From an uncultured Oscillospiraceae bacterium (GTDB lineage: Bacteria; Bacillota; Clostridia; Oscillospirales; Oscillospiraceae), in contig CAMVMU010000007.1 in NCBI GenBank assembly GCA_947168655.1, positions 1 through 49,408 on the forward strand: a DNA stretch of 49,408 nucleotides, given 5' to 3'. This document shows, piece after piece, positions 1-49,408 of the stretch. The notes under the pieces were generated by a model that was not told the DNA's origin, searched no databases, and saw only the letters and a program-made list of their open reading frames with translations. The position numbers and the translations under genes were made by a program. Each line of letters opens with the position of its first letter. Position 1 is the first letter of the stretch.

Positions 1-840
1 TGCACCCTGGAGTGCCCGGAGAAGATCGTCTACATCGACGAGCTGGACGAGCAGGACAACGTCAACGTCCGTATGAACGAGGTCAAGGACTTCGTTCCCG
101 GCGGCAAGCAGATCCGCCCCGAGATGGAGTGGCTGGCTGACGGCACCGTCATGCTGACCATGTTCTTCCCGGCCCCCAAGCCCATTGCCGAGGCGGCCGG
201 CCTGGAGTGCGCCAAGCGGATGAACCTCACCGAGTGCGAGGTCATCAGCCGCGAGATCATGCACGGCCAGGAGGGTACCCGCATCGAAATCAAGGGCAAG
301 GTGCCCTTCGCCATCGACGTGGATTCCCTGGTGATCCCCAAGGAGCCCGATGTGCTCAGCGACGACGTGATCCGCAAGGATATCGAGCGCCGTCCCATGA
401 AGATCGTGGCCGCCACTGTCGGCGAGGACGAGCACTCCGTGGGCCTGCGTGAGATCATCGACATCAAGCACGGCGGCATCGAGAAGTACGGCATGGAGGT
501 CGTGTATCTGGGCACTTCCTGCCCGCCGGAGAAGCTGGTGAACGCCGCCGTGGAGCTGAACGCCGACGCCATCATGGCATCCACCATCATCAGCCACGAC
601 GACATCCACTACAAGAACATCGCCAAGATCGACAAGATCGCCCGGGAGATGGGTATCCGCGACAAGATCATTTTCATCGCCGGCGGTACCCAGGTGACCC
701 CGGAGCTGGCCCGCAAGGCCGGCGCCGACGAGGGCTTCGGCCGCGGCAGCCACGGCGTCCACAACGCCACCTTCCTCATCAAGCGCAGATGGGAGATGGA
801 GGCCGCCGAGAAGGCCAAAAAGGAACAGGAGAACAAGTAA
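1..840 (+). CDS. oraE: D-ornithine 4,5-aminomutase large subunit OraE, C-terminal part (5' end outside window)
   Basis: The open frame runs in from the window edge, so only the last 279 residues are visible. OraE is the PLP- and adenosylcobalamin-binding subunit that moves the terminal amino group of D-ornithine to give 2,4-diaminopentanoate in ornithine fermentation. The visible part holds the B12-binding Rossmann domain. The DxHxxG cobalamin motif is D143-E-H145-S-V-G148 (fragment numbering), and a lysine exactly eleven residues after the histidine (K156, in DIKHGG) matches the spacing of the PLP lysine known in OraE and in lysine 5,6-aminomutase KamE. The tail (IAGGTQVTPELA, GFGRGSHG) is also typical. 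A hairpin and the MutL-like reactivase gene follow. KamE is a related alternative, but the residues read best as OraE. Confidence 0.85.
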   Translation, partial: CTLECPEKIVYIDELDEQDNVNVRMNEVKDFVPGGKQIRPEMEWLADGTVMLTMFFPAPKPIAEAAGLECAKRMNLTECEVISREIMHGQEGTRIEIKGKVPFAIDVDSLVIPKEPDVLSDDVIRKDIERRPMKIVAATVGEDEHSVGLREIIDIKHGGIEKYGMEVVYLGTSCPPEKLVNAAVELNADAIMASTIISHDDIHYKNIAKIDKIAREMGIRDKIIFIAGGTQVTPELARKAGADEGFGRGSHGVHNATFLIKRRWEMEAAEKAKKEQENK

Positions 841-852
841 ATCAGGACCCGT

Positions 853-909
853 GGGCGGAACGGCAGCGGTCAACGATACGTTGAGGGTTGACCGTTCCGC
901 CCCTCTTTT
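853..909 (+). terminator. Bulged terminator-like hairpin between oraE and the MutL-like gene
   Basis: GGGCGGAAC (853-861) pairs with GTTCCGCCC, and inside it GGTCAAC pairs with GTTGACC, leaving a 6-nt bulge (GGCAGC) on the left arm and a loop of about 12 nt. The stem ends near 902 and is followed by CTCTTTT, after which the next gene's ATG begins at 910. It could terminate the oraE operon or attenuate read-through. Confidence 0.65.
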
Positions 910-2280
910 ATGACTATGTTTATTGACATTCTGGTGGCGGAGATCGGCTCCACCACAACTCTGGTCAACGGCTTCCAGGGCATCGGCACGGCACGGCCCC
1001 GCTTCATCGGGCAGGGACAGGCACCCACCAGCGTGCTGGAGGGTGACGTGCGCATTGGCCTGCAGGGCGCTGTGGATGATCTGGCCCGAAACCTGGGGGC
1101 GGAGGGCATCGAATACGGCGAGATGTTCGCCACCTCCAGCGCCGCCGGCGGATTGCGCATGACGGTCCACGGTCTGGTCTACGACATGACGGCCAAGGCT
1201 GCTCAGGCGGCCGCCCTCGGCGCCGGCGCCATCATCAAGCTGACCACCGCGGGCAAGCTGACCGAGTTCGATCTGGAGGACATTCAGCTGGTGCAGCCCA
1301 ATCTGATCCTGCTGGCCGGCGGCACCGACTACGGCGAGCGGGAAACGGCGGTGTACAACGCCAAAATGCTGGCATCCATGGGCCTCAAGACCCCGGTGAT
1401 CTACGGCGGCAACGTCCAGAACCAGCGGCTCATCGAGAAGATCTTTACCGATGCCGGTATCCCCTGCTATATCACTGAGAACGTGTATCCCAAGCTGGAC
1501 CTGCTGAACATCGAGCCGGCCCGGCGGATCATCCACAGCGTGTTTGAAGAGCACATTGTCAAGGCGGCGGGCATGGAGCACATCCGCGACATGGTGACCG
1601 GCAACATTATCCCCACCCCGGGCGCGGTGATGGAGGCGGCTCAGCTGCTCTACGGCGAGCTGGGGGATCTGGCGGTCATCGACATCGGCGGCGCCACCAC
1701 CGACGTCCACTCCGTCACCGCCGGATCCGAGGAGATCGCCGTGCTGCAGACCACGCCGGAGCCCTTTGCCAAACGGACGGTGGAGGGTGACCTGGGCCTG
1801 TACGTCAACGCCAAAAACCTCATTGAGATCATCGGCAAGGACAAGCTGGCCCGGGAGCTGAATCTGGACATGGATGCGGTGATGGAGCGCTACAAGCCCA
1901 TTCCCGACACGCCGGAGCAGTTCGCCCTGACGGAGCGCCTGTGTCTGGAGGCGGGGCTGCTGGCGGTGCAGCGCCACGCCGGACATCTGCGGTATATCTA
2001 CACGCCCCGTGGCCGCCAGACCATTGCTGAGGGCAAGGATCTGAGCGTGGTGCGCACCATCGTAGGCACCGGCGGCGCCCTGACCCGCCTGCCCCACCAC
2101 GTGGAGATCCAGCGGCAGATCGCCGACAGCAACAAAAACGGCATGATGCTCTACCCCAAGCCGGGGAAGGCAAAGGTGCTGTTTGACAACCACTATATCA
2201 TGGCCTCCCTGGGCGTGCTGAGCAAGACGTACCCGGAGGCGGCTCTGAATCTCATGAAGCAGAGCCTGGGCATCGCGTGA
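910..2280 (+). CDS. MutL/GlmL-family reactivating ATPase for a B12-dependent aminomutase
   Basis: This 456-residue protein belongs to the MutL family found next to glutamate mutase and ornithine aminomutase (not the mismatch-repair MutL). The family has an ASKHA (actin/Hsp70-like) fold, and members are thought to exchange damaged cobalamin out of the mutase at the cost of ATP. The N-terminal phosphate loop reads EIGSTTTL (residues 11-18), a second phosphate motif DIGGATTD spans 258-265, and GTGGALT follows near the C terminus. The adjacent B12 mutase fixes the likely client. Two in-frame ATGs (910 and 916) are possible; there is no good Shine-Dalgarno because the start sits just behind a terminator-like hairpin, so translation may depend on coupling or RNA structure. 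Confidence 0.85.
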   Translation: MTMFIDILVAEIGSTTTLVNGFQGIGTARPRFIGQGQAPTSVLEGDVRIGLQGAVDDLARNLGAEGIEYGEMFATSSAAGGLRMTVHGLVYDMTAKAAQAAALGAGAIIKLTTAGKLTEFDLEDIQLVQPNLILLAGGTDYGERETAVYNAKMLASMGLKTPVIYGGNVQNQRLIEKIFTDAGIPCYITENVYPKLDLLNIEPARRIIHSVFEEHIVKAAGMEHIRDMVTGNIIPTPGAVMEAAQLLYGELGDLAVIDIGGATTDVHSVTAGSEEIAVLQTTPEPFAKRTVEGDLGLYVNAKNLIEIIGKDKLARELNLDMDAVMERYKPIPDTPEQFALTERLCLEAGLLAVQRHAGHLRYIYTPRGRQTIAEGKDLSVVRTIVGTGGALTRLPHHVEIQRQIADSNKNGMMLYPKPGKAKVLFDNHYIMASLGVLSKTYPEAALNLMKQSLGIA

Positions 2281-2301
2281 GATGGCGGGGGAGGTAAGGA
2301 T

Positions 2302-3267
2302 ATGATCCAGAACCGGGAGCGGAACGAGAACGATGCGCTGCGCCAGGCGCTCTATGCCGCCTATGTGGTCGGGCGGTCCTGGACGGGACAGGGCAAGGTG
2401 GCGGACTATATTCCGGAGCTGAGCAAGGCCGACCGGGACGCCTTCGGCATCTGCCTCATGAAAAAGGACGGCACGGTTCTGAGCTACGGCGACGTGGACA
2501 CCCGCTTTTCCATGCAGAGCATCAGCAAGACGGTGACGCTGGCAGCGGCACTTTTCAAGTTCGGCTTCGTCAAGACGTTCTCCCACGTGAAGATGGAGCC
2601 GTCCGGCGACTCCTTCAACTCCATCATCAAGCTGGACACCGCCAGCAACCTGCCCTACAACCCCATGATCAACGCCGGGGCCATCCAGGTGGTGAGCCTG
2701 CTGGCCAATGAGTTCTCCTTTGATGAGCTGTTGGGGATGACCCGGGCGTTCTGCATGGACGACGGCATCACGTTGAACCGTGCGGTGTACGAGTCCGAGG
2801 CCCAGACCGGGGACCGGAACCGGGCCATCGCCTATCTGCTCAAGAGCAAGGGTGTCCTGCAGGCGGAGCCGGAAAAAACGTTGGATCTCTACTTCAAGAT
2901 GTGCTCCCTCAACGTCACGGCACGGAGCCTGGCGGGACTGGGACTGATCCTGGCCAACGATGGCCGCAATCCCTTCACCGGCAGACGGCTGATGGATCCC
3001 CGGTACATCCGCACCATCAACAGCATCATGTTCACCTGCGGCATGTACGACGGCTCCGGCGAGTTCGGCGTCAAGGTGGGCATACCCGCCAAGAGCGGCG
3101 TGGGCGGCGGCATCACCTGCGGCGTCAAGGGCCGCATGGGCATCGGCATCTACGGCCCGGCTTTGGATGAGCGGGGCAACAGCATCGCCGGCCTTGCCGC
3201 GCTGGAGAGTCTCTCCTCCCAGCTTCACCTGAGCGTCTTCGACTACGCCGAGGAGCTGTTTGGGTAA
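2302..3267 (+). CDS. glsA: Glutaminase A
   Basis: This 321-residue protein is a serine-dependent beta-lactamase-fold glutaminase hydrolysing L-glutamine to glutamate and ammonia. The catalytic SxxK motif is S73-I-S-K76 in FSMQSISKTVTL, at the same place as in characterised bacterial glutaminases. Other family blocks are NLPYNPMINAGAI and the C-terminal KSGVGGGI. Length is normal (about 310-330). It starts 21 nt after the MutL-like gene with GGGGGAGGTAAGGAT before the ATG, so it is probably co-transcribed. It adds glutamate to a neighbourhood of ornithine and histidine breakdown genes. A strong terminator follows. Confidence 0.95.
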   Translation: MIQNRERNENDALRQALYAAYVVGRSWTGQGKVADYIPELSKADRDAFGICLMKKDGTVLSYGDVDTRFSMQSISKTVTLAAALFKFGFVKTFSHVKMEPSGDSFNSIIKLDTASNLPYNPMINAGAIQVVSLLANEFSFDELLGMTRAFCMDDGITLNRAVYESEAQTGDRNRAIAYLLKSKGVLQAEPEKTLDLYFKMCSLNVTARSLAGLGLILANDGRNPFTGRRLMDPRYIRTINSIMFTCGMYDGSGEFGVKVGIPAKSGVGGGITCGVKGRMGIGIYGPALDERGNSIAGLAALESLSSQLHLSVFDYAEELFG

Positions 3268-3280
3268 AAAAGCATATAAG

Positions 3281-3309
3281 AACGCCGCGGGGTGCTGCCC
3301 CGCGGCGTT
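3281..3309. terminator. Bidirectional intrinsic terminator between glsA and hutI
   Basis: A perfect 12-bp stem AACGCCGCGGGG / CCCCGCGGCGTT with a 5-nt loop lies between two converging genes, followed by GTTATTGT on the plus strand. It probably serves glsA and hutI both. Confidence 0.85.
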
Positions 3310-3324
3310 GTTATTGTATGAAAC

Positions 3325-4569
3325 TTATACCCTGTTCTTCACGACTTCGCCCTTTTTGACCACGGTTTTGGCCAGGTTGCTGCCCATGCGGTAGCAGATA
3401 TAGTCCAGATCCGGGGCGTCCCAGACCACCAGATCACCCTGCTTGCCCACCTCCACGGAGCCAATTTTGTCCGCCATGCCGATGGCGGCAGCGCCGTTGA
3501 GGGTGACGGCGGTGAGGACCTCCTCCGGCGTCAGCTTGTACTTGAGGCAGCCCAGATTCATGACGAACTGGAGATTCAGGCTGGGACAGGAGCCGGGGTT
3601 GAAGTCCGAGGCCATGGCCACCGCCACGCCGGAGCGAACCATGTCCCGGGCGGGGGCGTAGGTGGAATCCAGATAAAAGCTGGTGGCGGGCAGACAGCAG
3701 GCCACCGTGCCCGCCCGGTTCATGGCGCTGATGCCTGCCCGGGGGCAGACGATCAGATGCTCGGCGGAAATGGCGCCCACCTCCGCCGTCAGCTGTGAGC
3801 CGCCGATGGGGTCGATCTCGTCGGCGTGGATCTTGGGGATCAGACCGTATCGCTTGCCGGCCTCCAGAATGCGGCGGGACTCCTGGGCGGAGAACACGCC
3901 GGTCTCGCAGAACACGTCGCAGAATGTGGCCAGCTTCTCCCTGGCAACGGTGGGGATCACCTGATCGCACAGCAGCCGGATATAGCCCTCCCGGTCGTTT
4001 TTGTACTCGGCGGGCACGGCGTGGGCACCCAGGAAGGTGGCTGCCACGTCCAGAGGGTGCTCCTCGTTGAGCCTGCGGATCACCCGCAGCTGCTTGAGCT
4101 CCGTCTCCACATCCAGACCGTAGCCGCTCTTGGCCTCCACCGTGGTGACGCCCATGCCCATCATTTCATCCAGCGCGGCCCGGGCCTTGTCAAAGAGCTC
4201 CTCCTCTGTGGCCTGCCGGGTGGCGGTGACGGTGGAGAGGATGCCGCCGCCCTGGGCCAGAATATCCAGATACGTGGCGCCGTGGAGCTTGAGCCCCAGC
4301 TCGTTCTGCCGCCAGCCGCCGAAGACCAGGTGGGTGTGTGCGTCCACCAGACCCGGCGTCACCAGACGCCCGCCCGCATCCAGCATGGGCACGAAATAGC
4401 CGGACAGATCGGGAAGAGGACCGTCGCCCACACCGGCGATGACGCCGTCGTTGATCAGGACCCAGGCGTTTTTGCGCAGATGGACCTGCCCCTGGGCGGG
4501 GCCCCGGCAGGCGGATTTGCCCACGGGAGTGGCCAGCAGGCCGATGTTATGGATCAGCAGGATACTCAT
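3325..4569 (-). CDS. hutI: Imidazolonepropionase
   Basis: HutI is the amidohydrolase that converts 4-imidazolone-5-propanoate to N-formimino-glutamate in histidine degradation. The 414-residue protein has the metal-binding H78-T-H80 pair in GLVDAHTHLVFGG, the strand ending in GAHAVP, and the later KIHADEIDPIGG and MASDFNPGS blocks that carry metal and catalytic residues. The ATG at 4569 is preceded by GAGGAGG about 8 nt upstream. It is the only hut gene in the window; hutH, hutU and the later step would be elsewhere. It diverges from malQ and has its own predicted promoter containing a palindrome. Confidence 0.95.
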   Translation of the reverse strand: MSILLIHNIGLLATPVGKSACRGPAQGQVHLRKNAWVLINDGVIAGVGDGPLPDLSGYFVPMLDAGGRLVTPGLVDAHTHLVFGGWRQNELGLKLHGATYLDILAQGGGILSTVTATRQATEEELFDKARAALDEMMGMGVTTVEAKSGYGLDVETELKQLRVIRRLNEEHPLDVAATFLGAHAVPAEYKNDREGYIRLLCDQVIPTVAREKLATFCDVFCETGVFSAQESRRILEAGKRYGLIPKIHADEIDPIGGSQLTAEVGAISAEHLIVCPRAGISAMNRAGTVACCLPATSFYLDSTYAPARDMVRSGVAVAMASDFNPGSCPSLNLQFVMNLGCLKYKLTPEEVLTAVTLNGAAAIGMADKIGSVEVGKQGDLVVWDAPDLDYICYRMGSNLAKTVVKKGEVVKNRV

Positions 4570-4622
4570 GTCGATTCCTCCTCAGCGCCATACGGCGCAG
4601 AATGGTGCCAAATCTATAGCAT

Positions 4623-4651
4623 ATGTTACCATTTCCCGGCCGGGAAGTCAA
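4623..4651 (-). promoter_or_regulatory. Predicted hutI promoter with a 14-bp palindrome in the spacer
   Basis: On the minus strand TTGACT (4651-4646) and TAACAT (4628-4623) are 17 bp apart. A perfect palindrome TTCCCGGCCGGGAA (4633-4646) fills most of the spacer and could be an operator for a dimeric regulator. Confidence 0.55.
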
Positions 4652-4671
4652 TTCTCACCAGTCTCCCATCG

Positions 4672-4700
4672 TTGACAATTCTGCGGCGACTTGGTAAACT
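4672..4700 (+). promoter_or_regulatory. Predicted malQ promoter
   Basis: TTGACA (4672-4677) and TAAACT (4695-4700) are separated by 17 bp, about 50 bp upstream of the malQ start. Confidence 0.65.
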
Positions 4701-4751
4701 GATACAGAACCTGCCCCAGGCAGGCCAGATAGAGAAGAAAGTGTGACAGAT

Positions 4752-6230
4752 ATGCGGAAAAGCGGCATTTTGATGGCCATGAGCTCCCTGCCGTCCCCCT
4801 ACGGGATCGGCACCATGGGCAAAAGCGCCTATCGTTTTGTGGATTTCCTGCGGGCATCCGGCCAGACCTACTGGCAGCTGCTGCCCCTGGGTCCCACCAG
4901 CTATGGTGACAGTCCCTATTCGGCCTTTTCCACCTTCGCCGGAAACCCCTACTACATAGACCTGGATCTGCTGGTAAGAGACGGCCTGCTCAAGCGTCCC
5001 GAGCTGCAGGGCATCGACTGGGGCAGCGATTCGCAGCGGGTGGACTACGGAAAGATCTATGAAAACCGCTTTGCGGTGCTGCGGAGGGCCTTTGGGCGCA
5101 GCGGCGCCCTGACGGAGGAGATTGCCGCCTTCCGCCGGGAAAACGGCGGCTGGCTGGAGGACTACGCCCTCTATATGGCCATGAAGACAAGGTTCGGCAT
5201 GGTCAGCTGGACAGAGTGGCCGGAGGAGGACATCCGCCTCCATCAGCCGGAGGCGGTGGCACGGTGCGCCGAAGAATACCGGGAGGAGATGGACTTCTGG
5301 GTCTTCCTGCAGTTTCTTTTCTTCCGCCAGTGGAACGCCCTCCGGGACTACGCCCACAGCAGGGGCGTCCAGTTCATCGGCGATATCCCCATCTACGTGG
5401 CGCTGGACTCCGCCGACGTGTGGAGTGTGCCCCATTTTTTCCAGCTGGACGAGAAAAACGTGCCCAAGGAGGTGGCCGGTGTGCCGCCGGATGATTTCAC
5501 CGAGGACGGTCAGCTGTGGGGCAACCCCCTCTATGACTGGGACGCCATGGGCGCCGACGGCTTCGGCTGGTGGATCCGCCGCATCGAGGGCGCCCAGAAG
5601 CTGTACGACGTGATCCGTATTGACCATTTCCGGGGCTTTGAGAGCTACTGGGCCGTGCCCTACGGCGACACCAACGCCAAGCGGGGCCACTGGAAACCTG
5701 GACCGGGCATGAAACTGGTGGGCGTGCTGACAAGCTGGTTCCCCCACCTGCGCTTCATCGCCGAGGATCTGGGCTACACCACGCCGGAGGTGGAAAAGCT
5801 GCTGCGGGATTCCGGCCTGCCGGGCATGAAGGTCCTGGAGTTCGGCTTCGATCCCCAGGGCGAGTCCGGCTACGCGCCCCACAACTGCCAGAGCCACAGC
5901 GTGTGCTACATCGGCACCCACGACAACGAGACGGTGCGGGGCTGGGTGAAGGCCGGGCGCGGTCAGGCCTATATCCGCTACGCGAAGGAATATATGCACA
6001 TCGAGCCCCGGGAGGGGTGGTGCTGGGGCATGATCCGCACCGGCATGTCCACGGCCTCGGAGCTGTTCATCATGCAGATGCAGGATGTGCTGGAGCTGCC
6101 GGGCTGGAGCCGCATGAACTCCCCCGGCACAGCCGAGGGCAACTGGCAGTGGCGCATGAAGGCTGACGCCGTCGATGCCGCGCTGACGCGTAAGCTGCGG
6201 CGGGTGACCCACACGTATAGAAGGGATTGA
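4752..6230 (+). CDS. malQ: 4-alpha-glucanotransferase (amylomaltase)
   Basis: MalQ (GH77) disproportionates alpha-1,4-glucans by moving maltosyl units to glucose or maltodextrin acceptors. The 492-residue protein has the three catalytic acids in their usual contexts: nucleophile D291 (RIDHFRGF), acid/base E338 (IAEDLG) and D391 (GTHDNET), with spacing like that of Thermus amylomaltase. The start is taken as ATG 4752 (MRKSGIL), which matches the family N terminus and has AGAAGAAAG about 10 nt upstream; a GTG at 4743 would add three residues. It stands alone, without maltose or glycogen genes beside it. Confidence 0.95.
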   Translation: MRKSGILMAMSSLPSPYGIGTMGKSAYRFVDFLRASGQTYWQLLPLGPTSYGDSPYSAFSTFAGNPYYIDLDLLVRDGLLKRPELQGIDWGSDSQRVDYGKIYENRFAVLRRAFGRSGALTEEIAAFRRENGGWLEDYALYMAMKTRFGMVSWTEWPEEDIRLHQPEAVARCAEEYREEMDFWVFLQFLFFRQWNALRDYAHSRGVQFIGDIPIYVALDSADVWSVPHFFQLDEKNVPKEVAGVPPDDFTEDGQLWGNPLYDWDAMGADGFGWWIRRIEGAQKLYDVIRIDHFRGFESYWAVPYGDTNAKRGHWKPGPGMKLVGVLTSWFPHLRFIAEDLGYTTPEVEKLLRDSGLPGMKVLEFGFDPQGESGYAPHNCQSHSVCYIGTHDNETVRGWVKAGRGQAYIRYAKEYMHIEPREGWCWGMIRTGMSTASELFIMQMQDVLELPGWSRMNSPGTAEGNWQWRMKADAVDAALTRKLRRVTHTYRRD

Positions 6231-6455
6231 AGAGAAGTTTTAGTCTTGCAACCCGGATTGCAAAAAGCATCGCAGATTTCCGCCGCCGCAGTGGCGGAAG
6301 ATATGCAAACGTAATTTCTGACGTCATGTGCGTCAGAAATTACACCTCTCAGGCCACGCAGTGTGCGAGCGTCTCACGCAAGCGAGTGCGCGGAGTGGAC
6401 TGTAAGCTCTTTGCCTGAAAACGGCATCGCCGTTTTCGGGCAGGGTTCACCGCTC
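6231..6455. repeat. Structured non-coding stretch with several inverted repeats
   Basis: No convincing gene is present here. It holds TTCCGCC/GGCGGAA (6278-6284/6293-6299), a perfect 13-bp inverted repeat GTAATTTCTGACG with a 7-nt loop (6311-6343), and a 14-bp stem with one G-U pair around GAAAACGGC-ATC-GCCGTTTTC (6412-6442). None is followed by a U tract, so they are poor terminators. Their clustering suggests a dispersed intergenic repeat element or a structured RNA; this is inference. Small open frames crossing it (e.g. 6227-6418) start poorly and resemble no known family. Confidence 0.45.
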
Positions 6456-6485
6456 TTGACAAGGGACGGCAGAAAAGCATATAAT
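6456..6485 (+). promoter_or_regulatory. Consensus promoter of the cobalamin operon
   Basis: Perfect TTGACA (6456-6461) and perfect TATAAT (6480-6485) with an 18-bp spacer. Transcription would start near 6492, at the beginning of the riboswitch. Confidence 0.85.
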
Positions 6486-6491
6486 CACCTT

Positions 6492-6646
6492 ACAAATCAG
6501 TGGGGAAGCAGGGTGAAATTCCCTCGCAAGTGCGTTACCGTGACAGCCGGGTTCCACGTTTCATTTTCCTTTGCGGCCACCGGAGGAACGATGAGGGGTT
6601 CACTATACCCATTTTCACCTCCGGCAGCGCGCTGCCGGAGGTTTTT
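6492..6646 (+). ncRNA. Cobalamin riboswitch controlling the cbi operon
   Basis: The leader holds the conserved core of the cobalamin class: GGGGAAGCAGGGTGAAATTCC (6502 on, shown in part), then CGCAAGTGCG and ACCGTGACAGCCGG. The element lies directly between a consensus promoter and eleven cobalamin biosynthesis genes, the classical setting for repression by adenosyl- or related cobalamin. It ends in a hairpin with a T tract that also contains the cbiD ribosome site. Exact helix boundaries were not computed. Confidence 0.85.
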
Positions 6647-6659
6647 GCTATGGATCTGA
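6591..6659 (+). CDS. Possible 22-residue leader ORF crossing the riboswitch terminator
   Basis: An ATG at 6591 sits 4 nt after GGAGG (6582-6586) and opens a 22-codon frame that runs through the whole terminator hairpin and stops at TGA 6657-6659, overlapping the cbiD start by 10 nt in another frame. The peptide begins MRGSLYPF. If translated, ribosomes would melt the hairpin and could reinitiate at cbiD. It may also be chance, because GGAGG belongs to the riboswitch 3' region; there is no homology evidence. Confidence 0.3.
   Translation: MRGSLYPFSPPAARCRRFLLWI
6618..6646 (+). terminator. Riboswitch expression platform: terminator that also sequesters the cbiD Shine-Dalgarno
   Basis: CCTCCGGCAGC (6618-6628) pairs perfectly with GCTGCCGGAGG (6631-6641), followed by TTTTT. 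The GGAGG at 6637-6641 is the only good ribosome site for the cbiD ATG at 6650 (8-nt spacing), so the same hairpin can act on transcription and on translation. Confidence 0.85.
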
Positions 6660-7789
6660 CGAGAAATATCAACGGAAAGCTGCTGCGCTGCGGCTATACC
6701 ACCGGCTCCTGCGCCGCTGCCGCCGCCAAGGCGGCGACCCGAATGCTGCTTACCGGAGAGCCGGTGCCCTCCGTGGAGCTGGACACGCCCAAGGGCGTCC
6801 GGCTGACGCTGGATATTCTGGACCCGGTCATGGACGGAAAACACGTCTCCTGCGCCGTGCGGAAGGACTCCGGCGACGACCCGGACGTGACGGCGGGGAT
6901 GCTGGTCTACGCCACAGCCGAGCGCACCGAGAGCGGCATCACCATCGACGGCGGCGAAGGCGTGGGCCGGGTGACGAAGCCGGGCCTGGATCAGCCGGTG
7001 GGTGCCGCCGCCATCAACTCCACGCCCCGGCGGATGATCGCCGAGAATGTGGCCCAGGTGTGTGCCCGCTGCGGTTACAGCGGCGGGATCGCCATCACCA
7101 TCTCCATCCCGGTGGGCCGGGAGCTGGCGGCGCGGACCTTCAATCCCCGTATGGGCATCGAGGGCGGCCTCTCCGTCCTGGGCACCTCCGGCATCGTGGA
7201 GCCCATGAGCAACCAGGCGCTGGTGGACACAATCGCCCTGGAGCTGCGGCAGCTGGCCGCCAAAGGGAGCCGCCGCGTGTTGCTGACTCCGGGGAACTAC
7301 GGCCGGGACTTTGCTGCGGACAAGCTCCATCTCTGCATGGAGGAGTGCGTCAGCTGCTCCAACTTTATCGGCGACGCCATTGACGCGGCGGTGGAGTGCG
7401 GGTTCAGGGAAATACTGCTGGTGGGCCACATCGGCAAGCTGGTGAAGCTGGGCATCGGGCAGACCAACACCCACTCCTCCGCAGGAGACGGGCGGATGGA
7501 GACACTGGTGACCTGTGCCCTGCTGTGCGGCGCTTCGCTGCCGCTGCTGCGCCAGATCGCCTCTTGCGTCACCACCGACGCCGCCCTGGAGCATCTGCGG
7601 GAGGCGGGGCTGAAGGACGCGGTCTGCGCCCTGCTGGGCCAGCGGATCGAGGCCACGCTGCAACGGCGTGTCCCCCCCGGCATCGACATCGGCTACATTC
7701 TGTTCACCAACCGGGAGGACCTGGGCGGCCTATTGCATATGAGCGACAACGCGGAGCGTTTGATGAACAATTGGAGGAAAACGGTATGA
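6650..7789 (+). CDS. cbiD: Cobalt-precorrin-5B C1-methyltransferase
   Basis: CbiD acts in the anaerobic (early cobalt insertion) cobalamin route, methylating C1 during ring contraction. The 379-residue protein starts MDLTRNING and carries the family blocks GYTTGSCAAAAAKAA, DGGEGVGRVTKPGL and the C-terminal GHIGKLVKLG. ATG 6650 is chosen because it follows GGAGG by 8 nt and begins at the family's usual N terminus; longer frames would include the riboswitch. First gene of the operon, overlapping the next gene by four bases (ATGA). Confidence 0.95.
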   Translation: MDLTRNINGKLLRCGYTTGSCAAAAAKAATRMLLTGEPVPSVELDTPKGVRLTLDILDPVMDGKHVSCAVRKDSGDDPDVTAGMLVYATAERTESGITIDGGEGVGRVTKPGLDQPVGAAAINSTPRRMIAENVAQVCARCGYSGGIAITISIPVGRELAARTFNPRMGIEGGLSVLGTSGIVEPMSNQALVDTIALELRQLAAKGSRRVLLTPGNYGRDFAADKLHLCMEECVSCSNFIGDAIDAAVECGFREILLVGHIGKLVKLGIGQTNTHSSAGDGRMETLVTCALLCGASLPLLRQIASCVTTDAALEHLREAGLKDAVCALLGQRIEATLQRRVPPGIDIGYILFTNREDLGGLLHMSDNAERLMNNWRKTV

Positions 7790-8541
7790 TTCATTTTGTG
7801 GGCGCCGGCAGCGGCGCGCCGGATCTCATCACGATCCGGGGAAAGAACTATCTGGAGCAGGCGGACGTGATCATCTATGCCGGATCTCTGGTGAACCCCG
7901 CTCTGCTGGACTATGCCAAACCTGGCTGCGAGATCTTCAACAGCGCCACCATGACGCTGGAGGAGGTCATTTCCCAGATGGAGCGGGCGGAAAAAGAGAA
8001 TAAAATGACGGTGCGGCTCCACACAGGCGACCCCTGCCTCTATGGGGCCATTCGGGAGCAGATGGACCGCTTGAAAGAACTGAAGATCAACTTTGACGTG
8101 TGTCCCGGTGTGTCCAGCTTCTGCGGCGCCGCTGCGGCGCTGGAGGCGGAATACACCCTGCCCAACGTGAGCCAGTCGGTGATCATCACCCGCATGGCGG
8201 GGCGGACACCGGTGCCGGAGCGGGAGAGCATCCGCTCCTTTGCCGCCCACGGCGCCACCATGGTGATCTTTTTGAGCACCGGCCTCCTGCGGGAGCTGAG
8301 CGTGGAGCTGATCGCCGGCGGCTACGCCCCCGATACCCCCGCCGCCATCGTCTATAAGGCCACCTGGCCCGATGAAAAGGTGATGCGCTGCACGGTGGCA
8401 GATCTTGCCGAGACGGCGGAGCGCAACCGCGTGCGCAAGACGGCCCTCATCGTGGTGGGCCACTGCCTGGGCAGCGACTACGACCTGTCCCGGCTGTACG
8501 CGGCGGACTTCTCCACCGAGTTCCGGGAGGCCACCAAATGA
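7786..8541 (+). CDS. cbiF: Precorrin-4/cobalt-precorrin-4 C11-methyltransferase
   Basis: CbiF (CobM) uses SAM to methylate C11 of the corrin ring. The 251-residue protein has the canonical tetrapyrrole methylase layout: VGAGSGAPDLITIRG at the N terminus, YAGSLVNP, LHTGDPCLYGAI and VCPGVSSF, ending with a SAM-binding C-terminal lobe. TTGGAGGAAAACGGT precedes the ATG, which overlaps the cbiD stop as ATGA, so the two are translationally coupled. Confidence 0.95.
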   Translation: MIHFVGAGSGAPDLITIRGKNYLEQADVIIYAGSLVNPALLDYAKPGCEIFNSATMTLEEVISQMERAEKENKMTVRLHTGDPCLYGAIREQMDRLKELKINFDVCPGVSSFCGAAAALEAEYTLPNVSQSVIITRMAGRTPVPERESIRSFAAHGATMVIFLSTGLLRELSVELIAGGYAPDTPAAIVYKATWPDEKVMRCTVADLAETAERNRVRKTALIVVGHCLGSDYDLSRLYAADFSTEFREATK

Positions 8542-9530
8542 GGATCGCCGCCATCGCCTTTACCGACTGCGGCATGGCCTTGGGCCGACGATTGCAGAAG
8601 AAGGTGGAGGGCCTGACGCTGAGCCGCTGCGAGAGCGGCGGCCTGGCGCGCTGGACGGAGCGGGCCTTTGCGGAGAATGACGCCCTGGTGTTCATCGGGG
8701 CGGCGGGTATTGCCGTGCGGGCTATCGCGCCCTACGTGCGTGCCAAGACATCCGATCCCGCCGTAGTGGTCATGGACGAGCTGGGTACATTCGCTATCCC
8801 GGTCCTGTCCGGCCATCTGGGCGGAGCCAACGAACTGGCCGCTTCGCTTGCCCGGTACGCAGGCGCCCTGCCGGTCATCACCACCGCTACGGACGTCCAC
8901 GGTATGTTCGCCGTGGACAGCTGGGCCAGAAATCAGGGACTGACGGTGGCCAACCCCCAGCGGATCAAGTGGATCTCCGCCCGGCTTTTGGCGGGGGAGA
9001 CCATCCGGCTCAAAAGCCTGTACCCCATTGCGGGGCAGCCACCCGCCCATGTGGAGCTGGCGGAGGAGGACTACGACGTGCTGGTGAGCCACCGCTCCCG
9101 GGGCAGAGCCGAGGCTCTGCGCCTGGTGCCCCGGATCGTCACCGTGGGCATCGGCTGCCGCCGCGGCACGGAACAGGCGGCCATCGAGGAGGCGGTGTCC
9201 GCATCGCTGAGCAAGAACGGCTGCCATGCCTCCGCCGTGGAAGCCGTGGCCACCATCGATCTGAAGGCGGACGAGCCGGGACTGCTGGATTACTGCCGCA
9301 GCCGCGATTTGCCGCTGGTGACCTATTCCGCCGAGGAGCTCTCGGCGGTGCCGGGCAGCTTCACCGGCTCGGCGTTTGTGAAAAAAACCACCGGCGTGGA
9401 CAACGTTTGCGAGCGCGCGGCGGTGCGATACAGCGGCGGACGGCTGCTGACGAGGAAAGAGGCCGGCAACGGCGTCACCGTGGCCCTGGCCATCCGGGAA
9501 CCTGATTTGAAATTTGGAGAGAGCGTATGA
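8538..9530 (+). CDS. cbiG: Cobalt-precorrin-5A hydrolase
   Basis: CbiG opens the delta-lactone of cobalt-precorrin-5A and releases the C20-derived two-carbon unit as acetaldehyde, a hallmark of the anaerobic pathway. At 330 residues it has the N-terminal CbiG domain (VFIGAAGIAVRAIAPYV), the central region with LSGHLGGANELA, and the C-terminal domain beginning near VTVGIGCRRGT. Its presence supports the oxygen-independent route. The ATGA overlaps with both neighbours show coupled translation. Confidence 0.93.
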   Translation: MRIAAIAFTDCGMALGRRLQKKVEGLTLSRCESGGLARWTERAFAENDALVFIGAAGIAVRAIAPYVRAKTSDPAVVVMDELGTFAIPVLSGHLGGANELAASLARYAGALPVITTATDVHGMFAVDSWARNQGLTVANPQRIKWISARLLAGETIRLKSLYPIAGQPPAHVELAEEDYDVLVSHRSRGRAEALRLVPRIVTVGIGCRRGTEQAAIEEAVSASLSKNGCHASAVEAVATIDLKADEPGLLDYCRSRDLPLVTYSAEELSAVPGSFTGSAFVKKTTGVDNVCERAAVRYSGGRLLTRKEAGNGVTVALAIREPDLKFGESV

Positions 9531-10258
9531 AGAGATTGTATGTAGTAGGCATCGGCCCCGGCAGCCACCGGGGAATGACCATCGCCGCCGATGAGGCGCT
9601 GCATGAAGCGGACACCATCATCGGTTACAGCAAATATGTGGAGCTGGTGCGCCCCTATTATCCCGACAAGGAGTACCGGGACACAGGCATGACCCGGGAG
9701 ACGGAGCGCTGCGCCCTGGCGCTGGAGCTGGCGCAGGGCGGCAGGACCGTGGCGCTGGTTTGCAGCGGCGACAGCAGCGTCTACGGCATGGCGGGGCTCA
9801 TCTATGAGCTGGCCGGAGAAAACAGCGGTGTGGAGATCCGGGTGATCCCCGGCGTGACGGCGGCTCTCAGCGGCGGCGCCATTCTGGGCGCGCCTCTGGG
9901 CCACGACTTCGCCGTCATCAGTCTCAGCGACCTGCTGACGCCGTGGGAGACCATTGAAAAGCGGCTGCGCGCCGGTGCCGCCGGGGACTTCTGCATGAGC
10001 CTCTACAACCCCGGCAGCCACAAGCGCACCGACTACCTGCAAAAGGCCTGCGACATCCTGCTGGAGACGCTGCCCTCTGAGACGGTCTGCGGCCTGGCCA
10101 TGCAGATCGGCAGAGAGGGGGAGGCATTTCGTGTGCTGACCCTGGGCGAGCTGCGCGACACAGCGGTGGACATGTTCACCACTGTGTTCATCGGCAACTC
10201 CCAGACCCGAGTCATCGGCGGCAGAATGGTGACGCCCAGGGGGTATCACATTGATTGA
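9527..10258 (+). CDS. cbiH: Cobalt-precorrin-3B C17-methyltransferase
   Basis: CbiH (CobJ) methylates C17 and drives ring contraction. The 243-residue protein shows the methylase N terminus VGIGPGSHRGMT, GYSKYVELV, CSGDSSVYGMAG and VIPGVTAALSGGA, followed by SLSDLLTPWETIEKR and YNPGSHKR, which identify this family among the corrin methylases. It starts within ATGA shared with the cbiG stop and overlaps the next gene by 8 nt. Confidence 0.94.
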   Translation: MKRLYVVGIGPGSHRGMTIAADEALHEADTIIGYSKYVELVRPYYPDKEYRDTGMTRETERCALALELAQGGRTVALVCSGDSSVYGMAGLIYELAGENSGVEIRVIPGVTAALSGGAILGAPLGHDFAVISLSDLLTPWETIEKRLRAGAAGDFCMSLYNPGSHKRTDYLQKACDILLETLPSETVCGLAMQIGREGEAFRVLTLGELRDTAVDMFTTVFIGNSQTRVIGGRMVTPRGYHID

Positions 10259-11003
10259 TATTCTGCTGTTCGGCGGCACCACCGAAGGCCGTGAACTGTC
10301 GGAGGCGCTGAAAAGGAATAATATTTCCGCCATGGTCTGCGTGGCCACGGAGTACGGCGAATCATTGCTGGAGCCGGGCGGAAGTCTGCAGGTCCACGCA
10401 GGCCGCCTGGACGAGGACGCCATGGCGGCGCTGATGGAGCGGGAACAGCCCCGGCTGGTGCTGGACGCCACCCACCCCTATGCCGACGGCGTCAGCCGCT
10501 GCATCCAGGGCGCCTGTGCCGCCACGGGCCGGATCTACCGCCGCGTGCTGCGCCAGTCCGCCATGGAGGGGGATTGTCTCACCTTCCCGGATATGGCGGC
10601 GCTCATTGACTGGCTGAAGGGACAAGAGGGAATCATCTTCTCCTCCCTGGGGTCCAAGGAGGCCCGTGCTCTCAGCGAGATACCCGATTTTCAGCAGCGG
10701 GTCTGGCTGCGTGTGCTGCCCTCGCTGGAGGGACTGGAGGGCTGCCTGAAGGCGGGTTTCCCGGCCAGACACATCATCTGCATGCAGGGGCCTTTTTCCA
10801 GAGAACTGAATGAGGCCATGTTCCGGGCAGCGGGAGCGGAAATACTGATTACCAAGGAGTCCGGCGCCGCCGGCGGCTTCACGGAAAAGCTGGAAGCGGC
10901 CCGCGCCTGCGGCATGACCACGGCGGTGCTGGCCCGGCCCAAGGACACCGACGGCCTGACAGCGGCGGAATGGCTGCGGCGCATCGAGGAAGGAACGATA
11001 TGA
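10251..11003 (+). CDS. cobK: Precorrin-6A/cobalt-precorrin-6A reductase
   Basis: CobK/CbiJ reduces the ring of precorrin-6A with NAD(P)H. The 250-residue protein begins with LFGGTTEGREL, followed by the typical DATHPYA block (residues about 74-80) and ITKESGAAGG near the C terminus. The start is TTG 10251, preceded by AGGGGG about 7 nt upstream; an ATG would require discarding the nucleotide-binding glycine loop. It overlaps cbiH by 8 nt. Confidence 0.92.
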   Translation: MIDILLFGGTTEGRELSEALKRNNISAMVCVATEYGESLLEPGGSLQVHAGRLDEDAMAALMEREQPRLVLDATHPYADGVSRCIQGACAATGRIYRRVLRQSAMEGDCLTFPDMAALIDWLKGQEGIIFSSLGSKEARALSEIPDFQQRVWLRVLPSLEGLEGCLKAGFPARHIICMQGPFSRELNEAMFRAAGAEILITKESGAAGGFTEKLEAARACGMTTAVLARPKDTDGLTAAEWLRRIEEGTI

Positions 11004-12190
11004 AAACTGTAACCATCGTGGGGACCGGCATGGGCCCCGGCACCGTGACGGCGGAGGGCCTGCGGGCCATCGAGAGTGCCGACGTGCTGCTGGGCGCGCC
11101 CCGCATGCTGGCCGACTATGCCTACCTGAACAAGACCTCCGTGGCGGCCTACACGGCAGAGAAGATCCGCCCGGTGCTGGCAGAGCACGGCAACGGCAAC
11201 TATGCGGTGCTGGTGTCCGGTGACACGGGCTTTTACAGCGCCGCAGCGGCGCTGTGCCGTGAACTGGAGGGTTGTGAAGTGCGGGTGCTGCCCGGTATTT
11301 CGTCCCTCAACTACTTCTGTGCCCGGCTGGGCCGGACGTGGCAGGACACCGCCCTTGTCAGCTGCCACGGACGGAATGGCTCTCTGGTGGACACTGTCCG
11401 CCGCAGCGCCGCCACCTTTGCCCTTACCGGCGGCAACATCCCGGACCTGGCGGATGCGCTGTGCCGCGCCGGCTTCGGCGGCCTTACCGCCCGGGTGGGG
11501 GAGCGGCTGGGCATGGAGGAGGAGCGCATTCTCTCTATGTCTGTGGAACAGCTGAAAGAGGAGAACTTTGACTCCCTGGCAGTGCTTCTCATTGAGAATC
11601 CGGCGCCGGACGACCGGACCCGCTGCGGCATCCCGGACGGGGAATTTGTCCGGGGCAAGGTGCCCATGACCAAGGCGGAGATCCGGGCGATTACCATGAG
11701 CAAGCTGGGCATTCGCCCCGGCGACGTCTGCTGGGACGTGGGCTGCGGCACCGGCTCGGTGACGGTGGAGATGGCCCTGGCGGCTTACAAAGGGCGGGTA
11801 TACGGTGTCGACAAGAACGAGGAGGCCGTAGCCCTGACGGAGCAGAACGCCGCCGCCTTCCACCTGGGCAACGTGAATGCCATTTGCGGCGGCGCACCGG
11901 AGGCGCTGCGGGACCTGCCCACCCCGGACGCCGTGTTCATCGGCGGCAGCGGCGGCCGGATGGACGCCGTCTTTGACATTATACTGGATAAAAATCCCCG
12001 GGCCCGCATCGTGGTCAACGCAATCGCCCTGGAGAGCGTCCAGGCGGCGCTGGCGGCCTTTGCCGCTCACGGTATGGAGCCGGAACTGGTGCAGGTGGGG
12101 GTGTCCGCCGCCAAGGCGGTGGCAGGACTCCACATGATGATGGCCCAGAACCCCATTTTCATCATAAGCGGAGGCGGCAGCCATGAATGA
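11000..12190 (+). CDS. cobL: Precorrin-6Y C5,15-methyltransferase (fused CbiE-CbiT)
   Basis: This is a 396-residue fusion. Residues 1 to about 200 form the CbiE tetrapyrrole methylase (IVGTGMGPGTVT, LVSGDTGFYSAA, VLPGISSLNYFCARLG), which methylates C5. Residues from about 225 form CbiT, a class I SAM methyltransferase with D246-V-G-C-G-T-G, which methylates C15 and decarboxylates the C12 acetate. In several Clostridia these are separate genes; the fusion is the CobL form. It overlaps cobK (ATGA) and cbiA (8 nt). Confidence 0.94.
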   Translation: MKTVTIVGTGMGPGTVTAEGLRAIESADVLLGAPRMLADYAYLNKTSVAAYTAEKIRPVLAEHGNGNYAVLVSGDTGFYSAAAALCRELEGCEVRVLPGISSLNYFCARLGRTWQDTALVSCHGRNGSLVDTVRRSAATFALTGGNIPDLADALCRAGFGGLTARVGERLGMEEERILSMSVEQLKEENFDSLAVLLIENPAPDDRTRCGIPDGEFVRGKVPMTKAEIRAITMSKLGIRPGDVCWDVGCGTGSVTVEMALAAYKGRVYGVDKNEEAVALTEQNAAAFHLGNVNAICGGAPEALRDLPTPDAVFIGGSGGRMDAVFDIILDKNPRARIVVNAIALESVQAALAAFAAHGMEPELVQVGVSAAKAVAGLHMMMAQNPIFIISGGGSHE

Positions 12191-13508
12191 CCGTGTTCTG
12201 ATTGCCGGGACAAACTCCGGCTGCGGCAAGACCACTGTGACCTGCGCCCTGCTGCGGGCGCTGAAGAACCGGGGCCTCAAGCTCCAATCCTTCAAGTGCG
12301 GCCCCGACTATATCGACCCCATGTTCCACCGGGAGGTCATCGGCGTGCCCGCCCGGAATCTGGACCCGTTTTTCAGCACGCCGGAGCAGCTGCGCTGTCA
12401 GTTGGGCACTGCAGCGGACCGGGTCTCCGTGCTGGAGGGCGTCATGGGCTATTATGACGGCATCGGTCCCCAGGGCGATTGCAGCACCTACCACGTGGCA
12501 AAGGCGACGCAGACCCCCGTGATCCTGACGGTGAACGTCCGGGGAATGTATACCTCCGCCGGTGCGCTGATCCGGGGCTTCCGGGATTTTCGCCCTGAGA
12601 GCGGCGTGGCGGGCGTGATTTTCAACCAGGCGTCGAAAATGCTCTACGGCGACCTGTGTAAAATCGCCCGGGACGCCGGGGTAAAGCCTCTGGGCTATCT
12701 GCCCCGGGCGGAGGAGGCGGTTATCGGCAGCCGCCATCTGGGACTCATCACCGCCGCCGAGATCGCCGATCTCCGGCAGCGGCTGGACCGACTGGGGGAG
12801 CTGGCGGAGCAGTGCCTGGACCTGGACGCCATCCTTGCCCTGACGGCGGAGACGTCTGAACTGCCGAAACAACAACCCATTGCCCCTGTGGCAAAGGACG
12901 TCCGCATGGCTGTGGCCCGGGATGAGGCCTTTTGCTTCCTCTACGAGGAAAACCTCCGCGCGCTGGAGGCGCTGGGCTGTGAGCTGGTTTTTTTCAGTCC
13001 CATCCACGATGCCCATCTGCCGGCGGGCGTGCGGGGGCTCTACCTGCCGGGCGGTTACCCGGAACTGCATCTGGAGGAGCTGTCCCAAAACCCCGTTCGC
13101 CATGAGATTCGCCGCGCGGTGGAGGCGGGCCTGCCCACCGTGGCCGAGTGCGGCGGTTTCCTCTATCTCCACGACACCCTGGACGGGGCGGAGATGGCGG
13201 GGGTGATCCACGCCGCCGCCTACCGCACGGATAAGCTCCAGCGGTTCGGTTATGTAAACTTGACGGCGGAGCGTGACAATCTCCTGTGCCATACAGGGGA
13301 GAGCACCCGCGCCCACGAATTTCATTACTACGACAGCGCCGACAACGGCAGCGGCTTCACAGCCGCCAAGCCCACCGGCAAGCGGAGCTGGCCCTGCGTC
13401 CATGCCGGAGATACGCTGTACGCGGGCTTCCCCCATCTGTACTTCCCGGCAAACATGACCTTTGCGGAAAACTTTGTGAGAAAGGCGGCAACATATGCTG
13501 CAATATGA
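12183..13508 (+). CDS. cbiA: Cobyrinate a,c-diamide synthase
   Basis: CbiA amidates the a and c side chains of cobyrinate using ATP and glutamine. The 441-residue protein has the P-loop GTNSGCGKT (9-17) in an N-terminal dethiobiotin-synthetase-like domain and a class I glutaminase domain with nucleophile C323 in AECGGFLYL, after YLPGGYPELHLEEL. The family histidine is in FHYYDS / TRAHEF. It overlaps cobL and cbiB, within the coupled operon. Confidence 0.95.
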   Translation: MNDRVLIAGTNSGCGKTTVTCALLRALKNRGLKLQSFKCGPDYIDPMFHREVIGVPARNLDPFFSTPEQLRCQLGTAADRVSVLEGVMGYYDGIGPQGDCSTYHVAKATQTPVILTVNVRGMYTSAGALIRGFRDFRPESGVAGVIFNQASKMLYGDLCKIARDAGVKPLGYLPRAEEAVIGSRHLGLITAAEIADLRQRLDRLGELAEQCLDLDAILALTAETSELPKQQPIAPVAKDVRMAVARDEAFCFLYEENLRALEALGCELVFFSPIHDAHLPAGVRGLYLPGGYPELHLEELSQNPVRHEIRRAVEAGLPTVAECGGFLYLHDTLDGAEMAGVIHAAAYRTDKLQRFGYVNLTAERDNLLCHTGESTRAHEFHYYDSADNGSGFTAAKPTGKRSWPCVHAGDTLYAGFPHLYFPANMTFAENFVRKAATYAAI

Positions 13509-14451
13509 TACGCTGGCGCTGCTGCTGGGCTTCGGACTGGATCTGCTGCTGGGGGATCCCCAGGGCTGGCCCCACCTGGTGCGGTACTATGGCAAGGTGA
13601 TCGAGGCGCTGGAAAAGCTGCTCTACCCCATGGCCAACAAGCGCCTTGGGGGCGCACTGCTGGTGCTGGGCACGCTGATTCTCGGCGCGGGCGTTCCCAC
13701 CGCCGTGTTGTGGCTTGCGTGGAAGCTGAGCCCCTGGTGCTATGCGGCGGTTGGAGCCATTCTGAGCTGGCAGTGCCTGGCCGCCCGGAGCCTCCGGGTG
13801 GAGAGCCTCCGGGTTTACCGGGTGCTGAAAACCGGCACCCTGGCCGAGGCGCAGCAGGCCGTGGGCATGATCGTGGGCCGTGACACTGCTGTGCTGGACG
13901 AGGCGGGCGTGACCCGTGCCGCGGTGGAGACGGTGGCGGAAAACACCTCCGATGGGGAGGTGGCCCCCCTCTTTTACATGATGCTGCTGGGTCCGGCGGG
14001 CGGCTGCCTCTACAAGGCGGTGAACACCATGGATTCCATGGTGGGGTACCGCAACGAGCGATATGAGCATTTCGGCACCTGCGCCGCCCGGCTGGACGAC
14101 GTGATGAACTACGTCCCCGCCCGGCTCTCGGCCCTGCTGATGATCGCCGCTGCGGCCATCTGCCGCAAGGACGTGAAGAACGCCTGGCGGATCTGGCGGC
14201 GGGACCGGCGCAACCACGCCAGCCCCAACTCCGCCCAGACCGAGTCGGTGATGGCCGGCGCATTGGACGTGCGTCTGGCGGGCGACGCCATCTACGGCGG
14301 GGTGGTCCACAAGAAACCCTATATCGGCGACGATATCCGCCCCATCGAGGCGGAGGATATCCGCCGCTCCCACGCCCTGCTCTACGGCACGGCGTGGCTG
14401 ATGCTGCTTTTGACCCTGCTGGAGAGGATGTGTCTGTATGCTGCCCTATGA
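13495..14451 (+). CDS. cbiB: Adenosylcobinamide-phosphate synthase
   Basis: CbiB is the integral membrane protein that joins aminopropanol phosphate (or ethanolamine phosphate) to adenosylcobyric acid. The 318-residue sequence has the family N terminus LLLGFGLDLLLGDPQGWPHLVR, hydrophobic segments around residues 45-90, the block ENTSDGEVAPLFY, and NTMDSMVGYRNERY. It is followed directly by cobD, whose product makes the aminopropanol phosphate it uses; the two overlap by 14 nt. Confidence 0.94.
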   Translation: MLQYDTLALLLGFGLDLLLGDPQGWPHLVRYYGKVIEALEKLLYPMANKRLGGALLVLGTLILGAGVPTAVLWLAWKLSPWCYAAVGAILSWQCLAARSLRVESLRVYRVLKTGTLAEAQQAVGMIVGRDTAVLDEAGVTRAAVETVAENTSDGEVAPLFYMMLLGPAGGCLYKAVNTMDSMVGYRNERYEHFGTCAARLDDVMNYVPARLSALLMIAAAAICRKDVKNAWRIWRRDRRNHASPNSAQTESVMAGALDVRLAGDAIYGGVVHKKPYIGDDIRPIEAEDIRRSHALLYGTAWLMLLLTLLERMCLYAAL

Positions 14452-15475
14452 CCACGGCGGAGATATCTACGGCGGACAGGAGATCCGGGTGGATTTCTCC
14501 GTGAATACCAACCCTCTGGGGATGCCGGAGTCGGTGATCCGCGCCATCCGGGAGGGAACGGACCAGGACGTCCGCTACCCCGACTACCAGTGCCGCGCCC
14601 TGCGCCGGGCACTGGCGCAGCGATATCATGTGGGGGAGGGGAAGATCCTCTGCGGCAACGGCACGGCGGACCTGATCTTCCGCGTCTGCGCCTGTCTCCG
14701 GCCCCGGCGGGTGCTGATCCCGGCCCCCACCTTCTCCGAGTACGGCAGGAGCGCCTCTCTCTTCGGCGCTGAGATCAATGAATATCCCCTGCGGGAGGGC
14801 GGCGGTTTCGCTGTGGACAGCGGCTTTCTGGCCGCCATCACCCCGGGGACGGATCTGGTGTTCCTGTGCAACCCCAACAACCCCACCGGGCGGCTGTGCG
14901 ATCCGGCGCTGCTGGAGGAGATCGTCCTCCAGTGCGGGGAAAACGGCACGGTGCTGGTGGTGGATGAGTGCTTCATCGAGTTCACCGATGGAAAGTCCAT
15001 TTTGCCGCTGATGGCCGAGAATCCCCATCTGCTGATTCTGCGGGCCTTCACCAAGCTCTATGCCATGGCAGGGCTGCGGCTGGGATATCTGCTCTGCGCG
15101 GATGAGGCGCTGCTGGATCGCATCGCCGCCCACGGCGCCCAGTGGAGCGTATCCACCGTGGCCCAGCGGGCGGGACTGGCGGCCTTGACGGAGACGGACT
15201 GGTCGGAAAAGACCCGGAGATTTATTTCTGCCCAGCGCAGCTATCTATTGGAAGAGCTGACCAGACTGGGCTTGAAGGCATATCCCGGCGAGGCCAATTA
15301 CCTGCTGATCCGCGCTCCGTTTCCCATTCGCCAACCCCTGCTGGAGCGGGGGCTGATGGTCCGGGACGGCGGCACATTCACCGGATTGGATGAAACCTAT
15401 TTCCGCGTCGGCGTCAGGACGGCGGCGGAAAATCAACTGTTGATCGACACATTGCGGGAGGTGCTGCATGGCTAA
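14438..15475 (+). CDS. cobD: Threonine-phosphate decarboxylase
   Basis: CobD is a PLP enzyme of the aspartate aminotransferase fold that decarboxylates L-threonine phosphate to (R)-1-amino-2-propanol phosphate for the nucleotide loop. The 345-residue protein has [10 protein letters not shown] at the N terminus, NPNNPTG in the substrate/PLP region and the PLP lysine K206 in [16 protein letters not shown]. HisC-type aminotransferases look similar, but the position between cbiB and cobQ and the N-terminal HGGD motif make CobD the better call. Confidence 0.9.
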
Positions 15476-16949
15476 GGTGATTATGGTGCAGGGCACCATG
15501 TCCAACGCGGGCAAGAGCCTGCTGGTGGCGGGATTGTGCCGGGTGTTCCGGCAGGACGGCTACCGGGTGGCGCCCTTCAAGAGCCAGAACATGGCCCTCA
15601 ATTCCTTCATCACCCGGGAGGGGCTGGAGATGGGCCGGGCCCAGGTGGTCCAGGCGGAGGCCTGCGGCGTGGAGCCGTCGGTGCTGATGAACCCCATCCT
15701 CCTGAAGCCCACCACGGACGTGGGTTCCCAGGTCATCGTCAACGGCGAGGTGCTGGGGAACATGTCGGCGGTGGAGTATTTCGCCATGAAGCGGACGCTG
15801 ATCCCCAAGATCATGGAAGCCTACAACACCCTGTCCGCCCGGAACGACATCATCGTCATCGAGGGCGCCGGCAGTCCGGCGGAGATCAACCTCAAGACGG
15901 ATGACATCGTGAACATGGGCCTTGCCAAAATGGTCCGCGCCCCCGTTCTGCTGGTGGGCGACATCGACCGGGGCGGCGTGTTCGCCCAGCTCTACGGCAC
16001 CGTGGCCCTGCTGGATGACGAGGAGCAGCGGCTGGTGAAGGGAACCGTCATCAACAAGTTCCGGGGCGACGTGGAGATCCTGCGCCCCGGCCTCAAGATG
16101 CTGGAGGACCTGACCCACAAGCCGGTGGTAGGCGTGCTGCCCTATCTGAAGGTGGACATCGAGGACGAGGACAGCCTCACCGAGCGCTTTGGCCGGCAGA
16201 GTCGTGCCGCACTGGACATCGCCGTGATCCGCCTGCCCCGCATCTCCAATTTCACCGATTTTACCGCGCTGGAGGCCACCACAGGGGTGGGCGTGCGGTA
16301 TGTCGCTTCGCCCCGTCAGCTGGGCAACCCCGATCTGGTGATCCTGCCCGGCACCAAGAGCACCATTGCCGATCTCCTGTGGCTCCGTCAATGCGGCCTG
16401 GAGGCGGCCATTAAGAAGCTTTCCGCCGCCGGGACGCCGGTGTGCGGCATCTGCGGCGGCTATCAGATGCTGGGCAGGACCATCACCGACAGCTGCGGCG
16501 CCGAGGGCGGCGGCAGTGTGGACGGCATGGGCCTGCTGCCTATGGTCACGGATTTCGCCGCCGAGAAGCACCGCACCCGCGTCCGGGGCACCGTCATTGG
16601 CGGTGCGCTCACCGGCGCGGAGCTGGAGGGTTACGAGATCCACATGGGCGAGACCACCCTCCTGGAGGGGGCGCAGCCTCTGGTGAAGCTGGACAGCGGC
16701 GCCTTTGACGGCTGCGTCAGCGGTCATGTCTTCGGCAGCTACCTCCACGGCTTCTACGACACGGAGTCCTGCCGCCGGGCGGTGCTGACCATGCTGTGCC
16801 GCCGCAAGGGCATGGATGAGAGCGAGCTGACCACCTTTGATTACGCCGCCTACAAGGAGCAGCAGTACGATCTGCTGGCTGATGCCGTACGCAAGAACAT
16901 GGACATGGCGGCCATCTACCGCATACTGGAGGAGGGCATCACGGAATGA
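15468..16949 (+). CDS. cobQ: Cobyric acid synthase
   Basis: CobQ/CbiP performs four successive ATP- and glutamine-dependent amidations to give adenosylcobyric acid. The 493-residue protein has the P-loop GTMSNAGKS (9-17), [11 protein letters not shown], and a C-terminal glutaminase domain with nucleophile C329 in [11 protein letters not shown] and the histidine in GSYLHGFYD. Length matches the family. It overlaps cobD by 8 nt and cbiC by 4 nt. Confidence 0.95.
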
Positions 16950-17578
16950 ACATTGAACTGGAACAGGTCACCCCCATGGAGATCGAGCGTCGCAGCTTTG
17001 AGATCATCGAGTCGGAGCTGCCCCACCCGCTGGACCCGGAGCTGGCCCCCATTATCAAGCGGGTCATCCATACCTCGGCGGATTTTGAGTACGCCGACAG
17101 CCTGTGCTTTTCCCCGAACGTGGTGAATAAGGCACTGGACGCCATTCGGAGAGGCGCCTGCATCGTCACAGACACCAACATGGGCAAGGCGGGCATCAAC
17201 AAGAAGGCTCTTGCCCGCCACGGCGGGGAGGTCTTCTGCTTCATGGCCGACGAGGATGTGGCAGCCATGGCCAAGGCCAACGGCACCACCCGGGCTGTGG
17301 CCTCCATGGATAAGGCCGCCGCGCTGGACCGCCCGCTGATTTTCGCCATTGGCAATGCCCCCACCGCCCTGATCCGGCTCTATGAGCTGATCGAGGCGGG
17401 CAAGCTCCGGCCGGAGCTGATCATCGGCGTGCCGGTAGGCTTCGTAAATGTGGTGCAGTCCAAGGAACTGATCATGACGGCTGACGTGCCCTACATCGTG
17501 GCACGGGGCCGCAAGGGCGGCAGCAACGTGGCCGCCGCCATCTGCAACGCCCTGCTTTACCTGCTGGGGCGGGAATAA
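16946..17578 (+). CDS. cbiC: Precorrin-8X/cobalt-precorrin-8 methylmutase
   Basis: CbiC moves the C11 methyl group to C12, giving cobyrinate. The 210-residue protein has the catalytic H42 in [12 protein letters not shown], then [11 protein letters not shown], and ends with [17 protein letters not shown] and [18 protein letters not shown]. It is the last gene of the operon even though its step comes before CbiA. A terminator follows about 25 nt downstream. The ATGA overlap with cobQ shows coupling. Confidence 0.95.
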
Positions 17579-17602
17579 ATGACAAAAAAGAGGGACGGGC
17601 AG

Positions 17603-17640
17603 AAAGAGGCACTTCGTAAGGAAGTGCCTCTTTCATGCTT
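17603..17640 (+). terminator. Terminator of the cobalamin operon
   Basis: AAAGAGGCACTTC (17603-17615) and GAAGTGCCTCTTT (17621-17633) form a perfect 13-bp stem with a 5-nt loop, followed by a weak T-rich tail. Confidence 0.8.
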
Positions 17641-17655
17641 TTGAGAGTAACGTAA

Positions 17656-17684
17656 TTGACCATACCGAATAGGGGTGGTAAAAT
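17656..17684 (+). promoter_or_regulatory. Predicted promoter of the GNAT acetyltransferase gene
   Basis: TTGACC (17656-17661) and TAAAAT (17679-17684) with a 17-bp spacer. Confidence 0.65.
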
Positions 17685-17740
17685 CAGTTCGACAAACCGG
17701 AATTTGTGGAGGATGAAATGGACAGCTTAAGGAGATTGAA

Positions 17741-18196
17741 ATGACCTCACGTGAACTACTGATACGGAAAATGACCTTTGCTGATCTGGACGATTTGTGC
17801 GCACTTCTCTCAGACAGTGAAGTCATGCGGTATATTGAGCCGCCTTTTTCAAAGGAACAAACAGCGCAATTCCTCATGGACGCTGGACTCTCTGAAAATC
17901 CTTTGGTCTATGCTGTTGAGGACAGCAGCTCCTTTATTGGCTATGTGATCTTCCACGATTACGACGAAGACAATATGGAAATCGGATGGATTCTCAAACG
18001 AGAGGTTTGGGGACAAGGATATGCGAGCCTGCTTACAAAGATGCTCATTGATAAATCTCAAAAACTTGGCAAAGGCTCAATCATTGAATGTGATCCGAGG
18101 CAAGCAGTCACAAAGCATATTGCAAAGAAGCATGGCTTCGTATTCTCCGGCAAGCGTGATGGATGCGATGTGTATAAGCTTTCCAACTCTCATTAG
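17741..18196 (+). CDS. GNAT-family N-acetyltransferase
   Basis: This 151-residue protein is a single GNAT domain: LLIRKMTFADLDDL at the N terminus, YAVEDSSSFIGYVIF as the central strands, IGWILKREVWGQGYASLL as the acetyl-CoA binding region (the R/Q-x-x-G-x-G/A loop reads WGQGYA), and ECDPRQAVTKHIAKKHGF near the end. AAGGAG precedes the ATG. Substrate is unknown. The gene is clearly richer in A+T than its neighbours and uses different codons, which suggests recent transfer. A remnant of another GNAT gene lies just downstream. Confidence 0.85.
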   Translation: MTSRELLIRKMTFADLDDLCALLSDSEVMRYIEPPFSKEQTAQFLMDAGLSENPLVYAVEDSSSFIGYVIFHDYDEDNMEIGWILKREVWGQGYASLLTKMLIDKSQKLGKGSIIECDPRQAVTKHIAKKHGFVFSGKRDGCDVYKLSNSH

Positions 18197-18198
18197 GC

Positions 18199-18342
18199 AT
18201 GAGCAAGGTCTTGATTAACTGTCTTGAGAAGAATGAGGGAAGCAGGAGAACAATTCTTGCAAATGGCGGCAAATATGAAAGTACTATATATGTGCCCGGA
18301 GAAAACGTTAATCTTGAACGATATTGGATTGAATTAGAATGA
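18199..18342 (+). pseudogene. C-terminal remnant of a second GNAT acetyltransferase
   Basis: A 47-residue frame ends LERYWIELE and contains NEGSRRTILANGGKYEST. This is the typical last strand-helix region of a GNAT protein (neighbouring-residue replacement motif ILANGG..E and a terminal RYWI). Everything before it is missing and it begins 3 nt after the upstream GNAT stop, so it looks like the tail of a deleted gene. It is AT-rich like its neighbour. Confidence 0.65.
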
Positions 18343-18451
18343 CAAATTCCTATTTGTAGGGATGTTTCTGTCTTTAGGTTTGCACAAGAACTCCCTTGTC
18401 CACACTCATAACGAGCATCGGATTTTGCACCCCAAAATCCAAACTAATCAG

Positions 18452-18487
18452 AAAAAACCGGCGTGACCGCAGCGGTCACGCCGGTTT
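18452..18487 (-). terminator. Terminator of the xdhC transcription unit
   Basis: A perfect 15-bp stem AAACCGGCGTGACCG (18455-18469) / CGGTCACGCCGGTTT (18473-18487) has a 3-nt loop; on the minus strand it is followed by a run of T. Confidence 0.85.
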
Positions 18488-18573
18488 CATGTCCTTTTGA
18501 GCCGGTGATTGCCGCCTCAAAACAGCTTCTTTACGGAGTACGCCCCGATGCCCGTCCCTCTTTTTTGCGGTAA

Positions 18574-19491
18574 TTATTGGACGTCCTCCAGCAGCACCTC
18601 CATGGTGCCGCCGCAGACCAGATCGTCCTCCCCGGAGGGGTCGCCGTCCATATCCACCGTGATGACCCGGCCTTGCCCGGTGCCAATGAGGCCGCGGGCC
18701 TGCCGCATGGCCTCCGCCTCGCCGCTGCCGCCGCCGATGGTGCCGTACCCCTTGCCGGAGGGGTCCACGGCCATGACGGCGCCGGACTTCACCGGGGTAG
18801 AGCCGGTGGCCGAGAGCACCAGCAGCAGGGCCTTGGGGCCCTTGTCCTCCGTCATAAACCGAAGGAAGGCGGGATCGGTGTTGGACTGGGTCAGCAGGCC
18901 TGCCACCTTCTCCCGGGTGGGCAGGCTGCGGCGGTGCTCTACCAGCTGGGCGCAGATGGACGTGGCGATCTCTGCCGGGGTGATGGCCCCAATCTTCAGG
19001 CCGATGGGGGCGTGGATGGCGCGGACGGCGTCCTCGGCAAATCCCTCCTCCATCAGCTGCATCAAAAGCGCTGCCGCTCGCTGCCGGGAGCTGATGAGCC
19101 CCAGATAAGAGGGCTGTTGCCCGCTGAGTATGGTCCGCAGGCACTCCCGGTCCCACCGGTGCCCCCGGGTGATGACGCACACGTAGTCGGTGGGGCGGAG
19201 CTCCAGCGCGCCGATGGCGTGGACAAACCCGTCGCAGATCACCTGCGCGGCGTCGGGGAAGCGCTGGCAGTTGGCATATTCCGGCCGGTCATCCACCACC
19301 GTGACGGCAAAATCCAGCAGCCTGCCCATGGCGCAAAGGGGCTGGGCGATGTGACCGCCGCCCAGCAGGATCAGCCGCTCCTCCGGCTCGAAGCGCCGCA
19401 CATAGGTCTCGCCCTCCACCTGACGGGACAGATCCGCCGCCTGTCCGTGAGATAAAGCATCCGCAATGCGGACGAACTCCTCAGTTAACAT
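18574..19491 (-). CDS. xdhC: XdhC/CoxI-family molybdenum hydroxylase maturation protein
   Basis: XdhC-type proteins bind molybdenum cofactor and help to insert sulfurated cofactor into xanthine-dehydrogenase-like enzymes. In this 305-residue protein the Rossmann half comes first (LILLGGGHIAQPL about residues 39-51; IGLKIGAITPAEIATSI) and the CoxI half, with GSTPVKSGAVM, GTIGGGSGE and LVCGGTMEV, comes last, the reverse of the usual order. The start is ATG 19491, 9 nt after AAAGGA; an upstream ATG at 19515 would overlap the preceding stop. It lies directly behind the iclR-type gene and opposite molybdate uptake genes, which fits a role in Mo-enzyme assembly. The target enzyme is not in the window. 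Confidence 0.88.
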   Translation of the reverse strand: MLTEEFVRIADALSHGQAADLSRQVEGETYVRRFEPEERLILLGGGHIAQPLCAMGRLLDFAVTVVDDRPEYANCQRFPDAAQVICDGFVHAIGALELRPTDYVCVITRGHRWDRECLRTILSGQQPSYLGLISSRQRAAALLMQLMEEGFAEDAVRAIHAPIGLKIGAITPAEIATSICAQLVEHRRSLPTREKVAGLLTQSNTDPAFLRFMTEDKGPKALLLVLSATGSTPVKSGAVMAVDPSGKGYGTIGGGSGEAEAMRQARGLIGTGQGRVITVDMDGDPSGEDDLVCGGTMEVLLEDVQ

Positions 19492-19507
19492 AACAAAACA
19501 TCCTTTC

Positions 19508-20275
19508 TCACACATCAGCGCCCAGCGCGTGGGAAAGCTGGCGGGCCAGAAGCACCGTCTGCTCCACGGCGTATTGGAATTCCTCGCTCTCTACCCGGCG
19601 GAACAGACCCACCACGCCCAGGGCATATCGAACCTTGCCGGATTGGTCAAATACCGGGGCCGCCGCGGCCCGCAGGCCGATCTTATACTCGCCGTTCTCC
19701 ACGGCGTAACCATCCCGGCGCACCAGCTCCAGGGCGTGGAGCAGCTTTCCCGTGTCGGTAATGGTGTGAGGCGTATAGGCGGTCATACCGGTTCGCCCCA
19801 GGCGCTGCAGGGCGTCGCTCTCCGACAGTCGGCTGAGAAACAGCTTGCCCTGGGCCGTGGCGTGGAGGGGGAGCCGGCTGCCCACCTCGGGGATCACCTG
19901 CAGTCCGCCGCCTCCGGCGCACTGGTCCAGAGAGATGGCGTGATCGCCCTCCAGCAGGGAGACAAAGGCGCTGGCTCCGGTCTGGGCCGCCAGCCGCTCC
20001 AGATAGGGCCGTGCCAGACGGGCGGCGTCCCACCGCTCCGCCACGGCGCAGCCACACTCAAAGAGACGGATGCCCAGATCGTAGCGGCCGTCGTCGTTCT
20101 GACGCACCATCTCGTGGCGGCGCAGGGTGGCCAGCAGGGCGTGGACCGTGCTCTTGGGATAGCCTGTGGCGGCGGACAGCTCCTGCAGCGTCATGGGAAG
20201 ACGGTTGCGCAGCAGCTGCTCCAGCAGCTCCATGGCCTTGTCCACCGAGTGGACGGTACGCAGTTCGGCAGCCAT
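19508..20275 (-). CDS. IclR-family transcriptional regulator
   Basis: The 255-residue protein has an N-terminal winged helix (about residues 5-65: SVDKAMELLEQLL, MTLQELSAATGYPKSTVHALLATL) and an IclR effector domain (SRLPLHATAQGKLFLS, VRRDGYAVENGEYKIGLRAAAAPVFD). ATG 20275 follows AGGAGG by about 10 nt; the frame is open further upstream (GTG) but without a site. It diverges from modABC-moa and is followed by xdhC, so it probably governs one or both units. Its ligand is unknown; a purine, nicotinate or similar substrate of a Mo hydroxylase is a guess. Confidence 0.9.
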   Translation of the reverse strand: MAAELRTVHSVDKAMELLEQLLRNRLPMTLQELSAATGYPKSTVHALLATLRRHEMVRQNDDGRYDLGIRLFECGCAVAERWDAARLARPYLERLAAQTGASAFVSLLEGDHAISLDQCAGGGGLQVIPEVGSRLPLHATAQGKLFLSRLSESDALQRLGRTGMTAYTPHTITDTGKLLHALELVRRDGYAVENGEYKIGLRAAAAPVFDQSGKVRYALGVVGLFRRVESEEFQYAVEQTVLLARQLSHALGADV

Positions 20276-20299
20276 CGGATCAGCACCTCCTTTTTTCTG

Positions 20300-20328
20300 A
20301 GAATAGCACAATTCGGCAATGAAAACAA
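20300..20328 (-). promoter_or_regulatory. Predicted promoter of the iclR-xdhC unit
   Basis: On the minus strand TTGTTT (20328-20323) and TATTCT (20305-20300) with a 17-bp spacer. Confidence 0.5.
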
Positions 20329-20335
20329 GAGAATT

Positions 20336-20367
20336 CCGTATTGCTGATTCATAATTCTGTAATACCG
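20336..20367. promoter_or_regulatory. Inverted repeat between divergent promoters, candidate IclR operator
   Basis: CCGTATTGCTGA (20336-20347) and TCTGTAATACCG (20356-20367) form an imperfect 12-bp inverted repeat (9 of 12 pairs) centred between the iclR and modA promoters. The placement suits a regulator of both units. Confidence 0.45.
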
Positions 20368-20377
20368 AACAATCCTG

Positions 20378-20406
20378 TTGAATTTAAGGAGGCAATCCGA
20401 TAAAAT
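20378..20406 (+). promoter_or_regulatory. Predicted modA promoter
   Basis: TTGAAT (20378-20383) and TAAAAT (20401-20406) with a 17-bp spacer; the expected leader is very short. Confidence 0.6.
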
Positions 20407-20429
20407 AAAACAAAAAAGGAGGGATCCCC

Positions 20430-21203
20430 GTGAAAAAAACCGTGACTCTGATTCTGACCCTTGCCATGCTTTTTACCCTGGCCGCCTGCGGCGGAAAGGC
20501 AAAGACCCAGGTGAACGTGTTTGCCGCCGCCTCCATGACGGAGACACTGACGGAGATCGAGAAAAAGTATGAGGCCGCCCACAGCGACATCGACCTGGTG
20601 TTCACCTTTGATTCCTCCGGCACGTTGAAAACACAAATCGAGGAGGGTGCTCCCTGCGACCTGTTTATCTCCGCCGCGCCAAAGCAGATGGATCAGCTGC
20701 AGGAGTTGGGCATGGTGGATGTGGACACGCGGATCAAGCTGCTGGAGAACCGGGTGGTTCTGTGCGTGGCGGAAGGTAATCCCGCCGAGGTCAACAACTT
20801 TGACGACCTGGCACATGTGCTGAAGGCGGGGAACGTGCTGCTGGCCTTGGGCAATGCCGATGTGCCGGTGGGTCAGTACACCCAGAAGATTTTTGCCTAC
20901 TTTGGCTTGGACGAGGATGCCATGGTCACCTGCCTGACCTACGGCTCCAACGTCAAGGAGGTCACCACTGCCGTGCTGGAGGGGACCGCCGACTGCGGCA
21001 TCATCTACGCCACCGACGCCTATTCCGCCGGACTCACCCCGGTGGATACCGCCACGGATGACATGTGCGGCGCGGTGATCTACCCCATCGCCGTGCTCAG
21101 CAATGCCCAACACCCAGAGGAGGCCCAGGATTTCCTGTTCTATCTGACGGAAGCGGAGGCCTCTGCTATCTTCGAAAAAGTGGGCTTCACGCCATTCGGT
21201 TAA
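20430..21203 (+). CDS. modA: Molybdate ABC transporter substrate-binding lipoprotein
   Basis: This 257-residue protein has a lipoprotein signal peptide with lipobox LAAC (C20), then the ModA fold: VFAAASMTETLTEI, FTFDSSGTLKTQIEEGAPCDLFISAAPKQMD, and GNADVPVGQYT. These are the oxyanion-binding serine regions of molybdate/tungstate binders. The start is GTG 20430 with AAGGAGGG about 8 nt upstream. First gene of the modABC-moa operon. Tungstate cannot be excluded as substrate. Confidence 0.93.
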   Translation: MKKTVTLILTLAMLFTLAACGGKAKTQVNVFAAASMTETLTEIEKKYEAAHSDIDLVFTFDSSGTLKTQIEEGAPCDLFISAAPKQMDQLQELGMVDVDTRIKLLENRVVLCVAEGNPAEVNNFDDLAHVLKAGNVLLALGNADVPVGQYTQKIFAYFGLDEDAMVTCLTYGSNVKEVTTAVLEGTADCGIIYATDAYSAGLTPVDTATDDMCGAVIYPIAVLSNAQHPEEAQDFLFYLTEAEASAIFEKVGFTPFG

Positions 21204-21229
21204 CATAATCCTTGACGGAGGGAGGACCT

Positions 21230-21889
21230 ATGGACTGGTTTCCGTTACTCAACTCCCTGCGCATCGCGGTGATTTCGGCGGTGATCGTATTCTTCGCCGG
21301 GATCGCCGCCGCGTACTATATCGCAAAACTGCCCCGCCTGATCAAGGGCGTGCTGGACGTGGTGCTGACGCTGCCTCTGGTGCTGCCGCCAACGGTGGTG
21401 GGGTATCTGCTGCTGTGCCTGCTGGGTCCGCGGCGGCCCATCGGCGCCTGGGTGCTGGAGGTATTCGGCACGCGGCTCACCATGCAGTGGTGGTCGGCGG
21501 TGTTCGCCGTGACGGTGGTGGTGTTCCCACTGATGTACCGCACCGCCCGGGGCGCCTTTGAGAGCTTCGACGAGACGCTGGTCCAGGCGGGCAGGACTCT
21601 GGGCCTCAGCAACACCTACATTTTCTGGCGGATCCGCATGCCATGCTGCCGCCAGGGGATCCTCGCCGGGGCGGTGCTGTCCTTTGCCCGCGCCATCGGC
21701 GAGTACGGCGCCACCAGCATGGTGGCGGGCTATACCCCGGGCCGCACCGCCACCGTGGCAACGGAGGTCTACCAGCTCTGGCGCATCGGCGACGATGCCC
21801 TGGCCATGCGCTGGGTGGCGGTGAATATCGCCATCTCCGCTGTGGTGCTGCTGGCGGTAAATCTGCTGGAGCGCAGGCGCGGGAGGTGA
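21230..21889 (+). CDS. modB: Molybdate ABC transporter permease
   Basis: The 219-residue membrane protein begins MDWFPLLNSLRIAVISAVIV and has about five transmembrane segments and the EAA loop (QAGRTLGLSNTYIFWRIRMP, then AGAVLSFARAIGEYGATSM), which contacts ModC. ATG 21230 follows GGAGGGAGG; the TTG at 21212 has no site. It sits 26 nt after modA. Confidence 0.93.
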   Translation: MDWFPLLNSLRIAVISAVIVFFAGIAAAYYIAKLPRLIKGVLDVVLTLPLVLPPTVVGYLLLCLLGPRRPIGAWVLEVFGTRLTMQWWSAVFAVTVVVFPLMYRTARGAFESFDETLVQAGRTLGLSNTYIFWRIRMPCCRQGILAGAVLSFARAIGEYGATSMVAGYTPGRTATVATEVYQLWRIGDDALAMRWVAVNIAISAVVLLAVNLLERRRGR

Positions 21890-21893
21890 GGTC

Positions 21894-22949
21894 ATGCTGT
21901 TAGTTGACATAAAGAAAAAACCGGGTGAATTTCAGCTGGACGTCTCCTTTGAGACGAGGGGGGAGACGTTGGCCCTGCTGGGGGCTTCCGGCTGCGGAAA
22001 GAGCATGACGCTCCAATGCGTTGCGGGAATCATCCGCCCGGACAGCGGCCGCATCGAGCTCAACGGCCGGGTGCTGTTTGACAGTAAAAAACACATCGAC
22101 CTGGCGCCTCAGCAGCGGCGGGTGGGATACCTCTTCCAGCAGTACGCCCTGTTCCCCCATATGACGGCTGCGCAGAACATCGCCGCCGGTGCCCGCCACC
22201 TGTCGAAGGCGGAGCGGCAGGAGACGGTGGCGCGGATCGTGAGGCAGTTCCACCTGGAGGGGCTGGAGAACCGGTATCCGGCGCAGCTCTCCGGCGGACA
22301 GCAGCAGCGCCTGGCACTGGGCCGCATTTTTGCCGGACAGCCGGAGCTGCTTTTGCTGGACGAGCCCTTCGCCGCGCTGGACAGCTATCTCAAATGGCAG
22401 CTGGAGCTGGAGCTGATGGACACGCTGGCCGCTTTTGGCGGCGACGTGGTGTTCGTCAGCCATGACCGGGACGAGGTGTGCCGCCTGTGCGACACTGTGT
22501 GCGTGCTGACGGACGGACGCTCGGAGCCTACGGTCCCGGTGCGCCAGCTGATGGCGTCACCCGGCACCGTCAGCGCCGCGCTGCTCTCCGGCTGCAAGAA
22601 CTACTCCCGCGCCCGGCGGCTGGATGAGCATACCGTCCGATGCACCGACTGGGGCGTCACGCTCCGCACAGCGGCGGAGGTAGGGCCGGGGATCACGGCG
22701 GTGGGCGTCCGTGCCCACCACATCGTGCCGGGACCGGGAGCGGAGAATAACATCCCCTGCGCCGTCTCCCGGGTCATTGAGGACGTTTTTTCCACCATCG
22801 TCATGCTCACCACACCGGGGGACGGACTGCTGCGTCTGGAGCTGGACAAGGAGGCGTGGGCGAGACTGGGCCAGCCTGAAAAGCTGACGGTCCACGTTTT
22901 GCCGGAGCAGGTGATGGTGCTGACGGGAGGTGCGGGATGTACGACCTGA
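21894..22949 (+). CDS. modC: Molybdate ABC transporter ATP-binding protein
   Basis: The 351-residue protein has Walker A GASGCGKS (30-37), the signature LSGGQQQ (from 132), Walker B with D156-E157 in LLLLDEPFAALD, and the switch histidine in FVSHDRDE. The C-terminal 130 residues carry a MOP/TOBE-like regulatory region. It starts after GGGAGGTGAGGTC and its end overlaps moaA by 13 nt, coupling import to cofactor synthesis. Confidence 0.93.
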   Translation: MLLVDIKKKPGEFQLDVSFETRGETLALLGASGCGKSMTLQCVAGIIRPDSGRIELNGRVLFDSKKHIDLAPQQRRVGYLFQQYALFPHMTAAQNIAAGARHLSKAERQETVARIVRQFHLEGLENRYPAQLSGGQQQRLALGRIFAGQPELLLLDEPFAALDSYLKWQLELELMDTLAAFGGDVVFVSHDRDEVCRLCDTVCVLTDGRSEPTVPVRQLMASPGTVSAALLSGCKNYSRARRLDEHTVRCTDWGVTLRTAAEVGPGITAVGVRAHHIVPGPGAENNIPCAVSRVIEDVFSTIVMLTTPGDGLLRLELDKEAWARLGQPEKLTVHVLPEQVMVLTGGAGCTT

Positions 22950-23881
22950 CGGGGAGAAAAATCGACTATCTGCGCCTGTCGGTGACGGATCTCTGCAATT
23001 ACCGCTGCATCTACTGCATGGGTCCCGACGGCGTCTGCAAGCGCAGCCACCGGGAGATCCTGTCTATCGAGGAGTTGGCTGAAATCGGCCGTGCCGCCGT
23101 GGAGTGCGGCGTGGAGAAGATCCGGCTCACCGGCGGCGAGCCCCTGGTGAGGCGCGGAATTCTGGATCTCTGCCGCATGCTGCGGGATCTGGAGGGGCTG
23201 GAAGAGCTGACACTGACCACCAACGGCGCCGCTCTGCCGCAGATGGCGGCATCGCTGAAGGCGGCAGGGGTGGACCGGCTGAACATCAGCCTGGATACCC
23301 TGAACGAGGACACCTTCCGCGCCATCACACGCCGAGGTGATCTGCGCCAGACACTGGATGGTCTGGCTGCCGCTGAGGCGGCGGGATTTACCCATACCAA
23401 GATCAACACCGTGCTGATCGGCGGCGTGAACGACATCGAGATCCGCACGCTGGCGGAGCTGACCCGAGACCGGGACATCAGCCTGCGCTTCATTGAGCTG
23501 ATGCCTCTGGGAGTCTGTGCCGACTGGCCCCGGGAGCGGTTCATCAGCGCCGACGCGGTGCTGAAAGCGATGCCGGAGCTGGAACCGATGGGCACCGACG
23601 GCGTGGCGGAACTGTACCGCGTCCCCGGCTGGGCGGGGACCGTGGGCCTGATCCGCCCCATGAGCCACTGCTTCTGCGAACGGTGCAACCGCATCCGCGT
23701 CACGGCGGACGGCAGGCTGAAGCCCTGCCTCCACTCCGACATGGAGATTCCCCTAAGGGGCCTTAGCGGTGGGGCGCTGGAGCGTGCCATCCGGGAGGCG
23801 GCGTCCATCAAGCCGGAGAGCCACCACCTGGGGCAGCGGAGCAGCGACAGCCGCCGCAACATGAATGAGATCGGAGGTTGA
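22937..23881 (+). CDS. moaA: GTP 3',8-cyclase MoaA
   Basis: MoaA is the radical SAM enzyme that starts pyranopterin synthesis from GTP. The 314-residue protein has the N-terminal cluster C20-NYR-C24-IY-C27, the GGEPL motif, and the second cluster in CFCERCNRIRVTADGRLKPC. It ends in GG, as required for the catalytic C-terminal tail. The start overlaps modC; moaC follows at a short distance. Confidence 0.95.
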   Translation: MYDLTGRKIDYLRLSVTDLCNYRCIYCMGPDGVCKRSHREILSIEELAEIGRAAVECGVEKIRLTGGEPLVRRGILDLCRMLRDLEGLEELTLTTNGAALPQMAASLKAAGVDRLNISLDTLNEDTFRAITRRGDLRQTLDGLAAAEAAGFTHTKINTVLIGGVNDIEIRTLAELTRDRDISLRFIELMPLGVCADWPRERFISADAVLKAMPELEPMGTDGVAELYRVPGWAGTVGLIRPMSHCFCERCNRIRVTADGRLKPCLHSDMEIPLRGLSGGALERAIREAASIKPESHHLGQRSSDSRRNMNEIGG

Positions 23882-23885
23882 CCCC

Positions 23886-24371
23886 ATGGATTTTACCCAT
23901 TTCAATGAACAGGGCCGTGCCCGGATGGTGGACGTGACGGAGAAAACTGCCACCGTCCGCACCGCCACCGCCATGGCGGCGGTGAAAATGGCCCCTGCCA
24001 CGGTGGAAGCCATCCGAACCGGCGGCGTCGCCAAGGGCGACGTGCTGGCGGTGGCCCAGGTGGCGGGCATCATGGCCGCCAAGCGCACCGGGGAGTGGAT
24101 CCCCATGTGCCACCCGGTGGCCTTGACCGGAGTGGATATCCGTTTCTCCATTGGCAAGGACCGGGTGGATATTTTGGCCACTGCCAGATGCAAGGGGGAG
24201 ACTGGGGTGGAGATGGAGGCCATGACCGCCGCCTCTGCCGCCGCTTTGACCATTTACGATATGTGCAAGGCACTGCAAAAGGACATGGAGATCACCGACG
24301 TGCGCCTGCTGGAGAAGACCGGCGGCAAGAGCGGCACGTTCCGAAGGGAGGACCTGACATGGCAGATGTAA
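23886..24371 (+). CDS. moaC: Cyclic pyranopterin monophosphate synthase MoaC
   Basis: MoaC converts the MoaA product to cyclic pyranopterin monophosphate. The 161-residue protein contains MVDVTEKTATVRTA, IPMCHPVALTGVDI, TGVEMEAMTAASAAALTIYDMCKA and LLEKTGGKSG, the standard family blocks. ATG 23886 follows CGGAGG by 8 nt. It overlaps the MOSC gene by 13 nt. Confidence 0.95.
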   Translation: MDFTHFNEQGRARMVDVTEKTATVRTATAMAAVKMAPATVEAIRTGGVAKGDVLAVAQVAGIMAAKRTGEWIPMCHPVALTGVDIRFSIGKDRVDILATARCKGETGVEMEAMTAASAAALTIYDMCKALQKDMEITDVRLLEKTGGKSGTFRREDLTWQM

Positions 24372-24799
24372 TCGCCGTCTGCATCAGCGAGAAAAAGGGG
24401 ACGGTGAAGCACCCGGTTCCCTATATCGATGTGAAATGTCACCACGGCATCGTGGGCGACGCTCACGCCGGAGACTGGCACCGGCAGATCAGCCTGCTGG
24501 CCGACGAGAGTGTGGATACCATGCGCGCCATGGGTCTCACGCTGGCCTCCGGCGCCTTTGCTGAGAACATTCTGACCCGTGGTATTGAGCTGAAGACGCT
24601 GCCCATCGGCACCCGGCTGCGGGTGGGGGAGGCGCTTCTCGAGGTGACTCAGATCGGCAAGGAGTGCCACAGTGACTGCGAGATCAAGAGGATCACCGGC
24701 AAATGCGTCATGCCCACCGAGGGCATCTTTGCCGTGGTAGTGGAGGAGGGCCGCATCCGGAGCGGCGACAGGATCACCATAGAGGGGGGAGCGCAATGA
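24359..24799 (+). CDS. MOSC-domain protein
   Basis: This 146-residue protein is a single MOSC domain (MADVIAVCISEKKGTVKHP, GIVGDAHAGDWHRQISLL, GAFAENILTRGI, GECHSDCEI-like region with KECHSDC). MOSC domains bind molybdopterin and occur in sulfurases and YiiM-type proteins; stand-alone clostridial members lie in Mo cofactor operons and may act as carriers or sulfur-transfer factors. The cysteine in KECHSDC is the likely sulfur-bearing residue. It overlaps moaC and the next gene (ATGA). Confidence 0.88.
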   Translation: MADVIAVCISEKKGTVKHPVPYIDVKCHHGIVGDAHAGDWHRQISLLADESVDTMRAMGLTLASGAFAENILTRGIELKTLPIGTRLRVGEALLEVTQIGKECHSDCEIKRITGKCVMPTEGIFAVVVEEGRIRSGDRITIEGGAQ

Positions 24800-25815
24800 A
24801 GCTGATCCGCACCCGGGACGCCGTGGGCCACGTGCTGTGCCACGACATGACCCAGATCATTCCCGGCCAATATAAGGACGCCCGGTTCCGCAAGGGCCAC
24901 ATTGTCACCGAGGAGGATATTCCGGTGCTGCTGGCCATGGGCAAGGAAAACCTCTACGTCTGGGAAAAAACGGCGGGTATGCTCCACGAGAACGAGGCGG
25001 CGGAGCGTCTGGCTGCCCTGTGCCGGAATGAACACATGTCCGCCACCCCCGTCAAGGAGGGCAAGATCGAGCTGAAGGCGGAGATCGCCGGGTTATTCCG
25101 CGTGGACAGCAGGCGGCTCCGTGCGGTGAACGCCATCGACGAGCTGATGATCGCCACCCGCCACGGCAACACCCCTGTTCGCCCCGGCGACAAGCTGTGC
25201 GGCACCCGCTGCATCCCGCTGGTGATCGATGAGAGCAAGCTGATTGCCGCCGAAAAGGCGGTGGGCGGTCGTCCCATCCTGGAGCTGCTGCCCTATAAAC
25301 TGAAAAAAGCCGGCGTCATCACCACCGGCAGCGAGGTATTCCACGGCCGCATCACGGACGCTTTCACCCCCGCCGTGGTGAAGAAGCTGAAGACCTACGG
25401 CATCGGGATGACGGAGCACGTCACCGTGGATGACGGGCTGGAGAACATCCGCCGCGCCATTGGGGAGATGCGGCAGAAGGATGTGGACTTCATCCTCTGC
25501 ACCGGCGGCATGAGCGTGGACCCGGACGACAACACCCCCGGCGCCATCAAGGCAAGCGGCGCCAGGATCGTCACCTACGGCGCCCCGGTGCTGCCCGGCG
25601 CCATGTTCCTGCTGGGCTATTTCCCCGACGGCATGCCCGTTATGGGCTTGCCCGGCTGCGTCATGTACGCCAAAGCCACCATCTTCGACCTTGCCCTGCC
25701 TCGGATCGCCGCCGGGGTGGAGATGACCCGGGACGACTTCATCGACATGGGCGAGGGCGGTATGTGTCTGGGCTGCGGCGAGTGCCACTACCCCGTCTGC
25801 CCCTTTGGCAAGTGA
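24796..25815 (+). CDS. MoeA/MogA-like molybdopterin-binding protein with a C-terminal cysteine cluster
   Basis: The 339-residue protein has an N-terminal part with VGHVLCHDMTQIIPG (about 12-26), like the MoeA linker domain, and a MoCF-binding domain from about residue 170 (GVITTGSEVFHGRI, FILCTGGMSVDPDDNTPGAI, MGLPGCVMY). The last 20 residues hold C-LG-C-GE-C-HYPV-C, a four-cysteine pattern that could hold a metal or an iron-sulfur cluster. It is shorter than standard MoeA and lacks its full N-terminal domains, so it may be a Clostridia-specific insertase or binding protein. It overlaps the MOSC gene as ATGA. Confidence 0.82.
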   Translation: MKLIRTRDAVGHVLCHDMTQIIPGQYKDARFRKGHIVTEEDIPVLLAMGKENLYVWEKTAGMLHENEAAERLAALCRNEHMSATPVKEGKIELKAEIAGLFRVDSRRLRAVNAIDELMIATRHGNTPVRPGDKLCGTRCIPLVIDESKLIAAEKAVGGRPILELLPYKLKKAGVITTGSEVFHGRITDAFTPAVVKKLKTYGIGMTEHVTVDDGLENIRRAIGEMRQKDVDFILCTGGMSVDPDDNTPGAIKASGARIVTYGAPVLPGAMFLLGYFPDGMPVMGLPGCVMYAKATIFDLALPRIAAGVEMTRDDFIDMGEGGMCLGCGECHYPVCPFGK

Positions 25816-25826
25816 GGAGGATGCGT

Positions 25827-26315
25827 ATGTTTACAGCCAGAGTGATTACCGTCAGCGACCGCAGCTTTCGGGGAGAGCGCCCCGACGGAGGCGGTCCGCT
25901 GGTGCGCCGGGTTTTGATCGATGCCGGATACGACGTGGACCGTATCGTCATCGTACCCGATGAACAGGAGGAGATCATGGCGGCGCTGATCGCCGCCGCC
26001 GACGCGGACGTGGCATTGATCGTAACCACCGGCGGCACCGGTTTTTCGCCCCGTGACGTGACGCCGGAGGCCACCGTGGCCGTGTGCCAGCGGCTGGCGC
26101 CGGGCATCCCGGAGGCCATGCGCGCTGCGTCCATGGCCATTACACCCCGTGCCATGCTGTCCCGTGCCGCCGCCGGGATCCGGGATCGGAGCCTCATTAT
26201 CAACCTCCCCGGCAGCCCAAAGGGCGCCAAAGAGAACCTGGAGGCGGTGCTCCCCACTCTGGAGCACGGTCTGGAGATGCTGCGGGGCAAGCCCGGCGAC
26301 TGCGCCCGGGGCTGA
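25827..26315 (+). CDS. mogA: Molybdopterin adenylyltransferase MogA/MoaB-like
   Basis: MogA adenylates molybdopterin before Mo insertion. The 162-residue protein begins MFTARVITVSDRSFRGER and has the hallmark TTGGTGFSPRDVTPEAT and NLPGSPKGAKENL blocks. ATG 25827 is preferred over ATG 25821 because GAGGAGG lies 6 nt upstream of it. Last gene of the Mo operon; moaD, moaE and moeB were not seen in the window. Confidence 0.9.
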   Translation: MFTARVITVSDRSFRGERPDGGGPLVRRVLIDAGYDVDRIVIVPDEQEEIMAALIAAADADVALIVTTGGTGFSPRDVTPEATVAVCQRLAPGIPEAMRAASMAITPRAMLSRAAAGIRDRSLIINLPGSPKGAKENLEAVLPTLEHGLEMLRGKPGDCARG

Positions 26316-26324
26316 TTTTTACCC

Positions 26325-26352
26325 TTGACAAACGGGCCAAAAACGGTAATCT
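26325..26352 (+). promoter_or_regulatory. Predicted promoter of the ArsR-TSCPD pair
   Basis: Perfect TTGACA (26325-26330) and TAATCT (26347-26352) with a 16-bp spacer. Confidence 0.55.
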
Positions 26353-26390
26353 ATAGGAATAGAGGTCAAATTTGAGGGGAGGCGCTGCAC

Positions 26391-26705
26391 ATGACCAACG
26401 GACCGGAGCATCAGATCGCCAACGTGTCGGAGAACGAGCTGAGCGACCTGGCGGAGCTGTTCAAGGTGTTTGGCGACTCCACCCGCATTAAGATCCTGTA
26501 CGACCTGTTTAGCGGCGAGAAGAACGTGACGGAGATCTGCGCCGACCTGGAGATGAACCAGTCCGCCGTCTCCCACCAGCTGAAGCTGCTGAAAAATGCC
26601 CGCCTCATTGGCTCCCGCCGGGAGGGCAAGCAGATGATCTATGCGCTGGCGGATGACCACGTGAAGACCATCATCGCCATGGGCAAGGAGCATATCGAGG
26701 AATAG
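26391..26705 (+). CDS. ArsR-family transcriptional regulator
   Basis: The 104-residue protein is a single winged helix: LAELFKVFGDSTRIKILYDLFSGEKNVTEICADLEMNQSAVSHQLKLLKNARLIGSRREGKQMIYAL. The ELCVCDL metal site of classical ArsR/SmtB is reduced to one cysteine (TEICADL), so the usual metal-thiolate sensor is absent and another signal or the C-terminal histidine/glutamates would be needed. It is 25 nt upstream of the TSCPD gene, probably one unit. Confidence 0.9.
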   Translation: MTNGPEHQIANVSENELSDLAELFKVFGDSTRIKILYDLFSGEKNVTEICADLEMNQSAVSHQLKLLKNARLIGSRREGKQMIYALADDHVKTIIAMGKEHIEE

Positions 26706-26730
26706 CCCTATAGAGAAAAGGAGAAACACC

Positions 26731-26991
26731 ATGGATTACACCTACAACACCCAGATGACCTGCTCATCGCAGATCAAGTTCCACATCGAGGACGACGTGA
26801 TCACCAACATCCAGTTTATTGGTGGCTGCAACGGCAATCTGAAGGCCATTGCCAAGCTGGTGAACGGCTGGACGGTGGACAAGATCGAGAGTTATCTGCG
26901 GGGCAACACCTGCGGCCCCCGGCCCACCTCCTGCGCCGATCAGCTAGCCATCGCCGTGCGCACGGCCTACAACGAGACCCACGCCGCGTAA
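26731..26991 (+). CDS. Stand-alone TSCPD-domain protein
   Basis: This 86-residue protein matches the TSCPD domain that forms the C-terminal tail of adenosylcobalamin-dependent ribonucleotide reductases. Visible landmarks are MTCSSQIKF, GGCNGNLKAI, and TCGPRPTSCADQLA, four cysteines likely to bind a metal; the name motif TSCPD reads TSCAD here. Small free-standing members occur widely in Clostridia with no known function. AAAGGAGAAACACC precedes the ATG. It follows an ArsR regulator and ends at a strong terminator. Confidence 0.85.
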   Translation: MDYTYNTQMTCSSQIKFHIEDDVITNIQFIGGCNGNLKAIAKLVNGWTVDKIESYLRGNTCGPRPTSCADQLAIAVRTAYNETHAA

Positions 26992-27002
26992 AAGAGCAAA
27001 AG

Positions 27003-27036
27003 AAAAACAGACCGTCCGTCAGGACGGTCTGTTTTT
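27003..27036. terminator. Bidirectional terminator after the TSCPD gene
   Basis: AAAAACAGACCGTCC (27003-27017) and GGACGGTCTGTTTTT (27022-27036) form a 15-bp stem with a 4-nt loop, between converging genes. Confidence 0.9.
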
Positions 27037-27042
27037 ATTGCC

Positions 27043-27555
27043 TCATGGCCGCAGCATGGCCTGCCGCCGTTTATAATCGGGAAGATATTTTGCCACCTCG
27101 GCATAGAAGGCCGGACTGTGGTTTTTGTGGCGGATGTGGGCCAGCTCATGGACCACCACATAGTCGATGGCTTCTGCGGGAAACTGCATGAGATAGAGGG
27201 AGAAAGAGATGCTGTTTTTCCCGGAGCAGCTGCCGAACCGGGTCCGGGCAGAGGTGATGTGTATGCCGGTGGGTTTCACGCCCATACGCTGCGCCCAATA
27301 GGACACGCGACCCGGCAGATACGCCTTTGCTTTCGACCGCAGCGTCTCAATCTCCACCTCGGTCAGCGGCGGATGGGCCTCCAGGTACGCCTGCCGTTTT
27401 GCCAGATGAGCTTCGATCCAGCCTTGATGAGCGGTCACAAACCGCTCTATTTCAGAATTCGCTGCCCTGTGGGGCGCGCGCACCACCACCTGGGCGTCCC
27501 GGGTGATCTCCAGGGCCATGGTGCGGCGGGTGGAGCGGATCACAGTGTAGTCCAT
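27043..27555 (-). CDS. YgjP/M48-type zinc metallopeptidase domain protein
   Basis: The 170-residue protein belongs to the YgjP-like (DUF45) family. It has the zinc motif HELAH-x5-H in VVVHELAHIRHKNHSPAFY and upstream RTRFGSCSGKNSISFSLYL. Biological role is not established; some members are linked to restriction systems, which are not seen here. ATG 27555 lies 2 nt after the stop of the DUF1653 gene, so they are coupled. Confidence 0.88.
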   Translation of the reverse strand: MDYTVIRSTRRTMALEITRDAQVVVRAPHRAANSEIERFVTAHQGWIEAHLAKRQAYLEAHPPLTEVEIETLRSKAKAYLPGRVSYWAQRMGVKPTGIHITSARTRFGSCSGKNSISFSLYLMQFPAEAIDYVVVHELAHIRHKNHSPAFYAEVAKYLPDYKRRQAMLRP

Positions 27556-27557
27556 GG

Positions 27558-27773
27558 TCACTCGCCGATATAGACGAACCGTGGGCCGCAGTAACCGTCC
27601 CGCTCTACCGTCTCGTTCCACATTCTGGCGGGGCGCACCCACAGTCCGCGCTCATCGTACAGCGCCTGATACACCACCATTTCCTCCATGGTTTCGCTGT
27701 GGCGTGCGGTGCCGATGACGCGGTATTCGTTGCCCTTGAAGTGGCGGTAACGGCCCGGTTTGATCTCTTCCAT
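27558..27773 (-). CDS. DUF1653-family small protein
   Basis: The 71-residue protein reads IKPGRYRHFKGNEYRVIG, ETMEEMVVYQALY and LWVRPARMWNETV, the pattern of DUF1653 proteins, whose function is unknown. ATG 27773 follows GGGGG by 8 nt; a TTG at 27779 is less likely. First gene of a two-gene unit. Confidence 0.88.
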   Translation of the reverse strand: MEEIKPGRYRHFKGNEYRVIGTARHSETMEEMVVYQALYDERGLWVRPARMWNETVERDGYCGPRFVYIGE

Positions 27774-27794
27774 ATGCAAGCCCCCTTTTTTCTC

Positions 27795-27823
27795 AGTATA
27801 TCACCTTTTGCGCGGAAAGGCAA
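27795..27823 (-). promoter_or_regulatory. Predicted promoter of DUF1653-ygjP
   Basis: On the minus strand TTGCCT (27823-27818) and TATACT (27800-27795) with a 17-bp spacer. Confidence 0.6.
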
Positions 27824-27829
27824 AGGGAC

Positions 27830-27858
27830 TTTACGGCGGCAGACTCAACGGGTATAAT
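27830..27858 (+). promoter_or_regulatory. Predicted promoter of the Nudix-DUF523 pair
   Basis: TTTACG (27830-27835) and perfect TATAAT (27853-27858) with a 17-bp spacer, back to back with the DUF1653 promoter. Confidence 0.6.
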
Positions 27859-27879
27859 AAAAACAAAGGGGGCGGGACC

Positions 27880-28359
27880 ATGATCCAATCCACGCTTTGC
27901 TACATCGAGAATGACCGGGGGGAATATCTGATGCTCCACCGGGTGAAAAAGAAAAACGACGCCAATCACGACAAGTGGATCGGCATCGGCGGCAAGTTCG
28001 AGGACGGGGAGAGCCCGGAGGAGTGTGTGCTGCGGGAAACCCGGGAGGAGACGGGCCTGACCCTCACCGACTACCGCTACCGGGGGCTTGTTACCTTTGT
28101 CAGCGACCGGTGGGAGACGGAGTATATGCACCTGTTCACCGCTTCCGGCTATACCGGCGCCATCCATGAGTGCGATGAGGGCGTGCTGGAGTGGATCGGC
28201 AAGGCGGAGCTGCTGGCCCTGCCCCAGTGGGAGGGAGACCGCATTTTCCTGCGTTTGCTGGATCAGGACGTGCCCTTCTTCTCGCTGAAGCTGCGCTATG
28301 AGGGGGAGAAGCTGCGCCAGGCCGTTCTCAACGGCGAAGAGCTGGAGGTGGGAGCGTGA
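27880..28359 (+). CDS. Nudix hydrolase (MutT-like, 8-oxo-dGTPase-type)
   Basis: The 159-residue protein has a full Nudix box, G-x5-E-x7-REUxEExGU, in GKFEDGESPEECVLRETREETGL (shown over positions about 45-67), with the metal-binding glutamates present. The opening TLCYIENDRGEYLMLHRVKK matches the MutT/NUDT1-like group. ATG 27880 follows AAGGGGGCGGG; the upstream open frame has no site. It overlaps the DUF523 gene by four bases. Confidence 0.9.
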   Translation: MIQSTLCYIENDRGEYLMLHRVKKKNDANHDKWIGIGGKFEDGESPEECVLRETREETGLTLTDYRYRGLVTFVSDRWETEYMHLFTASGYTGAIHECDEGVLEWIGKAELLALPQWEGDRIFLRLLDQDVPFFSLKLRYEGEKLRQAVLNGEELEVGA

Positions 28360-28784
28360 GAATTCTCATCAGCGCATGCCTTCTGGGCGCCAGCTGCCGT
28401 TATGACGGACGCAGCAAGCCTCATCCGGAGGTGGTGGAGCTTGCAAAACGCCACGAGCTGGTGCCGGTGTGCCCGGAGCAGCTGGGCGGTCTGCCCACGC
28501 CCCGTATGCCCTCGGAGCGGCAGGGCGAGCGGGTGGTAACGGCGGACGGCACCGACGTGACGGAGCAGTACCAACGCGGTTCGGAGGAAGCGCTTCGCCT
28601 GTGCCGATTGCTGGGCTGCGATGTCGCCGTGCTGAAGGAGCGCAGCCCCTCCTGCGGCAAGGAGCGCATCTACGACGGCACCTTCACCGGCACCCTGACG
28701 GTTGGCTGGGGCGTGACAGCGGAGCTGCTGCGGCAAAACGGGATCCCGGTGTACGGCGAGAGTGAGATCAAAGAAATAGAATAA
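28356..28784 (+). CDS. DUF523-family cysteine-rich protein
   Basis: The 142-residue protein begins SACLLGASCRYDGRSK and contains VPVCPEQLGGLPTPR and LKERSPSCG, the conserved cysteine blocks of DUF523, whose function is unknown. The start is GTG 28356, within GTGA shared with the Nudix stop, after GGAGGTGG. A strong terminator follows. Confidence 0.9.
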   Translation: MRILISACLLGASCRYDGRSKPHPEVVELAKRHELVPVCPEQLGGLPTPRMPSERQGERVVTADGTDVTEQYQRGSEEALRLCRLLGCDVAVLKERSPSCGKERIYDGTFTGTLTVGWGVTAELLRQNGIPVYGESEIKEIE

Positions 28785-28797
28785 AAAAGTGCAAAAA

Positions 28798-28838
28798 GGT
28801 ACGCCCCCGTGCATTCACGGGGGCGTACCCAACTTTTT
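28798..28838. terminator. Bidirectional terminator between DUF523 and uracil permease genes
   Basis: GGTACGCCCCCGTG (28798-28811) and CACGGGGGCGTACC (28816-28829) form a 14-bp stem with loop CATT, followed by AACTTTTTT on the plus strand. Confidence 0.9.
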
Positions 28839-28847
28839 TGGGAGGAG

Positions 28848-30239
28848 TTACTGGTTTACCTTCTCCTTGCTGCCGCCCAGAATTACGTTGGCAATGATGC
28901 CCAGGATCAGAGCAACGGCGATGGCGGTGATGGTGATCTTGCCGAAGGTGAGGGCCAGACCGCCGATACCGCAGATCAGGATGATGGACACGACGAACAG
29001 GTTGCGGTTCTCGTTCAGATCCACCTTCTGGACCATCTTCAGTCCGCTGACCGCGATAAAGCCGTAGAGCGTAATGCACACGCCGCCCATCACGCAGTTG
29101 GGGATGGAGGACAGGAAGGTCACGAAGGGACCGAAGAAGGAGATCACGATGCTCATGATAGCAGTGGCGAGGATCGTGATGGTGGAGGCGTTGCCGGTGA
29201 TGGCCACGCAGCCGATGGACTCGCCGTAGGTGGTGTTGGGGCATCCGCCGAAGAGGGCGCCGGCGAAGGAGCCGATGCCGTCACCCAGCAGAGTTCTGTG
29301 GAGGCCGGGATCCGTCAGAAGGTCGGAATCGACGATAGTGGAGAGGTTCTTGTGGTCGGCCAGATGCTCGGCGAACACAACCATGGCAACCGGGACGTAG
29401 GCCACGGCGATGGTCGCAATAAAGGGACCGTCCACTTCGTGCACGCCCTTAAGGGCTTCCATAAAGGTGAAATCGGGAACGGAGAGCAGACCCATATTCT
29501 TGAACACGCTGAAGTCGATGATCTGCAGGGAGAGGTCATTGTTCTTGATGCCGATGACCGTGAAAATCGCGGCAGCAGCGTAACCGGCCAGGATGCCGAT
29601 GATGAAAGGAATGAGCTTCATCATCTTCTTGCCGTATACAGAGCAGATCACGACGGTAAAAAGGGTTACGAGGCCACAGATCAGGGCGATGTAGGGATTG
29701 GCGGCGGATACCTGAGAGACCTTTTCAACAATTTCGCCGTTTTCGATGGCGGGTTCGACCAGATCCACCAGAACCTTACCCTTGGTCAGATCGCCGATGG
29801 CGTTGCCGGCCAGAGACAGGCCGATGATGGAGACGGTGGGGCCGATCACAACGGCGGGCATGAGCTTGTCGATCCACTTGACGCCCACCAGCTTGACGAT
29901 GATGGCAATGACCACGTAGACGAGGCCGGCGAAGAAAGCGCCCAGGATCAGACCGAAGAAGCCGGCGGAAGCGGAAGCGGCGCCGGCAAAAGCGGCAAAC
30001 ATGGAGGGCAGGAACGCGAAGGAGGAGCCCAGAAACACGGGGCTGCGGAATTTGGTGAAGAGCAGATAGACGATGGTTCCGACGCCGGCGCCCAGAAGGG
30101 CGGCTGACTGACTCATGCCGTTGCCGACGATGGAGGGAACGGCGATGGTGGCGGCCAGAATCGCCAGCACCTGCTGCAGCGCGAACAGAAGCGTCTGTCC
30201 GAATTTGGGCTTGTCTTTGATGCCGTACGCAAGTTTCAT
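28848..30239 (-). CDS. uraA: Uracil permease (NCS2 family)
   Basis: The 463-residue protein is a 14-helix nucleobase:cation symporter. It shows the NCS2 blocks LFALQQVLAILAATIAVP, the VGPTVSIIGLSLA region, FAEHLADHKNL with the substrate-contacting glutamate, and GGCPNTTYGESIGCVAITG, which points to the UraA/PyrP uracil branch and not xanthine permeases. The ATG at 30239 has AGAGAGGA upstream. It is preceded by a leader peptide and terminator (30300-30401) that would control transcription by pyrimidine supply. Confidence 0.92.
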   Translation of the reverse strand: MKLAYGIKDKPKFGQTLLFALQQVLAILAATIAVPSIVGNGMSQSAALLGAGVGTIVYLLFTKFRSPVFLGSSFAFLPSMFAAFAGAASASAGFFGLILGAFFAGLVYVVIAIIVKLVGVKWIDKLMPAVVIGPTVSIIGLSLAGNAIGDLTKGKVLVDLVEPAIENGEIVEKVSQVSAANPYIALICGLVTLFTVVICSVYGKKMMKLIPFIIGILAGYAAAAIFTVIGIKNNDLSLQIIDFSVFKNMGLLSVPDFTFMEALKGVHEVDGPFIATIAVAYVPVAMVVFAEHLADHKNLSTIVDSDLLTDPGLHRTLLGDGIGSFAGALFGGCPNTTYGESIGCVAITGNASTITILATAIMSIVISFFGPFVTFLSSIPNCVMGGVCITLYGFIAVSGLKMVQKVDLNENRNLFVVSIILICGIGGLALTFGKITITAIAVALILGIIANVILGGSKEKVNQ

Positions 30240-30299
30240 GTGTGAAATCCTCTCTTTCTATTTATTAATGTTATTTGCTGACGACAAAACGGTGCGCGC

Positions 30300-30328
30300 A
30301 AAAAAAAGAACCGGTAATGATACCGGTT
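30300..30328 (-). terminator. Attenuator terminator upstream of uraA
   Basis: On the minus strand AACCGGTA (30328-30321) and TACCGGTT (30316-30309) form an 8-bp stem with a 4-nt loop, then C and eight T (30307-30300). The leader peptide stop codon overlaps the first arm. Confidence 0.9.
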
Positions 30329-30401
30329 ATAGAGAAAAAACACAGATAAAAGAGGAGATAAAGAGAGCGGCGACGTTCTGGGGGAAATATCGCAGCGCCA
30401 T
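30327..30401 (-). CDS. 24-residue leader peptide of the uraA attenuator
   Basis: A strong Shine-Dalgarno (AGGAGGTGA) lies just before ATG 30401. The frame codes for 24 residues beginning MALRYFPQN and ending with a phenylalanine- and serine-rich, hydrophobic second half; its TAA (30329-30327) touches the terminator. The second half of its RNA is a long pyrimidine-rich, U-rich run with TTT codons (TTTTTT at 30340-30335). This is the layout of the pyrBI leader of enteric bacteria: RNA polymerase pauses in the U-rich run when UTP is low, the ribosome catches up and blocks the terminator. Function is inferred from architecture; the peptide itself probably has none. Confidence 0.75.
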   Translation of the reverse strand: MALRYFPQNVAALFISSFICVFSL

Positions 30402-30430
30402 GACTCTCACCTCCTCAATTTTTCCTGATT

Positions 30431-30459
30431 ATTATAAAATCCGTGAGGGCAAATTGCAA
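30431..30459 (-). promoter_or_regulatory. Predicted promoter of the uraA leader
   Basis: On the minus strand TTGCAA (30459-30454) and perfect TATAAT (30436-30431) with a 17-bp spacer; the start would be about 10 nt before the leader ribosome site. Confidence 0.75.
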
Positions 30460-30489
30460 TATGTTTCTCTCCCGACAGGCTGCCAAAAT

Positions 30490-31038
30490 TCATCGCCGGA
30501 ATTCGTCAAAACTGCACAAACGCCGCTGCAGAACGGGGCACACAGCCGATGCCACGGCAATCTTCAGGGCATCGCCGGGCAGGAAGGGAACCATGCCCGC
30601 CATCAGAATGGCCTTGAGATCCATGCTCTTGCCCAGATACGCGTTGAGGATCACCACCATGTAAGGAATCCCCACCAGATACAGCACCGCCAGACCCCCG
30701 AAGCATGACGCTGCCAGCCAGAGCGCGCCGTCCCGTTTCCGGCTGAGATACCCGATGACCCAGGCGCAGGGGATCAGACCAAGCAGAAAGCCGAAGCTGG
30801 GCTGGAACACGTAGCCCGGACCACCGCCGCTGGTGAAGATCGGCAGGCCCACCAGCCCCAGCGCCACGTAGACAAGCTGGCTCAGCGCGCCATAGCGCCT
30901 CCCCAGCAGAATCCCGGCCATGGCGGTGAACAGAAACTGCAGCGTGACGGCCACCGGCTTCACGGGGATCTGCAAAAAAGCGCCAAGGGCAGTGAGGGCG
31001 GCAAAGAGAGCGGTAAAAACCAGCGGGCGGATCTTCAT
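30490..31038 (-). CDS. bioY: Biotin transporter S component BioY
   Basis: BioY is the substrate-binding membrane protein of ECF-type biotin uptake. The 182-residue protein has about six transmembrane segments and the family blocks FTALFAALTALGAFLQIPV, TLQFLFTAMAGILLGRRYGALSQLVYV, and LPIFTSGGGPGYVFQPSFGF. ATG 31038 follows AGAGG, which lies inside the adjoining BirA-type operator, so repressor binding would block the promoter region directly. The shared ECF energizing module is not in the window. Confidence 0.93.
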   Translation of the reverse strand: MKIRPLVFTALFAALTALGAFLQIPVKPVAVTLQFLFTAMAGILLGRRYGALSQLVYVALGLVGLPIFTSGGGPGYVFQPSFGFLLGLIPCAWVIGYLSRKRDGALWLAASCFGGLAVLYLVGIPYMVVILNAYLGKSMDLKAILMAGMVPFLPGDALKIAVASAVCPVLQRRLCSFDEFRR

Positions 31039-31040
31039 AG

Positions 31041-31073
31041 TGGTAAACCTCTGTGCAAAAGATAGGTTTACCA
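31041..31073. promoter_or_regulatory. BirA-type biotin operator
   Basis: TGGTAAACC (31041-31049) and GGTTTACCA (31065-31073) are perfect 9-bp arms separated by exactly 15 bp, the spacing and core of known BirA operators (GTAAACC-N15-GGTTTAC). It lies between bioY and birA and covers the predicted bioY -10 region. Confidence 0.85.
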
Positions 31074-31098
31074 TATACCGGGACCGGCAAATTGTCAA
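31070..31098 (-). promoter_or_regulatory. Predicted bioY promoter
   Basis: On the minus strand perfect TTGACA (31098-31093), then TATGGT (31075-31070) after 17 bp, overlapping the operator. Confidence 0.6.
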
Positions 31099-31117
31099 CC
31101 GTGGATGGGGAATCCCG

Positions 31118-31146
31118 TTTACAATTCCCTCACCCTGTGGTACAGT
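31118..31146 (+). promoter_or_regulatory. Predicted birA promoter
   Basis: TTTACA (31118-31123) and TACAGT (31141-31146) with a 17-bp spacer, outside the operator. Confidence 0.5.
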
Positions 31147-31177
31147 AAAAGAACAGAAACGGAAAGGCGGGGGAGCT

Positions 31178-32164
31178 GTGAGCAGGGATCGGGTCTATCA
31201 TGCGCTGGCGGATCGTCCGGGGGAATATCTCTCCGGTCAGGAGCTGAGCCGCATACTGGGCATCAGCCGGGCGGCGGTGTGGAAGGCCGTGGAGGGCCTG
31301 CGCCGCCAGGGGTACGGCATTGAGGCCCGCAGCGGCTGCGGCTACCGCCTTACCGACGAGGGCGACCGGCTGGATCAGCGGGAGGTCGCCGCCTGCCTGA
31401 CCGCGCCGCGCAACAACTGGAAGGTGCTGCAGGAGGTGGACTCCACCAACACCGAATGCAAACGCCTGGCGTCAGACGGCGCGCCGGACGGCACCGTGGT
31501 CATGGCTGACTGCCAGACGGCGGGCAAGGGACGCCTCGGCCGCAGTTTTTCCTCACCCCGGGGCATGGGGTTGTATCTCTCCATCCTGTGGCGTCCGTCG
31601 TGTTCGCCGGAATCGCTGCTGCCGCTGACGGCCTTGAGCGCCGTGGCGGTGTGCCGGGCGGTGGAGCGCACGGGCGGCGTCAGCCCTGCCATCAAGTGGC
31701 CCAACGACCTGGTCATGAACGGCCGCAAGCTGGGCGGTATCCTGACGGAGCTGTCTCTGGAGGGGGAGACCGGACACGTGGAGTACGTGATCGTGGGGAT
31801 GGGACTCAATTGCCGCCAACGGGCGGAGGACTTTTCCCCGAAGCTGGCGGACATGGCCGTCTCACTGGATATGATCCTGTCTCGCCGGGTCAGGCGTGCG
31901 GCGCTGGCTGCGGCGCTGATGGAGGAGCTGGACGTGCTGCGCACCCAGGTGCTGAATGACCCCGTCCGGTGGCTGGCGGAATACCGCGCTCACTGTCTGA
32001 CCGTAGGCCGCAGGGTGCAGATCATTCGGAACGGAGAGCGGAAAGAGGCTGAGGCCTCAGCGATAGATGACCAGTACGGCCTGGTGATCCGCCGGGATGA
32101 CGGCACCGAGGAGGTCCTGCGCGCCGGCGAGGTGTCGGTGCGGGGCCTGTACGGATACGTATAA
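31178..32164 (+). CDS. birA: Bifunctional biotin-protein ligase / biotin operon repressor
   Basis: The 328-residue protein has an N-terminal winged helix (about 1-60: YLSGQELSRILGISRAAVWKAVEGLRRQGYGI) and a ligase domain with the biotinyl-AMP loop G116-K-G-R-L-G-R122, KWPNDL from K173, and a C-terminal SH3-like cap. The helix-turn-helix makes it a repressor as well as an enzyme, in agreement with the operator it faces across bioY. The start is GTG 31178 after GGGGGAG; the frame is open far upstream but lacks sites there. Confidence 0.93.
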   Translation: MSRDRVYHALADRPGEYLSGQELSRILGISRAAVWKAVEGLRRQGYGIEARSGCGYRLTDEGDRLDQREVAACLTAPRNNWKVLQEVDSTNTECKRLASDGAPDGTVVMADCQTAGKGRLGRSFSSPRGMGLYLSILWRPSCSPESLLPLTALSAVAVCRAVERTGGVSPAIKWPNDLVMNGRKLGGILTELSLEGETGHVEYVIVGMGLNCRQRAEDFSPKLADMAVSLDMILSRRVRRAALAAALMEELDVLRTQVLNDPVRWLAEYRAHCLTVGRRVQIIRNGERKEAEASAIDDQYGLVIRRDDGTEEVLRAGEVSVRGLYGYV

Positions 32165-32185
32165 TGTGTATAAGGAGAGAGAAAA

Positions 32186-32728
32186 ATGGGAGAACTTTTG
32201 CAACTGTTTTTGACCTTTGCCAAGGTGGGGGTCATGACCTTTGGCGGCGGCATGGCTATGCTGCCCATATTGCAGCGTGAGGTGGTGGAAAACAGGGGCT
32301 GGGCCACCGACGAGGAACTGACGGATTACTTTGCCATCGGCCAGTGTACTCCCGGCATCATCGCCGTGAACACCGCCACATTTATTGGCCAAAAACAAAA
32401 GGGCGTTTTGGGCGGCGTGGTGGCTACGCTGGGCATGGTGTTTCCCAGCCTGGTCATTATCACCGCTCTGGCGGGACTCATCACCAATTTCTCCCATCTT
32501 GAGTGGGTGCAGCACGCCTTCGCGGGCATCCGCGTCTGCGTGTGCGTGCTGATCTTCAACGCCGTGGTGAAGCTGTGGAAGAGCGCTGTCCACGACGTGT
32601 GGGGCGGCGTCATCTTCGCCGCCGTGTTGGCGCTGACGCTGTTTACGCCCCTGTCGCCCATTGTGTTCGTGCTGCTGGCTGCTCTGGCCGGTATTCTCAT
32701 CCAGACGCTGGGAGGTGGCCGAACATGA
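32186..32728 (+). CDS. Chromate transporter family protein, first half
   Basis: The 180-residue membrane protein is one CHR domain: LQLFLTFAKVGVMTFGGGMAMLPIL, then FAIGQCTPGIIAVNTATFIG and GGVVATLGMVFPS. Short CHR proteins work as pairs in Firmicutes. TAAGGAGAGAG precedes the ATG. It overlaps the second half gene (ATGA). The real substrate is unknown; chromate or another oxyanion is family knowledge only. Confidence 0.88.
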   Translation: MGELLQLFLTFAKVGVMTFGGGMAMLPILQREVVENRGWATDEELTDYFAIGQCTPGIIAVNTATFIGQKQKGVLGGVVATLGMVFPSLVIITALAGLITNFSHLEWVQHAFAGIRVCVCVLIFNAVVKLWKSAVHDVWGGVIFAAVLALTLFTPLSPIVFVLLAALAGILIQTLGGGRT

Positions 32729-33288
32729 TCTACCTGCAGCTGTTCTTTGAGTTCCTCAAGACGGGGCTCTTTGCCGTGGGCGGGGGACTTGCCACGTTGC
32801 CCTTTCTCAACGATATGGCCGACCGCACCGGCTGGTTTACCCGGGCCCAGCTGGCGGATATGCTGGCGGTCAGCGAGTCCACCCCTGGCCCTATCGGCGT
32901 CAATATGGCCACTTACGTGGGCTTTACCACAGCGGGGATTCCCGGCGCGGTGATCGCCACACTGGGGCTTATCACGCCCAGTGTCGTCATTATTCTGATC
33001 GTAGCGGCGTTTCTGCGGGCATTTCGCAACAACAAATACGTCAATTCGGCCTTCTACGGCCTGCGCCCCGCCTCCACCGCCATGGTGGCTGCGGCTGGCA
33101 TCGGCGTGGTGCTGTTGACGCTGGTGCGCACGGAGCAGCCTTTCGGGCTGGAATTTTTCAACTGGCCCGCCATCGCCTTGGCGGCAGTGGTTCTGGTGCT
33201 GACCCGTTGGGTCAAGCCCACCAGGGAACTGCATCCTATCGTGTTCATCCTTGCCAGCGCCGTTGTGGGCGTTGTGCTGAGATTCTGA
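32725..33288 (+). CDS. Chromate transporter family protein, second half
   Basis: The 187-residue partner of the previous gene: LQLFFEFLKTGLFAVGGGLATLPFL, DMLAVSESTPGPIGVNMATYVG, PGAVIATLGLITPSVVII. It has about five or six transmembrane segments, with opposite topology expected relative to the first half. Starts within ATGA shared with the preceding stop. Confidence 0.88.
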   Translation: MIYLQLFFEFLKTGLFAVGGGLATLPFLNDMADRTGWFTRAQLADMLAVSESTPGPIGVNMATYVGFTTAGIPGAVIATLGLITPSVVIILIVAAFLRAFRNNKYVNSAFYGLRPASTAMVAAAGIGVVLLTLVRTEQPFGLEFFNWPAIALAAVVLVLTRWVKPTRELHPIVFILASAVVGVVLRF

Positions 33289-33305
33289 GAGGGGAGGCGT
33301 TTGCC

Positions 33306-34340
33306 GTGATCAAAACCGTGACCGTCGTGAGTCTGTCCAGCGGCATGCTGGGCGAGGATTTTGCCCGCCACGAGCTGGAGATCGGCCTCCGGCGGCTGGA
33401 GGCATATGGCCTGCGGGTCAAGTTCGCCCGCCACGCCCTCATGGGGCTGGACTACGTGAAAAACCACCCGGAGGACAGGGCGGCGGATCTGCTGGAGGCC
33501 TTTGCCGACCCGGAAACGGACATGATTGTCACCGCCATCGGCGGGGACGATACCTACCGGCTGCTGCCGTATCTGTTTGACGGAGACCGGCTGGCAAAGG
33601 CCGTGACAGACAAGGTGTTTTTGGGCTTTTCCGACACCACCATCAACCATCTGATGCTCCACAAGGTGGGTCTGCCCACCTTCTATGGACAGGCATTCAT
33701 TCCGGATGTGTGCGAGCTGGACCGGGAGATGCTGCCTTACACCCGGCGGTATTTTGAGGAGCTGATTACCACCGGGACCATTGCAGAGATCACTCCAAGC
33801 CCCGTCTGGTATGAGGAGCGGACCGACTTCGGCCCGTCCGCCGTGGGGAAGGCGCGTCCTGCCCACCCCGACACGGGCTTCCGGCTGCTCCAGGGGCCGG
33901 CCACCTTTTCGGGGAAGATTCTGGGCGGGTGCATCGACACCCTGTTCGATATCTTCGACGGCGAACGGTATGGGGACATGCCGGCGCTGTGCCGGAAGTA
34001 CGGCCTGTTCCCCGCGCCGGAGGACTGGGCGGGGAGGATCCTGCTGCTGGAGACCAGCGAGGAAAAGATGACGCCGGAGAAGTTCTGCCGCGCTGTGATG
34101 AAGCTGAGGGAGGCAGGCGTCTTCGCCGCCGTCAGCGGCGTGCTGGTGGGCAAGCCCATGGACCGGACGTATGAGCGGGAGTATCTGGAGATCCTGACGG
34201 AGACGGTGGACGATCCGGCGCTGCCCATCGTATGCAATCTCAACGTGGGCCACGCTGCGCCCCGGTGTATCATCCCCTTCGGGGTGGATGCCGCCGTGGA
34301 CGCCGAGGCACAGCGGATCACCTTCGCGCCGCAGGAATGA
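33306..34340 (+). CDS. S66-family peptidase (LD-carboxypeptidase/MccF-like)
   Basis: The 344-residue protein has the S66 serine in GFSDTT (S109; usually GYSD/GHSD), the ETSEE block with the catalytic glutamate, and GHAAPRCIIPFGVDA with the catalytic histidine. Family members cut murein tetrapeptides at an LD bond or hydrolyse microcin-type acyl-adenylates; the length and IPSPVWYEE-like region are nearer to MccF-type proteins. The start is GTG 33306 after GGGGAGGCG. A terminator follows. Confidence 0.87.
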   Translation: MIKTVTVVSLSSGMLGEDFARHELEIGLRRLEAYGLRVKFARHALMGLDYVKNHPEDRAADLLEAFADPETDMIVTAIGGDDTYRLLPYLFDGDRLAKAVTDKVFLGFSDTTINHLMLHKVGLPTFYGQAFIPDVCELDREMLPYTRRYFEELITTGTIAEITPSPVWYEERTDFGPSAVGKARPAHPDTGFRLLQGPATFSGKILGGCIDTLFDIFDGERYGDMPALCRKYGLFPAPEDWAGRILLLETSEEKMTPEKFCRAVMKLREAGVFAAVSGVLVGKPMDRTYEREYLEILTETVDDPALPIVCNLNVGHAAPRCIIPFGVDAAVDAEAQRITFAPQE

Positions 34341-34349
34341 GAATATGAC

Positions 34350-34388
34350 AAACGATCCGGAAGGGAAGCGCCCCTCCGGATCGTTTTA
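34350..34388. terminator. Terminator between the S66 peptidase and the YdcF-like gene
   Basis: AAACGATCCGGA (34350-34361) and TCCGGATCGTTT (34375-34386) with an inner GGG/CCC; TTTT tail on the plus strand and A-rich on the other side. Confidence 0.8.
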
Positions 34389-34396
34389 CGTTTCTT

Positions 34397-35170
34397 TTAA
34401 TAACCCCTGATCCACGCGGCCAGGACACCCACCACCTCCCGGGCCCAGTAGCCCGGGCTGACTACCCAGAAGGACGGATTGCCGATGGACAACGGGTCCA
34501 ACCCCTCCATGCGTGCGAAATACTGGGCGCGATACTGGTGGAAATTGTCAGTGGAGATCGCCACGCAGGGATCCAGGCCGTTGGCGGCGATCAGCGCGGC
34601 GGAATTGGCCAGATTCTGCCGGGTGGAGCTGGAGGACTCCTCCAGATAGATCCGCTCCGGATCGATGCCCATGGAAACCAGCGTGTCCCGGATACACTGC
34701 GCCTCGGTGATGTGCTCGTCGTCACCCTGTCCGCCGGAGGCCACGCACACAGCATCCGGGTGGGCGTCCAGATATTGATATGCGGCGTTGATCCGGTCCC
34801 GCAGCATGAGGCTGGGCCGGTTGTCCGGCCACACCTTGCAGCCCAGGACAATGACGGTCCGGGGCACATCGGTGGAGGGACCTGCCCGGTGGGCGGCGGC
34901 CAGGATCATCAGCGCCAGCACGATGACCGCAACGGACAGCCCCACAGCGATGATGCCGGCGGCAATGCGCTGCAGCCAGAGAGGCAGCCGATTTGGCCAC
35001 CGGGGCCAGAAGCACACCGATGCAGCCAGCAGGAGCAGTGCCGTGGGCCAGATCATGCCGATGTGGAGAACGCCGATGACAAGGGGCAGCAGCAAATAGG
35101 CCGCCAGCAGCAGACAGAGAGCGCCAAGAAAGGGACGGCGGCGCTTCGGCGCGTCAGTTCTGCGCCACAT
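34397..35170 (-). CDS. ElyC/SanA/YdcF-family (DUF218) membrane protein
   Basis: The 257-residue protein has two or three transmembrane segments in its first 95 residues and a DUF218 domain (RTVIVLGCKVWPDNRPSLMLRDRI, CVASGGQGDDEHITEAQCIRDTLVSMGI, EESSSSTRQNLANS). Relatives such as ElyC and SanA affect envelope polysaccharide assembly; the reaction is not settled. Its ATG lies inside the 3' end of udk (17-nt overlap), so it is probably coupled to it. Confidence 0.87.
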   Translation of the reverse strand: MWRRTDAPKRRRPFLGALCLLLAAYLLLPLVIGVLHIGMIWPTALLLLAASVCFWPRWPNRLPLWLQRIAAGIIAVGLSVAVIVLALMILAAAHRAGPSTDVPRTVIVLGCKVWPDNRPSLMLRDRINAAYQYLDAHPDAVCVASGGQGDDEHITEAQCIRDTLVSMGIDPERIYLEESSSSTRQNLANSAALIAANGLDPCVAISTDNFHQYRAQYFARMEGLDPLSIGNPSFWVVSPGYWAREVVGVLAAWIRGY

Positions 35171-35768
35171 GGTTGGCGATGCGCTGCATGATCAGGTCCA
35201 GGGCCACCAGGTTGTGGCCGCCCTCCAGCACGATGATGTCGGCAAACTTCCGGGTGGGCTCCACGAACTGCTCGTGCATGGGCTTGACGGTGGTGAGATA
35301 CTGGTTGATCACAGACTCCAGGGAGCGGCCGCGCTCCTCCACGTCCCGCAGGGCGCGGCGCAGGATGCGCTCGTCCGCGTCGGTCTCCACGAAGATCTTG
35401 ATGTCCAGCAGATCCCGCAGTTCCTTATTCTGGAAGATCAGGATCCCCTCCACGATGACCACCTTGGTGGGCTTGACCTCTACGGTCTTGTCCGTGCGGT
35501 TGTGGATGGAGTAGTCATATACGGGGCAGTAGATGGTCTGCCCGGCTTTCAGTTTTTTCAGATCTTCGATCATCAGCTCCGTGTCAAAGGCGTCGGGGTG
35601 GTCGTAGTTCTGCTTGCACCGCTCCTCAAAGGGGCGGTCCTGCCGCTTATAGTAGTTATCGTGGTGCACGACGCTGACGTCGCTGCCGAAATGGGCGGCC
35701 AGATGCTTTGTCAGAGTGGTTTTGCCGCTGCCGGTGCCGCCGGCGATGCCGATGAACATGGTATTCAT
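35154..35768 (-). CDS. udk: Uridine kinase
   Basis: Udk phosphorylates uridine and cytidine in pyrimidine salvage. The 204-residue protein has the P-loop GGTGSGKT (10-17), HHDNYYK, NYDHPDAFD, PVYDYSIHNR and VIVEGILIF, all diagnostic. ATG 35768 is taken although AGGAAGGG is rather far upstream (about 13 nt); a second ATG is three codons later. Together with uraA in the same window it gives two entry routes for pyrimidines. Confidence 0.94.
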   Translation of the reverse strand: MNTMFIGIAGGTGSGKTTLTKHLAAHFGSDVSVVHHDNYYKRQDRPFEERCKQNYDHPDAFDTELMIEDLKKLKAGQTIYCPVYDYSIHNRTDKTVEVKPTKVVIVEGILIFQNKELRDLLDIKIFVETDADERILRRALRDVEERGRSLESVINQYLTTVKPMHEQFVEPTRKFADIIVLEGGHNLVALDLIMQRIANHVAQN

Positions 35769-35801
35769 AGATGAAACGCATCCCTTCCTGTTGATGCCTC
35801 T

Positions 35802-35830
35802 ATTATAAAAACCCGGAGCAGGAAAAGCAA
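35802..35830 (-). promoter_or_regulatory. Predicted udk promoter
   Basis: On the minus strand TTGCTT (35830-35825) and perfect TATAAT (35807-35802) with a 17-bp spacer. Confidence 0.5.
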
Positions 35831-35881
35831 GGGACGGGAGAGGCATCTTGTAAAAAAAGAATGAATTTACGCCGATAAGAG

Positions 35882-35910
35882 TTGACGGAGCGGGGCATTT
35901 TAGGTATGAT
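35882..35910 (+). promoter_or_regulatory. Predicted promoter of the zinc-ribbon/Big2 gene
   Basis: TTGACG (35882-35887) and TATGAT (35905-35910) with a 17-bp spacer. Confidence 0.65.
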
Positions 35911-35934
35911 AAACACGGTAACGAATCGATGTGT

Positions 35935-35957
35935 CTGCCGCTGAGGCGGCAGTTTTT
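35935..35957 (+). terminator. Attenuator-like hairpin in the leader of the zinc-ribbon/Big2 gene
   Basis: CTGCCGC (35935-35941) and GCGGCAG (35946-35952) with a 4-nt loop are followed by TTTTT, only 17 nt before the start codon and downstream of the predicted promoter. Confidence 0.55.
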
Positions 35958-35973
35958 CTGGAGGATTGACCAT

Positions 35974-36828
35974 ATGAAACTGGTAAAATGTCCCATCTGC
36001 GGGGAGATGTATTCTGAGAGCTACAAGGCCTGTCCCTTCTGTGCCGAGAGCGGTCCCTACGAGGGAACGGTCAAGCGTCGCCGTGCGGCGGGGCGCCGGA
36101 TCGAAACGCGTCGAGGCCCCAAAATTGTCGGTCCGGCCATGATCATTGTGCTGCTTCTGCTGGCCGCGGTGCTTGTGTTCGCGTTTTTCGGCGACCAGAT
36201 CAAGGCAAAACTCCATCCCGAGCCTGAAAAACCCCCTGTGGTGGATGTGGAACTCACTTTGGAGCCTGCATCGGTGGAACTGGCCGTGGGCGAGAGCTAC
36301 GCCCTGACCGCCTCCGGCGCCAAAGACTATGTGTGGAGCAGCAGCGATGAGGCCGTTGCCACGGTGGATGATCTCGGCAGCGTTACCGCCGTTGGTGAGG
36401 GCAGAGCCATGATCACGGTGACTGACAGGGAGGAGAAGTCCTCCGCCCGCTGTGAGGTGACTGTGAAGGAATCCGGCACCGAGCCTGTGGAACCCGGCCC
36501 CGACGAGCCCGGCCCGGTAGAGCCCGGTCCGGATGAACCCGGCCCCGATCCCACGCCATCGACCAAGACGCTGATCATGTGCGCCGAGTGGAACGGCAAG
36601 GAGCTGCCCAAGGCGACGATAAACGGCGAGAACATTTACGACATGACCCTTAGAACCGGGGACTCCACCAGACTGTATATCTCCGGCACCGACAGCGCGG
36701 TGTACTGGAGCAGCGACTCTGCTGCCGTCACGGTGGAAAAAGGCCTTGTGAAGCGTGTGAGCAGCGGTACGGCATACATCACCGCCACGGTGGACGGCCA
36801 GACCCTCAAGTGCCGTGTTTTGGGATAA
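35974..36828 (+). CDS. Zinc-ribbon, single-pass membrane protein with two Ig-like (Big2) domains
   Basis: The 284-residue protein starts with a CxxC...CxxC zinc ribbon (VKCPICGEMY ... ACPFCAES), a basic stretch, one transmembrane helix (about 51-73), and then an extracytoplasmic part: a Big2-like domain (about 88-165, AVGESYALTASG, SSDEAVATVDDLGSVTAVGEG), a linker of four EPGPx repeats encoded at 36490-36549, and a second shorter Ig-like domain with VYWSSDSAAVTV. Function unknown; such proteins may read an outside signal or anchor to the envelope. It ends at a terminator shared in sequence with a copy 200 bp further on. Confidence 0.8.
   Translation: MKLVKCPICGEMYSESYKACPFCAESGPYEGTVKRRRAAGRRIETRRGPKIVGPAMIIVLLLLAAVLVFAFFGDQIKAKLHPEPEKPPVVDVELTLEPASVELAVGESYALTASGAKDYVWSSSDEAVATVDDLGSVTAVGEGRAMITVTDREEKSSARCEVTVKESGTEPVEPGPDEPGPVEPGPDEPGPDPTPSTKTLIMCAEWNGKELPKATINGENIYDMTLRTGDSTRLYISGTDSAVYWSSDSAAVTVEKGLVKRVSSGTAYITATVDGQTLKCRVLG
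36490..36549 (+). repeat. Four 15-bp tandem repeats coding an EPGPx linker
   Basis: Units of the form GARCCCGGYCCSGWY code for EPGPD-EPGPV-EPGPD-EPGPD between the two Ig-like domains. Confidence 0.8.
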
Positions 36829-36857
36829 TCAAATGATTAGATGACGAACAGATGACG

Positions 36858-36892
36858 AAAAAGATCCGCCCGTAAAACAGGCGGATCTTTTT
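36858..36892 (+). terminator. Terminator, copy 1 of a duplicated hairpin
   Basis: AAAAAGATCCGCC (36858-36870), loop CGTAAAACA, GGCGGATCTTTTT (36880-36892): a 13-bp stem ending in a T tract, 30 bp after the zinc-ribbon/Big2 gene. Confidence 0.85.
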
Positions 36893-37083
36893 GCAATTGT
36901 CAAACGTAATTTGCAGAGAGGTATCGATACGCATGGGGGATTGTGAAGGGGGATGGGAGTCCCCCTTCACATGAGATCCGTGCAAACGCAGAAACATAAA
37001 TAATGTTTCTGCGTTTGTCTTTCAGTGCGTCAACAATTTGTTGACGCACTGAAAGATCCGCCCGTAAAACAGGCGGATCTTTT
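36893..37083. repeat. Gene-free hairpin array including terminator copy 2
   Basis: No gene is visible here. After terminator copy 1 come palindrome GTATCGATAC (36921-36930), GTGAAGGGGGA/TCCCCCTTCAC (36943-36970), a 15-bp stem CAAACGCAGAAACAT with a 5-nt loop (36983-37017), an 18-bp near-perfect palindrome CTTTCAGTGCGTCAACAA-T- (37019-37055), and a second copy of the terminator with the same loop CGTAAAACA (37052-37083). Confidence 0.75.
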
Positions 37084-37196
37084 CGCGTAGAAATTACCAG
37101 TGTTTTTGCTGAATATAGGGGCAAATCCGGGAAAAGCTATGGTTGCGATACCCAAAGAGCGTATTGCTCAATTGATTTGAAAGGAGATTACCCAAT

Positions 37197-37394
37197 ATGT
37201 CCAGCAAGAATTCCAATCGACTGAACGTTCCCGAGGCCCGCAGCGCTATGGATAAGTTCAAGATGCAGGCTGCCAACGAGGTTGGCGTGAACCTGAAGGA
37301 AGGCTACAACGGCGACCTGACCTCCCGCGAGGCCGGCTCCGTGGGCGGCCAGATGGTCAAGCGCATGATCGAGTCCTACGAGAAGAACCTGTAA
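37197..37394 (+). CDS. Alpha/beta-type small acid-soluble spore protein
   Basis: The 65-residue protein is a standard SASP: NRLNVPEARSAMDKFKMQAANEVGVNLKEGYNGDLTSREAGSVGGQMVKRMIE. Such proteins coat spore DNA and are degraded at germination by the GPR protease near the EVGV segment. It shows that the organism makes spores. AAAGGAGATTACCCAAT precedes the ATG. A forespore sigma-G promoter is expected; GAATA near 37111 could be its -35, but no clear -10 was found. Confidence 0.95.
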   Translation: MSSKNSNRLNVPEARSAMDKFKMQAANEVGVNLKEGYNGDLTSREAGSVGGQMVKRMIESYEKNL

Positions 37395-37415
37395 AATACA
37401 CGGGACTTTTCGACG

Positions 37416-37449
37416 AAGGAGCCCGCCGCGTCTGCGGCGGGCTCCTTTT
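37416..37449 (+). terminator. Terminator of the SASP gene
   Basis: AAGGAGCCCGCCGC (37416-37429) and GCGGCGGGCTCCTT (37434-37447) with a 4-nt loop and further T. Confidence 0.9.
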
Positions 37450-37464
37450 GCGGGTACGAGAGCC

Positions 37465-37493
37465 TTGACCGGGTGATTTACTGAGCGTATAAT
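37465..37493 (+). promoter_or_regulatory. Predicted promoter of the secreted C39-like peptidase gene
   Basis: TTGACC (37465-37470) and perfect TATAAT (37488-37493) with a 17-bp spacer; the leader would be about 100 nt. Confidence 0.7.
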
Positions 37494-37600
37494 CATATCG
37501 ACTATGATCGATTGAACATACAATACGGACGGCGGGCGGAAATGCGGAAACCGCCTCCGATGTTTCTCATAGACGACTTTTGCATATAGGAGAAATCATC

Positions 37601-38695
37601 ATGAGACGTTCTATCAAAGCATTGGTGATCACCGTTTTAGTAATGATATGCGCGGCTATCGCATTGAAAGCCTTGACAGTGGCAGATCCGGAAGTTCCCC
37701 CGACCTGTACATCCACCGGCCTGAGTGAAGGAAAGCACCTTGCCCTTTTCTCCATAACGATCAAAGAGCAGGAAGTCATCCCCGCGCTCGGACACGATCT
37801 TATTCATCACGAGGGGAATAACCCCACCTGCACGGAGAGCGGATACGCATCTTACGATACCTGCAGCCGCTGTGACTATTCCACGTTTTCTGAGAAGCCT
37901 GCGCTCGGACATAAGCTGGTTCATTACGCCGGAAGGGACGCCACGTGCACAGAAAAGGGATATGCGTTGTACGAAAAATGTCTCAACTGTGATTATTCGA
38001 CATTTACCGAAATCCCCGCGCTTGGACACGATTTCGCGGGAGGGCGCTGCACACGCTGTGGCCTTGAATATGCGTTATACTGTGCATTGGAGGAAATCGT
38101 AAAAACCGGTCCCGAAAGAGTATCAAACGACAATGTCGGCTATAATTTCTTCCACTCTCAACAGGATACCGGAACATATTCAGATTCAAATTGCGGGCCT
38201 GCATGCACATATATGGCAGCCAAATGGGCCGATGAAAGTTTCTCTGCGTCTGTGGAAGATATCAGGAATTTGAATGTGAAGCCTTCGCCATTTGATTATG
38301 GCTGGTTTCCGCAAACAGTGTCGCAGGCGCTCAATACATATGGCATTAACAACAGAGTGTTCCATGTGGGTTCAGCAGAAGCTGCTGTTGAGGAAATGAA
38401 GAGATTAATTGATGACGGGAAATTGCTGATTGTCTGTTTTGACAGGAAAGGTATCTTCGTAATCAAGGAAGATCCCCACTTGGAAAGCACGACCGGAACC
38501 GATTATCGGGCAAAAAGCGCCGGACATTTTATTGTGGTCAAGGGTTATTGGATCGTGGATGGGGTTATGTATTTTGAAATATATGATCCTGGATTTCTAG
38601 ATAAAACAGGGTATTATGATGCGGGAGAGCTTGTAAAAGCGATCGTCGGCTGGAATAAAGACATTGTAATTGTTTCAAGACGAAACTCTCAATAA
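37601..38695 (+). CDS. Secreted or membrane-anchored C39-like cysteine peptidase with cysteine-pair repeats
   Basis: The 364-residue protein has an N-terminal signal/anchor helix (RRSIKALVITVLVMICAAIAL), then two copies of a repeat of about 44 residues of the form PALGHxLxHxxG-CTExGYAxYxxCxxCDYSTF (about residues 61-150), and a C-terminal papain-like domain of the C39_2 type with nucleophile C198 (SNCGPAC), H309 (GHFIVVKGYW) and D329 (IYDPG). The repeats are common in exported Firmicutes proteins with unknown role. GGAG precedes ATG 37601. The gene is richer in A+T than its surroundings, so transfer is possible. Substrate is unknown; cell-surface proteins or host proteins are possible. Confidence 0.82.
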   Translation: MRRSIKALVITVLVMICAAIALKALTVADPEVPPTCTSTGLSEGKHLALFSITIKEQEVIPALGHDLIHHEGNNPTCTESGYASYDTCSRCDYSTFSEKPALGHKLVHYAGRDATCTEKGYALYEKCLNCDYSTFTEIPALGHDFAGGRCTRCGLEYALYCALEEIVKTGPERVSNDNVGYNFFHSQQDTGTYSDSNCGPACTYMAAKWADESFSASVEDIRNLNVKPSPFDYGWFPQTVSQALNTYGINNRVFHVGSAEAAVEEMKRLIDDGKLLIVCFDRKGIFVIKEDPHLESTTGTDYRAKSAGHFIVVKGYWIVDGVMYFEIYDPGFLDKTGYYDAGELVKAIVGWNKDIVIVSRRNSQ

Positions 38696-38744
38696 ATGGA
38701 CAAGAGAAGAAAGTGTTTTTCAACAAGAAAAGGATCTTTTTGAC

Positions 38745-38782
38745 AAGCCAACCCGACGCGGCAGCGGCGGGTTGGCTTCATT
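38745..38782. terminator. Terminator between the C39-like gene and the next minus-strand gene
   Basis: AAGCCAACCCG (38745-38755) and CGGGTTGGCTT (38768-38778) form an 11-bp stem. The minus-strand stop lies inside it. Confidence 0.7.
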
Positions 38783-39212
38783 CAGGAGATGGCAGCGCGC
38801 CGGTCTGCAGCAGCCACGTGCCGGCCAACAGCAGCCGGTCCTGGGGGGAGAATACGCCCCAGCGAGCGGGCAGGCAGAGCTCCTGCTCCTCCACGTTGCG
38901 GCCGCGGCAATCCGTCAAGGCCCGCTGCACACACAGAAGGTCCCGCTGCCCCATGCTGGAGAGGGTCAGGCTGCTGCGGGGGGAAAGGCCGTAGCTTACC
39001 ACCTGCTGTGCCTGCCAGGAGGGGGAGTACAGATCCTCCGGCACCAGCAGCGCATCACAGTGCAGAGGATGATCCGCCAGACGCACCGCCTCCTGCGCCG
39101 AGAGGGCGCACAGCGCCCAGTATGTTTTCTCCGGAGCAGCCGAACGCCAGATGATCTCCGGCGGGAGCGAGCCTGCCAGCTCTCGCGTGCATAAACAGAC
39201 ACACGCTGCCAT
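38778..39212 (-). CDS. Hypothetical protein, 144 residues
   Basis: I do not recognise this family. ATG 39212 has GAGGTGAG 5 nt upstream. The protein is cytoplasmic-looking, starts AACVCLCTRELAGSLPPEI, and contains VVSYGLSPRSSLTLSSM and LLLAGTWLLQTGALP. The VVSYGLS stretch faintly resembles Mur-ligase C-terminal segments, but length and the rest do not fit. Coding is supported by its length, ribosome site, GC-rich third positions and the terminator at its end. Confidence 0.6.
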   Translation of the reverse strand: MAACVCLCTRELAGSLPPEIIWRSAAPEKTYWALCALSAQEAVRLADHPLHCDALLVPEDLYSPSWQAQQVVSYGLSPRSSLTLSSMGQRDLLCVQRALTDCRGRNVEEQELCLPARWGVFSPQDRLLLAGTWLLQTGALPSPE

Positions 39213-39279
39213 TTTTCTCACCTCAACCCCTATTTTTCTCCGCAGGATATTTTTTTATGCTGTGCAGGCGGCAAATCTG

Positions 39280-39288
39280 TGATATAAT
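39280..39288 (+). promoter_or_regulatory. Extended -10 promoter of the DUF5662 gene
   Basis: TGATATAAT (39280-39288) is an extended -10 element; no good -35 is present. Confidence 0.5.
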
Positions 39289-39330
39289 ATATTAAATCAA
39301 ACAGCCATTGCGAACCGAGGAGGCGCTGCC

Positions 39331-39873
39331 ATGCACGTCAAGGAACATTGGAATACCGTCCGGCAGCATAGGGCGCTGGTACGGGGGTACTGCCTGAAGC
39401 TGGGCCTTGTCTGGCAGGGACTGACCCACGACCTGTCCAAATATGCCCCGGTGGAATTTTTGCGGGGCGCCAGATTCTACCAGGGCTTCCGCTCCCCCAA
39501 CGACGAGGAGCGGCGACAGACCGGCCTGAGCCTTGCCTGGCTGCACCACAAGGGGCGCAACCGCCATCACTTTGAATACTGGATCGATTACCGCGTCGGT
39601 GAGGACGGCGAGGTGTTCATGGGCGGGTGCAAGATGCCCAAAAAGTATGTCGCAGAGATGTTCTGCGACCGTATCGCCGCCTGCCGTGTCTATCAGGGCG
39701 ACAAGTATACCGACGCGTCGCCCTACGACTACTACCAGAAGAGCAAGGGCCACATCTGGATCCACCCCGAAACCAGCGACCTGCTGGACCGCTGGCTGCT
39801 GCTGCTCAAGGAGCAGGGGGAGGCCATTGCCTTTGCCCACATCCGCCTGGAGCTGAAAGACGATCAATATTGA
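39331..39873 (+). CDS. DUF5662-family protein
   Basis: The 180-residue protein has GLVWQGLTHDLSKYAPVEFLRGARFYQG and HHKGRNRHHFEYWIDYR, with the H..HDxSK..E and HHxxNxHH pattern of this uncharacterised family; the paired histidines and aspartates suggest a metal-dependent HD-like fold. GAGGAGGCGCTGCC precedes the ATG. Function unknown. Confidence 0.85.
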   Translation: MHVKEHWNTVRQHRALVRGYCLKLGLVWQGLTHDLSKYAPVEFLRGARFYQGFRSPNDEERRQTGLSLAWLHHKGRNRHHFEYWIDYRVGEDGEVFMGGCKMPKKYVAEMFCDRIAACRVYQGDKYTDASPYDYYQKSKGHIWIHPETSDLLDRWLLLLKEQGEAIAFAHIRLELKDDQY

Positions 39874-39910
39874 CCGGGCAATATTTTTGCAGAATTGGAT
39901 GACTTTTTCC

Positions 39911-39939
39911 TTGATTTTCTGTTCTGACCGTTATAAAAT
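39911..39939 (+). promoter_or_regulatory. Predicted promoter of the radical SAM gene
   Basis: TTGATT (39911-39916) and TAAAAT (39934-39939) with a 17-bp spacer. Confidence 0.5.
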
Positions 39940-39974
39940 ATCGGTTGACATTTTTCGGAGAGGTCTATTATACC

Positions 39975-40862
39975 ATGAGCAATCCCTACAAGACCCGCAA
40001 AGGCGGCGCAACCGTGACGGTATTCGTGCCCTACGACTGCCAGAACAACTGCCCCTTCTGCATCAACAAACGCGAATATGCCGACTGCACCGGCTTTAGC
40101 CTCGATGCCATTATAGAGAGCATCCGCACCATGGACAGCATCACCCCGTACTGCGATTTCGTGTTTACCGGAGGCGAGCCCCTGGCCAACCTGGACGCTT
40201 TGCAGCAGATGCTGGACGTGATCCCCACCACCCACAAGGTGTATATCAACACCACGTTCCCCGTGCAGGCCCACACCACCCTGGAGGAAATGCTGGACTT
40301 CACGGCGCGGAACCGGGATAAGATCACCTGCATGAACATCTCCCGTCACCTGCAGAAATACGTGGAGGAGTCGCCGGATGAGGTGATCGCCCGGATCGCC
40401 TGTCCCAAGCGCATCAACTGCGTGCTCTACAAGCACTATCCGGCCCACAAGCTGCCGGAATACGTGGAGCGGTTCCTGAAGTACGGCATCCCCGTCCAGT
40501 TCCGGTACGACTACACCGAGACCACGCCGGACAACCTCTACGAGGAGGAGAACGACCGTATCCTGCAGGATCTGCGCAGCATGTTCACCTATAAGGGCCT
40601 GGATGGCTGCCGCATGCGCAACGGCTTCCACTTTGAATACAAGGGCCTGCATATGACCTACCACAAGACCCTGCCATACTCTACCATCGTGGAGACCGAC
40701 GAAAACGGCGTCACCTATGACATCCTGTACGACATCGTCATCAAGCAGAACGGCGAGATCCACTCCGATTGGACCGGCGTCCCCCTGGACGTGGAGGCCT
40801 ACCGGAACGTGGTGTTTGAGCCCTACGATCTCCACGTCATCAACGGCACCATCGACTTTTGA
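39975..40862 (+). CDS. Radical SAM protein
   Basis: The 295-residue protein has the iron-sulfur motif C-QNN-C-PF-C near residue 23, FTGGEPL, and a C-terminal part without obvious auxiliary cluster cysteines. The sequence around VFVPYDCQNNCPFCINKREY suggests a small activase- or MoaA-like branch, but the substrate is not evident. GGAGAGGTCTATTATACC is before the ATG. A terminator follows directly. Confidence 0.85.
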   Translation: MSNPYKTRKGGATVTVFVPYDCQNNCPFCINKREYADCTGFSLDAIIESIRTMDSITPYCDFVFTGGEPLANLDALQQMLDVIPTTHKVYINTTFPVQAHTTLEEMLDFTARNRDKITCMNISRHLQKYVEESPDEVIARIACPKRINCVLYKHYPAHKLPEYVERFLKYGIPVQFRYDYTETTPDNLYEEENDRILQDLRSMFTYKGLDGCRMRNGFHFEYKGLHMTYHKTLPYSTIVETDENGVTYDILYDIVIKQNGEIHSDWTGVPLDVEAYRNVVFEPYDLHVINGTIDF

Positions 40863-40873
40863 GAGCATATAAG

Positions 40874-40904
40874 AAAATGACCGCCTGTAAGGCGGTCATT
40901 TTTT
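40874..40904. terminator. Bidirectional terminator between radical SAM and ECF S genes
   Basis: AAAATGACCGCC (40874-40885) and GGCGGTCATTTT (40891-40902) with loop TGTAA and more T. Confidence 0.88.
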
Positions 40905-40916
40905 GTGGACAAACGA

Positions 40917-41453
40917 TCAATCCCGGATGATTCCCGCCCGGCGCAGGGCGATGACCAGAATGGGGATCAGCACGATATGGAGGACGATGGCGGGCCAGGC
41001 GGCGACGAAATGGGCGGTGAGAAAGGCGGAAAGCGTATAAGTCCCTTCCTTGGCGCCAACATTGTACAGCACCACGTTGGCAAGACCGGACACGATGCGC
41101 CCAACGATCATAGCGACGATCAGGGACACGTAGATATAGGGCACCTTTTTGGGGAGAGCGCGGTACAGCAGGCCGCAGACCAGCCCGTATACCGCCAGCT
41201 CAAAGGCCATGGCCACGAAGGTGGGGTAGGGCGGAAACTGGAAGAGCAGGTGGCGCAGCGGCGGGGCGATGAGGCCCACTGCCAGCGCCCACCAGGGCCC
41301 GCACAGGAAGCCCGCCAGCAGAACGGGGATGTGCATGGGACTCAGCAGCTGTCCCACCTGGGGGATGTGACCGGTGATCATGGGCAGCACCATGCACAGG
41401 GCCAGACAAACGGCGGCATAGACCAGCCGCAGCAGAGCGTCTCTCTTTTTCAT
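40917..41453 (-). CDS. ECF transporter S component of unknown substrate
   Basis: The 178-residue membrane protein has about six hydrophobic segments and the pattern of ECF S components: LVYAAVCLALCMVLPMITGHIPQVGQLLSPMHIPVLLAGFLCGPWWALAVGLIAPPLRHLLF, then an ALPK region and VSLIVAMIVGRIVSGLANVVLY. It needs a shared energizing module encoded elsewhere. It is the last gene after the MTAN remnant and luxS, with a partial copy at 43401-43645 beside the intact MTAN gene. Confidence 0.85.
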   Translation of the reverse strand: MKKRDALLRLVYAAVCLALCMVLPMITGHIPQVGQLLSPMHIPVLLAGFLCGPWWALAVGLIAPPLRHLLFQFPPYPTFVAMAFELAVYGLVCGLLYRALPKKVPYIYVSLIVAMIVGRIVSGLANVVLYNVGAKEGTYTLSAFLTAHFVAAWPAIVLHIVLIPILVIALRRAGIIRD

Positions 41454-41485
41454 CGTCGAACGGTTCCTTTCGGTTTTTTCTCAGC

Positions 41486-41956
41486 TTATTTTGCCTGAGG
41501 GTAGACCAGATCCGACTCTGTCCAATCCCGGATCAGCTGAGCGTACCAGGCGCAGCAGGACTTGCCCAGCTCCAGATCCAGATTGCGGTAGTTGCCGCAC
41601 TCGGCGGCGCTCTGGCCGGGCATGGGGCCGGGGTAGACGGCGGCGGACTCAAAGCAGCGGCGCAGCAGGTCGATGGCCCCGGCGCAGGAGAGCTTGTTCT
41701 CATCAAAGAGGAAATAGAATCCCGTCTGGCAGCCCATGGGTCCGAAGTAGACAACGGCGTCCTTCTGGGGGCTGTTGCGCAGGAGGGTGGCCAGCAGATG
41801 CTCCACGGAGTGCATCTGGGCGTTGGTCAAAAGATCCCCGGTATTGGGGCGCTTGAAGCGCAGGTCAAAGGTGGTCACGTTGCCGTCCCGGCGGCTGAGG
41901 TACAGCCCCGGCGTCAGCACGGTGTGGTCCACGGTAAAGCTGGCGATCCGTTCCAT
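41486..41956 (-). CDS. luxS: S-ribosylhomocysteine lyase
   Basis: LuxS splits S-ribosylhomocysteine to homocysteine and DPD, the precursor of autoinducer-2. The 156-residue protein has the metal ligands H49 and H53 (HSVEH, with E52) and C120 (AECGNYRN), plus the catalytic C76 in GPMGCQTGFY. GAGGACTGAC precedes the ATG. It sits between an MTAN fragment and the ECF S gene; the intact MTAN that makes its substrate lies 1.7 kb away. Confidence 0.95.
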   Translation of the reverse strand: MERIASFTVDHTVLTPGLYLSRRDGNVTTFDLRFKRPNTGDLLTNAQMHSVEHLLATLLRNSPQKDAVVYFGPMGCQTGFYFLFDENKLSCAGAIDLLRRCFESAAVYPGPMPGQSAAECGNYRNLDLELGKSCCAWYAQLIRDWTESDLVYPQAK

Positions 41957-41957
41957 G

Positions 41958-42191
41958 TCAGTCCTCCAGTTTGTCGATAAAGTCCATCACCACGGCATCC
42001 AGCTTTTCCATGGCGGCGGGGAAGTTGAAATTAAAGTCGTTGTCTCCAAAAAGACAGTCGGATACGTATTTGATGGCCATAAAGGGCACCTCGTTGCGCA
42101 GGCATACGTGGGCCACGGCGCCGTCCTCCATTTCGCACAGCAGAGGGTGGAACTTCTCAGCAATGTGGCGGGCCCGGGGAGGCGTGGACAC
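41958..42191 (-). pseudogene. 3' fragment of an MTA/SAH nucleosidase gene
   Basis: This encodes only the last 75 or so residues of the nucleosidase (RARHIAEKFHPLLCEMEDGAVAHVCLRNEVPFMAIKYVSDCLFGDNDFNFNFPAAMEKLD...), nearly the same as residues 152-225 of the full gene at 43647-44324. Homology stops at about 42181 in GGCGGGCCCGGGG. The N-terminal two thirds are missing, including the purine-binding region, so it cannot be active. Confidence 0.9.
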
Positions 42192-42233
42192 GGGGCGGCT
42201 TTGTCTTAAAAGCGGTGCGTCTCCGTTATCTTA

Positions 42234-43175
42234 TCACTTCGGGTATTCCACGTCATCGTTAATGCGCTCGAACAGATACAGCTCGTGGGTGGAGGCAAAC
42301 GACGCCAACTGCTCCGCGGGGATCCTGGTGTTGATCTGCGCGGCCACGTCTGCCGGGCAGGGCTCTCCCTCAACGTCCGAAACCTCCGCGGGCTGATCCT
42401 GGCCGATCTGCAGCAGCAGGACGGTCGTGTCGGGCATGGCGTCGAGGAAGGAGATGTCGTGGATGCCCCAGTCGCTCATCTGGACGGTGGGGATGGAGGC
42501 TCCCGCCAGTCCCTCCAGCGTCTCAGGGGAAAGGGCAACGTGGCTGTGAAAACGCAGAGCCTTTAAGGAGAGCTGCTGGATGGGCCGCAGATCCCACGGC
42601 TCGTCGCCGAGATCGTTCATGAGGCTCAAATCCTCCAGCTGGGAGAAGTTGGCCAGCTCCTTGAGATCTGCCCAGCCGATCACCGTCAATTGCGTCACGG
42701 AGGAGAAGCCGCTCATGGCCGCAAGGGATGCGCCGTCGGTCAAGAGGGATTCCAGATCATGGCAGGGGGTGGCCGTTCGGACCTCACCGTGGACCTGGAG
42801 CTGCTTCATCGCTGCAGCCCCAGATGCGTCCAGGCTTTGCAGGGCGTTCAGATCCAGCTCCACCCGTTCCGCGTTGTTGGGCAAAATCAGCTGCTCCAGA
42901 GGGAAATCGCAAATCACGGTCAGGCTCTTTATAGGGCCCCGGTCTTCCAGCTCGGAGAGATCCACCGTGGGAACCTCCCGGAGGACGGTCACCGTGAAAA
43001 CGGTATCCCCGGACTCCTGCGGCGCTTCGACACGGGCAATATCCGACAGCGTCTGGGTGGGCGTGGGCTCCGGCTCCGGCTCCACTTCCGGCTCCTTTGC
43101 TCCGCAGGCAGCCAATAGAGCAAGGCAGAGCAGCAGCACCAATAGCAGGAATCTTTTTTTCGTTTGCTTTTTCAT
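42234..43175 (-). CDS. Predicted lipoprotein with leucine-rich-like repeats
   Basis: The 313-residue protein has a lipoprotein signal with lipobox LLAAC, an acidic, proline-rich linker (EPEVEPEPEPTPTQT) and a domain with irregular leucine-rich stretches (LEQLILPNNAERVELDLNALQSLD, LSLMNDLGDEPWDLRPIQQLSLKALRFHSH), as in bacterial LRR surface proteins. ATG 43175 follows AAAGGA by about 9 nt. It lies between the two duplicated copies of the MTAN-ECF segment, so it may have come in with the rearrangement. Function unknown. Confidence 0.8.
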   Translation of the reverse strand: MKKQTKKRFLLLVLLLCLALLAACGAKEPEVEPEPEPTPTQTLSDIARVEAPQESGDTVFTVTVLREVPTVDLSELEDRGPIKSLTVICDFPLEQLILPNNAERVELDLNALQSLDASGAAAMKQLQVHGEVRTATPCHDLESLLTDGASLAAMSGFSSVTQLTVIGWADLKELANFSQLEDLSLMNDLGDEPWDLRPIQQLSLKALRFHSHVALSPETLEGLAGASIPTVQMSDWGIHDISFLDAMPDTTVLLLQIGQDQPAEVSDVEGEPCPADVAAQINTRIPAEQLASFASTHELYLFERINDDVEYPK

Positions 43176-43400
43176 GTGTGTCATCCTTTCATTTTGATTC
43201 CCAGCGTAACGAGCGGTCTGTCTTTGCCTTGTCATCCCATCCTTCCCGGCGGTTTCGAATTATTGGCTGCGACAACGTATGCGGAAATGCCGACGGTTCT
43301 CCGCTTCCCACAATACGGCGGCAGTGGTGCTCCCCAGCGTTCTTCTTCATTTCCGCTTTCAAGTGGATTCCTTTTGTTAACGAGCGGCCTGGTTTTGCGA

Positions 43401-43645
43401 GGAAGGCGGACAGGGTATAGGTCCCCTCCACGGCGCCGAGGCGGTAAAGCACCACGTTGGCAAGGCCTGATGCGATGCGCCCGACCGGCATGGCAACGAT
43501 CAGCGACACGTAGATATAGGGCGTTTTCTTCGGCAGGGCGCGGTACAGCAGGCCGCAGACCAGGCCGTAGACCGCCGGTTCAACGGCCTTGGCGACGAAG
43601 GTGGGGTAGGGCGGCATGTGGAAGAGATGATGACGCAGAGGCCGG
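43401..43645 (-). pseudogene. Internal fragment of an ECF S component gene
   Basis: The DNA closely matches the ECF S gene at about 41022-41262 (residues 64 to about 144, e.g. AVYGLVCGLLYRALPKKTPYIYVSLIVAM). The first 60 and last 35 or so residues are absent, and the fragment abuts the stop of the MTAN gene. The frame stays open into unrelated sequence to 43189. Confidence 0.88.
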
Positions 43646-43646
43646 T

Positions 43647-44324
43647 TCAATCCGCCAGCTTGTCAATGAAATCCATCACAACGGTATCCAGCTTCTCCAT
43701 GGCGGCGGGGAAGTTGAAATTAAAGTCGTTGTCACCAAAGAGACAGTCGGATACGGATTTAATGGCCATAAATGGCACCTTGTTGCGCAGGCACACATGG
43801 GCTACGGCGCCGCCCTCCATCTCGCACAGCAAGGGATGGAATTTCTCGGCGATGTGGCGGGCCCGGGGCGTATCGGTGGCGAACCAGTCGCCGGTGGCCA
43901 CCAGGCCGGTGCGGAAGGGATATCCGGCGGCGTCCATGGCGGCTTTGGCCTTTTCCAGGTCGGAGGTGGGGAAGATGGTGCGGTGGACGGTGGCCACGAA
44001 GCCCTCATACTCCGGGCCGTCCAGGGCGCTGGTGTCGAAGTCATGCTGGCAGAAGCCCTCGGCCAGCACCAGCGTGCCGATGGGCACGTTTTCAAAACAC
44101 CCGGCCACGCCCACATTGATGATGAGATCGGGGCGGTACAGGTCGATGAGCAGTTGGGTGGACATGGCGGCGTTCACCTTGCCCACGCCGCCGCAGCAGG
44201 CGATCACGTTGGGGCGGATGCGGTAAAACTCCACGCCGGCTACCGACTGCAGCAGGGGGGTTTCGTCACCCCGGAGCATGCTGGCGATCTCGGCGCGCAT
44301 GGCGTACATCAAGGCAATGTTCAT
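43647..44324 (-). CDS. mtnN: 5'-methylthioadenosine/S-adenosylhomocysteine nucleosidase
   Basis: MtnN releases adenine from SAH and MTA, giving S-ribosylhomocysteine for LuxS. The 225-residue protein has E12 (AMRAEIASM), GGVGKVNAAM, NVGVAGC, the EMEGGAVAHV block with the ribose-binding glutamate, and the catalytic aspartate in SVSDCLF. AAAGGAGCAAGTCC precedes ATG 44324. It follows a radical SAM gene on the same strand. Confidence 0.94.
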   Translation of the reverse strand: MNIALMYAMRAEIASMLRGDETPLLQSVAGVEFYRIRPNVIACCGGVGKVNAAMSTQLLIDLYRPDLIINVGVAGCFENVPIGTLVLAEGFCQHDFDTSALDGPEYEGFVATVHRTIFPTSDLEKAKAAMDAAGYPFRTGLVATGDWFATDTPRARHIAEKFHPLLCEMEGGAVAHVCLRNKVPFMAIKSVSDCLFGDNDFNFNFPAAMEKLDTVVMDFIDKLAD

Positions 44325-44344
44325 GGACTTGCTCCTTTCGTTTT

Positions 44345-45211
44345 TCACAGGGCACGCAGATACGCCGGTCGCAGGCCGTTGCCCAGCATGCCCTGGTGGA
44401 TACGGGAGAGCAGGGCGGGCTTGTCGGCGTTGAGGGTGCCCTTGAGTGTCAGGTAGTTGCTGGCGTGGTTCATGCGGAAGACGCTGCCCTCGCTGTCCAC
44501 GTAGTGGAGGAAGATCTCCGTCTCCCGCAGGATGTCCGGAGCACCCGGCACCACGAAGCTGCCCTGGCTGACCCACCGCTCCAGCGGCGTGCCGGGTTCC
44601 ACCATCAGCGTCAGCAGGCCGATATACTCCGGCTTCATGGCGGAGAGGGCCTGTGCCGTGCCCATGGCGTGATCTTCCAGCAGATCAAGGCTTCCCAGAC
44701 CGGAGATGGCGGTGACGCTGAGGGCCAGGCCGCATCGCCGGGCCTTCTGCCCTGCGGCGATGATGGAGGCGACGTCATGGCCCTTGTTCATCCACTCCAG
44801 AACCGCGTTGCAGCCGGATTCAAGCCCCATGTAGACCATGGTGAGGCCGGCGGCGCGCAATGCGCGCAGTTCCTCCTCGGTCCGAACGTGGAGACTGGCG
44901 GGCGAGGCGTAGCAGGTGACGCGCTGACACTCGGGGAACAGCTCGTATACCCAGCCCAGGATCTCCAGCAATTGCGCTGCGGGGCGGATCAATGCGTCGC
45001 CGTCAGCCAGGAACACCCGCTCCACCGAGCGGTAGACTTGCCGGGCCAGCTGGAAATCCTCCCGGATCTCTGCCATGGGACGCAGGGAAAACTGCTTGTC
45101 GTCATACATGTCGCAAAAGGCGCAGCCGTTGTGACTGCAGCCGTAGGTCACCTGTACGATGAGGCTGCGGGCTTCGCTGGGCGGACGGTAGACCTTTCCC
45201 TTGTAGCGCAT
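44345..45211 (-). CDS. Radical SAM protein (Elp3/MiaB-like B12-free type)
   Basis: The 288-residue protein has the cluster motif C-SHNG-C-AF-C (a CX4CX2C spacing, slightly unlike the usual CX3CX2C) near residue 25, FLADGDALI, and MVYMGLESGCNAVLEWMNKGH, which places it with the Elp3/HemN-like radical SAM superfamily. ATG 45211 follows AAGGAG by 9 nt. It is 20 nt upstream of mtnN, so it is probably in one operon with it; the nucleosidase may remove its 5'-deoxyadenosine by-product, an inference. Confidence 0.85.
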   Translation of the reverse strand: MRYKGKVYRPPSEARSLIVQVTYGCSHNGCAFCDMYDDKQFSLRPMAEIREDFQLARQVYRSVERVFLADGDALIRPAAQLLEILGWVYELFPECQRVTCYASPASLHVRTEEELRALRAAGLTMVYMGLESGCNAVLEWMNKGHDVASIIAAGQKARRCGLALSVTAISGLGSLDLLEDHAMGTAQALSAMKPEYIGLLTLMVEPGTPLERWVSQGSFVVPGAPDILRETEIFLHYVDSEGSVFRMNHASNYLTLKGTLNADKPALLSRIHQGMLGNGLRPAYLRAL

Positions 45212-45332
45212 GGCGGTTGACTCCTTCATCTCTGATGTCCACCATTATGACACAGATCCCTCCGTTTGAAAAGGGTATATTTTCCGCAGCAGGATCATAC
45301 CATGTTCCATCTTTACCCAACGAGGTGGAACC

Positions 45333-45956
45333 ATGGATCAGAATTTCAACCGTGTAACTCTTTGCGGCACGGCGGTGGGGGAGCCGTATCTTTCCCATAT
45401 CAATCACGCCGAGAGTTTCTATAAATTTTCCCTGGACGTTCCGCGGCTCAGCGGACAATGCGACCGGCTGACCGTGGTCGCATCCGGCACACTGCTGGAG
45501 CAGACGCCCGTCACTGCAGGCAATACGGTGCGCCTGACAGGACAGCTGCGGTCCTTCAACAACAAGAGCGGACAGGGCCGGCGGCTGGTGATCTCCGTAT
45601 TCGCCCGTCAGATGGCGGTGGGCGAGGGCGAGCCGGAGAACTGTATCCAGCTTTCCGGCATCATCTGCAAACAGCCCATTCTCCGGCGCACGCCGCTGGG
45701 CCGGGATATCTGCGACATCATCCTGGCGGTGAACCGGCGCTACGGGCGGGCGGACTATCTGCCCTGCATCGCCTGGGGCGCCGTGGCGCAGCAGACGGCG
45801 GATATGGGCGTGGGACGGAGGCTGACGGTGGAAGGACGTGTCCAGAGCCGGGTCTACACCAAGGTGATCCCCGGCGGCACCGAAGAGCGTGTGGCCTATG
45901 AGGTCAGTATCATGCGCCCTGCGGAAATCGAGGAGTTTTTAGAGAATATGGATTAA
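45333..45956 (+). CDS. Single-stranded DNA-binding protein-like, two OB folds
   Basis: The 207-residue protein has two SSB-like halves: NRVTLCGTAVGEPYLSHINHAESFYKFSLDVPR... (about 5-95) and NCIQLSGIICKQPILRRTPLGRDICDIILAVNRR... (about 105-200), each with the strand order of an SSB OB fold. Proteins of this size with doubled OB domains occur in Clostridia besides the normal SSB. No acidic C-terminal DIPF tail is present, so binding of SSB partners is unlikely. ACGAGGTGGAACC precedes the ATG. Confidence 0.85.
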   Translation: MDQNFNRVTLCGTAVGEPYLSHINHAESFYKFSLDVPRLSGQCDRLTVVASGTLLEQTPVTAGNTVRLTGQLRSFNNKSGQGRRLVISVFARQMAVGEGEPENCIQLSGIICKQPILRRTPLGRDICDIILAVNRRYGRADYLPCIAWGAVAQQTADMGVGRRLTVEGRVQSRVYTKVIPGGTEERVAYEVSIMRPAEIEEFLENMD

Positions 45957-45957
45957 A

Positions 45958-45986
45958 CAAGACCTCCGGCTGAGCCGGAGGTCTTG
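45958..45986. terminator. Terminator between the SSB-like and PI-PLC-like genes
   Basis: CAAGACCTCCGGC (45958-45970) and GCCGGAGGTCTTG (45974-45986) form a 13-bp stem with loop TGA. Confidence 0.85.
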
Positions 45987-46002
45987 TCATTTGTCTGTTC
46001 TG

Positions 46003-46980
46003 TTACGGGATCAGATTCGTGCCGATGACGGCGCGGGCCAGCTCCGCGTCGGCAAAGTCAAAGAGCACCACACCGTAGCGGCTGCCCGGCACCAGCTCTT
46101 CCGCGAGGAAAAGGTCGTTCATCTCCCGGGCGAATTTCCGGGGGTGGGGGATCGTACCCTGGGCGGTGCTGAGGAAGTTCAGGCAGAAGGTGTTCTCCGT
46201 GGCGGTGGTGTTGCGCAGGGTGTACTGCACCGCCGCCCACTTGTCGGATACGGAATAGTGGAAGCGGTCCTGCACCGCCAGGGTGAAGGTGTCCTTGCCC
46301 TCAATGGCAATGGGATTCTCCAGCACCTCGGGGTCGCCCTGTTCCTTCCACTTGAAGTTCAGCCCCAGGTCGCCCTCATAGCGGCGGCACAGAACGATGC
46401 GGCCCCGCGCCTCGCCCAGAGTGGGGATGCGGTTTTCGGTGAACCAACGCTCCGGCGCTTCGGATACCTTCTGCTCGATCAGAGCGCGCACCGCGTTCAT
46501 ATCGTCGTCGGCGTGCTCCGGCTTCACGCAGAAGATCACCGTCTCACGGGGGTGGGCGTCCAGGAAGGCCAGGGCGTCGGCAATCACCCGGCTGAATGGG
46601 AGCGGAGCGCTCCAAACGGCTGCTCCGGTGCGGCAGGTGCCAAAGTTGTGGACGATCAGCAGGTCATCCCCTGCCTTGTTCAGCGCCACCCGCACGTCCA
46701 GATACCGGTAGCCGTTTTGCAGCTGCCGGGCGATAGAGGTGTTCTGATCCTGAAAGATGTAGGAGGGGAAGATGAAGCGGGTGCCGCTGTCGTGGGTGCC
46801 GGGGATGTTGATGAGGCTCAGGGGACGGTCGTCACCGATCATGGACATCCAGTCGGCACTGGCATCGTCACCCTTGTCGCTTCCGCCGGGGTAAAGAAGC
46901 CCTGTGCAGTACAGCACGGCGGCCAGCAGAAGGACAGCGGGAATCAGCCACAGATAACGGGTCTTTTTCTTCCTCTTCAT
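46003..46980 (-). CDS. PI-specific phospholipase C-like exported protein
   Basis: The 325-residue protein has an N-terminal membrane anchor or signal (about 9-29) and a PI-PLC X domain with the two catalytic histidines: H63 (IPGTHDSGT) and H111 (LLIVHNFGT), plus LDVRV between them. Such enzymes cleave phosphatidylinositol or similar lipids or glycolipid anchors outside the cell. AGGAGGTATTTCC precedes ATG 46980. It is followed upstream by a MATE pump gene on the same strand, 27 nt apart. Confidence 0.88.
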   Translation of the reverse strand: MKRKKKTRYLWLIPAVLLLAAVLYCTGLLYPGGSDKGDDASADWMSMIGDDRPLSLINIPGTHDSGTRFIFPSYIFQDQNTSIARQLQNGYRYLDVRVALNKAGDDLLIVHNFGTCRTGAAVWSAPLPFSRVIADALAFLDAHPRETVIFCVKPEHADDDMNAVRALIEQKVSEAPERWFTENRIPTLGEARGRIVLCRRYEGDLGLNFKWKEQGDPEVLENPIAIEGKDTFTLAVQDRFHYSVSDKWAAVQYTLRNTTATENTFCLNFLSTAQGTIPHPRKFAREMNDLFLAEELVPGSRYGVVLFDFADAELARAVIGTNLIP

Positions 46981-47007
46981 GGAAATACCTCCTGACAAAA
47001 TGGATGG

Positions 47008-48378
47008 TTACAGATCCAGCGTCCGGCGCTTGGCGGCTACGTGGTGATAGTAGATCAGCGTCAGGGCGGAACACAGCAGCCAGCCGGCGGGATAGCTCAT
47101 GATGATGGGCAGGACCGTGTTGGAGATGTAGTGGGACATGACGTAGAGGTAGATCTGGCGGAATACCACAAAGGTGCTGAGCATCATCACCATGGGGGCG
47201 CGGCTGTCGCCCGCGCCGCGGAGGGCGCCGGAATAGACCTGGTTGATGCAGCAAAGGAGATACAGGGGGGAGATGTACCGCAGCATCATGGTGCCGTAGC
47301 TGACCACCTCGGCTTTGGCGTTGAAGAAGGCGGTGAGCTGAGGGGCAAAGATCAGGACCGGTACCATCAGAATGGCGGTCATGGTCATGGACAGCGCCAG
47401 CGCGCGGCGGGTGCCGCTGTGGGCCCGGTCGGCGTCACCGTGGCCCAAATTCTGGCCCACAAAGGTGGTGGCGGACAGAGCCAGGGACTGCATGGGCAGG
47501 AACATGACCTGGTCGATCTTGGTATAGGCCGTCCAGCCGGACATGCAGTCGGCGCCGAAGTGGTAGATGTAACCGGTGACGAAGATGTTGGAAAAGGCGG
47601 TGACGGCCATCTGCAGCGCGGCGGGGAGACCCACCTTCAGGATGCGCTTGAGCAGATCCAAGTGGATGGCCAGCTTTTTCACTTCCAGGCGGATGCAGGA
47701 GTTATAGCGCAGCAGAACAAACAAAACCAGCAGGGCCGACACGCCTTGGGCGATGATGGTGGCCAGGGCCACGCCTCGCACGCCCATATGGAGCCGCAGC
47801 ACGAAAAAGAGATCCAGCGCCGTGTTCAGCCCGGCGGAGACGATGAGGAACAGGAAGGGACGGCGGCTGTCGCCCACGGCACGCAGGATGCCGGAGCCCA
47901 TGTTGTAGATCAGCAGGCCCATGATGCCGGAGAAGTAGATGGAGAGGTAGGCGGTGGATTCCGGCATTACCTCCGGCGGCGTGTTCATGAGGCGCAGCAG
48001 CGTGGGGGCCAGGCCCAGGCCGATGCCGGTGAACGCCACACCCACGATCAGCGTCACCACCATGGCGGTGTGGACCGCCTGGGATACCTTGTCGTAGAGC
48101 TTGGCGCCGTAATACTGGCTGATGACTACGCCGGCGCCGCTGCTCAGACCCATGAAAAAGCCGATGAGCATGTTGACGATGGGCCCGACGCTGCCCACGG
48201 CGGAAAAGGCCTCGTTGGACACGTAGTTGCCCACCACCCAGGTGTCCACCATGTTGTAGAGCTGCTGAAATACGTTGCCCGCCAGCAGCGGCAGGGCGAA
48301 GAGTATCAGATGCCGGGTGATGCTGCCCGTGGTCATATCCACATCGTAGCGTCCGCGGCGCGCCGGGGTCTGGTTCAA
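47008..48378 (-). CDS. MATE-family efflux transporter
   Basis: The 456-residue protein has the twelve-helix MATE layout: GSITRHLILFALPLLAGNVFQQLYNMVDTWVVGNYV at the N terminus and the repeated second half from FSNIFVTGYIYHFGADCMSGWTAYTKIDQVMFLPMQSLALSATTFVGQNLG. It exports cationic drugs or metabolites with Na+ or H+. The start is unclear: TTG 48378 has only GGTGA upstream, ATG 48336 matches the family start but also has a weak site. Confidence 0.92.
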   Translation of the reverse strand: MNQTPARRGRYDVDMTTGSITRHLILFALPLLAGNVFQQLYNMVDTWVVGNYVSNEAFSAVGSVGPIVNMLIGFFMGLSSGAGVVISQYYGAKLYDKVSQAVHTAMVVTLIVGVAFTGIGLGLAPTLLRLMNTPPEVMPESTAYLSIYFSGIMGLLIYNMGSGILRAVGDSRRPFLFLIVSAGLNTALDLFFVLRLHMGVRGVALATIIAQGVSALLVLFVLLRYNSCIRLEVKKLAIHLDLLKRILKVGLPAALQMAVTAFSNIFVTGYIYHFGADCMSGWTAYTKIDQVMFLPMQSLALSATTFVGQNLGHGDADRAHSGTRRALALSMTMTAILMVPVLIFAPQLTAFFNAKAEVVSYGTMMLRYISPLYLLCCINQVYSGALRGAGDSRAPMVMMLSTFVVFRQIYLYVMSHYISNTVLPIIMSYPAGWLLCSALTLIYYHHVAAKRRTLDL

Positions 48379-48420
48379 AAGGAATCACCAACTTCGTCTG
48401 CATTCTGTTTTTATATTGTT

Positions 48421-48473
48421 AGTATACAACATAATTCACCCCGTTGCAACCGGAGACGGCAATGTGTTATAAT
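48421..48473. promoter_or_regulatory. Divergent promoters sharing one palindromic -35 hexamer
   Basis: TTGCAA (48444-48449) reads the same on both strands. On the plus strand TATAAT (48468-48473) follows after 18 bp, with an upstream TG; on the minus strand TATACT (48426-48421) follows after 17 bp. The two units would compete for one -35 site. Confidence 0.65.
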
Positions 48474-48548
48474 CAAATATAATCAACGGAACGCCGCCAC
48501 ATTCACATCAAACAATGTCCCCTTTGGGTGGGAGAAAAGGAGAGAAAA

Positions 48549-49061
48549 ATGGACAGATCCATCAGACATTACAACATGGGCCGCAGCTGCCTGCTGGCCA
48601 TTGCAGCCTTTGGCGCGGTCAATACCTTGCTGGCGCTTCTGGGGCAGAACATGTATTTTCTGTTCTCCAACTTTTTGGCCTATATTTCCGCGCTTTTTTG
48701 CCGTGACTTATATAGTGAAACCGGCGAGGGCGTGCTGCTGGTGATCGGCGCCGTCATCGCGTTGGTGGTACTGGGCCTGTTTCTGCTGTGCTGGCTCCTG
48801 TCCAAAAAGCGCCCCGGCTGGCTGATCGCCGGCCTGGTGCTGATGGTCATCGACACGCTGGTGGTCATCTACTGCGCCTTCACGCTGTTCGATAACCCCG
48901 CGCAGCTGGCACTGGATTTCGTCTTCCACGTCATCATGATCGTGGAGCTGGTATTGGGCGTCATCGGGGCCCAAAAGGCCGCGGCAGCGATGAAACCGCA
49001 GGAGACCGTGGAACCCTGGGAGCAGCAGCCGGCGGAAATACAGAACGATGAGGACAACTGA
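48549..49061 (+). CDS. Small membrane protein of unknown function
   Basis: The 170-residue protein has four hydrophobic segments (about 13-31, 35-50, 60-84 and 90-145 including two passes) and a glutamate-rich C-terminal tail (KPQETVEPWEQQPAEIQNDEDN). No family was recognised. AAAGGAGAGAAAA precedes the ATG. It diverges from the MATE gene. Confidence 0.75.
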   Translation: MDRSIRHYNMGRSCLLAIAAFGAVNTLLALLGQNMYFLFSNFLAYISALFCRDLYSETGEGVLLVIGAVIALVVLGLFLLCWLLSKKRPGWLIAGLVLMVIDTLVVIYCAFTLFDNPAQLALDFVFHVIMIVELVLGVIGAQKAAAAMKPQETVEPWEQQPAEIQNDEDN

Positions 49062-49094
49062 TTAAAAAAAGACGCTTTCAGCCCCATTTTCCTG

Positions 49095-49123
49095 TTGACA
49101 AACTTGACAGAGGCTGATAAACT
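49095..49123 (+). promoter_or_regulatory. Predicted rplU promoter
   Basis: Perfect TTGACA (49095-49100) and TAAACT (49118-49123) with a 17-bp spacer. Confidence 0.7.
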
Positions 49124-49129
49124 ACTTAA

Positions 49130-49221
49130 GCCGCTTTGAATGGGCACAAAGGGCCAGCTCCAAAAACTGGACGCCCCCGACAGCGAGTCCGTAATAAAGG
49201 AAAGGCAGGTGCAACAAAGGT
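49130..49221 (+). ncRNA. L21 leader RNA (autoregulatory leader candidate)
   Basis: The 90-nt leader between the promoter and rplU contains CCGCTTTGAATGGGC, a CCAGCTCC-AAAAA-CTGGA-type hairpin and AGTCCGTAATAAAGGAAAGGC. Position and the CCGCT...GGGC core match the conserved L21 leader of Firmicutes, thought to bind L21; I did not fold it. Confidence 0.6.
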
Positions 49222-49408
49222 ATGCAGGCAATCATCATGACCGGTGGTAAGCAGTACAACGTCGCAGAGGGCGACACGCTGTTCATCGAGAAGCTGAACG
49301 CGGAGGCCGGTGAGGACGTGGTGTTCGACCAGGTTCTGGCCATCGTGGACGGTGAGAACACCAAGTTCGGCACTCCCGTGGTGGAGGGCGCGAAGGTGGA
49401 CGCCAAGG
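49222..49408 (+). CDS. rplU: Ribosomal protein L21, N-terminal part (3' end outside window)
   Basis: The first 62 residues read [41 protein letters not shown], a standard bL21 start. The ATG at 49222 follows AACAAAGGT. In Firmicutes rplU is usually followed by ysxB and rpmA. Confidence 0.95.

Follow-up and report, generated by a model that had tools for sequence, protein, structure and literature searches.

How a uracil permease gene is controlled in a Clostridial gut bacterium is the question raised by the window, by which we mean the whole stretch of 49,408 nucleotides analysed here (contig 7 of genome G000, which is 76% complete). PyrR-dependent attenuators are known at pyr and uraA genes of Bacillota. 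A second scheme, leader-peptide attenuation in response to UTP, has been described in enteric bacteria; it requires a ribosome that follows RNA polymerase closely. An earlier note on this DNA had proposed an arrangement of the latter kind, resembling enteric pyrBI, in front of the permease gene. Our analysis favours that reading, and we put the probability that the element is a pyrBI-type transcription attenuator, coupled to the ribosome and sensing pyrimidine nucleotides, at roughly 0.8.

The leader and its conservation in the genus

The features of the leader region are listed in Table 1. Promoter, Shine-Dalgarno (SD) sequence, 24-codon ORF, T6, stop-hairpin overlap and T8 all agree to the base with what the earlier note had described. 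The 24 leader codons read MALRYFPQNVAALFISSFICVFSL, and the hairpin is AACCGGTA-TCAT-TACCGGTT, with the stop codon TAA sharing two bases with its 5' end. Over the 45 nt upstream of the hairpin the pyrimidine fraction is 0.84 and the U fraction 0.56, and the permease ATG at 30239 lies 60 nt beyond T8. The permease scores 272 bits with TIGR00801, 257.8 with the PRK10720 uracil permease model and 131.4 with the xanthine permease model; since all three are below the curated cut-offs, uracil is its probable substrate by similarity only. Downstream, where the DUF523-like gene and uraA converge, a strong inverted repeat of 14 bp followed by a T tail (28798-28829, plus strand) is likely a terminator.

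Table 1. Features of the leader and of the gene behind it, in window coordinates
Feature	Position	Strand	Details
Promoter TTGCAA-17-TATAAT	30431..30459	-	TTGCAA 30459-30454, spacer 17, TATAAT 30436-30431
Leader SD AGGAGG	30410..30415	-	8 nt upstream of ATG
5' arm of predicted SD-sequestering helix	30404..30416	-	SD plus spacer; MFE fold
Leader ORF, 24 codons + TAA	30327..30401	-	ATG 30401-30399, stop TAA 30329-30327
Pyrimidine/U-rich tract, putative UTP-sensitive pause region	30329..30373	-	T6 at 30340-30335
3' arm of predicted SD-sequestering helix	30352..30365	-	one bulge; within the pyrimidine tract of the ORF; MFE fold
Intrinsic terminator (attenuator)	30300..30328	-	8-bp hairpin 30328-30309, C, T8 30307-30300
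Controlled gene, NCS2 nucleobase permease, uracil permease-like (UraA)	28848..30239	-	NCBIfam profile scores

The layout is like that of E. coli pyrBI, where pyrL is also an SD-led ORF with a pyrimidine tract running into an 8-bp hairpin and T8, with a pyrimidine gene behind. The hairpin lies 73 nt past the ATG here and 88 nt past it in pyrL. The layout differs in that the 24-codon ORF stops in the 5' arm whereas the 44 codons of pyrL read through the hairpin. The U fraction over the 45 nt upstream of the hairpin is only 0.31 in pyrL. In addition, the host here belongs to the Bacillota and the controlled gene is a uracil permease.

For 40 NCS2 permease genes, some of the genus and some of other genera, we scanned the DNA upstream; G053, whose start was not placeable, had been dropped. 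The leader was found in 28 of the 29 same-genus regions and in none of the 11 regions scanned from other genera. G006, the lone same-genus exception, has a UraA-type gene that is preceded by different sequence and no leader, and no permease was recovered in the genus genomes G004, G014 and G027. As in the window, bioY lies upstream in nine compared loci (L005, L016, L017, L019, L023, L024 and L026-L028). A perfect TATAAT starts 32-38 nt upstream of the leader ATG in all 28 genus elements. Their ORFs measure 19, 20, 21, 22, 23, 24, 25, 27 or 28 codons, the stop (UGA or UAA) ends 0-4 nt past the first hairpin base in 28/28, and the distance from the ATG to the CCGR stem anchor is 0 mod 3, again in 28/28. 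To arrive at nine ORF lengths, eight or more changes of length are needed, and by our own estimate the chance of staying in frame throughout without translation is about (1/3)^8.

The earlier note had proposed aligning relatives, and the outcome was the one it had named as support: start, stop position, U-rich tract and hairpin are kept in 28 of 28 same-genus elements while the leader peptide drifts, and the same pattern was met again in other genera and families. A covariance model built from the 28 genus elements (R1) gave one strong match each in 28 of 32 genus genomes (E <= 1.2e-14), all before the permease, with the next best match anywhere in the genus at E 3.6e-4 (candidates were scored after a loose first pass). 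Together, these comparisons indicate that the attenuator is real and widely conserved.

Hairpin, pyrimidine tract and SD pairing

Covariation was found at 4 of 9 terminator pairs across the 28 genus elements, with 95.2% of cells pairing. Sixteen cells are altered on both sides, a count that none of 500 shuffles reached. At the pair that includes the second base of the stop codon, G-C alternates with A-U, with G-U in between, which corresponds to UGA and UAA. This pattern indicates selection for the hairpin structure itself. Within the ORF, U occupies third codon positions at a fraction of 0.60 in the last 15 codons of the 28 leaders, compared with 0.18 in the earlier codons and 0.16 in reference genes. 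As the peptide drifts but this bias is kept, selection acts on the transcript. Such a pattern bears on the idea that the ORF encodes a functional small protein, for example a membrane peptide, with the terminator being incidental. The strong SD and the hydrophobic C-terminal halves of the leader ORFs would suit a product of this kind, but a length of 19-28 codons, a drifting sequence, a stop fixed in the hairpin and a U bias strongest at third codon positions speak against it, and we give it almost no credence.

A leader ORF in front of a terminator could also point to amino-acid attenuation of the trp/his kind, in which charged tRNA is sensed via regulatory codons. Leader-peptide attenuation in Firmicutes is exemplified by the His leader peptides described before hisS/hisZ in bacilli (PMC2965389), which, unlike the present leaders, carry runs of His codons and answer to another signal. 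Ser (20%), Val (16%) and Phe (15%) feature in the last 15 codons here; however, no codon run is common to the 28 drifting leaders, and the inspected downstream genes are not amino-acid genes. An antiterminator was also not found in pairings of the hairpin 5' arm with the upstream leader, for which the cognate energy was -8.22 and the swapped energy -8.25 kcal/mol (p 0.54, n=25). The 5' arm thus pairs with its own leader no better than with the leaders of other species, and a trp-like antiterminator is not supported; the mean pair probability of the terminator stem was 0.96 (n=25). G022, G024 and G026, near-identical to G003, were left out of this test and of the SD-tract pairing tests, and L326 was left out of this test run and its other-genera SD-tract set. 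Altogether, we consider sensing of an amino acid very unlikely.

A different pairing is predicted further upstream. The early pyrimidine tract of the window leader (30365-30352) can pair with the SD region plus spacer, the fold z being -3.68 when the terminator is excluded. Over the 28 genus elements the mean SD pairing probability is 0.84, the partner being centred about 47 nt past the ATG and 25 nt upstream of the hairpin. RNAalifold does not recover the SD helix, hence we used cognate-versus-swapped energies. SD-tract duplexes gave -18.1 (cognate) versus -15.7 kcal/mol (swapped) in the genus (n=25, p 5e-5) and -20.0 versus -17.1 kcal/mol in other genera (n=27, p 5e-5), both p values being inflated by relatedness, which is largely avoided by a set of 15 representatives of 14 genera with -17.8 versus -15.9 kcal/mol (p 0.013). 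Compared with shuffled tracts, the SD paired with its tract at a mean z of -1.31 (n=25) and -0.92 (n=14). The spacer alone gave p 0.046 with the tract, and a control pair (tract with ORF start) also gave p 0.04. Fold z-scores of the leaders average -1.44 and -1.22 in two sets, with many single leaders unremarkable, and SD-tract pairing is poor in the g33 and g73 representatives. These models suggest a tendency of each leader SD to pair with the pyrimidine tract of the same leader, which is new here. Support for this pairing is a further difference from E. coli pyrBI, the tests having covered only the present leaders.

Distribution of the element and the genes behind it

We ran R1 on 400 genomes drawn from the family. 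Outside the genus there were 28 matches at E <= 1.4e-4, all of which were inspected: 26 lie in front of pyrimidine genes, namely uracil-type permease genes in 24 cases, pyrB in one and a cytosine permease gene in one, and the remaining two, in G430 and G483, were judged false. The 26 elements fall in eight further genera. All 24 permeases are of the NCS2 type and start 2-84 nt behind the element; in each, the uracil permease model beats the xanthine model by 77-126 bits, with none reaching the uracil cut-off of 477. The pyrB gene scores 346 bits with TIGR00670 (cut-off 237), and the cytosine permease 214 bits with PRK11017 over a 190-aa stretch, below the cut-off of 326. Among 13 inspected family matches weaker than E 1.4e-4, three precede a permease (G755, G574 and G432) and ten look false. 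R1 is ignorant of the downstream gene, yet pyrimidine genes follow, which points to a pyrimidine signal. The stop lies inside the hairpin in 25 of 28 tabulated family elements; for L326 its position was taken from separate inspection, the tabulating scan having picked another hairpin. The L337 leader stops 2 nt before the hairpin, and those of L339 and L351 read through it as E. coli pyrL does.

The genes behind the element also help to judge whether the attenuator, while coupled to translation, might sense translation capacity (ribosome supply, growth rate or leader initiation) and not UTP, with the tract serving to keep the RNA unfolded or to pair with the SD. The predicted SD-sequestering helix would make leader initiation a bottleneck, and any terminator blocked by a ribosome needs a stop inside the hairpin. 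Neither the pyrimidine genes behind 26 of the 28 family matches nor third positions enriched in U, and not merely in pyrimidine, would be expected from such a switch, and we regard it as unlikely.

A second covariance model (R2, 46 sequences) was run on 394 genomes of the order. Of 19 lower-scoring loci inspected, six lie before a permease. These represent four other families (G298 and G109; G400 and G342; G203; G365), G109 having already been in the training set; the other 13 are not before a permease. One of these 13, L377 (G304), belongs to the family itself: the start of a dihydroorotase-like gene there resembles a pyrimidine-rich leader and matches R2, probably by chance.

How often the arrangement arises by chance was gauged with a strict scan for a hairpin with T tail, an SD-led ORF ending in the hairpin and at least 68% pyrimidine upstream. 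The background set comprised the window and 146 related loci with the known uraA upstream regions masked, amounting to 1,534,024 bases with both strands counted; L059 and L211 were left out. There were 14 matches, of which 13, in 10 loci, precede homologous permeases of the same genus, so that the true background is 1 match per 1,534,024 bases (both strands). Applied to 183 regions upstream of UraA-type permeases across the order, in which some genomes are present twice, the same scan passed 6, representing 5 distinct sequences. The element is therefore rare among UraA-type permeases of the order.

Comparison of the window with G011 (L017) reveals a change of gene behind the leader. Their DNA runs collinear, with 80% identity, from birA and bioY via promoter, leader and terminator to 30301, and does so again from 28769 with 87% identity. 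In contrast, the permease ORFs (window 28848-30239) have only short patches of similar DNA and about 31% protein identity. This indicates that the permease ORF has been exchanged in place for a distant homologue with the attenuator retained, a finding that is new here. G018 has the window-type permease behind bioY, yet its BioY is 68% identical compared with 84% for G011, which makes more than one exchange, or transfer, likely.

Mechanism, coupling and PyrR

As far as sequence can tell, all pyrBI-type features tested are present: an SD-led ORF, a U tract, an ORF reaching the terminator, no antiterminator and pyrimidine genes downstream. The pyrBI-type reading of the earlier note thus gains support from conservation among relatives and from the uracil-type permeases, pyrB and cytosine permease behind the element, while we infer the sensing step. 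As placed by the promoter, transcription would begin just upstream of the leader SD, and a ribosome would load and translate the short ORF behind RNA polymerase. At scarce UTP, the polymerase would slow in the U-rich tract, allowing the ribosome to catch up and cover the terminator 5' arm, where the stop codon lies; no hairpin would form and the permease would be transcribed. At plentiful UTP, the polymerase would run ahead, the hairpin would form and transcription would stop. As a likely refinement, the transcribed U/C tract may fold back on the leader SD, in which case a slow polymerase would also widen the time for ribosome loading. Uptake is thus probably turned on when the pyrimidine stocks of the cell run low.

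Such a mechanism depends on how closely ribosomes follow the polymerase. One account (PMC13323073) assigns runaway transcription to the Bacillota as a phylum, which would weaken coupling, and pyrBI is said to need tight transcription-translation coupling (PMC5021804). That leaves two options: ribosome and polymerase are coupled in this lineage over about 100 nt, or pairing between SD and tract sets up a race of ribosome loading against polymerase passage. It is tempting to extend the latter option to a kinetic UTP sensor with two gates, native to gut Bacillota, in which the tract would both slow the polymerase at low UTP and close its own SD, and which would act as an autonomous cassette whose downstream gene is replaced. 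With loading racing passage, the switch could work even where ribosomes normally lag; we advance this extended version tentatively, as a possibility that we hold somewhat doubtful. Separately, the coding-strand purine excess of 27 window ORFs is +0.009, a value from crude gene calls without a yardstick; an excess so near zero is perhaps unexpected under runaway transcription.

A conserved pyrBI-like design in a Clostridial family would be a natural, testable probe of coupling in Bacillota. It would offer a pyrimidine-control route for genomes without PyrR, and it suggests that such switches arose or spread outside Proteobacteria. Among the matches listed by a literature search no title dealt with a pyrBI-type leader in Bacillota, and an earlier mention may exist. 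Pyrimidine-nucleotide control of a uracil permease operon is also found in E. coli, where upp-uraA is reported to be governed by reiterative initiation (PMC4448216). The present element differs in having an ORF and a terminator and in lacking a T-run at the expected transcript start, and reiterative initiation was rejected on the latter ground.

Target genes of this kind would also fit a terminator under PyrR control, such as precedes many pyr and uraA genes in Bacillota, and PyrR is the regulator named for Gram-positives in one source (PMC13328217). Here the leader is apparently translated and bears no recognised PyrR loop, and the genus mostly has no PyrR gene. No match exceeded the NCBIfam cut-off for PyrR in G000 (76% complete) or in 27 of the 32 genomes of the genus, the leader-bearing G008 (100% complete) being one of them; the other 5 of 32 have a PyrR gene over the cut-off. 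Only about 22-25 nt separate the likely transcription start from the ATG, leaving little room for an upstream PyrR loop. An Rfam scan for PyrR sites at the gathering threshold called none in the window leader, and equally none in L073, L093 and L110, which have PyrR-like loops by eye, so that its negative for the window is uninformative. On the other side, a pyrR-like gene in front, or PyrR-like loops, can be seen by eye at some of the related uraA genes of the order. PyrR control of the leader is highly improbable in our view, and PyrR is unlikely to be the regulator in most of the genus.

Inspection by eye of uraA loci across the order gave a varied picture. What we take to be PyrR-like loops, of the kind CTTTAA...GGTACGGGATGCCGGCAAG, lie upstream of uraA in L071, L073, L089, L093, L105, L110, L164, L197 and L200. 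The gene directly follows a pyrR-like gene in L031, L038, L041, L043, L044 and L047, and a upp-like gene in L032, L033 and L035. With uraA behind pyrR-like or upp-like genes in many relatives, its control appears to change type across the order.

The pyr operon of the genus seems not to use the leader, there being no second strong R1 match per genome. In 6 of 11 pyr-operon regions, those reaching that far, no leader precedes the first visible gene (pyrC-like, by eye); 4 of the 11 end inside a carB-like gene, and that of G002 is not this operon. In G000 the pyr operon is interrupted by the contig end.

Further leaders upstream of uraA were seen by eye. A common GATAAGTCT... leader before a terminator, in L173, L174, L186 and L193 (all genus g245), resembles neither PyrR loops nor a peptide leader. 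In L176 (G470) and L177 (G583) there are additional leader ORFs, each with a U-rich tract and accompanied by a stepped hairpin; that of L176 apparently continues through the terminator to end on the permease start codon (ATATGA). The 5' arm of a hairpin lies over a possible ribosome site in L061, L077 and L087, a T tail being present in some of them; this is perhaps another leader design.
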